37,610 nucleotides of DNA from a virus: IMG/VR virus record IMGVR_UViG_3300034356_000444, positions 1 through 37,610 of that record; one strand, given 5' to 3'. Of this stretch, positions 1-37,610 are shown in pieces; positions within the stretch are counted from its first letter, which is position 1; the number at the start of each line of letters is the position of its first letter. A program made the position numbers and the translations under genes. Under the pieces are notes generated by a model that saw only the letters and a list, made by a program, of their open reading frames with translations, did no database searches and was not told the origin of the DNA.

Positions 1-127
1 AAACTTTGCCATCCAAAACCAAATTTCATCCATCACTCTTTCTCCATCATTATAATGGCAATAATTAATGGTGCTATACAAATAAAAGCTGCGACTAGGT
101 ATTCATTTTCTGTCATCACTCTTCCTC
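1..127. repeat. 127-bp terminal direct repeat, left copy
   Basis: These 127 bases are identical, base for base, to 37484-37610. The stretch contains the 5' end of one small gene, one whole 27-codon gene and the 3' end of another, so it is ordinary coding sequence. An odd length of exactly 127 is a common largest k-mer in de Bruijn assemblers. I therefore read it as the overlap of a circular contig, not as a biological terminal repeat. Confidence 0.95.
33..116 (-). CDS. 27-aa single-TM microprotein
   Basis: A 27-codon frame starts with ATG at 116 and ends with TGA at 35-33. The peptide is a short polar head (MTENEY) followed by one hydrophobic helix of about 17 residues and an MMEKE tail, so it should sit in the inner membrane. 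The start overlaps the stop of the gene before it, and its own stop shares one base with the ATG of the next gene (TGATG). The last codons carry GGAGAAAGAG, which serves as the ribosome-binding site of the next gene. This chain of overlaps is the main reason to accept so short a gene. No function is recognised. A second copy appears at 37516-37599 because of the terminal overlap. Confidence 0.6.
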   Translation of the reverse strand: MTENEYLVAAFICIAPLIIAIIMMEKE

Positions 128-409
128 CTCTAATTGATTAATAGCATATGCGTTAATAAACCTTGCGTGGCTCTCCCATGATTGACCACTAAGCGGTGTC
201 AACATTGAGATAAAAGCTAATGATCCAGACAGTCTTAAAACTTCAGATCGCAACTTATCGCATTCAGTTCTGGCATAATCATAGTGCATCTGAAGGTCTG
301 AATTAGCTAACCTTAGCTGTTTAATTTCTTGTATGACACGATGCCTGATTTTGTATTGCTCTTCTATGACGTATCCATCGTATTCTTTGAGTTCTTTTAT
401 AACATCCAT
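116..409 (-). CDS. 97-aa coiled-coil early protein
   Basis: This hypothetical acidic/basic protein of 97 residues belongs to the early microgene array. Residues about 5-60 are rich in Lys, Glu, Arg and Leu in a heptad-like pattern and should form a coiled coil. The C-terminus ends in LEEEE. The ATG at 409 is preferred over the GTG one codon upstream because it shares one base with the previous stop (TGATG) and lies just after GGAGAAAGAG. Its own stop overlaps the start of the 27-aa membrane peptide that follows. No known family is recognised. Confidence 0.8.
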   Translation of the reverse strand: MDVIKELKEYDGYVIEEQYKIRHRVIQEIKQLRLANSDLQMHYDYARTECDKLRSEVLRLSGSLAFISMLTPLSGQSWESHARFINAYAINQLEEEE

Positions 410-627
410 CACTCTTTCTCCTCCAACATATTAGCTATATGTTTACCAAACTCCTCCTCTGAGTAGTCTGGGTTAAGCCGAATCATGTAAATCCGAAACA
501 ATGCAATGATGATGCTCTGATTTGTCCGCAACCGCTCGATCTCGGCATTTTTTTCTTTTAATTCATTGCCGACGATTTCAAACATCTCAGCCGTGGTAAC
601 AATTTTTTCCGTCTCAATGGCATCCAT
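409..627 (-). CDS. 72-aa coiled-coil early protein
   Basis: This is a small hypothetical protein. Residues about 15-40 (NELKEKNAEIERLRTNQ) are a clear coiled-coil segment, followed by a short hydrophobic stretch (SIIIALFRIYMIRL) and an acidic tail ending MLEEKE. The ATG at 627 is chosen over the upstream GTG because it sits in the recurring GAGTGATGGATG junction. The gene ends in TGATG coupling with the 97-aa gene. Its layout resembles the other coiled-coil proteins of the array, which suggests duplication followed by divergence. No function can be assigned. Confidence 0.8.
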   Translation of the reverse strand: MDAIETEKIVTTAEMFEIVGNELKEKNAEIERLRTNQSIIIALFRIYMIRLNPDYSEEEFGKHIANMLEEKE

Positions 628-630
628 CAC

Positions 631-711
631 TCACCCCCACCAAAATACAAAAAACCAAACCAAGAACATGATCAAAGGGAACATCATTACCGTCACCGTT
701 TTCACGTTCAC
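631..711 (-). CDS. 26-aa hydrophobic microprotein
   Basis: The 94-base gap between two coupled genes holds a 26-codon frame starting with GTG at 711 and stopping at 633-631. After a short polar start the peptide is almost wholly aromatic and aliphatic (FPLIMFLVWFFVFWW), so it is one membrane helix. An AGGG sequence lies 8 bases before the GTG. An alternative start is the ATG-ATG pair at residues 9-10. Acceptance rests on position in a gap-free coupled array and on composition; no homologue is recognised. Confidence 0.45.
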   Translation of the reverse strand: MNVKTVTVMMFPLIMFLVWFFVFWWG

Positions 712-724
712 GTCGTAGTCCCTG

Positions 725-1075
725 TCATTCCGGCAACTCCATCATTGGCATCCAATGTGTCGGTTCATCCCCAGCGATTTGTGCGTATTGGCTACGTTCA
801 TTCGTCCCTGAATAATACCAATCAGGAATGCCTTGATGTTTTCGCCCGAGCCGAATCCATTTTTTATTTTTATGACAAAGAACCATAAATTGGTATGGGT
901 TGTCGCAGGTTTCTATTGGTTGCCACCCGTCAGGTTCATCCTCCCCATACCCGCCATATGGATCAATGCCTTTGGCAATCAAATTCTCCCGGATAGATTT
1001 GCGAAGTTTTTGATATTCCTCTTTAATGTCATCATTCATAACGGCACCATGCCTATCTACAATATCTTCATCCAT
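725..1075 (-). CDS. DUF551-like phage protein
   Basis: The 116-aa protein carries the DUF551 signature of phage and prophage proteins: a GWQPIET motif near residues 50-56 and a PTHWMPMMELPE ending, with a hydrophobic beta-rich core between them (VLCHKNKKWIRLGRK, WYYSGT). The molecular role of this family is unknown. An N-terminal extension of about 45 mostly helical residues precedes the domain. The ATG at 1075 sits in the repeated GGAGAAAGAGTGATGG junction, one base overlapping the previous stop. Low-copy early expression is likely because it belongs to the coupled array. Confidence 0.85.
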   Translation of the reverse strand: MDEDIVDRHGAVMNDDIKEEYQKLRKSIRENLIAKGIDPYGGYGEDEPDGWQPIETCDNPYQFMVLCHKNKKWIRLGRKHQGIPDWYYSGTNERSQYAQIAGDEPTHWMPMMELPE

Positions 1076-1350
1076 CACTCTTTCTCCTTCAGTGCTTTTT
1101 GTGCAATCCTCACAACTTCCATAAGAAGCGATAACAGGTAACCCTCCGCTGCGGTCATGGGTTGAGGTATTCCTTCTGACCCCGCATACACCTCATAAAT
1201 TTCCCGCAGTGCTTCTCGCATTTGCACGATCTCATCGGCAGCTTCTTTGTAGTTCTGATGCCACATATCGGCCTGAACTTCCCAGTAATCAGCCTTTGTC
1301 ATTTCTGCTGAAACTTCACGGTCAGGCATCCGGTTTCTGTACATTCCCAT
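1075..1350 (-). CDS. 91-aa hypothetical early protein
   Basis: This hypothetical protein is predicted to be largely helical, with a Lys/Glu-rich C-terminus (AQKALKEKE). It resembles the short helical phage proteins that pair with DUF551 genes, but I cannot name a family. The ATG at 1350 overlaps the previous TGA by one base. Its final codons contain GGAGAAAGAG, which is the ribosome-binding site of the DUF551 gene. The 3' end shares more than 20 bases with the 3' end of the gene at 37131-37355, a sign of a duplicated junction. Confidence 0.8.
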   Translation of the reverse strand: MGMYRNRMPDREVSAEMTKADYWEVQADMWHQNYKEAADEIVQMREALREIYEVYAGSEGIPQPMTAAEGYLLSLLMEVVRIAQKALKEKE

Positions 1351-1541
1351 CACTCACCCCCTAATGTGTAACCAACAATCGTATCAATCGCGTCAGACCG
1401 CAGCGTGTGCATACTGACGCTACCGCGCACCGTGTACGCTCTCCAGCGTCCCCGGCTGGCGCTCCACTTGAACCACCCCGCGAGGGCGTGATCCTTCATC
1501 ACGATGAACACGTCATCGCCATCCTTGCGCACCTCTACCAT
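1350..1541 (-). CDS. 63-aa hypothetical protein
   Basis: This small protein is rich in beta-type residues and aromatics (GWFKWSASRGRWRAYTV). The ATG at 1541 follows a GGGGGAG ribosome-binding site inside the end of the previous gene, with which it overlaps by 7 bases. It ends LGGE and couples through TGATG to the next gene. No family is recognised. Confidence 0.75.
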   Translation of the reverse strand: MVEVRKDGDDVFIVMKDHALAGWFKWSASRGRWRAYTVRGSVSMHTLRSDAIDTIVGYTLGGE

Positions 1542-1825
1542 GTGTCGCTCCCCCGCTCTGCCATCTCGTCTGCGCGAGCCTCAATGCTCTCCCTTGCCGC
1601 AGCCCATATTGCCCTAATGATCGGGTGCTCCGCCTTGCTTGTCGCGGCATCGTTCGTGATGATGAGGCCACCGTCGAAGATGATGCTGTCGAGATACCAA
1701 GGGTTCTCGTCGTGCGGGTGGTTGAAGCGGACGTGCGCCTCGCCATCGTGCAGCGTGATGCCGCTCCACTTCTTGTTCGCCTCGACCTCGACATCGTCGA
1801 GCGGAATGATTGCCGAGAATATCAC
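1535..1825 (-). CDS. 96-aa hypothetical protein, GTG start
   Basis: This hypothetical protein begins with hydrophobic and acidic beta-strand-like segments and ends in a helical, acidic C-terminus (AAARESIEARADEMAERG). The GTG at 1825 overlaps the TGA of the DUF6378 gene (GTGA) and has GGGAG eight bases upstream, which supports this non-ATG start. Frame use is uninterrupted and the gene fits the chain between DUF6378 and the 63-aa protein. No function is recognised. Confidence 0.75.
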   Translation of the reverse strand: MIFSAIIPLDDVEVEANKKWSGITLHDGEAHVRFNHPHDENPWYLDSIIFDGGLIITNDAATSKAEHPIIRAIWAAARESIEARADEMAERGSDTW

Positions 1826-2202
1826 TTGCGTTCTCCCTTCATTGGCGCGAGGGTCTTCGCGATCTCGCGGATGTTTTCGTCTATGTCTGCCGCAACATTG
1901 TCGAGGCGTATCTTCAGCGCTTCCTCTGGCGCTGCGTCGTCGACGTACTCGTCTGCGAATGATGCATACGCGATCAGGTCGACGAAGCTGTCATGCTTCC
2001 GCTCGTTCGAGATGCGCGATAGCTTCACGCTCATCATCACGATGGCGACGTCATAGGGCGTGACCGTCCTGCCGAGCAATGTGCTCGCGAACAGTGAGGC
2101 GCGCTTGAACGACGGCCTTGGGTCGCCGTACTCCGTTCCTCTCTGCGTGATGGTGGCCAGTGTCTCTTCCAGCGTAGCTCGGTGATTTTTTCGGTTGGTC
2201 AA
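1822..2202 (-). CDS. DUF6378-type phage protein
   Basis: The sequence contains the conserved core of the DUF6378 phage family: TLEETLATITQRGTEYGD near the N-terminus, then VTPYDVAIVMMSVKLSRIS and a DLIAYASFADE helix. These proteins are small, helical and of unknown role, and often sit beside nucleotide-metabolism or replication genes. I place the start at a TTG at 2202, which has GGAG six bases upstream. A longer TTG start at 2268 is possible. The gene overlaps the preceding DnaA-like gene by about 150 bases, far more than any other pair here; see the finding on the A6 run. Confidence 0.8.
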   Translation of the reverse strand: MTNRKNHRATLEETLATITQRGTEYGDPRPSFKRASLFASTLLGRTVTPYDVAIVMMSVKLSRISNERKHDSFVDLIAYASFADEYVDDAAPEEALKIRLDNVAADIDENIREIAKTLAPMKGERK

Positions 2203-2680
2203 GGGTAACTCCAATTCTCTTTGCGTGTTGCTGACAGCCGTGCATGATTGTCGTGTGGTCTCGGCCAAACTTGGCCGCGATTTGTGGATAGCTTAACTTC
2301 AACTCGAGGCGGATTGCGTACCAGACGTGCTGCCGCGCAGCGACGAGCCTGTAGCTACGATCCGGTGACACCAACTCGCGCCACGATATCTCTCTGCCGT
2401 CGATGATCTCATTCGTGATCTTTAGCCAGTCACGCTTGCGGAGCGCGAGCTGCTGCTTCGTGATGGCGATCTGCTCCTCCCACTGCCGCTTCACTCTCTC
2501 GATCTGCTGCCGCGTGATGTGCTTGTTCTTCTCGGCCAACTCAGCCGCAGCCCGAGCGTCCGCCTCTACCTTCGCCTTGGCTTCAGCGATCTTGTCCAGC
2601 CTGTGCCGGTTAGCGGCGTCGGCCATGCGCTGACGCACGCCCTTGTAGTGGTCGACCATCTCGTCCATGACCATGCTCAT
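2051..2680 (-). CDS. DnaA domain IV-like DNA-binding protein
   Basis: The 209-aa protein has a coiled-coil N-terminal half (residues about 15-85, rich in Ala, Lys, Glu and Arg). Around residues 104-157 follows a segment like the DNA-binding domain IV of bacterial DnaA, with a basic-loop arginine/helix part and the signature FGRDHTTIMHGCQ. There is no AAA+ ATPase, so it cannot be a full initiator. It may bind DnaA-box-like sites or modulate host initiation (inference). The ATG at 2680 overlaps the previous stop as ATGA. The last 40 or so residues lie out of frame over the DUF6378 gene and look unlike a conserved domain. Confidence 0.8.
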   Translation of the reverse strand: MSMVMDEMVDHYKGVRQRMADAANRHRLDKIAEAKAKVEADARAAAELAEKNKHITRQQIERVKRQWEEQIAITKQQLALRKRDWLKITNEIIDGREISWRELVSPDRSYRLVAARQHVWYAIRLELKLSYPQIAAKFGRDHTTIMHGCQQHAKRIGVTLDQPKKSPSYAGRDTGHHHAERNGVRRPKAVVQARLTVREHIARQDGHAL

Positions 2681-3081
2681 CGGATCACCTTCACGCAGTA
2701 GTAGGGTGCGCTTGAGTGGTCCTGCGGCTTGAAGCGAGCCGTGAAGATGTCTCCCTCGACGTAGCCCTTCTCATGCAATTCGGTGACGATATGCGGCGGC
2801 AGGAACACACTCTCGCCCGTGTTTGTCTCAGAGTATCCGTAGACCGATGCCGCTTCCGACGTCATCATGCGAGTAATCACGACGACTTCCTCCGGCAGCG
2901 TTGACGACTTGCGCGTGGCGAAGTCGATGATCTTTTCAAGGATGCCGCGCTGCGGTCGCGTCCTCATGTTCAGCCAGTTGTCGACGGACTGCTCCGACAC
3001 GTCTAACTCTTTTGCGAGAGCCTCGACCGATCCCGCCTTTCGGTAGGCGTGGAACACGGCCTCTAGTGGTGAGTTGTTCAT
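2677..3081 (-). CDS. HTH transcriptional regulator, two-domain
   Basis: Residues about 8-40 form a Cro-type helix-turn-helix (SVEALAKELDVSEQSVDNWL), followed by a helix. Residues about 85-134 form a beta-rich domain with a GESVFLPPHIV start. The architecture suggests a phage transcription regulator with a dimerisation or second DNA-contact domain. The ATG at 3081 is preferred over an upstream frame start because it has GGGAAAC before it in a leader resembling those at 3971 and 4416. It overlaps the DnaA-like gene by ATGA. Promoters at 4460-4488 or 28591-28619 are possible targets, but that is a guess. Confidence 0.75.
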   Translation of the reverse strand: MNNSPLEAVFHAYRKAGSVEALAKELDVSEQSVDNWLNMRTRPQRGILEKIIDFATRKSSTLPEEVVVITRMMTSEAASVYGYSETNTGESVFLPPHIVTELHEKGYVEGDIFTARFKPQDHSSAPYYCVKVIR

Positions 3082-3095
3082 TTTCGTTTCCCGTT

Positions 3096-3194
3096 TCAGT
3101 TTGTGATTGCGTCGAGCACGATCATGGAGCCGCACACTGCGGCCATGAATAGCGCGAAGCCGATGCCCTCGATGATGAATGTGATGAGTTTCAT
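3096..3194 (-). CDS. 32-aa single-TM microprotein
   Basis: The 114-base gap between the methyltransferase and the HTH gene holds a 32-codon frame from ATG at 3194 to TGA at 3098-3096. It encodes MKLITFIIEG followed by a hydrophobic helix (IGFALFMAAVCGSMIVL), so one membrane span or a signal-like peptide. The start lies immediately after the methyltransferase stop, and GGGG is found just upstream inside that gene. Composition and spacing support it; no homologue is recognised. Confidence 0.5.
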   Translation of the reverse strand: MKLITFIIEGIGFALFMAAVCGSMIVLDAITN

Positions 3195-3195
3195 T

Positions 3196-3789
3196 TTAAT
3201 TCCCCCACTGAGACGCCATTGCGTCTGCGATCCCTTGATATGTTGTTGATCTTAATTTCCACCGATCAGGTGATGGACTTAAATAGTGCAACCGCTCGCG
3301 TTGCGATTTTGGTAGGACAAGCATTTCGTCCCGTACATTGTTTGTCGGTAGTAGTGCAGCCAGACCCTTTAACCATAGGCACGTTGCCTTCTGCTCCTTA
3401 TGGCCGAACATCCACGGTTGAATGACTTGTGTCTGCCTTACATTCCCGATCCTCTCTTTCGCATATTTGTGCATGATCGGGTTCTCAATCGCTATTTTTG
3501 GAATATCCGCATTAAGGAGAGCCTTAAAAAAAGATGCGCCATCATCCAGTTTAGCCCACCGTGACGCATCAGTGTGGAGGTGGCATACACCGCTATTTGT
3601 CAGATACGTGCATGGTGGGTGGGCGATCATCAAATCCCACCCATCACCGATTATATCAAACACGTTGCCTTGGTAGTGCGGCCCATCCCGATCTGTCGGT
3701 AATAAATCACATGACACTGCATCGTGACCCAATGCGCGAAAGGCTTCTCTAACCGTTCCGCTATATTCACAGGCTATGAGGATTTTCAT
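3196..3789 (-). CDS. DNA cytosine methyltransferase-like protein
   Basis: This 197-aa Rossmann-type protein belongs to a phage group usually annotated as DNA cytosine methyltransferase or SAM-dependent methyltransferase. It starts with a SAM-binding strand-loop (ILIACEYSG), has an acidic strand end (VSCDLLP), the catalytic-loop motif HPPCTYLTNSG with Cys60, and AIENP at about 100-104 in place of the ENV motif. It lacks the long target-recognition region of full C5 enzymes, so sequence specificity is unclear. The base composition is more AT-rich than the genes on either side, which suggests separate acquisition. It starts by ATGA overlap with the 61-aa gene. Confidence 0.75.
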   Translation of the reverse strand: MKILIACEYSGTVREAFRALGHDAVSCDLLPTDRDGPHYQGNVFDIIGDGWDLMIAHPPCTYLTNSGVCHLHTDASRWAKLDDGASFFKALLNADIPKIAIENPIMHKYAKERIGNVRQTQVIQPWMFGHKEQKATCLWLKGLAALLPTNNVRDEMLVLPKSQRERLHYLSPSPDRWKLRSTTYQGIADAMASQWGN

Positions 3790-3971
3790 AGTTCACCCAT
3801 TTCCTTGAGCACGTCGAGAGCCACCAGTGCGCCATCGCGAAACTGCTCCGCAGTCTGCCAGTCAAGCGTCGAGTGGAACACGTCGTGGCGCATACAATCC
3901 TCGATAAGCTCAAGCTGCGCGATGTCGGTGATGCCAGTGATTTCCGATATTGATTTGATGTAGCCAGTCAT
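3786..3971 (-). CDS. 61-aa hypothetical protein
   Basis: This short acidic helical protein (ITDIAQLELIEDCMRH, FRDGALVALDVLKEMGEL) is of unknown function. The ATG at 3971 is chosen because AACGGGAGAAGAAAATG precedes and includes it, the same leader found at the 132-aa gene upstream. The longer frame extending to 4181 runs across that upstream gene out of frame and is not needed. Its stop overlaps the methyltransferase start (ATGA). Confidence 0.75.
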   Translation of the reverse strand: MTGYIKSISEITGITDIAQLELIEDCMRHDVFHSTLDWQTAEQFRDGALVALDVLKEMGEL

Positions 3972-3992
3972 TTTCTTCTCCCGTTTGTTGGT

Positions 3993-4010
3993 GGGGAGCC
4001 GAAGCTCCCC
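3993..4010 (-). other. Intercistronic hairpin with UUCG tetraloop
   Basis: On the minus strand this reads GGGGAGCTTCGGCTCCCC, a perfect 7-bp stem closed by the extra-stable C(UUCG)G loop. It lies between the first two early genes, 8 bases after the stop at 4018. No U-run follows in the direction of transcription, so it is more likely an mRNA stabiliser or processing element than a terminator. On the plus strand it is followed by GTTTTGATT, so it might block antisense reading. Confidence 0.6.
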
Positions 4011-4017
4011 GTTTTGA

Positions 4018-4416
4018 TTAGTATGCCTCGTTCTCATCGTTGTACCCGAGAGCGTCTGCTTTCCAGTACATCGCCTCGTGATGTTTGCAATACTCCTCCT
4101 CCTCGTTGAAGTAATCGCTCTCATCGTAAACGCGATCTTGGTCACCAATCGCCATCTTGCGCTCGGCTGCGTACTCATCAAAGCCGTCGATATCTACCCG
4201 ACGCCGGATCATTTCAATTTCGCGTACATACAAACCAATCTCATTGATCAGGGAATGAACAGTAGCAGCCGCCATCGTCCGCTTAGAATAACCGATCTTG
4301 ACCGTGGCCATTGGGCCTTCTCCGGGGAACTGCGTGATGCAGCCGCATACTTCGCCATCAATCAAAACATTCCACACTGGAACGTCGTTCTGGACTTGCT
4401 TTGTCGTTACTTGCAT
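4018..4416 (-). CDS. 132-aa hypothetical protein, first early gene
   Basis: This is the first gene after the early promoter. Residues 1-50 are beta-rich (VPVWNVLIDGEVCGCITQF, ATVKIGYSK). The middle is helical, and the C-terminus is very acidic (YDESDYFNEEEEYCKHHE). Acidic early phage proteins of this kind can be DNA mimics or host-takeover factors, but nothing here proves that. The ATG at 4416 has GGGAG in the leader AACGGGAGAAGAAAATG. About 40 bases separate it from the predicted transcription start. No family is recognised. Confidence 0.8.
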   Translation of the reverse strand: MQVTTKQVQNDVPVWNVLIDGEVCGCITQFPGEGPMATVKIGYSKRTMAAATVHSLINEIGLYVREIEMIRRRVDIDGFDEYAAERKMAIGDQDRVYDESDYFNEEEEYCKHHEAMYWKADALGYNDENEAY

Positions 4417-4438
4417 TTTCTTCTCCCGTTTGTTTGCC

Positions 4439-4451
4439 GGTCAACTCGACC
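4439..4451. promoter_or_regulatory. Operator-like inverted repeat in early leader
   Basis: GGTCAACTCGACC is an imperfect palindrome with GGTC/GACC arms around a 5-base centre. It overlaps the expected transcription start of the early promoter and lies before the ribosome-binding site of the first early gene. Position suits a repressor site or a small leader hairpin. Only one copy is seen here, so support is weak. Confidence 0.35.
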
Positions 4452-4459
4452 GTGAATCA

Positions 4460-4488
4460 GTTATACGCGTCTTCTATAAAAGATACAA
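4460..4488 (-). promoter_or_regulatory. Early promoter, sigma70-like
   Basis: Read on the minus strand, TTGTAT (4488-4483) and TATAAC (4465-4460) are separated by exactly 17 bases. AT-rich sequence lies just upstream. Transcription would start near 4453, 37 bases before the first early ATG. The element lies in the only long gap between the late terminator and the early block, where a promoter is required. The -10 box is good; the -35 box is weak. Confidence 0.6.
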
Positions 4489-4528
4489 TAGGGAAAACAC
4501 ACATAAACGAAAAATAATTTCGCGCACG

Positions 4529-4563
4529 AAAAAGCCCCACCGGCGGGAGGCACCAGTGGGGCT
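4529..4563 (-). terminator. Rho-independent terminator of the late operon
   Basis: On the minus strand AGCCCCAC and GTGGGGCT form a perfect 8-bp stem around a 15-base loop and are followed directly by TTTTTCG. It lies 66 bases after the stop of the last late gene (4629). A second, bulged hairpin (CGCCCTCGCT with AGCGA/GGGCG, 4582-4609) stands between the two. Together they mark the end of late transcription before the early promoter. Confidence 0.85.
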
Positions 4564-4628
4564 GACGGAGACATCTCTCAACGCCCTCGCTTGAAGCAGC
4601 GAGTGGGCGGGATAGTAGCACGGTGCGG

Positions 4629-6602
4629 TTATCGATTAAAGATGTCTGCTGTCGGTCCAGCGAGCAACCCCGGCGTGTATGATGGCGAGCCGCCTCTTGA
4701 CTGAGCCGCTCTGCGTGTCAGTTCGGCCATTGCGGTATTCACGTCCTGCGGCGTCCGAGCAAATAGGTATTTGGCCAGTTGCGAATTGGTAGCCTCGCGT
4801 GTCCTACCGGACAATCCGGTCGAGAGTGCCGTTAACCCAGACGTCATTCCGGTGCCTGCAGCTCCCAAGATATTTCCTTGAGCCAACTCTCTGCCGATCT
4901 GCGCGGCTGGTCCCATACCGGCACGGAAGCTCGCTTCTTCGGCCAGCATTGGTGCTGTTTGCGATATCTGGTTCAACGCTCTGTTCGTGCCTGACATTCT
5001 GGCTTCCCGTTCAATATCGTAGAACAAGGTGTCCGCAATCTTTTTGACTTCTACTGGGTCTTTCACTGCGGCAGAAAGCGCGGCTTCAACTTGAGCCTTT
5101 GCATTGCCCGATCTAAATGCACTTGTGACATCTTGGCCTTCAATCTTGCGCCCGAGCCGCTGATTGACAGCATCGAGTACACCGATCAAGAACCCTTCTT
5201 TCTCCGACGCGCCTAACTTTGATATGTCCTTGAACGTCAATTCTGCACGTTCATTGAATACATCACCGCCCTTTTTCATGGCGTCCATAACAGCGGAAGG
5301 TCCAGCCCACGCGGCTCTAGCTGCGGCGTACTCTGGCGATAGCTTGTCGGCTTCGTCTGTGATCTCATTTTTCAATGATGTGTAACGTCTGGCGGCTGAT
5401 GGATTATTGATCCTGTTCGCCTCAATCAAGTCATCCAATCCACGTTTAATGAGATCGACATCCTTAATCGCGTAGTCACCTACAATCTCGGTTGATCCCT
5501 GCTTATTGACTTGTGTCAATTTAGGGAAAATCAACCCTTCTGTTTTCGCCACATCTTTCGCTTGCTTGAACGCCTGCTCAGGCACGCGCTTAATTAGATC
5601 ATCAAGAGCAGGCGTGCGTGCTGGCATACCATATGCGATGGTGTACAAAGGTGCAGCTTCAACTTTGCGCACTTGCTCCAAGTCATCAAGTATCGGAAAA
5701 AACTTTTTCTGTGTTCCGAGAGCTTCTTGGAACGCGCCCTGAACGCGACCACCTTGCTCTTCAGCACGGCCACGGAGAAGCCCAGAGATTTCCCCTCTAT
5801 TCGCACCGGGGACGTTTGCAACACGCCGTGTCTCGCCGAGGATGCCTCCGCCATATAGATCAGCTAAAATCTCTGGCTTCGGAGTTGTAGCCTGACGAGC
5901 AGCGTATTCTGTCGCAACTTGTTGGGGTGTTAATCCTTGCTCTCCGAGAATATCTACCATGCGAGTAGCGGCACGCTGCTCTGGGGCAGCGAAAGCCGTT
6001 TGTAAAGCTGATTTGGCTAGAGGTGCGGCAAGCCCAAGACCAGCGCCAAATGCGCCCCCAGTAAGCCCTTGCTCAACTGCACCACCAAGTCTGCTCTCGG
6101 CCCCTTCGCCTTTCAGGAACCCTTCTGTAGCGCCTTGAGCGGCACCAATCCCAGCGGCTTTGGTGCCGGTTGACAGCATACGGCTGACTAGCCCTGCCGT
6201 TCTAGCGGTAGTCGCAGCCGCAGCAGGCGCTCCAGCTCCACCAGTACCAGCCGTCGCGAACATACTAGCGACAACAGGTAACAAAGACCCACCAATTTCA
6301 GCCGCCCCGGTTTGGAACGGGCGCTCTGTTTGAGCCACAGACAGTTTCTGGCGCACCTTTTCCAAAGCCTTGTCGTAGGTATCGCTTCCAAATGTTGACC
6401 GGAAGTATGCCTCAACCTCATCTCCAGCCCCCATCAGTAACCCCTGACCAAGACCTGTGCGCAATATTACGTCTGACACAAACCCACTTTGGTCAGGGGC
6501 GTTTACTCTGCGCTTACCACCACCAACCTGATAAATTGATTCCTGCCCCTGCTGCGTCCCGGCAAGGTTTTCAAGCTCGTTTACGATTGACTGGTCTGCC
6601 AT
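4629..6602 (-). CDS. Putative DNA ejection / internal virion protein
   Basis: The 657-aa protein is the last late gene. Residues about 100-200 are strikingly rich in Ala and Gly with repeated GxxxG-type spacing (GAAQGATEGF, GGAFGAGLGLAAP), like the membrane-active glycine-zipper segments of podovirus ejection proteins. The rest is helical and charged. This composition and its place downstream of two other large helical virion proteins suggest a protein carried in the capsid and delivered into the cell envelope with the DNA. No enzymatic motif is seen. The ATG at 6602 follows GAGG and lies 6 bases after the previous stop. Base composition is more AT-rich than most of the late region. Confidence 0.6.
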   Translation of the reverse strand: MADQSIVNELENLAGTQQGQESIYQVGGGKRRVNAPDQSGFVSDVILRTGLGQGLLMGAGDEVEAYFRSTFGSDTYDKALEKVRQKLSVAQTERPFQTGAAEIGGSLLPVVASMFATAGTGGAGAPAAAATTARTAGLVSRMLSTGTKAAGIGAAQGATEGFLKGEGAESRLGGAVEQGLTGGAFGAGLGLAAPLAKSALQTAFAAPEQRAATRMVDILGEQGLTPQQVATEYAARQATTPKPEILADLYGGGILGETRRVANVPGANRGEISGLLRGRAEEQGGRVQGAFQEALGTQKKFFPILDDLEQVRKVEAAPLYTIAYGMPARTPALDDLIKRVPEQAFKQAKDVAKTEGLIFPKLTQVNKQGSTEIVGDYAIKDVDLIKRGLDDLIEANRINNPSAARRYTSLKNEITDEADKLSPEYAAARAAWAGPSAVMDAMKKGGDVFNERAELTFKDISKLGASEKEGFLIGVLDAVNQRLGRKIEGQDVTSAFRSGNAKAQVEAALSAAVKDPVEVKKIADTLFYDIEREARMSGTNRALNQISQTAPMLAEEASFRAGMGPAAQIGRELAQGNILGAAGTGMTSGLTALSTGLSGRTREATNSQLAKYLFARTPQDVNTAMAELTRRAAQSRGGSPSYTPGLLAGPTADIFNR

Positions 6603-6608
6603 GGTGCC

Positions 6609-8135
6609 TCACTGAGAAAACGGGAAGATTGACGCGCCAACATCAGCCTGCTGCGGCTGGGTTGGTAGTGTGTTGAACGGCCTAAATCTGCCTTGTGGTG
6701 CAAATGAACCATACGACGGAGCGGAAAGTTGTTGGTACTCATCTTCAAGCTGCTTCAGCCGAGCGTCGACAGCCTGCTTCTGCTTTGCGCTCAAGTATAT
6801 CGGGTTGAGTATAGACAACCCGCCTTGGCTCAAACTCATGATTTGCTGAACCGTGATCTTCTTTGATATGTCTTCAACCTTTTTCCTTTGCTCTAATTGC
6901 TTGAGCATTTCTGGGTCACGAACGTCTTGGATAACACGTTCTGCATTTACGCCATACTGATTAGCCAACTTATTGTAACGAGCGAGTGTGCTCCCAAATG
7001 TTGTTATCTCCTGATCCATTTTAGCACGCGCTGCCCTAACAATATCTTCGCGCATCTTTTGTGATAACGCCCCACCAGATATTAATTTGTTATACTCAGC
7101 ACGTACGCCCTCTGGGACGCCTGCCGCGTTTTGAAGAGTTGCGGATTCTCCTCCAGTAACCGTAGATGTTGGGTCGTAAACTTTGAACAACGAAATAAGC
7201 AAAGCAACATCTGAGGCTCCTTCACCAGCCGCAGCCAGCTCTTCCATTGTCTTGTATGAAGTTTGACGATCAACAAACTTATTAAGGATTGGCTCGACAT
7301 CTGCCCTGAGTTTGTTCTCTTGGTCGATGTTACTCTTTTCTCCAGCTGCCGTTTTCGTCGCAGCCGCAGTAGCCTGCCTAGCCCTCTCATCTATCTCAAG
7401 TTTAGCTATATCTGCCGCGCTCGCCCCACCATCAATTAATTGCTGTACCACAGCTGGGTCTAGCAACATCTTGCTCCCCTGAGGGAGTGTCTGTTGCCCC
7501 GGCTGTGGCTGGAACACAGGGGCGGCACCGATCTCTGGTATTTGCGGAGTGACAGAAGGCTGAACATTTTGCGTGCTTCCTCCTATGGGTGGCAGCCCAT
7601 AAGCTGACAAGACAGAGTTAAGGCCTGTCGTTTTCCGAGCAACATCAGCGCGCAAATTTGCAATCTCTAGCTGCTTCATTTCAGCGTCCATAGGACTTGC
7701 CGTAATCGCCGCTGCCTGCTTCTGAGCAACCGCCTGCTGAAGCACATTCGGCGGCGTTCTCCGAACTATTTCTACATCAATACCAAGTTCCTTTGCTAAC
7801 CCTTCTGGGTCAGACTTTTGACGGTCTGCAAAGGATCGCATCTGCTGCATCTGCGACATCTTCTGCTCGTTCTCCGCACCGAGCAGGCGTCGCTGTGCCG
7901 CGTTGTAGATGTCCGTCTGCGCACCACCAAATGCCGGGCCGAGCTGACCGAGCAGCTGAGCACGCTGTGATCCGCTCATCGGCTGACCGGCAGCCAAGAG
8001 CAGCCCGGACACGTTGCCGAGAGTGTTCAGCGCAGCCTGACGCACGTCGCCCTTGGAGACGCCGTAGCGCTCGTCGATTGCGTTCGGGTCTGCGTACTCG
8101 CCGCCGCCGGTGAAGAAGTCGAGAAGCCCTACCAT
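6609..8135 (-). CDS. Putative internal virion / ejection protein
   Basis: This 508-aa protein has Ala/Gln-rich helical segments (residues about 35-180 with AQLLGQLGPAFGG, KMSQMQQMRSFADRQK), a Pro/Gln-rich linker near 190-225, and a charged helical C-terminal half. It has no membrane span or enzymatic motif. Position between a virion lysozyme and a glycine-zipper protein suggests an ejection complex of three proteins, as in P22- and T7-like phages. The ATG at 8135 has AAGGAG before it. The N-terminal 90 codons are visibly GC-richer than the rest, with a sharp change near 7860. Confidence 0.55.
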   Translation of the reverse strand: MVGLLDFFTGGGEYADPNAIDERYGVSKGDVRQAALNTLGNVSGLLLAAGQPMSGSQRAQLLGQLGPAFGGAQTDIYNAAQRRLLGAENEQKMSQMQQMRSFADRQKSDPEGLAKELGIDVEIVRRTPPNVLQQAVAQKQAAAITASPMDAEMKQLEIANLRADVARKTTGLNSVLSAYGLPPIGGSTQNVQPSVTPQIPEIGAAPVFQPQPGQQTLPQGSKMLLDPAVVQQLIDGGASAADIAKLEIDERARQATAAATKTAAGEKSNIDQENKLRADVEPILNKFVDRQTSYKTMEELAAAGEGASDVALLISLFKVYDPTSTVTGGESATLQNAAGVPEGVRAEYNKLISGGALSQKMREDIVRAARAKMDQEITTFGSTLARYNKLANQYGVNAERVIQDVRDPEMLKQLEQRKKVEDISKKITVQQIMSLSQGGLSILNPIYLSAKQKQAVDARLKQLEDEYQQLSAPSYGSFAPQGRFRPFNTLPTQPQQADVGASIFPFSQ

Positions 8136-8146
8136 GTCGTGTCTCC

Positions 8147-8950
8147 TTAAAGCAGTCCGCGAGGGTATTGTAGCACCGGAGGCTTACGCCTCTGAAAATC
8201 GAATTGCCGCAGCATCTCTACCGGGTCTTGCTGCGCCGACAGCGCCGCGAGCTGCGCGAACGACTTACCCGCATCCGCAAGCCGACCCTGCTGCACCTTG
8301 GACGCAGCCTGCTGCTCCGGCGTCATTGGCACGGGTGCGTCGATAGACCCCGGCGCGATCTTGCTGCCGATCAGGCGCATCGTCGTGGCGAGGTCTTGCG
8401 CGTAGACGGGTTGCGTAGTGACTGCGGCTTGGGCGCTTGGCTGTGCTGACGCCATCATTGTCTGCGGTATTACAGCGCGAGACGGGATCGACTGCTGGTA
8501 ATACTCCGGCTTCTCGCCTGCGCTTGCGTATTGCGACGCAGGTGCTGCGGCTTGGTATGCCGAGGTCGCCTTGTTCGGGTTATCCTTCAGCCCTGTCCAC
8601 GTCGGCGAGAGCGCACCAAGTATGCGCGGCGATAGACCTTCAGCCTGAAGGTCTGCCACCAAGTCCCTGTTTGTCCGCGCCTTGTAATCCTGCACCGCCA
8701 AGCGAGCGGCCATCTCGTCCTGCGCCTCTGGCGTGAACGATCCTCCACCGAGCCTGTCGTATGTCGAAGCCGTGATCTGATACTTCCCCGCAGCCGATGA
8801 CGGGCCTGCTGGGCCGGGTTCAAATATACGTGGGTGCTGACCATAGCCAGAGAACTCAGCGCCGCCCTTCGGCGTGTAGCGCACGTTGTAGCGGCCACCA
8901 CTCTCCGGTGCCGCGATAGCTTCGAGGAGGCGCTTGAGTATTGGGTCCAT
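8147..8950 (-). CDS. Virion-associated lysozyme (lambda-type muramidase)
   Basis: Residues 1-130 match the lambda-lysozyme (COG4678) pattern: catalytic-type Glu16 in APESGGRYNVRY, then FSGYGQHPRI, GPSSAAGKYQIT and a C-terminal helix with SPTWTGLKDNPNK. These enzymes cut the glycan strand of peptidoglycan. Residues 135-267 are a Pro/Gln/Ala-rich tail without recognised fold. The gene lies among ejection-type proteins and far from the endolysin cassette, so I infer a role in local wall opening during DNA entry. It starts at ATG 8950 sharing one base with the previous stop. Confidence 0.75.
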   Translation of the reverse strand: MDPILKRLLEAIAAPESGGRYNVRYTPKGGAEFSGYGQHPRIFEPGPAGPSSAAGKYQITASTYDRLGGGSFTPEAQDEMAARLAVQDYKARTNRDLVADLQAEGLSPRILGALSPTWTGLKDNPNKATSAYQAAAPASQYASAGEKPEYYQQSIPSRAVIPQTMMASAQPSAQAAVTTQPVYAQDLATTMRLIGSKIAPGSIDAPVPMTPEQQAASKVQQGRLADAGKSFAQLAALSAQQDPVEMLRQFDFQRRKPPVLQYPRGLL

Positions 8951-9468
8951 CAGACACCACCTCGGTAGTAGCGCAGGAAGTCCTCATAGCTGATCGGTGC
9001 CGTGAGGGGCGTCTGCGACTGCATCGACGGGCCGAGGATACCGGACGGCATAGACGGTTGCGGCGCTGCTAGAAGCGACTGCTGTACCATATTGCCGTAG
9101 TCCATCCCGAGCGCCGGTGACTGCGGACCTGCGGTGTTGGCGTAGTCCAGCGGGATTGCGTTATAGAATGGCATATAGCTTGTCGCCGGTGTCGTAGGAA
9201 CATACTGCGACACGTCGAACTCAGCCATCAGCTCGTCGATGGTCTTCGGCTTTGCTTTACCGCCACCCTGACCGCCACCCTGACCGCCCCCGCGCTGCTC
9301 TTGCGGTCGATCACGACCGCCGTACTGCTGCTGGTACTCGGCTCGGCTCATGTTCCCGTACGGGCCATATGTGTTTTGGTAGCCACCAGCAGCTCCACCC
9401 GCCATATTGGAGCGAACATCACCGGCATCGCCGCTAAACAGTGACCCAATAAAATCTGAAAAACTCAT
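8950..9468 (-). CDS. 172-aa low-complexity virion protein
   Basis: The protein is Gly, Gln, Tyr and Pro rich, with a run of GGGQGGGQGGGK near residue 60-71 and a Pro/Gln/Ser-rich C-terminal half. It starts MSFSDFIGSLFSG, an amphipathic helix like those of small ejection proteins. AGGAGAG lies before the ATG at 9468. Its place between an S74-ended protein and the virion lysozyme suggests a minor structural or ejection protein. No family is recognised. Confidence 0.6.
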   Translation of the reverse strand: MSFSDFIGSLFSGDAGDVRSNMAGGAAGGYQNTYGPYGNMSRAEYQQQYGGRDRPQEQRGGGQGGGQGGGKAKPKTIDELMAEFDVSQYVPTTPATSYMPFYNAIPLDYANTAGPQSPALGMDYGNMVQQSLLAAPQPSMPSGILGPSMQSQTPLTAPISYEDFLRYYRGGV

Positions 9469-9480
9469 AATTCGCTCTCC

Positions 9481-10593
9481 TTATGCCGCAAACGCACGGC
9501 GCATTGGCCCGAACCCGAGGTTGACAGCCTTGCGACCGCCGATGTCTTTTACCTGATCGGGAAATTTCTTCTCGATGTCCTGCGCCATAGGCCCGACGAC
9601 CTTCGGGTAGGACTTCGGGTCGCCCTTGTACCGATATGCGTACAGGTCGAGGCCCGTCTCCTTGTCCTTGCCCATCTTGGTGACGTCGGTCTTCATATTC
9701 TCGTCGGACGCCCCGAACAGCGGCAGCAAGCTCGCCAGACCAGACCCGGCTGAACCAAGACCACCGAGGAACGACAGAAACGAATTGCCTCCGCCAGACG
9801 TAGACTGCGTCGTCGTCCCGACACCCGGCACGGCAGACGTAGCACCGATGCGGAGATTGAGCATATCAATCGGGTAATTCCGCTCGGCTTGGTATCTCTG
9901 GTACGCGTCGTTGAGTAGCGCCTGCTGCTGGCCCTGCTGCGTCTTGCCGATGTTCTCCAGAGCCGCAGCGTCGGCGTAGAGTGCCTTCTGACCGGCACCG
10001 GCAATGTCGGACAACTGACCCCCAGCCTGAAGCCGAAGCTCCTGCCCCTTCAGTGCGCGGTCCATATCGGTCTGCATTAAGCTAGCCGCCGTGTCATATC
10101 CAGCAGCGCGTATCTTCGCGCTGAGATCGCCTGCCGAACGCGCAGTCTCGACGTTCGACAGTGCTTCAGAAATACCCTGACGAGAACCGCCAAACGCACC
10201 GGCTGTGCGAGCACTCTGGGCGATGCCCTGCTGCGCCTTGAGCCGCTGCGCTTCCAGACCGCCCAGAGCGTTGGCCTCGACGTTCTGGAGATACGGGTTC
10301 ATGTACGCCCCGATATCGCCTCCCGTGAACGTGCCGGGTTGGTATCCCGCGACCGAAGCCGTAGTACCCAGAGCTGATCCGTACGCTGGCTGATACGCGC
10401 CAATGTTCTCGCGTGTCATGTTGTACGACGCGAGCTGGTCTGGCGACAGACCGGCAACGGTCTGGCCACCGTACTGCTCGAACGGTCGCTTGGCGATTGC
10501 GTCCGCGATTGCGATGTTCTCACGCGTTGGCTGCTCCAGCCACTTCGGAAGCGACTGCTGCGACGTTGTTACTTGCGGACTGCTGCCACCCAT
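9481..10593 (-). CDS. Structural protein with S74-like C-terminal domain
   Basis: The 370-aa protein has a long helical body rich in Ala, Gln and Gly (residues about 30-260) and a Gly/Ser-rich linker. The C-terminal 70 residues begin ASDENMKTDVTKMG and contain YAYRYKG, VVGPMAQDIEKKFP and an NLGF motif. That segment resembles the S74 intramolecular chaperone domain, whose Ser-Lys pair self-cleaves after trimer folding in tail spikes. Here it sits on a body that looks like an ejection protein, not a fibre. The ATG at 10593 is preferred over one 18 bases upstream because GGAG stands 7 bases before it. Confidence 0.65.
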   Translation of the reverse strand: MGGSSPQVTTSQQSLPKWLEQPTRENIAIADAIAKRPFEQYGGQTVAGLSPDQLASYNMTRENIGAYQPAYGSALGTTASVAGYQPGTFTGGDIGAYMNPYLQNVEANALGGLEAQRLKAQQGIAQSARTAGAFGGSRQGISEALSNVETARSAGDLSAKIRAAGYDTAASLMQTDMDRALKGQELRLQAGGQLSDIAGAGQKALYADAAALENIGKTQQGQQQALLNDAYQRYQAERNYPIDMLNLRIGATSAVPGVGTTTQSTSGGGNSFLSFLGGLGSAGSGLASLLPLFGASDENMKTDVTKMGKDKETGLDLYAYRYKGDPKSYPKVVGPMAQDIEKKFPDQVKDIGGRKAVNLGFGPMRRAFAA

Positions 10594-10597
10594 TGTC

Positions 10598-10960
10598 TTA
10601 CTCCATCTCAAACGTCATGACGGTCTGCACCGTCTTCCAACCAGCCTCCTGAAGAGGCTTAACCAATCCGTGTCTCACGTATGCCCGACCGTAGTCGCAC
10701 CCGTGTCTCTTTGCCAGATCGAGCAGCTCAGGCCGCAGAGCCAAGACGCTGTCGAGATCACCGGCACACAGAAACACGTCGATCACGCGCCTGCGTGGAT
10801 ATTCACCAATCTGGGTGACGATGACGGCACCGTCGTTCCAGATCGCCTGCATCGTACCATCCCGCAGGCACTGGATCACGTCATCCAGATCGTGCGTCGA
10901 TCCGCTCTTAACTAGGCCGCGCTCCATAAGCGCGATGATCTTGTCTTCACCGGATCCCAA
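10598..10960 (-). CDS. GNAT-like phage protein, TTG start
   Basis: The 120-aa protein resembles the small GNAT-fold proteins found among podovirus structural genes. It shows a STHDLDDVIQCLRDG helix, then two strands with YPRRRVIDVFLCAGDLDSVL and a final GWKTVQTVM strand. The acetyl-CoA loop is not clear, so an enzymatic role is uncertain and it may act in assembly. The start appears to be a TTG at 10960 with GGCGGT upstream, overlapping the previous gene by 14 bases. An internal ATG at 10927 would cut the first helix. Confidence 0.6.
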   Translation of the reverse strand: MGSGEDKIIALMERGLVKSGSTHDLDDVIQCLRDGTMQAIWNDGAVIVTQIGEYPRRRVIDVFLCAGDLDSVLALRPELLDLAKRHGCDYGRAYVRHGLVKPLQEAGWKTVQTVMTFEME

Positions 10961-11162
10961 GCGGCACCGCCGTCGATGTCAGCACCCCGGCGTTGCTGAC
11001 TGTGATCCGATAAACAGAGCCATCCGGTGACTGCAACATGATACCACCAACTGACTGCGTAGGCGAGATGGCCTCGCCCATGGCCTGCTTGATGCTCTCG
11101 AACGCTGAAGCCATGTTCGATGCGTTGTACGTCTCCGGTGGCGTAGGAATATTGAACTTCAT
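10947..11162 (-). CDS. 71-aa small structural-region protein
   Basis: This small protein has an N-terminal Pro-rich part (NIPTPPETYNASNMASAFESI) and a beta hairpin-like end (SPDGSVYRITVSNAG). Proteins of this shape lie beside tail or head-completion genes in several podoviruses, with no known role. The ATG at 11162 overlaps the stop of the 652-aa gene (ATGA). The frame upstream of it runs over that gene out of frame and is rejected. Confidence 0.7.
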   Translation of the reverse strand: MKFNIPTPPETYNASNMASAFESIKQAMGEAISPTQSVGGIMLQSPDGSVYRITVSNAGVLTSTAVPLGIR

Positions 11163-13117
11163 CTCTTGCCCCTCGGTGTCAGGTCTAGGCGGATGTCTCC
11201 GACAGACCACGGTGCGTCCTCGGTCGCTTCTACCCGATATCGTATCTCTCTTCCAGTAACGCGGACGTCCGTGTAGCCGCTCGACCGTGGCGTGTACGGC
11301 CCAGCCGTAGTCTCTGCGGCTTCCGGTGTCGTGGAGGCGAAGAACGTCAGCTCGGTCGATGCGTAGCCGTAGCCGGAATCCGTGATCGCCTGCTTCACCG
11401 TCATCAAGTTCTCGCCGTTCGCCAAGTTCAGCGATCCCGTCTCGGCGTATCGTGATCCGATCAGAGGAACACCGGCAGCGGTCCATCCGTTCTCGTGGTA
11501 GTACAGGTAATTGTCGCCGTCCGACGCTATCGGGTACGGGTAGATGCCCGACGGTGACGCAGCCGTGCGCGTCATCTCTCCAAGCCCCCACCAGCCCTCC
11601 ATATAGTTGTAGCAGACGTACTGGTCTGGGATTGAGTTGCCGGTGGACGGATACCAGAACCACACCTCGTTGAACGTACCGTTCTCCGACCCGTGCGTGT
11701 AGAGCAGCCCGGCGGCTGGGTCCATGTCCTGCAACACGTAGTTGCCGACGTCTGACGGAAGCGGTTTGACGTACCCGCCGTCAAATATCCAGAAGCCGTT
11801 CGACGACATCCAGATGCAGCGCCCTGAGAATGACGCAAACGACTTGGGCGCGATTAATCCGCAGCCGAACCCGATCCGCTCGAAGCCGTAGATGTACGGC
11901 AGGCCGATGTACTTCATCAGCCAGACTTCTTCCTCGGTGAAGAATAGCGTCCCCTCGCGCACTGGCGCGGCCATGACGATCTTCGACTGCGTGTCGAGGT
12001 CAATGAACCCGGCTGTCGTAGTCGCAGACGCGAAGTTCCACTCCGTGTAGTCCTCCTGATTGGACCAGCCGACGCGACGCGATTCGCCACCGCAACCGAA
12101 CAGCACGGCGTGACGCTCCGGCGTGACGATGACGCCGCGATTGTTTGTCGGGACTGCGGGGTTCGTCGAAGTCCCGCCGGATGATGTCGCGTCAGCCGTT
12201 ACGTGTGCGTACGTGAATATCTTTGTCGTGGCCGTTGTGGTCACGACATACGTGCCATCAAATGCGCTGTTGGTTACCCCGGCGATGATGACGCTGTCAC
12301 CGACGTGGAGATCGTGATCCTGCGTGGTCGTGATTGTCGTGACATTCGTCGCGCTGACGGCTGTCGTGATTGTGGCTACACCTACCTGCTTGGCTACAGC
12401 GTCGCCGTACTCCCAGTGCAGCAGGCGACCGTCAGACGACGCTACAGCTAACGCTTCCTCGCCCCAGTTGTCGATTGTCCACGAGAACGACGGTATGTAG
12501 AACGGGTCTACGGGCCTGCGATCCGCGACCGGTAGAGACGCCGTGCCGCCAGAAGATGTCGCGTCGGCTGCCGTCTGTGCATACGTGAATGTCGTCGTCG
12601 TCGGGACAGACGCGATGGTGAACGTGCCATTGAATGTCGACGTAGTGACGCCAGCGATCAGGACGCTCATGCCGACTGGGTAGCCGTGCGGCGTTGTCCC
12701 TGTCGTGATCGTCACGACGTTAGTCGATCTCACGGCACTCGTGATGGCGTATGACGCGTAATCCAAGCCGTAGAGCAGCTCACCGTAGTCGCTTGCCCCG
12801 TACCCACCGTACAGTGTACTTTCTGGGCCGATGTACGACGCCGGGGTGATGTTGACGTATGTCGAACTCTCCAGCGTGTACAGGTCGTCGTTGCAGCCGA
12901 CTAGCGTCAGTTTCAGGCCGTCGTTCATCGCCCACGAGAAGATCGTCCGTATCTGGCTGTCGAGGGGCGTCGAGTTAATCCGTTGCCAACCCCCAACCGG
13001 CAAAAGATTGTTGCTCTGCCACCTCACGAGGTTGGAATCCCAATAGCGTCCCTTCGCCTGCAACGGTGTCGCTGGCTTGATTACTCCGGGAGGGACGGGT
13101 ATCGGGACAAGCGCCAT
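11159..13117 (-). CDS. Large structural protein, probable head-closure/tail hub
   Basis: This 652-aa, beta-rich protein is rich in Gly, Thr, Trp and Tyr, with short blade-like repeats (LYGGYGASDYGELLYGLDY; FSWTIDNWGEEALAV; GFWIFDGGYVKPL). This is like beta-propeller packaged-DNA-stabilisation or tail-hub proteins of podoviruses. Two copies of a 65-residue Thr/Ser-rich domain (residues about 128-193 and 253-317) are inserted between blades. Each contains IAGVT-S-FNGT or FDGT and ends TADATSSGGT or AADATSSGGT. The ATG at 13117 overlaps the endolysin stop by one base. Exact role is inferred from composition and position. Confidence 0.6.
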   Translation of the reverse strand: MALVPIPVPPGVIKPATPLQAKGRYWDSNLVRWQSNNLLPVGGWQRINSTPLDSQIRTIFSWAMNDGLKLTLVGCNDDLYTLESSTYVNITPASYIGPESTLYGGYGASDYGELLYGLDYASYAITSAVRSTNVVTITTGTTPHGYPVGMSVLIAGVTTSTFNGTFTIASVPTTTTFTYAQTAADATSSGGTASLPVADRRPVDPFYIPSFSWTIDNWGEEALAVASSDGRLLHWEYGDAVAKQVGVATITTAVSATNVTTITTTQDHDLHVGDSVIIAGVTNSAFDGTYVVTTTATTKIFTYAHVTADATSSGGTSTNPAVPTNNRGVIVTPERHAVLFGCGGESRRVGWSNQEDYTEWNFASATTTAGFIDLDTQSKIVMAAPVREGTLFFTEEEVWLMKYIGLPYIYGFERIGFGCGLIAPKSFASFSGRCIWMSSNGFWIFDGGYVKPLPSDVGNYVLQDMDPAAGLLYTHGSENGTFNEVWFWYPSTGNSIPDQYVCYNYMEGWWGLGEMTRTAASPSGIYPYPIASDGDNYLYYHENGWTAAGVPLIGSRYAETGSLNLANGENLMTVKQAITDSGYGYASTELTFFASTTPEAAETTAGPYTPRSSGYTDVRVTGREIRYRVEATEDAPWSVGDIRLDLTPRGKR

Positions 13118-13641
13118 TATGCAACCCCTGATCGAGCAAGTTCTGATGCCGCTACTTGTACCTCATTTACGCGTCTGGTCCAACCCTTGCCGAACGTATC
13201 GAACGTCGATAGCCGCTGGAGGAAGTCGAGGCGTGCGTTCGAGATCAGATTGACGATATGGTCCGGCGGGTGCTGGGCAATGGCCGCGAGCGTACCCTTG
13301 CCGATCATACCGTCAGCGGTCGCCCCGACGGCCTCCTGCAACATCTTGGACGCCCGGCCAACGCCGGAGTTCACCGCGAGATCGTAGACGGCGTAGTCGA
13401 CGCCGTCAGGCAGATCGTCGCCCTTGATCTTGTCCCAGTACTGCCTCTTGTAGAACGGCTTCACGATCTCCGGCGTCAGCGCTCGCATCTCTGCCTCGTC
13501 TACAGGCTTCTCGATGTAGGCTTCCCATGCCTTCTTCGTGACGCCGAGGTTCGTCATGCCGCCGGGGTCTTTGGGGTGATTCACGAATTTTCCCTCATGC
13601 TTCAGCACTGCGGCGAACGCCTTCTCCCAATTCGCAATCAT
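13117..13641 (-). CDS. Endolysin, glycoside hydrolase family 108
   Basis: This is a 174-aa GH108 N-acetylmuramidase. The N-terminal catalytic part carries HEGKFVNHPKDPGGMTNLGV with Glu16. It is followed by the typical VDYAVYDLAVNSGVGRA helix and the C-terminal PG_binding_3-type module (AVGATADGMIGKGTLAAI, RLDFLQRLSTFDTFGKGW). No signal peptide is present, so release depends on the holin upstream. The ATG at 13641 overlaps the holin stop (ATGA); the longer frame to 13734 lies over the holin gene and is rejected. All conserved residues of the family that I can recall are present. Confidence 0.92.
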   Translation of the reverse strand: MIANWEKAFAAVLKHEGKFVNHPKDPGGMTNLGVTKKAWEAYIEKPVDEAEMRALTPEIVKPFYKRQYWDKIKGDDLPDGVDYAVYDLAVNSGVGRASKMLQEAVGATADGMIGKGTLAAIAQHPPDHIVNLISNARLDFLQRLSTFDTFGKGWTRRVNEVQVAASELARSGVA

Positions 13642-14171
13642 TTCTCGTCCCTCGGTATTGAGTTGTGGATCATGGCGTCCTTTTTCTGGGAGCCAGATGA
13701 TGAGCCAAAGTAAAACGCCATGACGCCTGTCCACCCGGCTGATAGAGTACCGAGCAGCATGAGCAACACTTCCGAGCCGTTCACTGGCAACCCGCTGACC
13801 AAGACGTATGCGATGATGCCGAAATAGCCCAGCGTCACGCTGATTGCCAAGGCCCGTGGGATCCAGTCCTTCGTTTCCGTCTGCATCGTGCGAGCCGATT
13901 TCCGATCATCGACAGCGATGCGCTCCAGATCAATGTCGAGAGACTTCATCTGCACCTTGAAGTCAGCGTCGATCTTTTTTACGGCAGCCAACTGCTCAGG
14001 CGTAGCCGTAGCCATCGCCTCCATTACGGCTTCCTCTGAGAAGTCTTCAGCACCTAGCAGTGCCTTGGATAGGGATTTGACAGCAAGGCCAGCGAGTGGG
14101 CCTCCTAGGGCCGTTGCCAGCGTTGGGGCTACCGAGCCAAGTAGCGGCCCGAACATTTTAAGCAGGTCCAT
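13638..14171 (-). CDS. Holin, GTA_holin_3TM family
   Basis: The 177-aa protein matches the three-TM holin family first described from gene transfer agents. It has an amphipathic hydrophobic N-terminal segment (LLGSVAPTLATALGGPLAGLA), a helical charged middle, then two strong membrane spans at about residues 107-127 and 133-155 (SEVLLMLLGTLSAGWTGVMA) before a short polar tail. It would permeabilise the inner membrane and let the endolysin out. CTGGAGG precedes the ATG at 14171. It overlaps the next gene, the endolysin, by 4 bases and the two-TM protein upstream by 14. Confidence 0.85.
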   Translation of the reverse strand: MDLLKMFGPLLGSVAPTLATALGGPLAGLAVKSLSKALLGAEDFSEEAVMEAMATATPEQLAAVKKIDADFKVQMKSLDIDLERIAVDDRKSARTMQTETKDWIPRALAISVTLGYFGIIAYVLVSGLPVNGSEVLLMLLGTLSAGWTGVMAFYFGSSSGSQKKDAMIHNSIPRDEK

Positions 14172-14412
14172 CTTTACCTCCAGTAGATTTACTGCCGAGC
14201 ATGATGCCCGACAAAGTGCCAGTCAGAAATGTTGCGATAGGCGCAATCAGCTTGAAGAACTCCTGATCGTTTGGAGCCTGACCGTCAATCGGCTGCACGA
14301 CGAAGATCAGGCTGTACAGCACGGCGAACACAGTCCCCGTCAGCGTCAGGCACAGACTTATCCCGATGATGAATTGGAGAAGTGCGTGGAGTTCGTCTTC
14401 CTTGATCCTCAT
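14158..14412 (-). CDS. 84-aa two-TM protein in lysis cassette
   Basis: After a short polar start the protein has two hydrophobic segments (residues about 11-40, with FIIGISLCLTLTGTVFAVLY, and about 56-75, with IAPIATFLTGTLSGIMLG) and a polar Lys/Gly tail. It could be a second holin, an antiholin or a pinholin-type protein (inference). The ATG at 14412 overlaps the lipoprotein stop as ATGA. The longer frame to 14493 runs over the lipoprotein gene and is rejected. Confidence 0.75.
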   Translation of the reverse strand: MRIKEDELHALLQFIIGISLCLTLTGTVFAVLYSLIFVVQPIDGQAPNDQEFFKLIAPIATFLTGTLSGIMLGSKSTGGKDGPA

Positions 14413-14591
14413 CTCGCTACGGCTCCGCAGGGGTTTTGTTTCAGGGTGTCTGCGGAACAGGTTCCAGAAGCGGTGCAGATAGGAGGATTGCATTCAGGTG
14501 CGTCCCAGTTGGCAGGATCTTGGCACGGGTATCGGTATCGGTCCTCGCACCCGGTTAATACGATCATCATGGCTATGACAAGGTACTTCAT
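14409..14591 (-). CDS. 60-aa lipoprotein in lysis cassette (spanin-like?)
   Basis: The protein starts MKYLVIAMMIVLTGC, a textbook lipoprotein signal with the lipobox LTGC and Cys15 as the modified residue. The mature part is short, with Pro, Tyr and five further cysteines (YPCQDPANW, ECNPPICTASGTC), which could form disulfides in the periplasm. Size and position suggest an outer-membrane spanin subunit or a small envelope lipoprotein; a classic embedded Rz/Rz1 pair is not seen. ATGA overlaps join it to both neighbours. The longer upstream frame is rejected because it lies over the 156-aa gene. Confidence 0.8.
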   Translation of the reverse strand: MKYLVIAMMIVLTGCEDRYRYPCQDPANWDAPECNPPICTASGTCSADTLKQNPCGAVAR

Positions 14592-15058
14592 TTCTGTGTG
14601 AACACCACCATCGCGATCCCGACTGCGACGGAGAATAGTATGACGGCACCGATGAGCCACGCGCCCATGATCAAGTCCTTGCGGTTCTCTTCAGCTTCGT
14701 GCTGCGCGGCAGCGGCCTCGCGTGCTGCCTGCCGCCTCAGCTCCGTTACCTCTTTCTGGATACTCGTCCACGCAGCGATCCCGTAGGCTCCGACGAACAG
14801 GTTACGTGTGTCTAGTTGTAGTTTCTGCGCCTTCTGCTTCAGCGTGTACAGCTTGATCGCCTCTGCCTCGAACTCAGCTTGGCTCTGGAAGAGCTTTTTC
14901 TTGCGCTTGCCGCTACTGAGCTGGATTATCTGCGCGATTCGACCGAAGAGCGTTCCCACGCGGTCTGCCACATCCATCATCTCGTGGCCACTATCCACGG
15001 CGTTTTTAATTGTAGAGAATAGACTTACTGCGGTTCCGATAAGCGTAAAGGGGTCCAT
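14588..15058 (-). CDS. 156-aa coiled-coil protein with C-terminal TM
   Basis: Residues 1-20 are amphipathic (DPFTLIGTAVSLFSTIKNAV). Residues about 50-125 are a long charged coiled coil (KRKKKLFQSQAEFEAEAIKL, VTELRRQAAREAAAAQHEAE). Residues about 129-152 are a strong membrane span. A tail of four residues ends FTQK. Such proteins occur near holin genes in podoviruses without a defined role; an inner-membrane lysis partner of the lipoprotein is possible. Its stop overlaps the lipoprotein start by ATGA. Confidence 0.7.
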   Translation of the reverse strand: MDPFTLIGTAVSLFSTIKNAVDSGHEMMDVADRVGTLFGRIAQIIQLSSGKRKKKLFQSQAEFEAEAIKLYTLKQKAQKLQLDTRNLFVGAYGIAAWTSIQKEVTELRRQAAREAAAAQHEAEENRKDLIMGAWLIGAVILFSVAVGIAMVVFTQK

Positions 15059-15238
15059 TTAAGAACCCCTCTGCCAGTCTCTTACGGCAAGAACAATGCG
15101 GATCACGACAAGGAATAAGCCACCGACGGCAATGGCAAACCCGATCCAACCCTGCAACTCCATCATCCATAGCGGCATCGTAATAGCACCCGTCGCTATG
15201 GTTGAATCAATCGCAAGTTTGGTTTCGTGTATGGCCAT
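15059..15238 (-). CDS. 59-aa single-TM protein, holin-like
   Basis: The gap between the 73-aa and 156-aa genes holds a 59-codon frame from ATG 15238 to TAA 15061-15059. AGGTG lies before the start. The peptide has a polar N-terminus, one strong membrane span (LQGWIGFAIAVGGLFLVVIRI) and a basic tail (VRDWQRGS), the shape of a small single-TM holin or phage membrane peptide. It opens the lysis cassette and ends one base before the next ATG, which supports it as a real gene. Confidence 0.7.
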   Translation of the reverse strand: MAIHETKLAIDSTIATGAITMPLWMMELQGWIGFAIAVGGLFLVVIRIVLAVRDWQRGS

Positions 15239-15243
15239 TAGGT

Positions 15244-15465
15244 TTACACCTCAAGTGCTTTTAACTCGTCCACTGTCGCACACGCATCGACTAAGTTCGT
15301 GATGTCGCGGAGCCGCTGCTTCTCGGCAACGATGGCTGCGGTGTCCGCACTGCTCTCAAGCGCACGCTGGAAGGCTACGTCCTGCGCGGCGAGTAGTGGC
15401 TCACGCTCTGCCCGTAGACGATCCTTCGTAATGTCCTTGGCCTTGGCGATGTTGATCGTGATCAT
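15244..15465 (-). CDS. 73-aa protein after the tail fibre
   Basis: This helical, charged protein (IAKAKDITKDRLRAEREPLL, SSADTAAIVAEKQRLRDI) is of a type often found right after tail-fibre genes and sometimes called a tail assembly chaperone, though a role is not shown. The ATG at 15465 overlaps the previous stop (ATGA) and is preferred over the frame start at 15480. It probably works with the fibre two genes upstream. Confidence 0.75.
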   Translation of the reverse strand: MITINIAKAKDITKDRLRAEREPLLAAQDVAFQRALESSADTAAIVAEKQRLRDITNLVDACATVDELKALEV

Positions 15466-15656
15466 GCAGAATACTCCCACGCATTGCGGAACGTGCGGTC
15501 AGATGGAATGTCGGACACGTCTACGATCTTGAATGGCTTACCAGTAGGTACGTCCTTGGCAGCGATTTCCTCAATGGTCATCGTCTCAAGAGCCTCTGGA
15601 GCGGGGATCAGGATGGAAACTCCACCGTCGTCGTTTGGGTAAATGACATAATTCAT
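15462..15656 (-). CDS. 64-aa protein after the tail fibre
   Basis: The protein begins MNYVIYPNDDGGVSILIPAP, a beta-rich start shared by many small proteins encoded just after phage tail fibres, and continues with a helix and a TFRNAWEYS end. Its role is unknown but likely linked to fibre assembly. AAGGATAA lies before the ATG at 15656. It is joined by ATGA to the 73-aa gene. Confidence 0.75.
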   Translation of the reverse strand: MNYVIYPNDDGGVSILIPAPEALETMTIEEIAAKDVPTGKPFKIVDVSDIPSDRTFRNAWEYSA

Positions 15657-15668
15657 TGGGTTATCCTT

Positions 15669-16835
15669 TTAGCGAAAAACAGAAACAACAACAACACCTG
15701 CGTCAGTAGCAGATCCTGACGCAGTCCACCCCGCAACTTTTACAAAAGTGGTTGCCATTGAATCTGAAACAAGCGTATTGCGCCTAATAGAAACAGTCCG
15801 GTCTGTAGTTCCGGTTGAACCAACTTCCATAGATGTTGCAGCAACAGCATAATTAATGTCAGGCATTGCAGTCGTAAAGTTTACGGTATAAACACCTGTG
15901 CCATTATCAGCGACACTAGTAACATTGCCACTTGCACGGATAGTACAGAACCCAGCCGTGTTAGTCGTGCCATCAAAGTTTACCCACGCACGGCAGCCGT
16001 ATGCCACCGCTGCGGAGCCGTAGCCGGAGTTGAAGAGAAGGTTGCCGGACGAGTCTAACCGCATACTCTCTGTAGTGTTTTGTGTAAATACAGTGGTTCC
16101 AGCAGTTGTATCAAAACGCAAATTTCCAGTAGCCGTTAACTGTGTATTTGCCACTCCTTGTAAACCAACAGTAAAATTTCCTGTACCAACTTTTACATCT
16201 AAAGGAGCAGTTGGACTTGTCGTCCCAATCCCTACCTGACCAGAAGAGTTGATCCGCATCGCCTCCGCACCGCCCTCGGCAAAGGCAATCGTATCAGCGG
16301 CAGGAAAGAAGATACCCGTATTGGTGTCACCTGTAGTGGTGATCGCTGGGAGAGCCGCAGTGCCTGCCCCAAATTCTATGTTCCCGCTCGTATTGGCGGT
16401 CATCGCCGTGGTTGCGCCGTTATTGCCGACCTTCAGCGCAATGCTGTCGGACGTACCGACACCGGATGTTGATTTAAGCGTCAGCGTGGATGATACGGCG
16501 CTCCCGCCAACCACGGTCGGAGCGTTGACCGTTGTTATATTACCAGTCGTCGCAGTCGCAGTCGTGAACGTACCAGCCGCAGCCGTCGTCGCACCAATCG
16601 CGACGTTATTGATGGTCCCGCCACCGTTTAGTGAACCCGTGAGAGATAGCGTCCCCGCGACAGCCAGCGTCTTGCCCGAGCCGACGTTCAGCCCGACCGA
16701 GGTGCCGCTTCCTGCCGCAGCGAACAGCGCGTCTACCGTGTCCCAGTCTGCGTTTGTCTTCGTCCCCCACGTATCCCGTGACGCACCGACCTCCGGCTTC
16801 GTCAGGTTGAGGTTTGCGGTATAGCTATCGGCCAT
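15669..16835 (-). CDS. Tail fibre protein
   Basis: The N-terminus ([20 protein letters not shown]) is the conserved attachment start of many podovirus and prophage fibres. Residues about 50-280 are Thr/Ala/Gly-rich beta repeats, with [20 protein letters not shown] typical of fibre shafts. The last 110 residues form a distinct beta domain ([20 protein letters not shown] to VVVVSVFR) likely to touch the receptor. GTAGGAGA precedes the ATG at 16835. Base composition alternates between GC-rich and AT-rich patches, the sort of mosaicism expected from host-range shuffling. Confidence 0.85.
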
Positions 16836-16844
16836 CGTTATCTC

Positions 16845-17669
16845 CTACTGCCATGTCTGTGGCGATGTGCTCGCCGGTGTCCAAGTATCGCTCGCCACGT
16901 CCAGCACCGCCCACGAACCGCCAGAGTTGCCCACCGGCGTCCACATCTCGTCCGACACCGTCTCCGCTGACCACGTCTCCGCGGGGACCGCGTCTGGCTC
17001 CCACAAGTAGCGACCGTTGGCCGTCATGCTAGATACGACAATCGACGACGCGATGCCGAATAGTATCCGCACTGGTGACGCTTCTGCCGCACTCTGTGCT
17101 TCGATATTCAATACACCAGAATACGTCGCAGTGCCACCCGCACTCGCGGAGCTGGTGGCTGCGGCTGTGATCGCGGCAGACCTGATCCGAACGACCGCAG
17201 CCGTAGCCGAAGACGTCGCCGCACCGGTAGCCGCAGCGAGCTGCACGACATACGGATCAGCCGTGCCGCCGCTCTGCGCCGCGCCCGTAGCGGAGGCTGG
17301 CTGCACGCGGATCGAAGTGGCGGCAGCACTACTCTGAGCCGCAGCCGTGATCGCCGCAGTGCGCACGCGCTGGGCTGCTGCTGAAGCGCTTGACGTTGCC
17401 GAGATCGTCTCTGCGGCTGACTTGATCGTTACAGCCGCCGCCGACGCACTACTCGTAGCCGCAGCAGTCATCGCGGCAGCTTCTATGCGCACCACGGTCG
17501 CCGTGGCGTTACTCTGAACCGCAGCCGTTGCCGCTGCCGCTGATGTCTCTACTGGTGCGGCGGTCGAGTTGCTCGTCGCGACTATAGTAGCTTCGGCGTC
17601 TACGATCAGAGCCTGACCGTATACGCCTATGCCGTAGTCGAATGAGCCATAGTCACGACCGTTCGCCAT
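16845..17669 (-). CDS. Fibre-like protein with nine 20-residue repeats
   Basis: After a Gly/Tyr-rich start (GRDYGSFDYGIGVYGQ), residues 31-210 divide without gaps into nine units of exactly 20 residues. The loose consensus is ATSSASAAxVRIxSAAITAA. The C-terminal 60 residues carry a ladder of tryptophans (LWEPD, ETWS, EMWTP, SWAV, DTWTP, QTWQ). A regular 20-residue period without cysteines suits a beta-solenoid or trimeric fibre shaft with a Trp-rich tip. It lies between an adaptor-region protein and the tail fibre, so a role in host contact is likely. I do not recognise the family. Confidence 0.65.
   Translation of the reverse strand: MANGRDYGSFDYGIGVYGQALIVDAEATIVATSNSTAAPVETSAAAATAAVQSNATATVVRIEAAAMTAAATSSASAAAVTIKSAAETISATSSASAAAQRVRTAAITAAAQSSAAATSIRVQPASATGAAQSGGTADPYVVQLAAATGAATSSATAAVVRIRSAAITAAATSSASAGGTATYSGVLNIEAQSAAEASPVRILFGIASSIVVSSMTANGRYLWEPDAVPAETWSAETVSDEMWTPVGNSGGSWAVLDVASDTWTPASTSPQTWQ
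17040..17579 (-). repeat. Nine 60-bp coding repeats
   Basis: This stretch encodes the nine 20-residue units of the fibre-like protein, in phase and without spacers. The DNA units are diverged but keep strings such as GCCGCAGCGGTGATCGC on one strand or the other. Such in-frame arrays can gain or lose units by recombination without breaking the frame. Confidence 0.8.
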
Positions 17670-17670
17670 A

Positions 17671-18063
17671 TTAGTCCAGCGTTACGATGAGTGTGCCAGT
17701 GTTGAAGCGCAGGACGTCGCCCGTGTCGATTGTCTTCGACGTCGTCAGGTCGGCGTATGCGAGGAGGTTGCCGGAAGTAGATGCGTCGAACACACCTGCC
17801 GCTACAATCGTACCCCACGAACCGCCAGCGGTCGGGAACTCGACTGCGGCACTGTTAGCCGCCTGAGACGGCGCTGTGCCTGACACGGTGAACGATGCGC
17901 TCTGGCGAGCGTATGACGTGCCTGAGCACTCCGTACCGCCACCGGCCTCGCCGGGGGCTACGGTGTAGAGTGCGACATACCACGCCGTCGGGCGAGTGGC
18001 TGTCGATGCCGTGAAGAGGAAGTCGAGGACCAAGTCCTCAGAGAAATTGGTAAAGCCGGGCAT
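17671..18063 (-). CDS. 130-aa phage structural-type protein
   Basis: This beta-rich protein contains TAWYVALYTVAPGEAGGGTE and YARQSASFTVSG, followed by AAVEFPTAGGSWGTIVAAGVFD and a final strand. The pattern is that of a widespread phage protein family (similar to mycobacteriophage gp80-type tail or fibre-associated proteins). Its function is not established. AAGGAGC precedes the ATG at 18063. Position after the head-tail adaptor suggests a tail or fibre base role. Confidence 0.7.
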   Translation of the reverse strand: MPGFTNFSEDLVLDFLFTASTATRPTAWYVALYTVAPGEAGGGTECSGTSYARQSASFTVSGTAPSQAANSAAVEFPTAGGSWGTIVAAGVFDASTSGNLLAYADLTTSKTIDTGDVLRFNTGTLIVTLD

Positions 18064-18072
18064 GGTAGCTCC

Positions 18073-18693
18073 TTATCCGTAAGTGATGCGTGTACGGGCA
18101 ACGAGAGGCCCACCGGAGTGCGTTGACGTCTTGCTCTCATCATTGAGAGCCTCGAAGCGCGTCGAGTACATAGACGCGAATGTCGGAATCCGCTGATCGT
18201 CCATCAGGAACGGCGAGGCGTGTACGAGAGAGCCGTACAGGTACAGGTCTGGCGCTTTCGTGAGCAGCCAATTCGTCGTCGCGGCATCGCTCAACGCAGG
18301 CACCTTGCCGTAGTAGATCATCTCGATCTCGACGTCGTCACCGGGTGCCGGTACGAGTTCGATTGCGCCGTTCATCAGAGAGTAGAACGTCGACGCGGTG
18401 TAGTTCTGCAGCTTGTTGATGCGGTCTGCCTCGTCGAGCGTCACGAAGCGGATCGGCTGCTGGCCGTCGACGATATGGAGGTTGATGGCCTCGAGCCAGT
18501 CCGCCGGTAGCTGTACGTACTCAGCCGAGCTGGTGGCGGTCGCACGGACAATCATCTCACGAGTGCGCAGGCGCGTATTAATGTCTGCCTCAACGAATTG
18601 GATGAACACGGGTATCTGAGCCGTGAGATCGTCCCGGTTGAGCCAAGCCGCGATCTGCGACTGGAGAGATGCGTAGTCCGTAATTGTGGTCAT
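18073..18693 (-). CDS. Head-tail adaptor (P22 gp4-like)
   Basis: The 206-aa protein shows the pattern of podovirus adaptor proteins. The helical start is ITDYASLQSQIAAWLNRDDL, then FIQFVEADINTRLRTREM, a beta part with YVQLPADWLEAINLHI, and ALSDAATTNWLLTKAPDLYLYGSLVHA helices. Such proteins bind the portal and form the first ring of the tail. Its position just after the capsid gene fits. The ATG at 18693 overlaps the previous stop as ATGA. Confidence 0.75.
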   Translation of the reverse strand: MTTITDYASLQSQIAAWLNRDDLTAQIPVFIQFVEADINTRLRTREMIVRATATSSAEYVQLPADWLEAINLHIVDGQQPIRFVTLDEADRINKLQNYTASTFYSLMNGAIELVPAPGDDVEIEMIYYGKVPALSDAATTNWLLTKAPDLYLYGSLVHASPFLMDDQRIPTFASMYSTRFEALNDESKTSTHSGGPLVARTRITYG

Positions 18694-19016
18694 CCGTTCA
18701 TCCAGTGCGTCTTGTATGGAGCGGCTTCTTCAGACTTCAGCCAGCGTCGCATTGCGATATTATCGCGCAGGATGCCGCGCTGCATCAAGTCAAAGTGTAC
18801 GGCCATCGGGATGCGAGCAACTCGCACCATGTCGCCTGATTTCGCAGTGCGAGATACGTCGTTGCGGATTGCGATATTCTCTTCAGCAATCGCGTCTATC
18901 TGTGTCTCGTTCGTGAAGTGCATCTTGCCGTCGGTGTCGACGTGCATCTTTGACATTTCGCCGGTGAAGCCGTCGTAGCCCAGTGTGAACACGCCAGGCG
19001 CAAATTCTTCAGCCAT
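18690..19016 (-). CDS. 108-aa protein after the capsid gene
   Basis: This hypothetical protein has a short beta start (FAPGVFTLGYDGFTG) followed by charged helices (QIDAIAEENIAIRNDV, DLMQRGILRDNIAMRRWLKS). It follows the major capsid gene and precedes the adaptor, so it may be a minor head protein. GAGGGGAG lies before the ATG at 19016. No family is recognised. Confidence 0.7.
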   Translation of the reverse strand: MAEEFAPGVFTLGYDGFTGEMSKMHVDTDGKMHFTNETQIDAIAEENIAIRNDVSRTAKSGDMVRVARIPMAVHFDLMQRGILRDNIAMRRWLKSEEAAPYKTHWMNG

Positions 19017-19038
19017 TGTTCTCTCCCCTCAAGTGATA

Positions 19039-19060
19039 GGGGCCGGTGTTACCCGGCCCC
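19039..19060 (-). other. Hairpin directly after the capsid gene
   Basis: On the minus strand GGGGCCGG and CCGGCCCC form a perfect 8-bp stem around the loop GTAACA, 7 bases after the capsid stop codon. No U-run follows, so full termination is unlikely. A stable hairpin here would protect the capsid message from 3' decay or reduce reading into the genes behind it, a usual arrangement for highly expressed capsid genes. Confidence 0.6.
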
Positions 19061-19067
19061 GATCAGA

Positions 19068-20048
19068 TTAAGCCGACGGCGTGAGGTTCGCAATCGCGGC
19101 AGCGGACAGCTCATTCTTGATGCGCAGGCCGTACTCCACGACGAGTTCCTTCTTCGTCGCATCGCCAGTTGAGGCGATGTCGATTGTCTCGTATGGGCGG
19201 AGGTACGAGATAGATGCGTACTCTGGGTCCATGACGATAGCGAAGCGCTCGTCGAAGAAGCGGTTAGGTACAATCGACACCTGACCGAAGTCCGAGAGGT
19301 AGATGTCAGCGGTCGCAACGATCTTCAGCGGAGCTGCTGAGTCGTTGTACATACGCTGCGCAGCGAGGCCAGCGAAGCCGGATGCGACGGTCTTGTTGTA
19401 CGGACCGGTCATCAGGATTGTTGGCTCTCCGCCCTGCGTCCAGACGCTCTGGATCGCTGTCTTCAGCATCGTCTCTGTGAAGGCGACGTCAGTCGAGGTC
19501 GAGAGAGATGTCCACGCGGCATTCGGATAGCCGTTTGGAGCAGACGACATCGTAGGGACGACGGCTGAGTTCGCGATGCTGTTTGTGATCAGCCACGCAG
19601 GTAGACCGGCAGTCTTACGGGCAGCTGACGTGCTGCCTGCGTTGCCTGCTTGGTTCGAGCAGATGATCTTCTCGACGTCGCGCTTCAGCTCTTTTGCCTT
19701 CTTGGCCTGCTCATAAGCCAAGAGAGTGCGCATACCGGCCATGTTGACCGACTGAGCCGTGCCGGAGACGGCAACGATCTTCGTAGAAATCTGCGTGTAG
19801 TTCGCGACGCGGTTGGTGGCAACGAAGTCAGCGTCACCGGCGGCTGCGCCTTCGAGTGCTGCGTTCGAGCCGTCTGCGGCTGCGAGTACGTCTGTCTGCC
19901 ACTCAAAGTATGTGTTGTCAGCCGTGTCACGACCGATATTTGACGTGAACGGGGTGCTGGTTGGGCTGATGTCGTAGATGATGTTCGAGAGGTCTTCGCG
20001 CATCGAATTGACGGCGTTGTACGTCTTTGCGTTGGTAACTGAAGCCAT
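19068..20048 (-). CDS. Major capsid protein, SU10/DUF5309-like
   Basis: This 326-aa protein is recognised as a major capsid protein of the SU10_MCP (DUF5309) type, an HK97 fold. Diagnostic parts are the start TNAKTYNAVNSMREDLSNII, then YDISPTSTPFTSNIGR, TYFEWQTDVLAAAD and the TQISTKIVAVSGTAQSVN strand, with a C-terminal TKKELVVEYGLRIKNELSAA. I use the ATG at 20048, which lies 9 bases after AGGAG. An ATG two codons upstream overlaps the scaffold stop and is also possible. A strong hairpin follows the gene. Confidence 0.9.
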   Translation of the reverse strand: MASVTNAKTYNAVNSMREDLSNIIYDISPTSTPFTSNIGRDTADNTYFEWQTDVLAAADGSNAALEGAAAGDADFVATNRVANYTQISTKIVAVSGTAQSVNMAGMRTLLAYEQAKKAKELKRDVEKIICSNQAGNAGSTSAARKTAGLPAWLITNSIANSAVVPTMSSAPNGYPNAAWTSLSTSTDVAFTETMLKTAIQSVWTQGGEPTILMTGPYNKTVASGFAGLAAQRMYNDSAAPLKIVATADIYLSDFGQVSIVPNRFFDERFAIVMDPEYASISYLRPYETIDIASTGDATKKELVVEYGLRIKNELSAAAIANLTPSA

Positions 20049-20050
20049 GA

Positions 20051-21076
20051 TCATTTTCTCCTGTCGAGAAGTCCAAAAAGTTTAGCAGCGTCATCGACGC
20101 TACCGGTTCTACTGAGACGATCCTTTGCACGAGAGACTTCCGTCGCTGCGCGTGGAGTGTTGGCGATAGTGCCTGAACGCATTGGCTTCGGCCCGGCAGA
20201 CTGGTCTGGCTTGGGACGATTGGCCATCATTGCGTCGTAGCGTCTCGCTTTATCAAGCACCAAGATCGCCCGTGGATCGTATGCGGCTCCGAGTTCCTCG
20301 TCCGTATAGCCAACCTTCTGGCCATAGTCGCGAAGCCTGCTCCTTGCCTCGTTCCACTTCTGCGCGTCTTTCCACTCCGGCACCTTGTTGAACAGGTATT
20401 CCCTACCACGCTCGACCATGTGCTGAAGCTGCGCCTGCTCCTGCTGAGAGGCCATGTGAGCCATACGTTCGCGCTCGGCTCCTGTCGCAGCCACACGCTC
20501 CTTATAGTCTCTCCACTGCTTCTCGACGATTGGGAAGTTGAGCGGGTCATCGCGATGCAGTTGCTCCCAGTTGGGTTCCTGCGGCGCGAATTGCTGTAGC
20601 TGTTGGTGCAGCGCATTAATGAGCTGACCGTACTGCTGCTTCTCGACTTCCACTTGCTGACGCTCCTGCGCGAAGGTCTGCACCTCCTGCTTTAGCGCCT
20701 GCGTCTTCCTCGTGTAATCGGAGTTCCGTTGGTAGCCTTCGAGAGCCTCCTTCAGCGTGATGTTCTCAGTCTTGCCGTTAATCTTAACGGTGACGAGTGC
20801 GTCAAGCGGAAGCGGTTCTGTATCCGCGCCTTCGGTATCCTCGGAGTACTCCGGCTCTTCACCTTCCGGGGCAGCGTCATACGCTGGGTCGGCCCCATCC
20901 GATTCAGTCTCTTCGCCTTCGTACCCCGACGCCTCGGCCTCTGGAGCCTCGGCAGGGGCAATAGCTCTCTTGGGTGCTTCGGGTTGGCCATCTTTGGCTC
21001 CCAGTAGGGCATCCATTTTCGCTGCTGCTTCTGCAACACCGAGTTCCCCGCCTTGGGATTGTTCGGCTGATACCAT
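20051..21076 (-). CDS. Capsid scaffold protein
   Basis: This 341-aa acidic protein sits directly before the capsid gene, the usual scaffold position. Residues about 20-95 are very acidic and disordered (EGEETESDGADPAYDAAPEG). The segment VTVKINGKTENITLKEALEG marks a short conserved domain. Residues about 120-240 form a long Gln/Glu coiled coil. The C-terminus is basic and would contact the capsid. Scaffolds of podoviruses share exactly this layout. AGGGAG precedes the ATG at 21076. Confidence 0.85.
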   Translation of the reverse strand: MVSAEQSQGGELGVAEAAAKMDALLGAKDGQPEAPKRAIAPAEAPEAEASGYEGEETESDGADPAYDAAPEGEEPEYSEDTEGADTEPLPLDALVTVKINGKTENITLKEALEGYQRNSDYTRKTQALKQEVQTFAQERQQVEVEKQQYGQLINALHQQLQQFAPQEPNWEQLHRDDPLNFPIVEKQWRDYKERVAATGAERERMAHMASQQEQAQLQHMVERGREYLFNKVPEWKDAQKWNEARSRLRDYGQKVGYTDEELGAAYDPRAILVLDKARRYDAMMANRPKPDQSAGPKPMRSGTIANTPRAATEVSRAKDRLSRTGSVDDAAKLFGLLDRRK

Positions 21077-21089
21077 CTTAAATACTCCC

Positions 21090-21347
21090 TTATGGGCCGC
21101 GTTTCAAGCGGCGGTTGAAAGCAGTCACAGTCGGCTCTGCGGCCAGCGCAGTTAGCTCGTTTCTGAACTCGCCTATGGCACGCACCATCCTGTACGCATC
21201 ATCCCTATCGTCGCCCCTATCCGGGTGCGACATCTTCCATTTCTCGATATACGACTGCTCCATGCGACGCAGCACTTCGTCCGTTGATTTGTCTCTCGCA
21301 AGAGACGTAGCGGCGCGGTAGATGTCTTCGAGTTCGTGCGGGGTCAT
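21090..21347 (-). CDS. 85-aa protein between portal and scaffold
   Basis: This small, highly charged helical protein (HELEDIYRAATSLARDKSTD, SYIEKWKMSHPDRGDDRDDA) ends in a basic NRRLKRGP. CAGGACGCA lies before the ATG at 21347. It belongs to the head gene set by position. No known family or enzymatic motif is recognised. Confidence 0.75.
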   Translation of the reverse strand: MTPHELEDIYRAATSLARDKSTDEVLRRMEQSYIEKWKMSHPDRGDDRDDAYRMVRAIGEFRNELTALAAEPTVTAFNRRLKRGP

Positions 21348-21356
21348 TGCGTCCTG

Positions 21357-23624
21357 TTACATCATCTGCGGAGGCATTGGCGGCATCATCTGCGGTGCCG
21401 GTGCCTGTTGCGGTATCTGGTTCATATTCAGCATGGCCTGCTCGCGCTGCGCTTGGAGAGAGAACATCTCCTGTATCTCGGTGCGCTGGCGGTTCACTTC
21501 GGCGTTAATCACGGCCATGTTGACTTGTGATCCGTACTTCGCCTCGATCTCTGCCGCCTTGAGCATCGCGTCGACCATGAGCTGATCGCGCTTAAAGTCC
21601 GCGTCTGCCTGCGCCTTCTTCGTCTCCAGCTCCTGCTTTGCGGCAGCGATCAGGATGTCGGCCTCAATCTGCTTCGCCTGAACCTGAGCCAGCATCTCGG
21701 TCGGGTCCATCGGCTTCTGCTGCTGCGACATCTGCTGCATATACGCGTCGACCGCAGCCGGGTCGACTTCCTTCACGAACTGCGACGGGTCTTGGAACCC
21801 GGACAACTGGATCACCTGCGCGAGCGTATTGCGGTACTGCTGCAAGTCTACGAGCGGGTTATTCGGGCCGTATTTCTCGATCACTTCCTTCTGCTGCGCG
21901 AGTATCTGCATCAGGAACAGCATACGCTGGTCGTCTGAACCGCGACCAAGCGCGATGTTGACGACCATGTCCATATTCGCGTCCCAGCTGCGCGGGTCGA
22001 TTGGCACGAACTTGTTGCGCAGGCGAATAATCTTCGGCTTGTCCTGATGCTGCACGACGAGCTTCAGCAAGCCTTGGAAGCAGCGCTTCAAGCCGTCAGC
22101 GAACAGGCGAGCGATCATCTCGATGCGCTCCTGCGACGACGAGAGCTGTGCCTGCACGGCTGACCGGGTGGTTGACTGCAACACGTCGCCGTCAAGCCCC
22201 TGCGATGCGCGTGAGATGCCCGTGCGCTGCGTCTTCACGTCGTCTAGGTATGCAAGCACCCCGAGAGCCGGTTGCCCGACGAACGGCGTCGAGAGAGCCT
22301 GCACGGCACCCATCGAGCGCATACGGATAACTGCGCCCGTCTCGTTGTTCATCACGTCGTCCATGTTGACTTGTGATTCGACGACGGCTGTGCGCGGGTG
22401 GATTGACTGCGCGAGGCTGTCGAGCGTGTTGCGGACAATGGCAGACTTGATGAGCTGCAAGTCCATCGTCTGATCGGCAATAGACTTACCGAAGATCGTG
22501 TGGGGTGTCGGATCCGGTGACAGCAGCGCAAACGGTGCCTGCTGCACGATCTCGTCGTGAAGTACGACTGCGCCGTTCCCGACCGTGCAGACCTTGTGCA
22601 GCTCGGCGATACCGTCACCGTCCTTGTCGATGCGGATGTACGCCTCGACGTAGTAGACCTTGTCCGTGCTCTCGTCAGCGCCCTGCGTAATACCAAAGAA
22701 CGACTGGTCTGCCGGGTTGCGTGCGAGCGTCTCCATGTTCATCTCGAAGCCGCCAGAGCCTGCGTTCTCCTCGATGACTTCACGCGGGTACCCCATCGCC
22801 ACCAGCTCGGACACCGTCGCGAGCTTGCGCCGACCGACGATGAGAGCCTCGTCGATTGTCGGTGCCTCGTTGTCGATCAGGAACTGCTCGGGCGGGATGC
22901 ACTCGACGACATACTTCGGCGTCTTGTTAATGCGACGCACGCGCATCGAGATCGTTGGCGGCTCGACGGACATCATCGGGTCCATCGGGATGACGTTGGT
23001 CTGCATCTGCGTCATCGACATATGCTCGACCATCTCGATCATCTCGACGCCCGGCTGAGACAAGATAAACGCGACCTCGTCCTGCGACAGGCCGGAATAG
23101 TTGTACTCCTCGACCGTCTCGTCCGTCCGCACGTACCACGTCAGGACGCCATCCTTCAGGATCAGCGCGTCCTTCATGGCGTCGTGCAGGATGCGGAATC
23201 CGTTATTCTCTTGCGAGAAGATATAGTCGATGAGGTCCGTCATCTGCTCGGCGGCTTCGACATCTTCAGCGCTCTTTGGGACGAACTCCAGCGTCTTCGT
23301 GCCTCCGACAAAGATGCGCAGAAGGCTCGGCATCATGGCGAGAACTGTATCGCGCACCTCGGTCATCACGACCTGAGAGCGACCAGCTTCCTCATTCCCG
23401 AACAGATTGCCGAGGTAGTAGTTCATCGCCGTCTCGCGATCCGGCGCGATATAGCTGTCGATATAGGTTGCGCAGTCCTCGATTGCCTGCCGAACGCGAT
23501 ATCGGAAATCTTCCTCGTCCATCGGCTGGTCGGACGTAGGTACGAGCATACCGCTGTCGTCGTTCAGGACGCGCTGCGGGATAAGCTCAGGATCGTACCC
23601 ACCGAGTGCTGCTTCGTTAATCAT
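21357..23624 (-). CDS. Portal protein
   Basis: The 755-aa protein resembles the large portals of podoviruses, which form the dodecameric gate for DNA entry and bind TerL and the adaptor. Visible marks are ETAMNYYLGNLFGNEEAGRS and VVMTEVRDTVLAMMPSLLRI near the N-terminus, ALILKDGVLTWYVRTDE, the TQRTGISRASQGLDGDVLQS stretch of the wing/crown region, and a long Gln-rich C-terminal helix ending in a Met/Pro tail. The ATG at 23624 is preferred over a GTG 39 bases upstream. It lies 4 bases after the methyltransferase stop with AAGG upstream. Confidence 0.88.
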   Translation of the reverse strand: MINEAALGGYDPELIPQRVLNDDSGMLVPTSDQPMDEEDFRYRVRQAIEDCATYIDSYIAPDRETAMNYYLGNLFGNEEAGRSQVVMTEVRDTVLAMMPSLLRIFVGGTKTLEFVPKSAEDVEAAEQMTDLIDYIFSQENNGFRILHDAMKDALILKDGVLTWYVRTDETVEEYNYSGLSQDEVAFILSQPGVEMIEMVEHMSMTQMQTNVIPMDPMMSVEPPTISMRVRRINKTPKYVVECIPPEQFLIDNEAPTIDEALIVGRRKLATVSELVAMGYPREVIEENAGSGGFEMNMETLARNPADQSFFGITQGADESTDKVYYVEAYIRIDKDGDGIAELHKVCTVGNGAVVLHDEIVQQAPFALLSPDPTPHTIFGKSIADQTMDLQLIKSAIVRNTLDSLAQSIHPRTAVVESQVNMDDVMNNETGAVIRMRSMGAVQALSTPFVGQPALGVLAYLDDVKTQRTGISRASQGLDGDVLQSTTRSAVQAQLSSSQERIEMIARLFADGLKRCFQGLLKLVVQHQDKPKIIRLRNKFVPIDPRSWDANMDMVVNIALGRGSDDQRMLFLMQILAQQKEVIEKYGPNNPLVDLQQYRNTLAQVIQLSGFQDPSQFVKEVDPAAVDAYMQQMSQQQKPMDPTEMLAQVQAKQIEADILIAAAKQELETKKAQADADFKRDQLMVDAMLKAAEIEAKYGSQVNMAVINAEVNRQRTEIQEMFSLQAQREQAMLNMNQIPQQAPAPQMMPPMPPQMM

Positions 23625-23628
23625 GTGC

Positions 23629-24180
23629 CTATACCTTTCGGACGCGCCACCATGACCAGCCACGTTCTGTGCCGATCTCTGGTTTCGGGAATACTTCTCT
23701 CACAGCTTGCCCCACGCCGTCCATAGGGTAGTCGTCGCCACCGATCACGCCACCACGCTTCACCTTCGGGAGCCACGCATTAATATCCGCCAGAACAGAG
23801 GCGTAGTCGTGACCGGCGTCGATCCAGACAAAGTCGCAGCTCTCGTCGGCGAACTTCTCGGCTGCGGCTGGGCTTTCGCCCCGGTGGATGACGAGGTTCA
23901 ACCCGTCGATGCGCTTCATGTTGGCGCGAAATATCTTCGCGATGTTCTTGATCTCGGGATCGGCGAGGTGGACGTCGTCGCTGCCCTTCCAGTGATCGAC
24001 GCAGTTGAACTCGATAGCCTTGCCGGAGTTGACGATCTCTACGCCCATGAAGGATGCGGATCGCCCCTTCCAGCAGCCAAGCTCAACAAACACGGCACCG
24101 TCGCGAGCTGACGCGACGGCTTCAAGGTACGGCTTTGAGAACTGAAACCAGCCCTCGATCTCCTCGTAGAAGTGCTTCAC
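23629..24180 (-). CDS. Class I SAM-dependent methyltransferase
   Basis: The 183-aa protein has the Rossmann methyltransferase fold: motif I VFVELGCWKGRSASFMG (about residues 30-46), an acidic strand end (FNCVDHWKGSDD), and the FVWIDAGHDYASVLADINAW block typical of the Methyltransf_24 / TylF-like group. These act on small molecules or sugars. It lies with a glycosyltransferase, so modification of a glycan on the virion or host surface is plausible. The start is a GTG at 24180 overlapping the stop of the DUF6496 gene (GTGA). Confidence 0.8.
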   Translation of the reverse strand: MKHFYEEIEGWFQFSKPYLEAVASARDGAVFVELGCWKGRSASFMGVEIVNSGKAIEFNCVDHWKGSDDVHLADPEIKNIAKIFRANMKRIDGLNLVIHRGESPAAAEKFADESCDFVWIDAGHDYASVLADINAWLPKVKRGGVIGGDDYPMDGVGQAVREVFPKPEIGTERGWSWWRVRKV

Positions 24181-24353
24181 TTGCGCTTCATCTTTCCGGC
24201 TTCGGACATCGCAATCGCGACGGCCTGCTTGCGGCTCTTGGCCATCGGTGCCTTGGCCGGACCTTTCGGGTTCACGCCTGCCTTAAGCGTACCCTTCTTG
24301 TATTCGCCCATAATTTGACCCATCTTCGCCTGCACCTTGCTCATCTTCTTCAT
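24177..24353 (-). CDS. 58-aa DUF6496-like basic protein
   Basis: A 58-codon frame runs from ATG 24353 to TGA 24179-24177, with four-base overlaps to both neighbours. The protein is very basic, with MGEYKKGTLKAGVNPKGPAK and KSRKQAVAIAMSEAGKMKRK, the well-known DUF6496 pattern of small phage proteins. Function is unknown; DNA or capsid contact is possible given the charge. Confidence 0.85.
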   Translation of the reverse strand: MKKMSKVQAKMGQIMGEYKKGTLKAGVNPKGPAKAPMAKSRKQAVAIAMSEAGKMKRK

Positions 24354-25033
24354 GCTGCTGCCCCTTCGATCTCGGCCATAACCATGCTGTCCATGTCACG
24401 CTCGGCCTCGGCGTGCTCATGCGAAAACTCGAATACGCCTATGTGTCGCACTTCTGCTGACACGGCATTGTCGATCATAACCTTGAACCCGTGCCTCTGC
24501 GCCAGCTTGCAGAAATAGATATCCTCGCCCACAAACGCCTCGCTCTTTGGCGCGTACCCGATCTGGAACCACGGCTGCGGGAGCGCCTTGAACACTTGCG
24601 CCTTGATCAGCATGACGCCCATACCTACGGCGTCTACCTCTTGCAGGACTTGCGTTGCCTCGTCCCAGTAGATGCACTCCAGCTTCTCGAAGTTCGAGAA
24701 CGCGACCGTCTTCGTCGGCATCCTGCGCGTCGCATAGTTCGCGGCGACGATGTCGAGATCGTGCGCCATCAAACGATGCACGACGTTTTTCGGAAAGCGC
24801 ATATCGCTGTCGAGGAAGAGTATCCAGTCAGCGCCTTCCTTCAGCGCAATCTTTACGAGCTTCTGGCGCTGGTCAGCGATTAACGTACCGCTGACCATGT
24901 GGATGTTGAACTTGGAGCCGACGGGTGCTGCGCCGTACCAGTGCGCAGACAGCGTCGCGAGATCGTGAGCGAACCCGGCGTCTACGTGGTCGCGTGCCGG
25001 GATGCAGATGGATAAGTTGATCGGCTTGGTCAT
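24350..25033 (-). CDS. Glycosyltransferase, GT-A fold
   Basis: The 227-aa protein has the GT-A nucleotide-sugar transferase layout: a start NLSICIPARDHVD, a strand-loop ending in the metal-binding DSD motif (DWILFLDSDMRFP, D75 and D77), a VDAVGMGVMLIK strand and an acidic GEDIYFCKLAQRHGF catalytic-loop region. Phage enzymes of this type are found beside head genes and may decorate virion proteins, DNA bases or host polysaccharide. Its neighbour methyltransferase supports glycan modification. It is shorter than many GT2 enzymes but seems complete. Confidence 0.8.
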   Translation of the reverse strand: MTKPINLSICIPARDHVDAGFAHDLATLSAHWYGAAPVGSKFNIHMVSGTLIADQRQKLVKIALKEGADWILFLDSDMRFPKNVVHRLMAHDLDIVAANYATRRMPTKTVAFSNFEKLECIYWDEATQVLQEVDAVGMGVMLIKAQVFKALPQPWFQIGYAPKSEAFVGEDIYFCKLAQRHGFKVMIDNAVSAEVRHIGVFEFSHEHAEAERDMDSMVMAEIEGAAA

Positions 25034-25076
25034 GGGTTAACTCTCTATCGAAACGGTTTAACCTTCTTGGCAACCA

Positions 25077-25544
25077 TCAGGCCGCTTCCTCATCCATCAT
25101 CGCACCAGCAAGCTCATCGTCCTCGTCTGTATACTCGTACTCATCCTCGGCCTCGTCGCCCTCATCGCCCTCATCCTTGATCGGGCCACCGACGATCCAA
25201 GCGTCGCACGTACGGCTAGCAGCGCACTTGAAATCGAATATCTCGCAGTATCCCAAGTCGCCAGCTTCGATAACGTCCATCGAATCACGTTCCGTATCCT
25301 TCCCCTCGATGCCGGTGCGGATGCACTCCATCATCGCAGATGTCTGGTTAAACGCAGAGCAATTACCGCAGAGCTGCGTCTTTGCCTCGTCCGGCGTTAC
25401 GTCCCACGACTGCGCCTTCATCGCCCAGAAGCGGTCATTGCGCTGCTCTGGGTCCATCGGGCCGTAGTTGGCCTTGTCGATAGCCTTGCCGCGATTGCGC
25501 AGGTTCGCCGTAATATCGTGTGTCTCAACGGGGCATGATTCCAT
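25077..25544 (-). CDS. Cys-rich protein with HiPIP-like pattern
   Basis: The 155-aa protein has a helical N-terminal half and a cysteine module: C59-x2-C62 in QLCGNCSAFNQ, C74, C100 in GYCEIFDFKC, and C113 in RTCDAWIVGG. The C-x2-C, C, C-x-A-W order resembles high-potential iron-sulfur proteins, though a zinc site is equally possible. The last 35 residues are almost all Asp, Glu and Tyr. The ATG at 25544 overlaps the TAA of the upstream gene. Similar proteins are known next to head genes in other phages without a role. Confidence 0.65.
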   Translation of the reverse strand: MESCPVETHDITANLRNRGKAIDKANYGPMDPEQRNDRFWAMKAQSWDVTPDEAKTQLCGNCSAFNQTSAMMECIRTGIEGKDTERDSMDVIEAGDLGYCEIFDFKCAASRTCDAWIVGGPIKDEGDEGDEAEDEYEYTDEDDELAGAMMDEEAA

Positions 25545-25864
25545 TACAGGAACTCCGTCACTGACACGGTAGACGATGTAACTGAGGCGTCCTTGATCAC
25601 GGCCATCTTCTGCCCGGGCGTGACGGCAAAGATTTGCGCGTCGTTCACTGGGATCATGGCAGACGTCGTGACGCTCGCCGTCGGGGCTGTGCCAAATGCG
25701 ATGTGGCAGTGGCCGAGAGACGCCGCAACGCGCACAAGCGTCGTCGTCGCACCAAACGCCGTGCTCGCCACCGAGCTGTTCGTCACGGTAAACACCTGCG
25801 TAACACCAAGAGTGCCGACCGTAGGCACCAGTTGACCGTTGCTGTCCTTGATAATCGTACTCAT
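25544..25864 (-). CDS. 106-aa structural-type protein
   Basis: This small beta-rich protein is rich in Thr, Ser and Val (VTQVFTVTNSSVASTAFGAT, GHCHIAFGTAPTASVT, TPGQKMAVIKDASVTSSTVS). The pattern is that of short phage proteins that decorate heads or tails, but a specific role is not known. AAGGGGGA precedes the ATG at 25864. It follows TerL after a 51-base gap. Confidence 0.75.
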   Translation of the reverse strand: MSTIIKDSNGQLVPTVGTLGVTQVFTVTNSSVASTAFGATTTLVRVAASLGHCHIAFGTAPTASVTTSAMIPVNDAQIFAVTPGQKMAVIKDASVTSSTVSVTEFL

Positions 25865-25915
25865 GTCGCGTCCCCCTTGTGGGTATGTAAATCAATGCGG
25901 CGCAAGTTACACCGT

Positions 25916-27316
25916 TCAGACGACCCCTGCAAGGTTTCGCCGCAGTGGCTTGCCCTTGAGCCACGACGACGCCCTGCCGCCCACCAGCGCAGCATTGCCG
26001 GCAAACGTCAGGCACAGCGCGTCAGCAAGATCGGGCGACCTCATACCGCGCTTGCGCATCAGGTCTTTCGATTCCACGACGATCTTGCCGGTGGACGTAA
26101 ACGTATACCTCGGAGCGACCAGCTCGTGCCGCAGCGACGCGTCGTTGGGTATCTTTACGCCGCGTGTTGACAGCCAGTCGCGCACCGAGAGCCACAGCTC
26201 GTCGCGCAGCCGGTTGGCGTTTGGGTTCATCGCAGACGTCTCAGCGACATTCACGTCGCGCACGTTGTAGCCCATCTCTCGCAAGCGGTCAGCGACGCCC
26301 GAGCCTAAGCCGATTGTGTCGACGCATATCTCGTCGGGCCGGTCGATGTTGGCCTCGTTGACGATTGCGCCCACGAGCTGCATCAGGTCTAGGCCGCCCC
26401 ACGACTTCACCTCGATCACGACATTCCCCCGGCGCTTGCACAATGCCGACCGGTCAGACCCGAAGCGTGCGACGTCGACGCCGTACACCATCACGTCATG
26501 CTCAGTGCCGGACACGTCACGCGTCATCGCGCTGTCGACGATCTCAGCCGCGATCAGCGTGTCGTCGTCGGCTACAGCAAACTCGCCCAGCACGCGGATG
26601 CGATACGCGTTGCTCTCCTCGCCATACGTCGTCCTGATCTGGTCGACGAAGTCCGACGACACGAGAGCGTTGTCGACGCAGCTTACGTGCATCGTCTCCC
26701 AGTCGCTCGCCAGCTCGTGGTGCGTCTTGTAGAACATACCGCTATTTCTCGTCGGGTTGCCGATCAGGATCGTGCAGGCCGAGTGTCCCGACATCGAACC
26801 GGCTGCGGCTTCGTACACGGCTTCAGGCACGGCTGACGCCTCGTCGATGATCAGCAATACGTGCTCGCTGTGGATACCCGCGAGAGCCTCTGGCCGGTCG
26901 GACGACGACGTGCGTGCCGATGCGAACGAACTCTCGGGCGCACCCTTCAGCGCGATCCTGTCGCTGAACACGTCAAAGCTGTCGCGCAGCACCGGGGGCA
27001 GGCGGTTGACCTGCGCCTTCAGCTCGGAGAAGAGAGCGTCGAACAACTGCCCGGCGGTGGGTGCCGTCATCACGGTCTTCTGCGGGAAGCGCGTACACAT
27101 AAACCAGACTACGGCCCACGCGCAGACAGTGCTCTTACCGACACCGTGACCGGCGCGGATGCTGATGCGCCGGCGACCTGCTGCGACTTTGCGCAGGGCG
27201 TCCTCCTGCCACTTCGTCGGCGACTGGCCGAGCACGTCACGCACGAAGCCGACGGGGTTGTCTCGATAAAGAGATATGAACTCGTCGAACGTCGTTGCTG
27301 CGTCAGTAGCGGCCAT
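25916..27316 (-). CDS. terL: Terminase large subunit
   Basis: This is the packaging motor. The ATPase half shows Walker A GHGVGKST (residues 56-63), Walker B LLIIDEAS (154-161) and a following coupling region with IGNPTRNSG. The RNase H-like nuclease half shows acidic residues in VYGVDVARFGSD (D281), EICVDTIGLGSGV (D333) and SPDLADALCL (D429, D432). It cuts concatemers and pumps DNA through the portal. GGGGAG precedes the ATG at 27316, and the gene overlaps the HNH gene by 14 bases. Length of 466 aa is normal. Confidence 0.93.
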   Translation of the reverse strand: MAATDAATTFDEFISLYRDNPVGFVRDVLGQSPTKWQEDALRKVAAGRRRISIRAGHGVGKSTVCAWAVVWFMCTRFPQKTVMTAPTAGQLFDALFSELKAQVNRLPPVLRDSFDVFSDRIALKGAPESSFASARTSSSDRPEALAGIHSEHVLLIIDEASAVPEAVYEAAAGSMSGHSACTILIGNPTRNSGMFYKTHHELASDWETMHVSCVDNALVSSDFVDQIRTTYGEESNAYRIRVLGEFAVADDDTLIAAEIVDSAMTRDVSGTEHDVMVYGVDVARFGSDRSALCKRRGNVVIEVKSWGGLDLMQLVGAIVNEANIDRPDEICVDTIGLGSGVADRLREMGYNVRDVNVAETSAMNPNANRLRDELWLSVRDWLSTRGVKIPNDASLRHELVAPRYTFTSTGKIVVESKDLMRKRGMRSPDLADALCLTFAGNAALVGGRASSWLKGKPLRRNLAGVV

Positions 27317-27809
27317 CGTTGCTCCCCTTCAGGCGTAGCTCCACGCCGACGTGTCTAGCCAATTCGCGCAGCTGAAGCAATGGGATGCCGGTGATCCGCT
27401 GTATGTCGACCTGATACGCGCCGCGCTTCAGCATCTCTATCGCGACGGGAGACGCCTCGTAATTGTGCTCGTTCCGCGCCCTGCTCTTGCGCGACATGTC
27501 ACGCATATTCTCGGCCTGCGTCGCCGCAAACAGGTGGTCGGGGTTCACGCACAGCTTCACGTCGCAGCTGTGGCATACGTACAACCCGTCTGGTATTTCG
27601 CCGTGCGCAATCTGATACGCGATGCGGTGCGCACGGGCGCGTATCCGCTGACCGCCGTCCGTGATCACCATCACGCCATACCCGCCCTGCGATATCGTGC
27701 CCGTCCACACGTGGCACCCATCTTCGCGCACGATGATCTTGCGCGTGAGGTGGTCGATCTGCTTCACGCGCAACGGTATCCGCTCAACCATATCGCTGTC
27801 CCGCCACAT
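27303..27809 (-). CDS. HNH endonuclease
   Basis: The 168-aa protein is an HNH_3-type nuclease: a DGCHVWTGTISQGGYGVM strand pair, the AHRIAYQIAHGEIPDG helix, then YVCHSCDVKLCVNPDHLFAA with the metal-binding His and Cys residues and the following QAENMRDM helix. The C-terminal part has a possible DNA-binding helix pair (YQVDIQRITGIPLLQLRELA). It may be a homing enzyme, or a packaging nuclease acting with TerL as some HNH proteins do. The ATG at 27809 is used; an alternative ATG is at 27791. It overlaps TerL by 14 bases. Confidence 0.82.
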   Translation of the reverse strand: MWRDSDMVERIPLRVKQIDHLTRKIIVREDGCHVWTGTISQGGYGVMVITDGGQRIRARAHRIAYQIAHGEIPDGLYVCHSCDVKLCVNPDHLFAATQAENMRDMSRKSRARNEHNYEASPVAIEMLKRGAYQVDIQRITGIPLLQLRELARHVGVELRLKGSNDGRY

Positions 27810-27814
27810 GAAAA

Positions 27815-27855
27815 CGCGTCACGAATACCACAACTTTGTGAATTTTCGTGACGCG
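27815..27855. other. 41-bp nested palindrome beside the recombinase gene
   Basis: CGCGTCACGAA at 27815-27825 is an exact inverted copy of TTCGTGACGCG at 27845-27855. Inside it, CACAA and TTGTG (27829-27840) form a second inverted repeat on nearly the same centre. A further TCGTGACG follows at 27866-27873. The site lies between the serine recombinase and HNH genes. It could be a recombination or operator site. Read on the minus strand it can also fold as a hairpin followed by TTTTC, so a weak terminator is an alternative. Confidence 0.6.
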
Positions 27856-27872
27856 CTGTGAAATATCGTGAC

Positions 27873-27891
27873 GGGTAGGGGGGGGTGGGGG
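27873..27891 (+). other. G-quadruplex-type tract
   Basis: The plus strand has GGG, TA, then eight G, T and five G. This meets the four-run G-quadruplex pattern in 19 bases. It lies between the palindrome and the stop of the recombinase gene, on the strand that is the transcription template. A structure here could slow transcription or mark a site; a biological effect is not shown. Confidence 0.5.
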
Positions 27892-27896
27892 TGACG

Positions 27897-28454
27897 CTAT
27901 GGCTGCAGCTTGGCCTCGATCACGCGGTAGACAGACGATCTCGCTATGCCCAAGCGCTTGGCGATCTGCGTCGGGGCCATACCCTGCGCGATAAGCTCGA
28001 CCACGGCGTCGCCCTTGGCCATCGCCGTCGGCTTGCGCCCGAGGTACTTCCCGTCGCGCTTCGCCTTCGCGATGCCCTCACGCTGGCGCTCCAGCATCAT
28101 CTCACGCTCGAACTGCGCCACGCTGCCGATCACGTTCAGCATCAGCTTGCCCGTGGGAGTGCGCGTGTCGAGGTTCATGGCGAGGATGCGTAGGGATGCG
28201 CCGCGCTTCTCGATGCGGTCGACGATGCCGACGAGGTCGCCGACGCTGCGTGCGAGCCGGTCGAGCTTCGTCACGATGAGCACGTCTCCATCTCGTAAGT
28301 AGTCAAGCGCGGCGTCGAGCTGCTCGCGCTTGGCGACGCTCGACACTTGCTCGGCGAATATGCGCTCGGCTCCGGCTGCAGCTAAGTCGCGCTGCTGTGC
28401 CTCGTACCCGGCGACCTGTTCCGTGGTGCTTGTTCTCGTGTATCCGATTTCCAT
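27897..28454 (-). CDS. Small serine recombinase (resolvase/invertase family)
   Basis: The 185-aa protein is a complete small serine recombinase. The catalytic domain has Ser9 with Arg7 in GYTRTSTTEQ, the active-site block TKLDRLARSVGDL (D65, R66, R69) and the FEREMMLERQREGIAKAKRD helix. A short GKYLGRKP linker leads to a C-terminal helix-turn-helix (APTQIAKRLGIARSSVYRVI). Such enzymes resolve or invert DNA at paired short sites; they are not large serine integrases. AGGA precedes the ATG at 28454. It lies inside the packaging module, an unusual place. Confidence 0.9.
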   Translation of the reverse strand: MEIGYTRTSTTEQVAGYEAQQRDLAAAGAERIFAEQVSSVAKREQLDAALDYLRDGDVLIVTKLDRLARSVGDLVGIVDRIEKRGASLRILAMNLDTRTPTGKLMLNVIGSVAQFEREMMLERQREGIAKAKRDGKYLGRKPTAMAKGDAVVELIAQGMAPTQIAKRLGIARSSVYRVIEAKLQP

Positions 28455-28484
28455 TTTCGTGTTCCTGTGCGTTGTGTGTGCGGT

Positions 28485-28538
28485 GGGCGGGGGGGTCATT
28501 GCAGCAGCCGCCCCCGCCAGCCGGGGGGCCGGGGGGGG
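28485..28538 (+). other. Second G-rich tract, in the recombinase leader
   Basis: The plus strand carries G-runs of 3, 7, 6 and 8 within 54 bases, split by a C-rich middle (CCGCCCCCGCC). It lies in the untranslated leader between the promoter at 28591-28619 and the recombinase ATG. The message would be C-rich here. Quadruplex or hairpin formation is possible. Together with 27873-27891 it brackets the recombinase gene. Confidence 0.5.
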
Positions 28539-28590
28539 TCTGGCGCGTTCCCGCCACCCGATTCCCCTCCCGCACCGCCAAGCCTTAGAC

Positions 28591-28619
28591 GTTGTAGGAC
28601 GCCGCGTCCCATATGTCAA
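28591..28619 (-). promoter_or_regulatory. Promoter for recombinase/packaging genes
   Basis: On the minus strand a perfect TTGACA (28619-28614) and TACAAC (28596-28591) are separated by exactly 17 bases. Start of transcription would be near 28584. It lies in a 223-base gap between the TerS candidate and the recombinase, so it can drive the recombinase, HNH, TerL and the virion genes. Confidence 0.7.
28597..28609. promoter_or_regulatory. Operator-like palindrome in promoter spacer
   Basis: GGACGCCGCGTCC is a palindrome (GGACG, CCG, CGTCC) lying exactly between the -35 and -10 boxes. Related hexamers occur upstream: GGGACG at 28633-28638, TGTCCC at 28647-28652 and CGTCCC at 28659-28664. A regulator bound here would block the promoter. 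The recombinase or one of the two HTH proteins are candidates; which one cannot be told. Confidence 0.5.
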
Positions 28620-28677
28620 CCACCGTTTCAGTGGGACGCTATCGGTTGTCCCGCGTCACGTCCCGCATGAGCAAGCC

Positions 28678-29106
28678 CTATTCGGACGCGACGTGGTCGA
28701 TCACTATCGTGTCAGCGGTCTGCCTCGCCTTGTCGTTCAGGCGCTTCAGCGCATCGAGGTGCATGACGTGCGTATGCTCGACCGATACGTCCACGTCCAC
28801 GCGCTGGCGCACCTTGCCGAGGTTCCGGTCAAGCACTTCCTTGGCCGCACCCAGCGCAGCCCCGGCGTTCTCGCTGTCGAGCAATCTGGCGAGCGTGGCG
28901 ATTGCAGGCAGCGAGAGCGCGTCTATCGCCCGTTTCAGCTGCAACTGCCTCTTGCTGAACCCTCCCGGATTCATCGCCGTCGATCCCTTTTGGATGCGCC
29001 CCTTCTCATCCCTGACCGCAACTATCTTAGTAGGTGGTATCATACTACCGCAACTCGCGTTTCCATCCACCCCTTCCTCGACCGCATCAAGCTCATCTCT
29101 GACCAT
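28678..29106 (-). CDS. Terminase small subunit candidate
   Basis: This 142-aa basic helical protein lies one promoter and two genes before TerL. It has a short N-terminal GSTAMNPGGFSKRQLQLKRA part and a helical pair (SLPAIATLARLLDSENAGAA, GAAKEVLDRNLGKVRQRVDV) like the DUF5681-type proteins seen as TerS candidates in other phages. No clear helix-turn-helix is visible, so the call rests on position and general pattern. The ATG at 29106 has AGGGGTGG before it; an upstream ATG at 29148 has no such site. Confidence 0.55.
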   Translation of the reverse strand: MVRDELDAVEEGVDGNASCGSMIPPTKIVAVRDEKGRIQKGSTAMNPGGFSKRQLQLKRAIDALSLPAIATLARLLDSENAGAALGAAKEVLDRNLGKVRQRVDVDVSVEHTHVMHLDALKRLNDKARQTADTIVIDHVASE

Positions 29107-29206
29107 AGACCACCCCTGTATCGCTGTACGAGCGCCGCTGAGCGGCATCCGTTACGTTTTCCATACCCACCTACCTAAACCGCACGCGCAGCCGTCCTGC
29201 GCCTTC

Positions 29207-29785
29207 CTAGAACGGTATCTCGTCGTCGATCTCGCGACCGAGTTCCGTCTGCCGTATCGCGACCACCTCGGCCCCGGCGAACGTCGCCTTCACCGCATCC
29301 GTAATCCGCGTCCGATACTCGTTATACGCGAGAAGCAGCTCGTTGAGCGACACGACACGCCCGGCATCTTCCGCCGCACGAGCGACCGTGTCTAGGTCTG
29401 CCCGATCCAGCACGACCGTCCACGCCTCGCCCTTCCAGTCAATCGACCAGACGCCGGTCGGCTGTGGCGCGTGACCAGCCGCGAGTGCCTCGTCCTGCAT
29501 CGCCTGCCACGCACGCTGCATGATCGCCGCGTCTCGTGCCACGCCCTCCGCGTTGTTCATCGCGATGGCGTCATCAAGGCGGCGCTGCACGGCACCGACC
29601 TTCGCGGCTGTGGCCGGAGCGACGAGACGGATCAGCCGCTCGCAGCCCCACCGCCCCTCGAACTCCTTCGCCGTCCTGTCGAGAGGCTCGAGCGCGTACT
29701 GCACGTCCCGCGCTCTGGCCTGCGCCACGTGGTACTCCTGATCGCCGATGATCACGCGCCGGGATGCGGCTGCCGCTTTGCCCAT
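29207..29785 (-). CDS. 192-aa protein with SSB-type C-terminal tip
   Basis: The protein has a beta-rich start (SRRVIIGDQEYHVAQARARD), a long helical middle, a WSIDWKGEAWTVVLDRAD segment and a helical end. It finishes REIDDEIPF, which matches the acidic tip of bacterial single-strand binding protein (DDDIPF), the peptide that docks DNA-repair and replication enzymes. The fold of the body is not recognised as an OB-fold, so it may be a phage SSB substitute or a mimic of the tip. The ATG at 29785 overlaps the previous stop (TGATG). Confidence 0.65.
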   Translation of the reverse strand: MGKAAAASRRVIIGDQEYHVAQARARDVQYALEPLDRTAKEFEGRWGCERLIRLVAPATAAKVGAVQRRLDDAIAMNNAEGVARDAAIMQRAWQAMQDEALAAGHAPQPTGVWSIDWKGEAWTVVLDRADLDTVARAAEDAGRVVSLNELLLAYNEYRTRITDAVKATFAGAEVVAIRQTELGREIDDEIPF

Positions 29786-30039
29786 CACTGCCTCCCGTAC
29801 TTCGGCGAGAACTCGCCGCACCACGCGTCGTCGGCAACCGACGGCCAGTCGCTCGACCCTGAGACAAACGGCGTCGGCTCCTCCGGCACGAACACGACCG
29901 TGAACGTCGGCGGCGATCTGCGGCACTCCCCCACGATCTCGCCACTGTCATCCTGCTCCTGATCCCTCAACCAGTAGCGACACTCCCCACACGTCCCGAC
30001 GCCGATCCTCGCAACCGGCAACACGGCAACTGGCTTCAT
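29785..30039 (-). CDS. 84-aa Cys-cluster protein (paralogue 1)
   Basis: The protein contains C-x2-C in GTCGECRYW, then GECRRSPP and a final AWCGEFSPK, so four or more cysteines that can bind zinc. The same order of motifs is found in the next gene upstream, at 30036-30251, which marks them as tandem paralogues. Proteins of this type recur in phage genomes near replication genes, with no known role. The ATG at 30039 overlaps the stop of its paralogue (ATGA). The longer upstream frame is rejected. Confidence 0.75.
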   Translation of the reverse strand: MKPVAVLPVARIGVGTCGECRYWLRDQEQDDSGEIVGECRRSPPTFTVVFVPEEPTPFVSGSSDWPSVADDAWCGEFSPKYGRQ

Positions 30040-30251
30040 CTTCCATCCCCCTGCTTCATCTCGCGGTAATCTCCGCACCACTCGCCACCCCACATCTCCG
30101 GGAACTTCGTCTGATCCTTTCCGTACACGGTTCTCGGTGAGTGTCTTCGGCACCACCCCATGCGATCACCACTCCGATTGCCATACCAGTAGTGACACGA
30201 CGCGCACGTCGGCTTCACCTCATCTAGCCCCGTCAAACTCATCTGCTCCAT
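30036..30251 (-). CDS. 71-aa Cys-cluster protein (paralogue 2)
   Basis: The protein contains TCASCHYWYG, then GWCRRHSPR and GEWCGDYRE, the same C-x2-C-x-YW, CRR-P and WCGE/D pattern as its neighbour. A structural zinc site is likely. GGGAGAG precedes the ATG at 30251. It follows the origin-like region at 30281-30432 and so is the first gene after it in reading direction. Confidence 0.75.
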   Translation of the reverse strand: MEQMSLTGLDEVKPTCASCHYWYGNRSGDRMGWCRRHSPRTVYGKDQTKFPEMWGGEWCGDYREMKQGDGR

Positions 30252-30280
30252 CTTCACTCTCCCTCTCCACAAACTCTACG

Positions 30281-30432
30281 TGTCACGCTAGATAAATGTC
30301 CCGATACCGTCAGTGTGACATTACACCCCCCCTCTAAAGAGGGGGGTGTGTGAGATGTCACGCTACCGGTCCTATCGCAGAACCAGTTGAAGTCACACTG
30401 TCACGCCATATGTCACACTCAAATGTCACGCC
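30281..30432. other. TGTCAC repeat cluster, origin candidate
   Basis: The 181-base gap between the helicase and the Cys-cluster genes holds repeats of TGTCAC. TGTCACGCTA occurs exactly twice (30281-30290, 30356-30365). TGTCACGCC also occurs twice (30399-30407, 30424-30432). TGTCACAC appears at 30411-30418, an AGTCACAC at 30391-30398 and an inverted GTGTGACAT at 30313-30321. The last three direct copies are spaced 12-13 bases apart. A long hairpin lies within. Iteron-like repeats beside a primase-helicase gene are a usual origin layout. Confidence 0.6.
30323..30349. other. Long GC hairpin within the repeat cluster
   Basis: ACACCCCCCCTCT and AGAGGGGGGTGT form a near-perfect 12-bp stem with one extra C and a two-base loop. 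No U-run follows on either strand. In an origin it could be a structural element; in the mRNA it could be a processing or attenuation signal. Confidence 0.55.
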
Positions 30433-32655
30433 CTAATCCTCACCAGTTTCCCAGAAGTATGGCGAGTAGAAGCCGACGCGACCGCTATCACGCATCCCCT
30501 GCTTGGCTCTCTGCCACGCCTTGCGCTGGGCATCACCGTGCTCCGATACGCTGACCTGCTGGAAGTAGTTGCGCCACATCTCCTCCCTCACGCACCGCGT
30601 CCCGTCGGGTATTGGCCCCACGCCAGAGACGATAATCGACCCCTCCTTCATGGCCATGCTGAAGCTCAACTCTGCCTCGCTCTGCACGCGGCTCGACCTG
30701 TTGCGAGACTTGCCAGACGCAGCCATGTCTGGCGCATCAATCGGCTCGATCACGAGAGACGTAATCGTATTGTCCGTCGGCGAGACGTAGCGCACCGCCA
30801 TGCTGTAGTGGTGCTCGACACCGTCCTCGCCGTCCTTCATCTTCGTCGACGTGATCTTGCCCGTTCGCTTCTCGTCTTCCTTCTCGGACGTGCGCACGCA
30901 CTCCAGCTCCGCGTCGACGGCACCGAGTAACGCAGACGATCCACGCATACCCTTCGTGTCGTCCTTGCCTGCGTGGTGGACCACCATGACGGCGCAGCCG
31001 ATCCTGCGCTGCATCTCACCTATCACCATGATAAATGCACCCATGTCGGTCGCCGAGTTCTCCTCGCCATTGCCGAAGTTCCGCGCCAGCGTGTCGAGTA
31101 TGATGAGAGACGGCCTGACGTTCTTCGCCTCAAGAGATGCCGTCAGCGTGTCGAGGTCTTTGAGCGACGAGCGCAGGTTCAGCGGCTGGCGCAGGAAGTA
31201 AAACTCCGCCGCAGCCGGTATCTCGTACTTCTGCATCAGCGCAGCCGTTCGCTTGAAGATGCCGCCCTGCCCCTCCGCTGCCACGTACAGCACGCCGCCC
31301 TTCGTCGTCTCCTTGCCGAATACGCTGCCGCCAGACGCTATCTGGCTGGCGATGTACATGGCGACGAACGACTTGTAGCTGCCGGGCCTACCGAACAGAG
31401 CCACGAAGCCGTTAGCCGGTATCAGGTCACGCACGACCCACTGCACAGCCTCCTCACGCAGCTCGCTGAAGTGAACGATGTCGAACAGCTTGCGCTCCGG
31501 CGTGATCTGTGCATCGGGCGCGGGTTCCTTATTCGTTTGCGGTTCGGGCTTCGCCTGTTCCACCTGCGTAATGTCCGCAGCCGCAGCACGACTGGCGAGC
31601 TGCTCCGTGATCGTCGGCTCACGCGGAGCGATAGAACGGTATGCCTGAGAGTTATCCCCAGCGAAATTCAGCGTCGCCAGCAGCGAGAACGGATCGCTCG
31701 TCTTTCCCGAAAGCGGATCGGCGGCACCGTGGTGCGAGTACACGCACCAATCGCCACGGCTTCCCCGAAACACGACGACACCGGCGACACCCGTCTCCGA
31801 TCCCGGTCGCGTGTAGCGGTACACGCCCCTGCGCTTGTCGAAGTATGAGAAGCGATAGCCTGCCCTTGAGAGCTGATCGCGCACCCATTCGATGCCGTGC
31901 GCGGCGTTGAAGTCCGAGATCAGAGACGACGTCGCTGGTGGGTGTGCCGTGATGATGCCGCTATTCGATATCACCGTCTCCTCGACCATGTCGTTCTGCT
32001 TCCGCGCCCACGCCCACCGTGACGCTGTCGCGATCTCCATGATCTCGCCGTCGATAAACTCGCGGTGCACGAAGCGCGACTTCTCATCCTCCGTCGGCAC
32101 ACGCGGCAGGAACCACGGCTGGCTCCAGCGGTAGTTCTCACTGACCTCCGCGATGTAGACACCCCGCTCGTGCAGCTGCGCGATAAGGAAGTCCACGCCG
32201 TCGCGCAGCTCGTCCACGGACGCCGTGCGGCACGGTATCACGACGCGGTACTTCCAGAACGAGACGACGCCGTCCTCGCCCCTGTTGCTGTGGCTTGTGT
32301 GTATGATGTGGGCGATGCCCATCCCGCGCAGCGCCTCATGTGTGGCGTAGATCGAGGGAGCGCCGGGCGATATCTCACCCGTCTCGGGATCGAACGAGCT
32401 GTCGCCGTCGAGTATGATCAGCTCAGCCGTGTTGAGGTTCTCGTCCGAGCGCTTCGTGATGCTGAGATCGCCCCCGCGTATCATGTACGCGCCATCCTTT
32501 GGCCCGACGCGGACTTGGCTCAGGCGCTCGGAGAGCTGCCGCAGCGAGTACGTCTTGGGCGTCAGGATCACGTCCTTGTAACCACCAGCCGCAAACGCGA
32601 GCTGCATGGTGTAGGTATCGACTTTGGAATTCTCTTGCATTACTGTCTCACTCAT
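30433..32655 (-). CDS. Primase-like/RepA-type replicative helicase
   Basis: The 740-aa protein appears to have two parts. Residues about 75-145 resemble the archaeo-eukaryotic primase fold: an ILDGDSSFD acidic DxD, a HTSHSNRG motif and a KYRVVIPC strand. Residues about 390-610 are a RecA-type ATPase like RepA/AAA_25, with Walker A FGRPGSYKS (421-429), Walker B LIILDTLAR (517-525) and a VMVVHHAGKDD sensor. A Pro-rich linker divides them. It would prime and unwind at the phage origin. GGGAGG precedes the ATG at 32655, and an origin candidate lies directly after the stop. Confidence 0.8.
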   Translation of the reverse strand: MSETVMQENSKVDTYTMQLAFAAGGYKDVILTPKTYSLRQLSERLSQVRVGPKDGAYMIRGGDLSITKRSDENLNTAELIILDGDSSFDPETGEISPGAPSIYATHEALRGMGIAHIIHTSHSNRGEDGVVSFWKYRVVIPCRTASVDELRDGVDFLIAQLHERGVYIAEVSENYRWSQPWFLPRVPTEDEKSRFVHREFIDGEIMEIATASRWAWARKQNDMVEETVISNSGIITAHPPATSSLISDFNAAHGIEWVRDQLSRAGYRFSYFDKRRGVYRYTRPGSETGVAGVVVFRGSRGDWCVYSHHGAADPLSGKTSDPFSLLATLNFAGDNSQAYRSIAPREPTITEQLASRAAAADITQVEQAKPEPQTNKEPAPDAQITPERKLFDIVHFSELREEAVQWVVRDLIPANGFVALFGRPGSYKSFVAMYIASQIASGGSVFGKETTKGGVLYVAAEGQGGIFKRTAALMQKYEIPAAAEFYFLRQPLNLRSSLKDLDTLTASLEAKNVRPSLIILDTLARNFGNGEENSATDMGAFIMVIGEMQRRIGCAVMVVHHAGKDDTKGMRGSSALLGAVDAELECVRTSEKEDEKRTGKITSTKMKDGEDGVEHHYSMAVRYVSPTDNTITSLVIEPIDAPDMAASGKSRNRSSRVQSEAELSFSMAMKEGSIIVSGVGPIPDGTRCVREEMWRNYFQQVSVSEHGDAQRKAWQRAKQGMRDSGRVGFYSPYFWETGED

Positions 32656-32692
32656 CGGTGGCCTCCCGCTGCCGGTTTCCTCCCAGACTTGG

Positions 32693-32723
32693 CCGCCGGA
32701 ACGAGTTTAAGGCGTACCGGCGG
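32693..32723. other. Hairpin in the helicase leader
   Basis: CCGCCGG and CCGGCGG form a 7-bp perfect stem around 17 bases, in the 82-base gap before the helicase gene. It is placed 38 bases before the start codon. On the minus strand no U-run follows. Its role, if any, would be translational or attenuation control. Confidence 0.35.
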
Positions 32724-32737
32724 TCTTTTCGTATCTC

Positions 32738-33343
32738 TTAGAACTCAGGCGCAGCACCGCCACCGAGAGACGCCACTGGCCTAGCCGCTGGCTCTGAAGA
32801 TGCAGCAGCAGGCGCAGCCGTCTCAGCCACACCAACTCGCGGAACCCAATTAGCAATCTGCGCGAGCGTGAAGTCAAACGAGACACTTGTGCCCTGACCG
32901 ACCTTCACGATGCGCACGGCGTCGATCCTGATCAGCGGAAGCGCACGCTTTGACGCTTCAGCACCGCCCTGCACGTCGCCCACCTTCTTTGCGATCTCCT
33001 GCACCAACTGCGTAAAGGCACGCGAGTTGCCGCGTGACGTGCGCAGCGGAGCGTCGCCAAACGCGGGGTCCTTGCACCAGATGTCGATGTCGACGGCTGG
33101 CTTGTGGTCTGCGCTCGGCGGGTTGCCCCACCCACCGCCTTCGGGCAAGTCCTGCCAGTCAGCGCCTGCCGTGCCGACTGCGAGCCAACCCTGCTTGGCG
33201 TTGGCAATGTCGAAGCCGAGCGCCTTGCCCTTCAGGTCGACGGGTACCTTGTCGCCCTCCGGCGACGAGATAAACATCAGCCCCGTGCGTGCGTCGAGAC
33301 GCGCCCACGGACGACCTGAACTGCTCTGCGGAAATGATAACAT
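32738..33343 (-). CDS. 201-aa protein beside helicase, possibly ssDNA-binding
   Basis: Residues 1-170 are beta-rich (RLDARTGLMFISSPEGDKVP, DIDIWCKDPAFGDAPLRTSR, GTSVSFDFTLAQIANWVPRV). The last 35 residues are a low-complexity Ala/Pro/Ser tail ending PEF. A folded beta domain with a flexible tail, between RuvC and the helicase, suits a single-strand binding protein, but the fold cannot be confirmed by eye. TAGGAG precedes the ATG at 33343. Confidence 0.55.
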   Translation of the reverse strand: MLSFPQSSSGRPWARLDARTGLMFISSPEGDKVPVDLKGKALGFDIANAKQGWLAVGTAGADWQDLPEGGGWGNPPSADHKPAVDIDIWCKDPAFGDAPLRTSRGNSRAFTQLVQEIAKKVGDVQGGAEASKRALPLIRIDAVRIVKVGQGTSVSFDFTLAQIANWVPRVGVAETAAPAAASSEPAARPVASLGGGAAPEF

Positions 33344-33418
33344 CGTGTTTCTCCTACGTACTCAGATACCGCAGTCCCGCTGTGGTGCCGGTCGCGGCGT
33401 ATCCCTGCCGCGAAAGGG

Positions 33419-33895
33419 TTACCGTGTCGCCCCGTACCAAGCGATCAGCGCGGCGTCTGACCGGCCATCGTCCTTCTTGCGAGCGAAAAGCTGTGCATAA
33501 CTCGGGAATAATTCGATGGCCCTCATGCGCGAACCGTCCTTGCCCTGCCGCACGCTGGCCGCCTTCTGCCACGCCTGAGGCGTGACGTAGCTGACGGGCC
33601 ACTCCAGCGCGGCCATGATGCCCTCGATGGTGCCGACGTTGCGACCAAAGGCAAACATCGACGAGACGCCCTGCCCCGGCATCGCGCCTATCTTCTCGAA
33701 GTAGACAGCCGTGATCTTGAAGTTGGCGTCGAGGTCGTTGAAGATACCCGCCAGCAGCGGTGCGTTCAGCTCGCGCTTCACCGTCTTGCCGCGCATGACT
33801 TCCATCACGGGCATATCCATCACGGACAGGTGGCCTGTCTCCACGTTGAAGGCAGCGATAGCGCCAGAAGCGCCGGGGTCAATCCCGATGATCAT
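33419..33895 (-). CDS. RuvC-like Holliday junction resolvase
   Basis: This 158-aa protein has the RNase H-type RuvC pattern: Asp6 in IIGIDPGASGAIA, Glu67 in VYFEKIGAMPGQG, and the C-terminal acidic pair in KKDDGRSDAALIA (D143 and D147). These bind the two metal ions that cut branched DNA. In phages it trims recombination intermediates before packaging. The gene overlaps the methyltransferase gene by ATGA. All four acidic positions are present, so it should be active. Confidence 0.88.
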   Translation of the reverse strand: MIIGIDPGASGAIAAFNVETGHLSVMDMPVMEVMRGKTVKRELNAPLLAGIFNDLDANFKITAVYFEKIGAMPGQGVSSMFAFGRNVGTIEGIMAALEWPVSYVTPQAWQKAASVRQGKDGSRMRAIELFPSYAQLFARKKDDGRSDAALIAWYGATR

Positions 33896-35412
33896 TGTCC
33901 AATCTCCCTTGCGATGCGCTCACCGATCCACGCCATTATTGGCACGGCCATCGAATTACCAAGCGCCTTGTAGCGCGGCCCGTCTGCCGCTTTTGGTATT
34001 GCCGTATAGTCGTCGGGGAATCCTTGCAGGCGCTCGCACTCACGCGGCGTGAGACGGCGGACGGCCATATGTTGATGTATAAACCGCTGTTGATTAGTGC
34101 CACGGCTTTCTCTGGCGGCGTCTAAAGTAGACATAACATCTTCAAGTTTACGAACGACACCGCCATATGATGCGTAAGCCATTGACTGCATCACGTAATC
34201 ACCACCCTGATTCCCTCCGCTAGGGCCACCGGCCAACACGGGCTGCGCTACATCGGCTTCCCGTGCCTTGTAATCCTTGCCTGAGTTCATTGGCATGATG
34301 GAGTAGGTGACGGCCATCGGGTTCTTGGCACCGAGCGTTTGAACCATATCAACATCCGTCTGGGGGTTCGACATCTGCGCTCCGAAGGTGATTGGTTGCG
34401 CTACCCAATGATGATTGGCTTTTGTAATGGTGAGCATTGGATCCCCTTCTTCACCATAGCCGCGCCCAATACGATTATCATCGGAGGGTCGTCCTTTGAT
34501 ATTCATCATGTCAAGCGGTATCGGTTGGGCTACAGCCAATTGATTGTCACCCGCATCAGCACGCAACGTAGGGGATAAACCAGGTTCGGCATCGCCATAA
34601 CCTAAGCGTTTTAGTTTTCCTGGTTCAAATGCGATTGGTTGTGTTACAAGGCCAGTCGCCGCCTTGTAGTCCCGCGCACTCATTGTCGATGCGACGTCGT
34701 CGGTCCCATATTCGTCGCTACGTTGGCGGTCAAAGCATTGTGCAACTGTGGCCGCAACTTCTTTCCCCTGCTCTCTGCTCGGCGGAGTATTCCGGCGCAA
34801 GCCTTCGCGCTCAAAAAGAACTTCTGCGGGATCGAATCCGTCTCTAGAACTTGCGACAACGAACACACGACGGCGTCGTTGGGCCACTCCGAAATATTGA
34901 GCGTCGAGAACTCGCCACGCTGCTGATCTTTTCGGTCCCACAACCATACCCGCACTTGTCCACTTTCCCCCTGTCGGGACGATGGGGTCATCGTTTCCGA
35001 CAAGCGCCCCGAGGAAGCACCCGAAGGCGTTGTCTTTAACGGAGAGCACTCCGGGGACGTTCTCCCATACGATGACGGTTCCGCATCCAGTAGGTCGAAG
35101 ATCGTCGATTGCATTTGCAAGTCTCACAAACTCTAGGGTCAAGTTGCCACGATCATCGTCGAGGCTATTACGAAGTCCGGCCACGCTAAACGCTTGGCAC
35201 GGCGTGCCGCCAACAAGAACATCGGCGTCGCCAATCCAGTCCTGCTCACGCAGAACGGTAAAGTCACCGTGCAGCGGAACATCGGGATAGTGGTGCGCGA
35301 GAACCTGACGCGGGAACTTCTCGATCTCGCTGAACGCAAGCGGCTGAAAGCCGTGGCCATGCCACGCAACGGTCGCGGCTTCGATGCCGGAGCAGACGGA
35401 GAGATACCTCAT
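33892..35412 (-). CDS. C5-cytosine DNA methyltransferase with repeat insert
   Basis: This is a full C5-methyltransferase of 506 aa. Motifs: I in SVCSGIEAATVAWH, IV GGTPCQAFSVAGL with Cys72, VI VWENVPGVL (E117), VIII QRRRR (178-182), IX/X in RECERLQGFPDDYT and ALGNSMAVP. Residues about 226-450, the target-recognition region, contain five to six loose repeats built on V-x-QPI-x-F and DYKA, each of roughly 30-45 residues. It probably protects phage DNA from host restriction; the target is unknown. Its start overlaps the regulator stop by ATGA. Confidence 0.9.
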   Translation of the reverse strand: MRYLSVCSGIEAATVAWHGHGFQPLAFSEIEKFPRQVLAHHYPDVPLHGDFTVLREQDWIGDADVLVGGTPCQAFSVAGLRNSLDDDRGNLTLEFVRLANAIDDLRPTGCGTVIVWENVPGVLSVKDNAFGCFLGALVGNDDPIVPTGGKWTSAGMVVGPKRSAAWRVLDAQYFGVAQRRRRVFVVASSRDGFDPAEVLFEREGLRRNTPPSREQGKEVAATVAQCFDRQRSDEYGTDDVASTMSARDYKAATGLVTQPIAFEPGKLKRLGYGDAEPGLSPTLRADAGDNQLAVAQPIPLDMMNIKGRPSDDNRIGRGYGEEGDPMLTITKANHHWVAQPITFGAQMSNPQTDVDMVQTLGAKNPMAVTYSIMPMNSGKDYKAREADVAQPVLAGGPSGGNQGGDYVMQSMAYASYGGVVRKLEDVMSTLDAARESRGTNQQRFIHQHMAVRRLTPRECERLQGFPDDYTAIPKAADGPRYKALGNSMAVPIMAWIGERIAREIGQ

Positions 35413-35666
35413 GCCGCAGCACCGATCTCGCGATCCGTAACCTCGTCACCGAACACGTCGCGCAGGACGCTGACTTGCAGCGTGAAGTTTAGCACCTCGC
35501 ACAGCGCGATGGCCGTACCCAACGTGATGCCCTCTGGCTTCTTCGTGATATGCCAGAACGTGCCGTGAGCCAGCCCCGCCTTGAGCGACAGGTCTCGCTT
35601 TGACAGGCCGCGCTCGATGCGCCGCTCGTCCATCATCCTCACCATAAGGTGTATCGTCTCAGTCAT
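35409..35666 (-). CDS. Cro/CI-type HTH regulator
   Basis: This 85-aa protein has a Cro-type fold: helices in MMDERRIERGLSKRDLSLKA, a recognition part LAHGTFWHITKKPEGITLG and a closing helix ALCEVLNFTLQVSV. It would control transcription of this block or of an early promoter. GGGAG precedes the ATG at 35666, chosen over a frame start 15 bases upstream. In the 55-base gap before it a TGGACA and an AT-rich stretch may be a weak promoter. It overlaps the methyltransferase start by ATGA, which suits control of that enzyme. Confidence 0.8.
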   Translation of the reverse strand: MTETIHLMVRMMDERRIERGLSKRDLSLKAGLAHGTFWHITKKPEGITLGTAIALCEVLNFTLQVSVLRDVFGDEVTDREIGAAA

Positions 35667-35721
35667 TATGTTCTCCCTCACGTATATCTGTCCGATTTAT
35701 GCGATGCTGTCCAGATCGCGG

Positions 35722-36516
35722 TCAGCCCATCTCCACAGGCATCGCGTATCTTGGCACAGCGATCTCGACGATGTCCGGCGAGTAACCCTTCCACGCAGAT
35801 GCGTTCTGCGAGATCCGATACGCCCTCGCGGCCTGCGACATCAGCTCAGCACCACCGGCAATACTCGCCGCGTCGAGCACGTACACGCCGACGGCGAACG
35901 GTGCCTCAGTCTCGACTGCGATGAACACGAAACGCTCTGCCATGAAGCCCGAGGCGATGCTGTAGCCATCGAGGTAGTGCGCCGCCTGTAGGTGGTACTG
36001 GAACGTCGCGACGCTGCGAGCGAACCCGTCCGGCGATGCGTCCCTCGTCGTCTTGATGTCGATGATCGAGGAGCCGTTCAGCGCGTCTGCTCTGGCCTTA
36101 CACGGCACGCCGTGCTGGTCCCAGAACATCGACGCCTCGAACTTCGCGCCCTTCAGCAGCTCGCTGTAGCGGTGGTGCGAGCGGACGGAATCACCGACGC
36201 GCTGCGCCTTCTGGAACAGGTCCATGTCGACGACGGTCCTGCCGCCTGCGGTCGCGTCGAACTTCTCAGCCGCAGCCTTCCCGGCAGTCGTGCGCTTGTC
36301 GAACTTCGGCGACGCGATGTAGAGATCGTCGACCGTGTTCGGCTCAAGCACGAGAGAGTGTACGAGCGATCCGAACGCCATCGCCGGTGTCGGATCGCGC
36401 TGGTGCTCCTTCGCCGCTAAGTAGTGCGCCGGTGACTTCAGCAATAGCTTCGCGCCACTCGCCGAGAGCGCGTCGATGGCGTGGTAGTCTGCCGCCGGTA
36501 GGTCATAGGTTATCAT
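35722..36516 (-). CDS. PD-(D/E)XK exonuclease, RecE-like
   Basis: The 264-aa protein matches the RecE / DUF3799 phage exonuclease family. Start YHAIDALSASGAKLLLKSPA is the typical N-terminal helix region. The nuclease core shows Asp144 in ARADAL, SIIDIKTTRDA with D153 and K155, and the FQYHLQAAHYLDG helix with the Q-x3-Q motif. It would chew one strand for recombination. No separate annealing protein is recognised. AGGGA precedes the ATG at 36516. It overlaps a small membrane peptide gene by 14 bases. Confidence 0.85.
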   Translation of the reverse strand: MITYDLPAADYHAIDALSASGAKLLLKSPAHYLAAKEHQRDPTPAMAFGSLVHSLVLEPNTVDDLYIASPKFDKRTTAGKAAAEKFDATAGGRTVVDMDLFQKAQRVGDSVRSHHRYSELLKGAKFEASMFWDQHGVPCKARADALNGSSIIDIKTTRDASPDGFARSVATFQYHLQAAHYLDGYSIASGFMAERFVFIAVETEAPFAVGVYVLDAASIAGGAELMSQAARAYRISQNASAWKGYSPDIVEIAVPRYAMPVEMG

Positions 36517-36622
36517 CGTCGTCCCTCATCATTGACTGGATCATTATGGTTATTGCTGTGGCGATACACGCAGCAGACGCGATCAGCATCACGCTGATGA
36601 AGCAGTCTGGGTCGAGCATCAT
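36503..36622 (-). CDS. 39-aa single-TM microprotein
   Basis: A 39-codon frame begins with ATG-ATG at 36622 and ends with TGA at 36505-36503. It has a short acidic start, one hydrophobic span (FISVMLIASAACIATAITIM) and an acidic MMRDDDDNL tail. GGGA lies upstream in the end of the previous gene. It is the last small gene of the coupled early array before the nuclease. No homologue is recognised. Confidence 0.55.
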   Translation of the reverse strand: MMLDPDCFISVMLIASAACIATAITIMIQSMMRDDDDNL

Positions 36623-36625
36623 CGC

Positions 36626-36901
36626 TCAGTTCCCGTCCAGATTGCTGCCGCGATCATCGAGACGTTGGCCTTGCTCGCGACCGCAGGCAAACCCCTCGTC
36701 CCACGCATCATCCCGCTGTAGACATATGTCCTCGGATAGCTCTTTCAACTTGGTCCGCAGCGCGGTGATTGCGTTGACAGCATCTACGATCACGAAGTAG
36801 TCGTTCACGTCCGTCTTCACATTGTTCAACCTGTCGATCAGATCAGCCGAGTGTTCGCAGTTGCAGGTTTCTCTGCGCAACAGGCAGTTACATATTGCCA
36901 T
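36626..36901 (-). CDS. 91-aa hypothetical early protein
   Basis: The N-terminus has four cysteines and a His in CNCLLRRETCNCEHS, which may hold zinc. The rest is helical with a NAITALRTKLKELSEDICLQ coiled-coil-like part and an acidic/polar tail. The ATG at 36901 overlaps the previous stop (TGATG); the GTG one codon upstream is not preferred. Function is unknown. Confidence 0.75.
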   Translation of the reverse strand: MAICNCLLRRETCNCEHSADLIDRLNNVKTDVNDYFVIVDAVNAITALRTKLKELSEDICLQRDDAWDEGFACGREQGQRLDDRGSNLDGN

Positions 36902-37131
36902 CACTTATACCCCGCTAGCGCGTAAACAACGATTTCATAAGTCTTTTCGTTGATCTCTCGCTCGCTATATTCATCGCCGCTATTGTGCAGGTCGTATATC
37001 CGATCTAGCCCTTTGCGAAACCGCGCCGCCATTTTTGACAGATTTTGGATGGTTTTAGTGTGTTGCATTTCATCGTCCTGAAGTATCTTGAGTTGCAACT
37101 GTAGCTTGCTGATCTGTTCAACGGTTTCCAT
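36901..37131 (-). CDS. 76-aa coiled-coil early protein
   Basis: The protein starts METVEQISKLQLQLKILQDD, a coiled-coil, and continues in helices to a short hydrophobic end (EIVVYALAGYK). Its first five residues and the first 14 bases of the gene equal those of its upstream neighbour, so the two look like diverged duplicates or share a copied junction. GGAGAAAGAGTGATGG spans the start. No function is known. Confidence 0.78.
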   Translation of the reverse strand: METVEQISKLQLQLKILQDDEMQHTKTIQNLSKMAARFRKGLDRIYDLHNSGDEYSEREINEKTYEIVVYALAGYK

Positions 37132-37355
37132 CACTCTTTCTCCTTCAGTGTCGCATACGCAAGAGCCTGACCATGACCAGAGGCTTCATCTGCGATTTGT
37201 TGCAGTATTTTACGATACATCAATGCTCGTCCTGTATCTTTTGCATTGTCGATAGCAAGACAAGCCAAGCGATTATTATCGTTCCGCAGCTGCTCATTCT
37301 CTGTTTTCAATTTGTTGTATTCATCAACAAGATTAATTGTCTCAACGGTTTCCAT
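37131..37355 (-). CDS. 74-aa coiled-coil early protein
   Basis: METVETINLVDEYNKLKTEN opens a clear coiled coil that continues with EQLRNDNNRLACLAIDNA, followed by helices and the tail ATLKEKE. The ATG at 37355 overlaps the previous TGA by one base and is preferred over the longer frame to 37397. Its 3' end carries the GGAGAAAGAG site of the next gene. Base composition is AT-rich, like the rest of this array. Function is unknown. Confidence 0.78.
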   Translation of the reverse strand: METVETINLVDEYNKLKTENEQLRNDNNRLACLAIDNAKDTGRALMYRKILQQIADEASGHGQALAYATLKEKE

Positions 37356-37516
37356 CACTCTTTTCCCTTTAATTTTTTTATTTTTCCCAGAAGCCAATTA
37401 ACCACATACAAAAATACCCCAGTGACAAGGACCACAGCAATCAAACCGATAACCAAACCAACAAGCCAAAGTAGCTCCGCAATAAACTTTGCCATCCAAA
37501 ACCAAATTTCATCCAT
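37355..37516 (-). CDS. 53-aa membrane microprotein
   Basis: From ATG 37516, in the recurring TGATGGATG junction, the peptide starts with an aromatic amphipathic part (MDEIWFWMAKFIAELLW), then a hydrophobic span (VGLVIGLIAVVLVTGVFLYV) and ends basic (KIKKLKGKE). It may be holin-like or a host-membrane factor. The first 11 codons also appear at 1-33 because of the terminal overlap, where the gene is cut by the contig edge. No family is recognised. Confidence 0.75.
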   Translation of the reverse strand: MDEIWFWMAKFIAELLWLVGLVIGLIAVVLVTGVFLYVVNWLLGKIKKLKGKE

Positions 37517-37610
37517 CACTCTTTCTCCATCATTATAATGGCAATAATTAATGGTGCTATACAAATAAAAGCTGCGACTAGGTATTCATTTTCTGTCATC
37601 ACTCTTCCTC
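37484..37610. repeat. 127-bp terminal direct repeat, right copy
   Basis: This is identical to bases 1-127. Removing one copy leaves a 37,483-bp circle in which the early array is continuous and every reading frame crosses the join intact. Confidence 0.95.

Follow-up and report, generated by a model that had tools for sequence, protein, structure and literature searches.

The terminase region of the phage DNA analysed here encodes a small serine recombinase, SerR, with a predicted recombination site (res) upstream of its gene. On balance, we consider SerR and res to be a plasmid-type resolution module that was acquired by podovirus-like phages, is lodged at the packaging end, and would monomerise phage DNA. 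Such a locus would tie site-specific resolution to genome-end formation in phages with a direct terminal repeat (DTR), and offers a testable route of circularisation or monomerisation independent of homologous recombination.

Genes between TerS and TerL

The analysed stretch of DNA (the window) comprises 37,610 bp, and the genes of its terminase region are all located on the minus strand. In the order of transcription, these are the TerS candidate (28678-29106), SerR (27897-28454), an HNH nuclease (27303-27809) and TerL (25916-27316). Profile matches and coordinates bear out the original prediction, which had placed a serine recombinase and an HNH_3 nuclease between a TerS candidate and TerL. 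The two G-rich tracts described for the locus are likewise both present, the upstream one at 28489-28539.

TerL, the terminase large subunit, matched phrog_2 (E=3e-46) and phrog_5902 (E=4e-55), and 49 viral relatives of it were found. The TerS candidate, which lies in a longer ORF reaching 29148, matched phrog_2538 weakly (E=0.04). Its assignment is also based on its position before the putative packaging element, and on its orthologues. Those of L040 and L064 match phrog_2538 at E=0.003-0.005, the latter with an additional sub-threshold match to DUF5681, and the start at 29106 agrees with the start of the L040 orthologue. The C-terminus of the candidate is common to the TerS candidates of relatives lacking SerR.

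SerR comprises 185 amino acids from the ATG at 28454 and matches the Pfam families Resolvase (E=6e-39) and HTH_7 (E=3e-10). It possesses a catalytic N-terminal domain with the serine nucleophile, an arginine cluster, and a C-terminal helix-turn-helix (HTH). Ser9, Arg7 and the DRLAR block are invariant among the homologues, in agreement with the earlier description of the protein by Ser9, DRLAR and a C-terminal HTH. PDB matches to gamma-delta, Tn3 and Gin were obtained at 1e-26 to 1e-30. The comparison covered some 50 relatives of TerL and some 190 homologues of SerR. Outside phages, SerR has its closest kin among alphaproteobacterial resolvases, including those of small plasmids, and is 58-65% identical to plasmid resolvases. 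Judged by its sequence, it belongs to a resolvase family that is common in the plasmids and genomes of Alphaproteobacteria.

The HNH_3 endonuclease (minus strand, 168 aa) matches PF13392 (HNH_3, E=1e-13) and the PADLOC homing endonuclease model (E=1e-4). In the closest clade (~98%), the order TerS-SerR-HNH-TerL is constant where contigs cover the locus. In the next clade (TerL ~80%, SerR ~75%; hereafter the ~75% clade), SerR is also found between TerS and TerL, and HNH is absent or other cargo is present. As HNH is absent or replaced in relatives outside the closest clade that keep SerR, it would represent separate cargo in the same variable interval, probably a homing-type passenger unrelated to SerR. 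The view of both genes as one unit is therefore not supported. In some cos phages, packaging involves an HNH protein. This precedent, and the neighbouring position of SerR and HNH in the terminase gap of the closest clade, would fit a single SerR-HNH system acting on genome ends before packaging. Such a system is nonetheless highly improbable, since most SerR-bearing relatives outside the closest clade lack this HNH or have another one elsewhere in the gap, and the protein is of the HNH_3 type that matches the homing endonuclease model. Conservation of HNH with the terminase genes, as for packaging proteins of the HK97 gp74 type, was not found among the relatives.

Between SerR and HNH, just before HNH, three CGCGTCACGA half-sites are located (27815-27873), one of them inverted, the other two direct and 20 bp apart from each other (2 matches versus 0.04 expected). 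The palindromic repeats noted earlier at this place do exist. As a recombinase site they were rejected, given that they are kept only in the ~98% clade and are missing behind SerR in the ~75% clade. The candidate res lies on the other side of SerR. The half-sites are a possible HNH operator.

Predicted res site and its relation to known resolution systems

A three-dimer res of 116 bp is predicted upstream of the SerR gene (28572-28687), where it overlaps both the promoter of SerR and the stop codon of TerS. On the minus strand, it consists of site I, the predicted crossover site containing the TerS stop codon (28660-28687, 28 bp), site II (28606-28637, 32 bp) and site III (28572-28600, 29 bp). 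The resulting layout of 28-22-32-5-29 bp is near that of Tn3/gamma-delta, and the half-sites are of the GTCC(N)A type, in inverted pairs. In the window alone this pattern is not statistically unique, as other places in the genome reach an equal symmetry score (local p ~0.03), and the identification of res therefore rests on the homologues. The same layout was found upstream of forty-four out of 80 bacterial homologues at p<=0.01, compared to 0 out of 77 downstream controls. Among the viral homologues, 18 out of 77 reached this threshold. The lower share is partly explained by the ~75% clade, where the same layout is present 156-229 bp before the start codon and the site falls outside the 260 bp scanned.

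In the plasmid loci L089, L090, L092, L093 and L094, the res layout likewise obtained the best score, and the site I core (CAATAG..CTTGCC-like) is common to phages and plasmids. Half-site words vary by lineage (GTCC, GTCTCA, CTATCA, GTTCCA), while the six copies in each genome are alike. Half-site agreement was 0.74 within genomes versus 0.48 between genomes, the former value being inflated because the scan selects for agreement. The HTH of SerR differs between subclades whose half-sites differ. Across the SerR clades, down to ~65% identity, the predicted res and the active-site residues are maintained.

The spacers of the Tn3 res measure 22 bp and 5 bp. The whole Tn3 res is a 114-bp three-dimer site (PMC9943657). 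Similar to TnpR-res of Tn3/gamma-delta, the window combines a small serine recombinase bearing a C-terminal HTH with three inverted dimer sites upstream of the gene, a 28-bp site I, the same two spacers, and a promoter overlapped by res. Three inverted dimer sites of ~114-120 bp in total were found upstream in the subfamily, a claim carried by the homologues. The site sizes are 28/32-33/28-30 bp in the SerR subfamily and not the exact 28/34/25 bp of Tn3, with sites II and III of ~32 and ~29 bp in the window. For this reason the predicted system is named Tn3-like and not Tn3. SGI1 departs from these sizes too, with a res of 28-22-30-2-25 bp in a system that eliminates multimers (PMC12217951). 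Like SerR-res, SGI1 Res-res involves a Tn3-like resolvase on a mobile element, although SGI1 is a genomic island and not a phage. Transposase genes or transposon ends, which are present in Tn3, were not seen here.

The resolvases of the plasmids Roseomonas p1318-9, Methylobacterium pAMS5c and p3META1 (~60-63% protein identity to SerR) possess the same res layout and site I core as the window. Unlike in the window, no terminase context was seen for them. The distance between the end of res and the gene is mostly 3-35 bp in the homologues and 69 bp in p1318-9, compared to 117 bp in the window clade, in which, unlike in Tn3/gamma-delta, the putative packaging-end element sits between res and the SerR start codon.

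The promoter of SerR (TTGACA-17-TACAAC; 28619-28591, minus strand) lies within sites II and III and is kept across clades. It is the promoter that was described as strong for the locus; the consensus scanner did not report it. Its position suggests autorepression of SerR. A conserved promoter upstream of SerR-HNH-TerL would also suit a SerR that is mainly an autoregulated DNA-binding regulator of TerL or the late operon, acting via the promoter inside res. This role is very unlikely, considering that the catalytic residues are invariant and that the layout is that of a recombination site, found also in plasmids without these phage genes. A role of SerR as a DNA invertase that flips part of the phage genome is extremely improbable, despite the name of phrog_125 (DNA invertase) and Gin as the best PDB match. 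The site I core occurs once in the window, not as the two inverted crossover sites of Gin and Hin, and a three-dimer res in the upstream position is in line with a resolvase.

The standard reaction of a three-site resolvase takes place on supercoiled DNA, between res copies in direct repeat (PMC9943657). As each genome has a single res, SerR would find its substrates in multimers, either concatemers or dimeric circles. We therefore favour multimer resolution as its role, with cyclisation via res in terminal repeats as the alternative. For resolution, SerR dimers would bind the three res sites, and bound SerR would repress its own promoter. Two res copies in direct repeat on the same molecule would then be brought together by SerR, with Ser9 serving to cleave site I before the DNA is rejoined, and circular dimers or concatemeric stretches would be split into monomer circles. 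The suggestion that a resolvase acts on genome multimers is thus retained in kind, as the Tn3-like three-site res is common to plasmid and genomic homologues, but not with HNH as its partner. P1 is a plasmid prophage with headful packaging. Its Cre-loxP system represents phage-borne site-specific multimer resolution (PMC10999674), and differs from SerR-res by the use of a tyrosine recombinase and a simple site. Against a resolution role, concatemers are usually needed for phage packaging, and a resolvase would remove them. Partition or clear plasmid-maintenance genes were not seen among the window proteins scanned, and a literature search on resolvases or res at phage terminase loci retrieved none.

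C-rich element and predicted terminal repeat

On the minus strand, the sequence of the G-rich tract upstream of SerR is ACCCCCCCCGGCCCCCCGGCTGGCGGGGGCGGCTGCTGCAATGACCCCCC; this tract represents a C-rich element (28489-28539, minus strand) and a putative packaging-end site. Most of the relatives examined have a similar element in the TerS-TerL gap, whether or not they carry SerR; in L064 and L145 it follows SerR. In phage phiM5 (TerL 68%), the annotated DTR is an exact 357-bp repeat that starts in TerS and ends in the C-rich element. Because the phiM5 repeat ends inside the phiM5 copy, the element probably marks the packaging cut and the terminal-repeat boundary. Aligned to phiM5, the cut in the window would lie near 28497/28498. 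The direct terminal repeat predicted from phiM5 homology would extend from about 28498 to 28916 and contain the whole res; res, just upstream of the C-rich element, may thus be located within the terminal repeat. Beside this probable cut, SerR and res would most likely split joined genomes into single copies. The C-rich element is a candidate for the packaging end in a large group of phages that have not been cultured.

phiM5 also has a related portal. It differs from the window by a tyrosine integrase and the absence of SerR between TerS and TerL. In the LUZ24 record, unlike in phiM5, the DTR is not beside TerL. Compared to the fixed DTR of phiM5, the ends of the window record share only a 127-bp repeat, which looks like an assembly overlap. 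Four of the near-complete relatives have end repeats of 82-127 bp (123-127 bp and assembly-like in three of them), and none were found in the others. The start of contig G002 is no more than 1-2 bp away from the homologous TerS codon, at the left end of the predicted repeat (one contig), and breaks at the C-rich element are present in contigs G001 and G008. As signs of repeat ends these are suggestive only, and the breaks at the C-rich element may come from the G-rich sequence.

The same observations bear on genome cyclisation. If res were present at both ends of the virion DNA in direct orientation, SerR could recombine the two copies on infection, and SerR-res, encoded beside the left repeat, would resemble Cre-lox, which is able to do so for P1. 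The position of res between points homologous to the phiM5 DTR ends, one inside the TerS gene and the other inside the C-rich element, agrees with this, as do the G002 start and the G001 and G008 breaks. We regard cyclisation as rather unlikely, given that the DTR of the window phage is only predicted, its 127-bp end repeat is assembly-like, and the contig breaks may have the other origin mentioned. Furthermore, supercoiled DNA is the substrate in the standard reaction of Tn3-type systems (PMC9943657), and an exonuclease VIII-like protein is encoded by the phage itself, so that DTR annealing may suffice. In a combined reading, which we consider less likely than not, res would lie inside the terminal repeat in phages of this family, each virion genome would end in two direct res copies, the resolvase would both close the incoming genome and keep it monomeric, and plasmid-type modules would have been recruited to the packaging end repeatedly and independently.

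The C-rich element was also considered as a hairpin, and this was rejected as single-strand folding was no better than for shuffles. A second C-tract of the CCCCCC(T)ACCCCC type is present nearer TerL in the window (27870-27895) and in L022, L031 and L037, which lack SerR. In the window this tract comes after SerR, which gives the impression of a packaging region in two parts with SerR between them. The first 179 bases of L003, at the end of contig G001, resemble a bacterial ferredoxin-type gene. The junction with the phage falls precisely inside the C-rich element and is probably an assembly chimera formed across the GC-rich stretch.

Distribution and origin of SerR

The presence of SerR varies among closely related phages. 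Some relatives with 73-79% TerL identity lack SerR, which is thus a dispensable feature of some lineages. Among the relatives without SerR, TerS and TerL are close neighbours in L022, L024 and L026, and a phosphoesterase-like gene occupies the gap in L031 (by our own reading) and L085. The interval also gathers HNH, PAPS-reductase-like, BPL_N-like and calcineurin-like genes. The gap is wide because this cargo-bearing interval surrounds a conserved packaging-end element.

SerR-family genes were found in the terminase gap of three or more TerL lineages that are unrelated to each other, and both orientations occur. Many other viral contigs carry SerR with no TerL detected nearby. In L066, L067 and L155, the gene lies between TerS (phrog_1482, E=2e-25) and TerL (phrog_979) on the opposite strand. 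In L072-L076 and L184 it is just upstream of TerL, and in L078 it is ~150 bp from TerL. Patchy presence, in an interval that collects various other genes, is what would be expected if the resolvase and res were a selfish passenger, taken from a plasmid by chance and of no gain to the phage. This is unlikely in view of the maintenance of res and active-site residues across the SerR clades and the recurrence at the terminase gap in unrelated lineages. The proposal of a mobile insertion is partly supported by this patchiness and by plasmid and genomic resolvases as the nearest non-phage kin.

In the tree, the window and ~75% clades group together (99/93), and L064/L145 are placed elsewhere among bacterial sequences. 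This preference suggests two acquisitions of SerR in the TerL family, although a single acquisition was not rejected (AU p=0.177). The findings suggest that plasmids and phages have exchanged resolution modules repeatedly. The search for prophage relatives gave matches in 12 out of 385 bacterial genomes at E<=1e-60 (best identity 55-56%), with short flanking loci without SerR. In L042 (4726-5277) and L043 (4351-4896), a distant serine recombinase (~33-35% identity) occupies the corresponding position upstream of TerL and is preceded by a C-rich stretch, and no res layout was detected at these two genes.

Elsewhere in the window, a 146-aa ORF of protein-like composition (34680-35120, minus strand), which ends ...KFFLSAKACAGILRRAESRGKKLRPQLHNAL..., is nested in another frame of a cytosine methyltransferase-like ORF (33892-35412, minus strand). 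The C-terminal part of the ORF at 2051-2680 (minus strand) resembles, by our own reading, a DnaA DNA-binding domain (...YPQIAAKFGRDHTTIMHGCQQHAKR...), and a PHROG match at E<=0.01 was not obtained for this ORF. Positions 1-1500 of the window have a GC content of 0.44, compared to ~0.59 elsewhere, and few convincing genes, and are a possible origin region.
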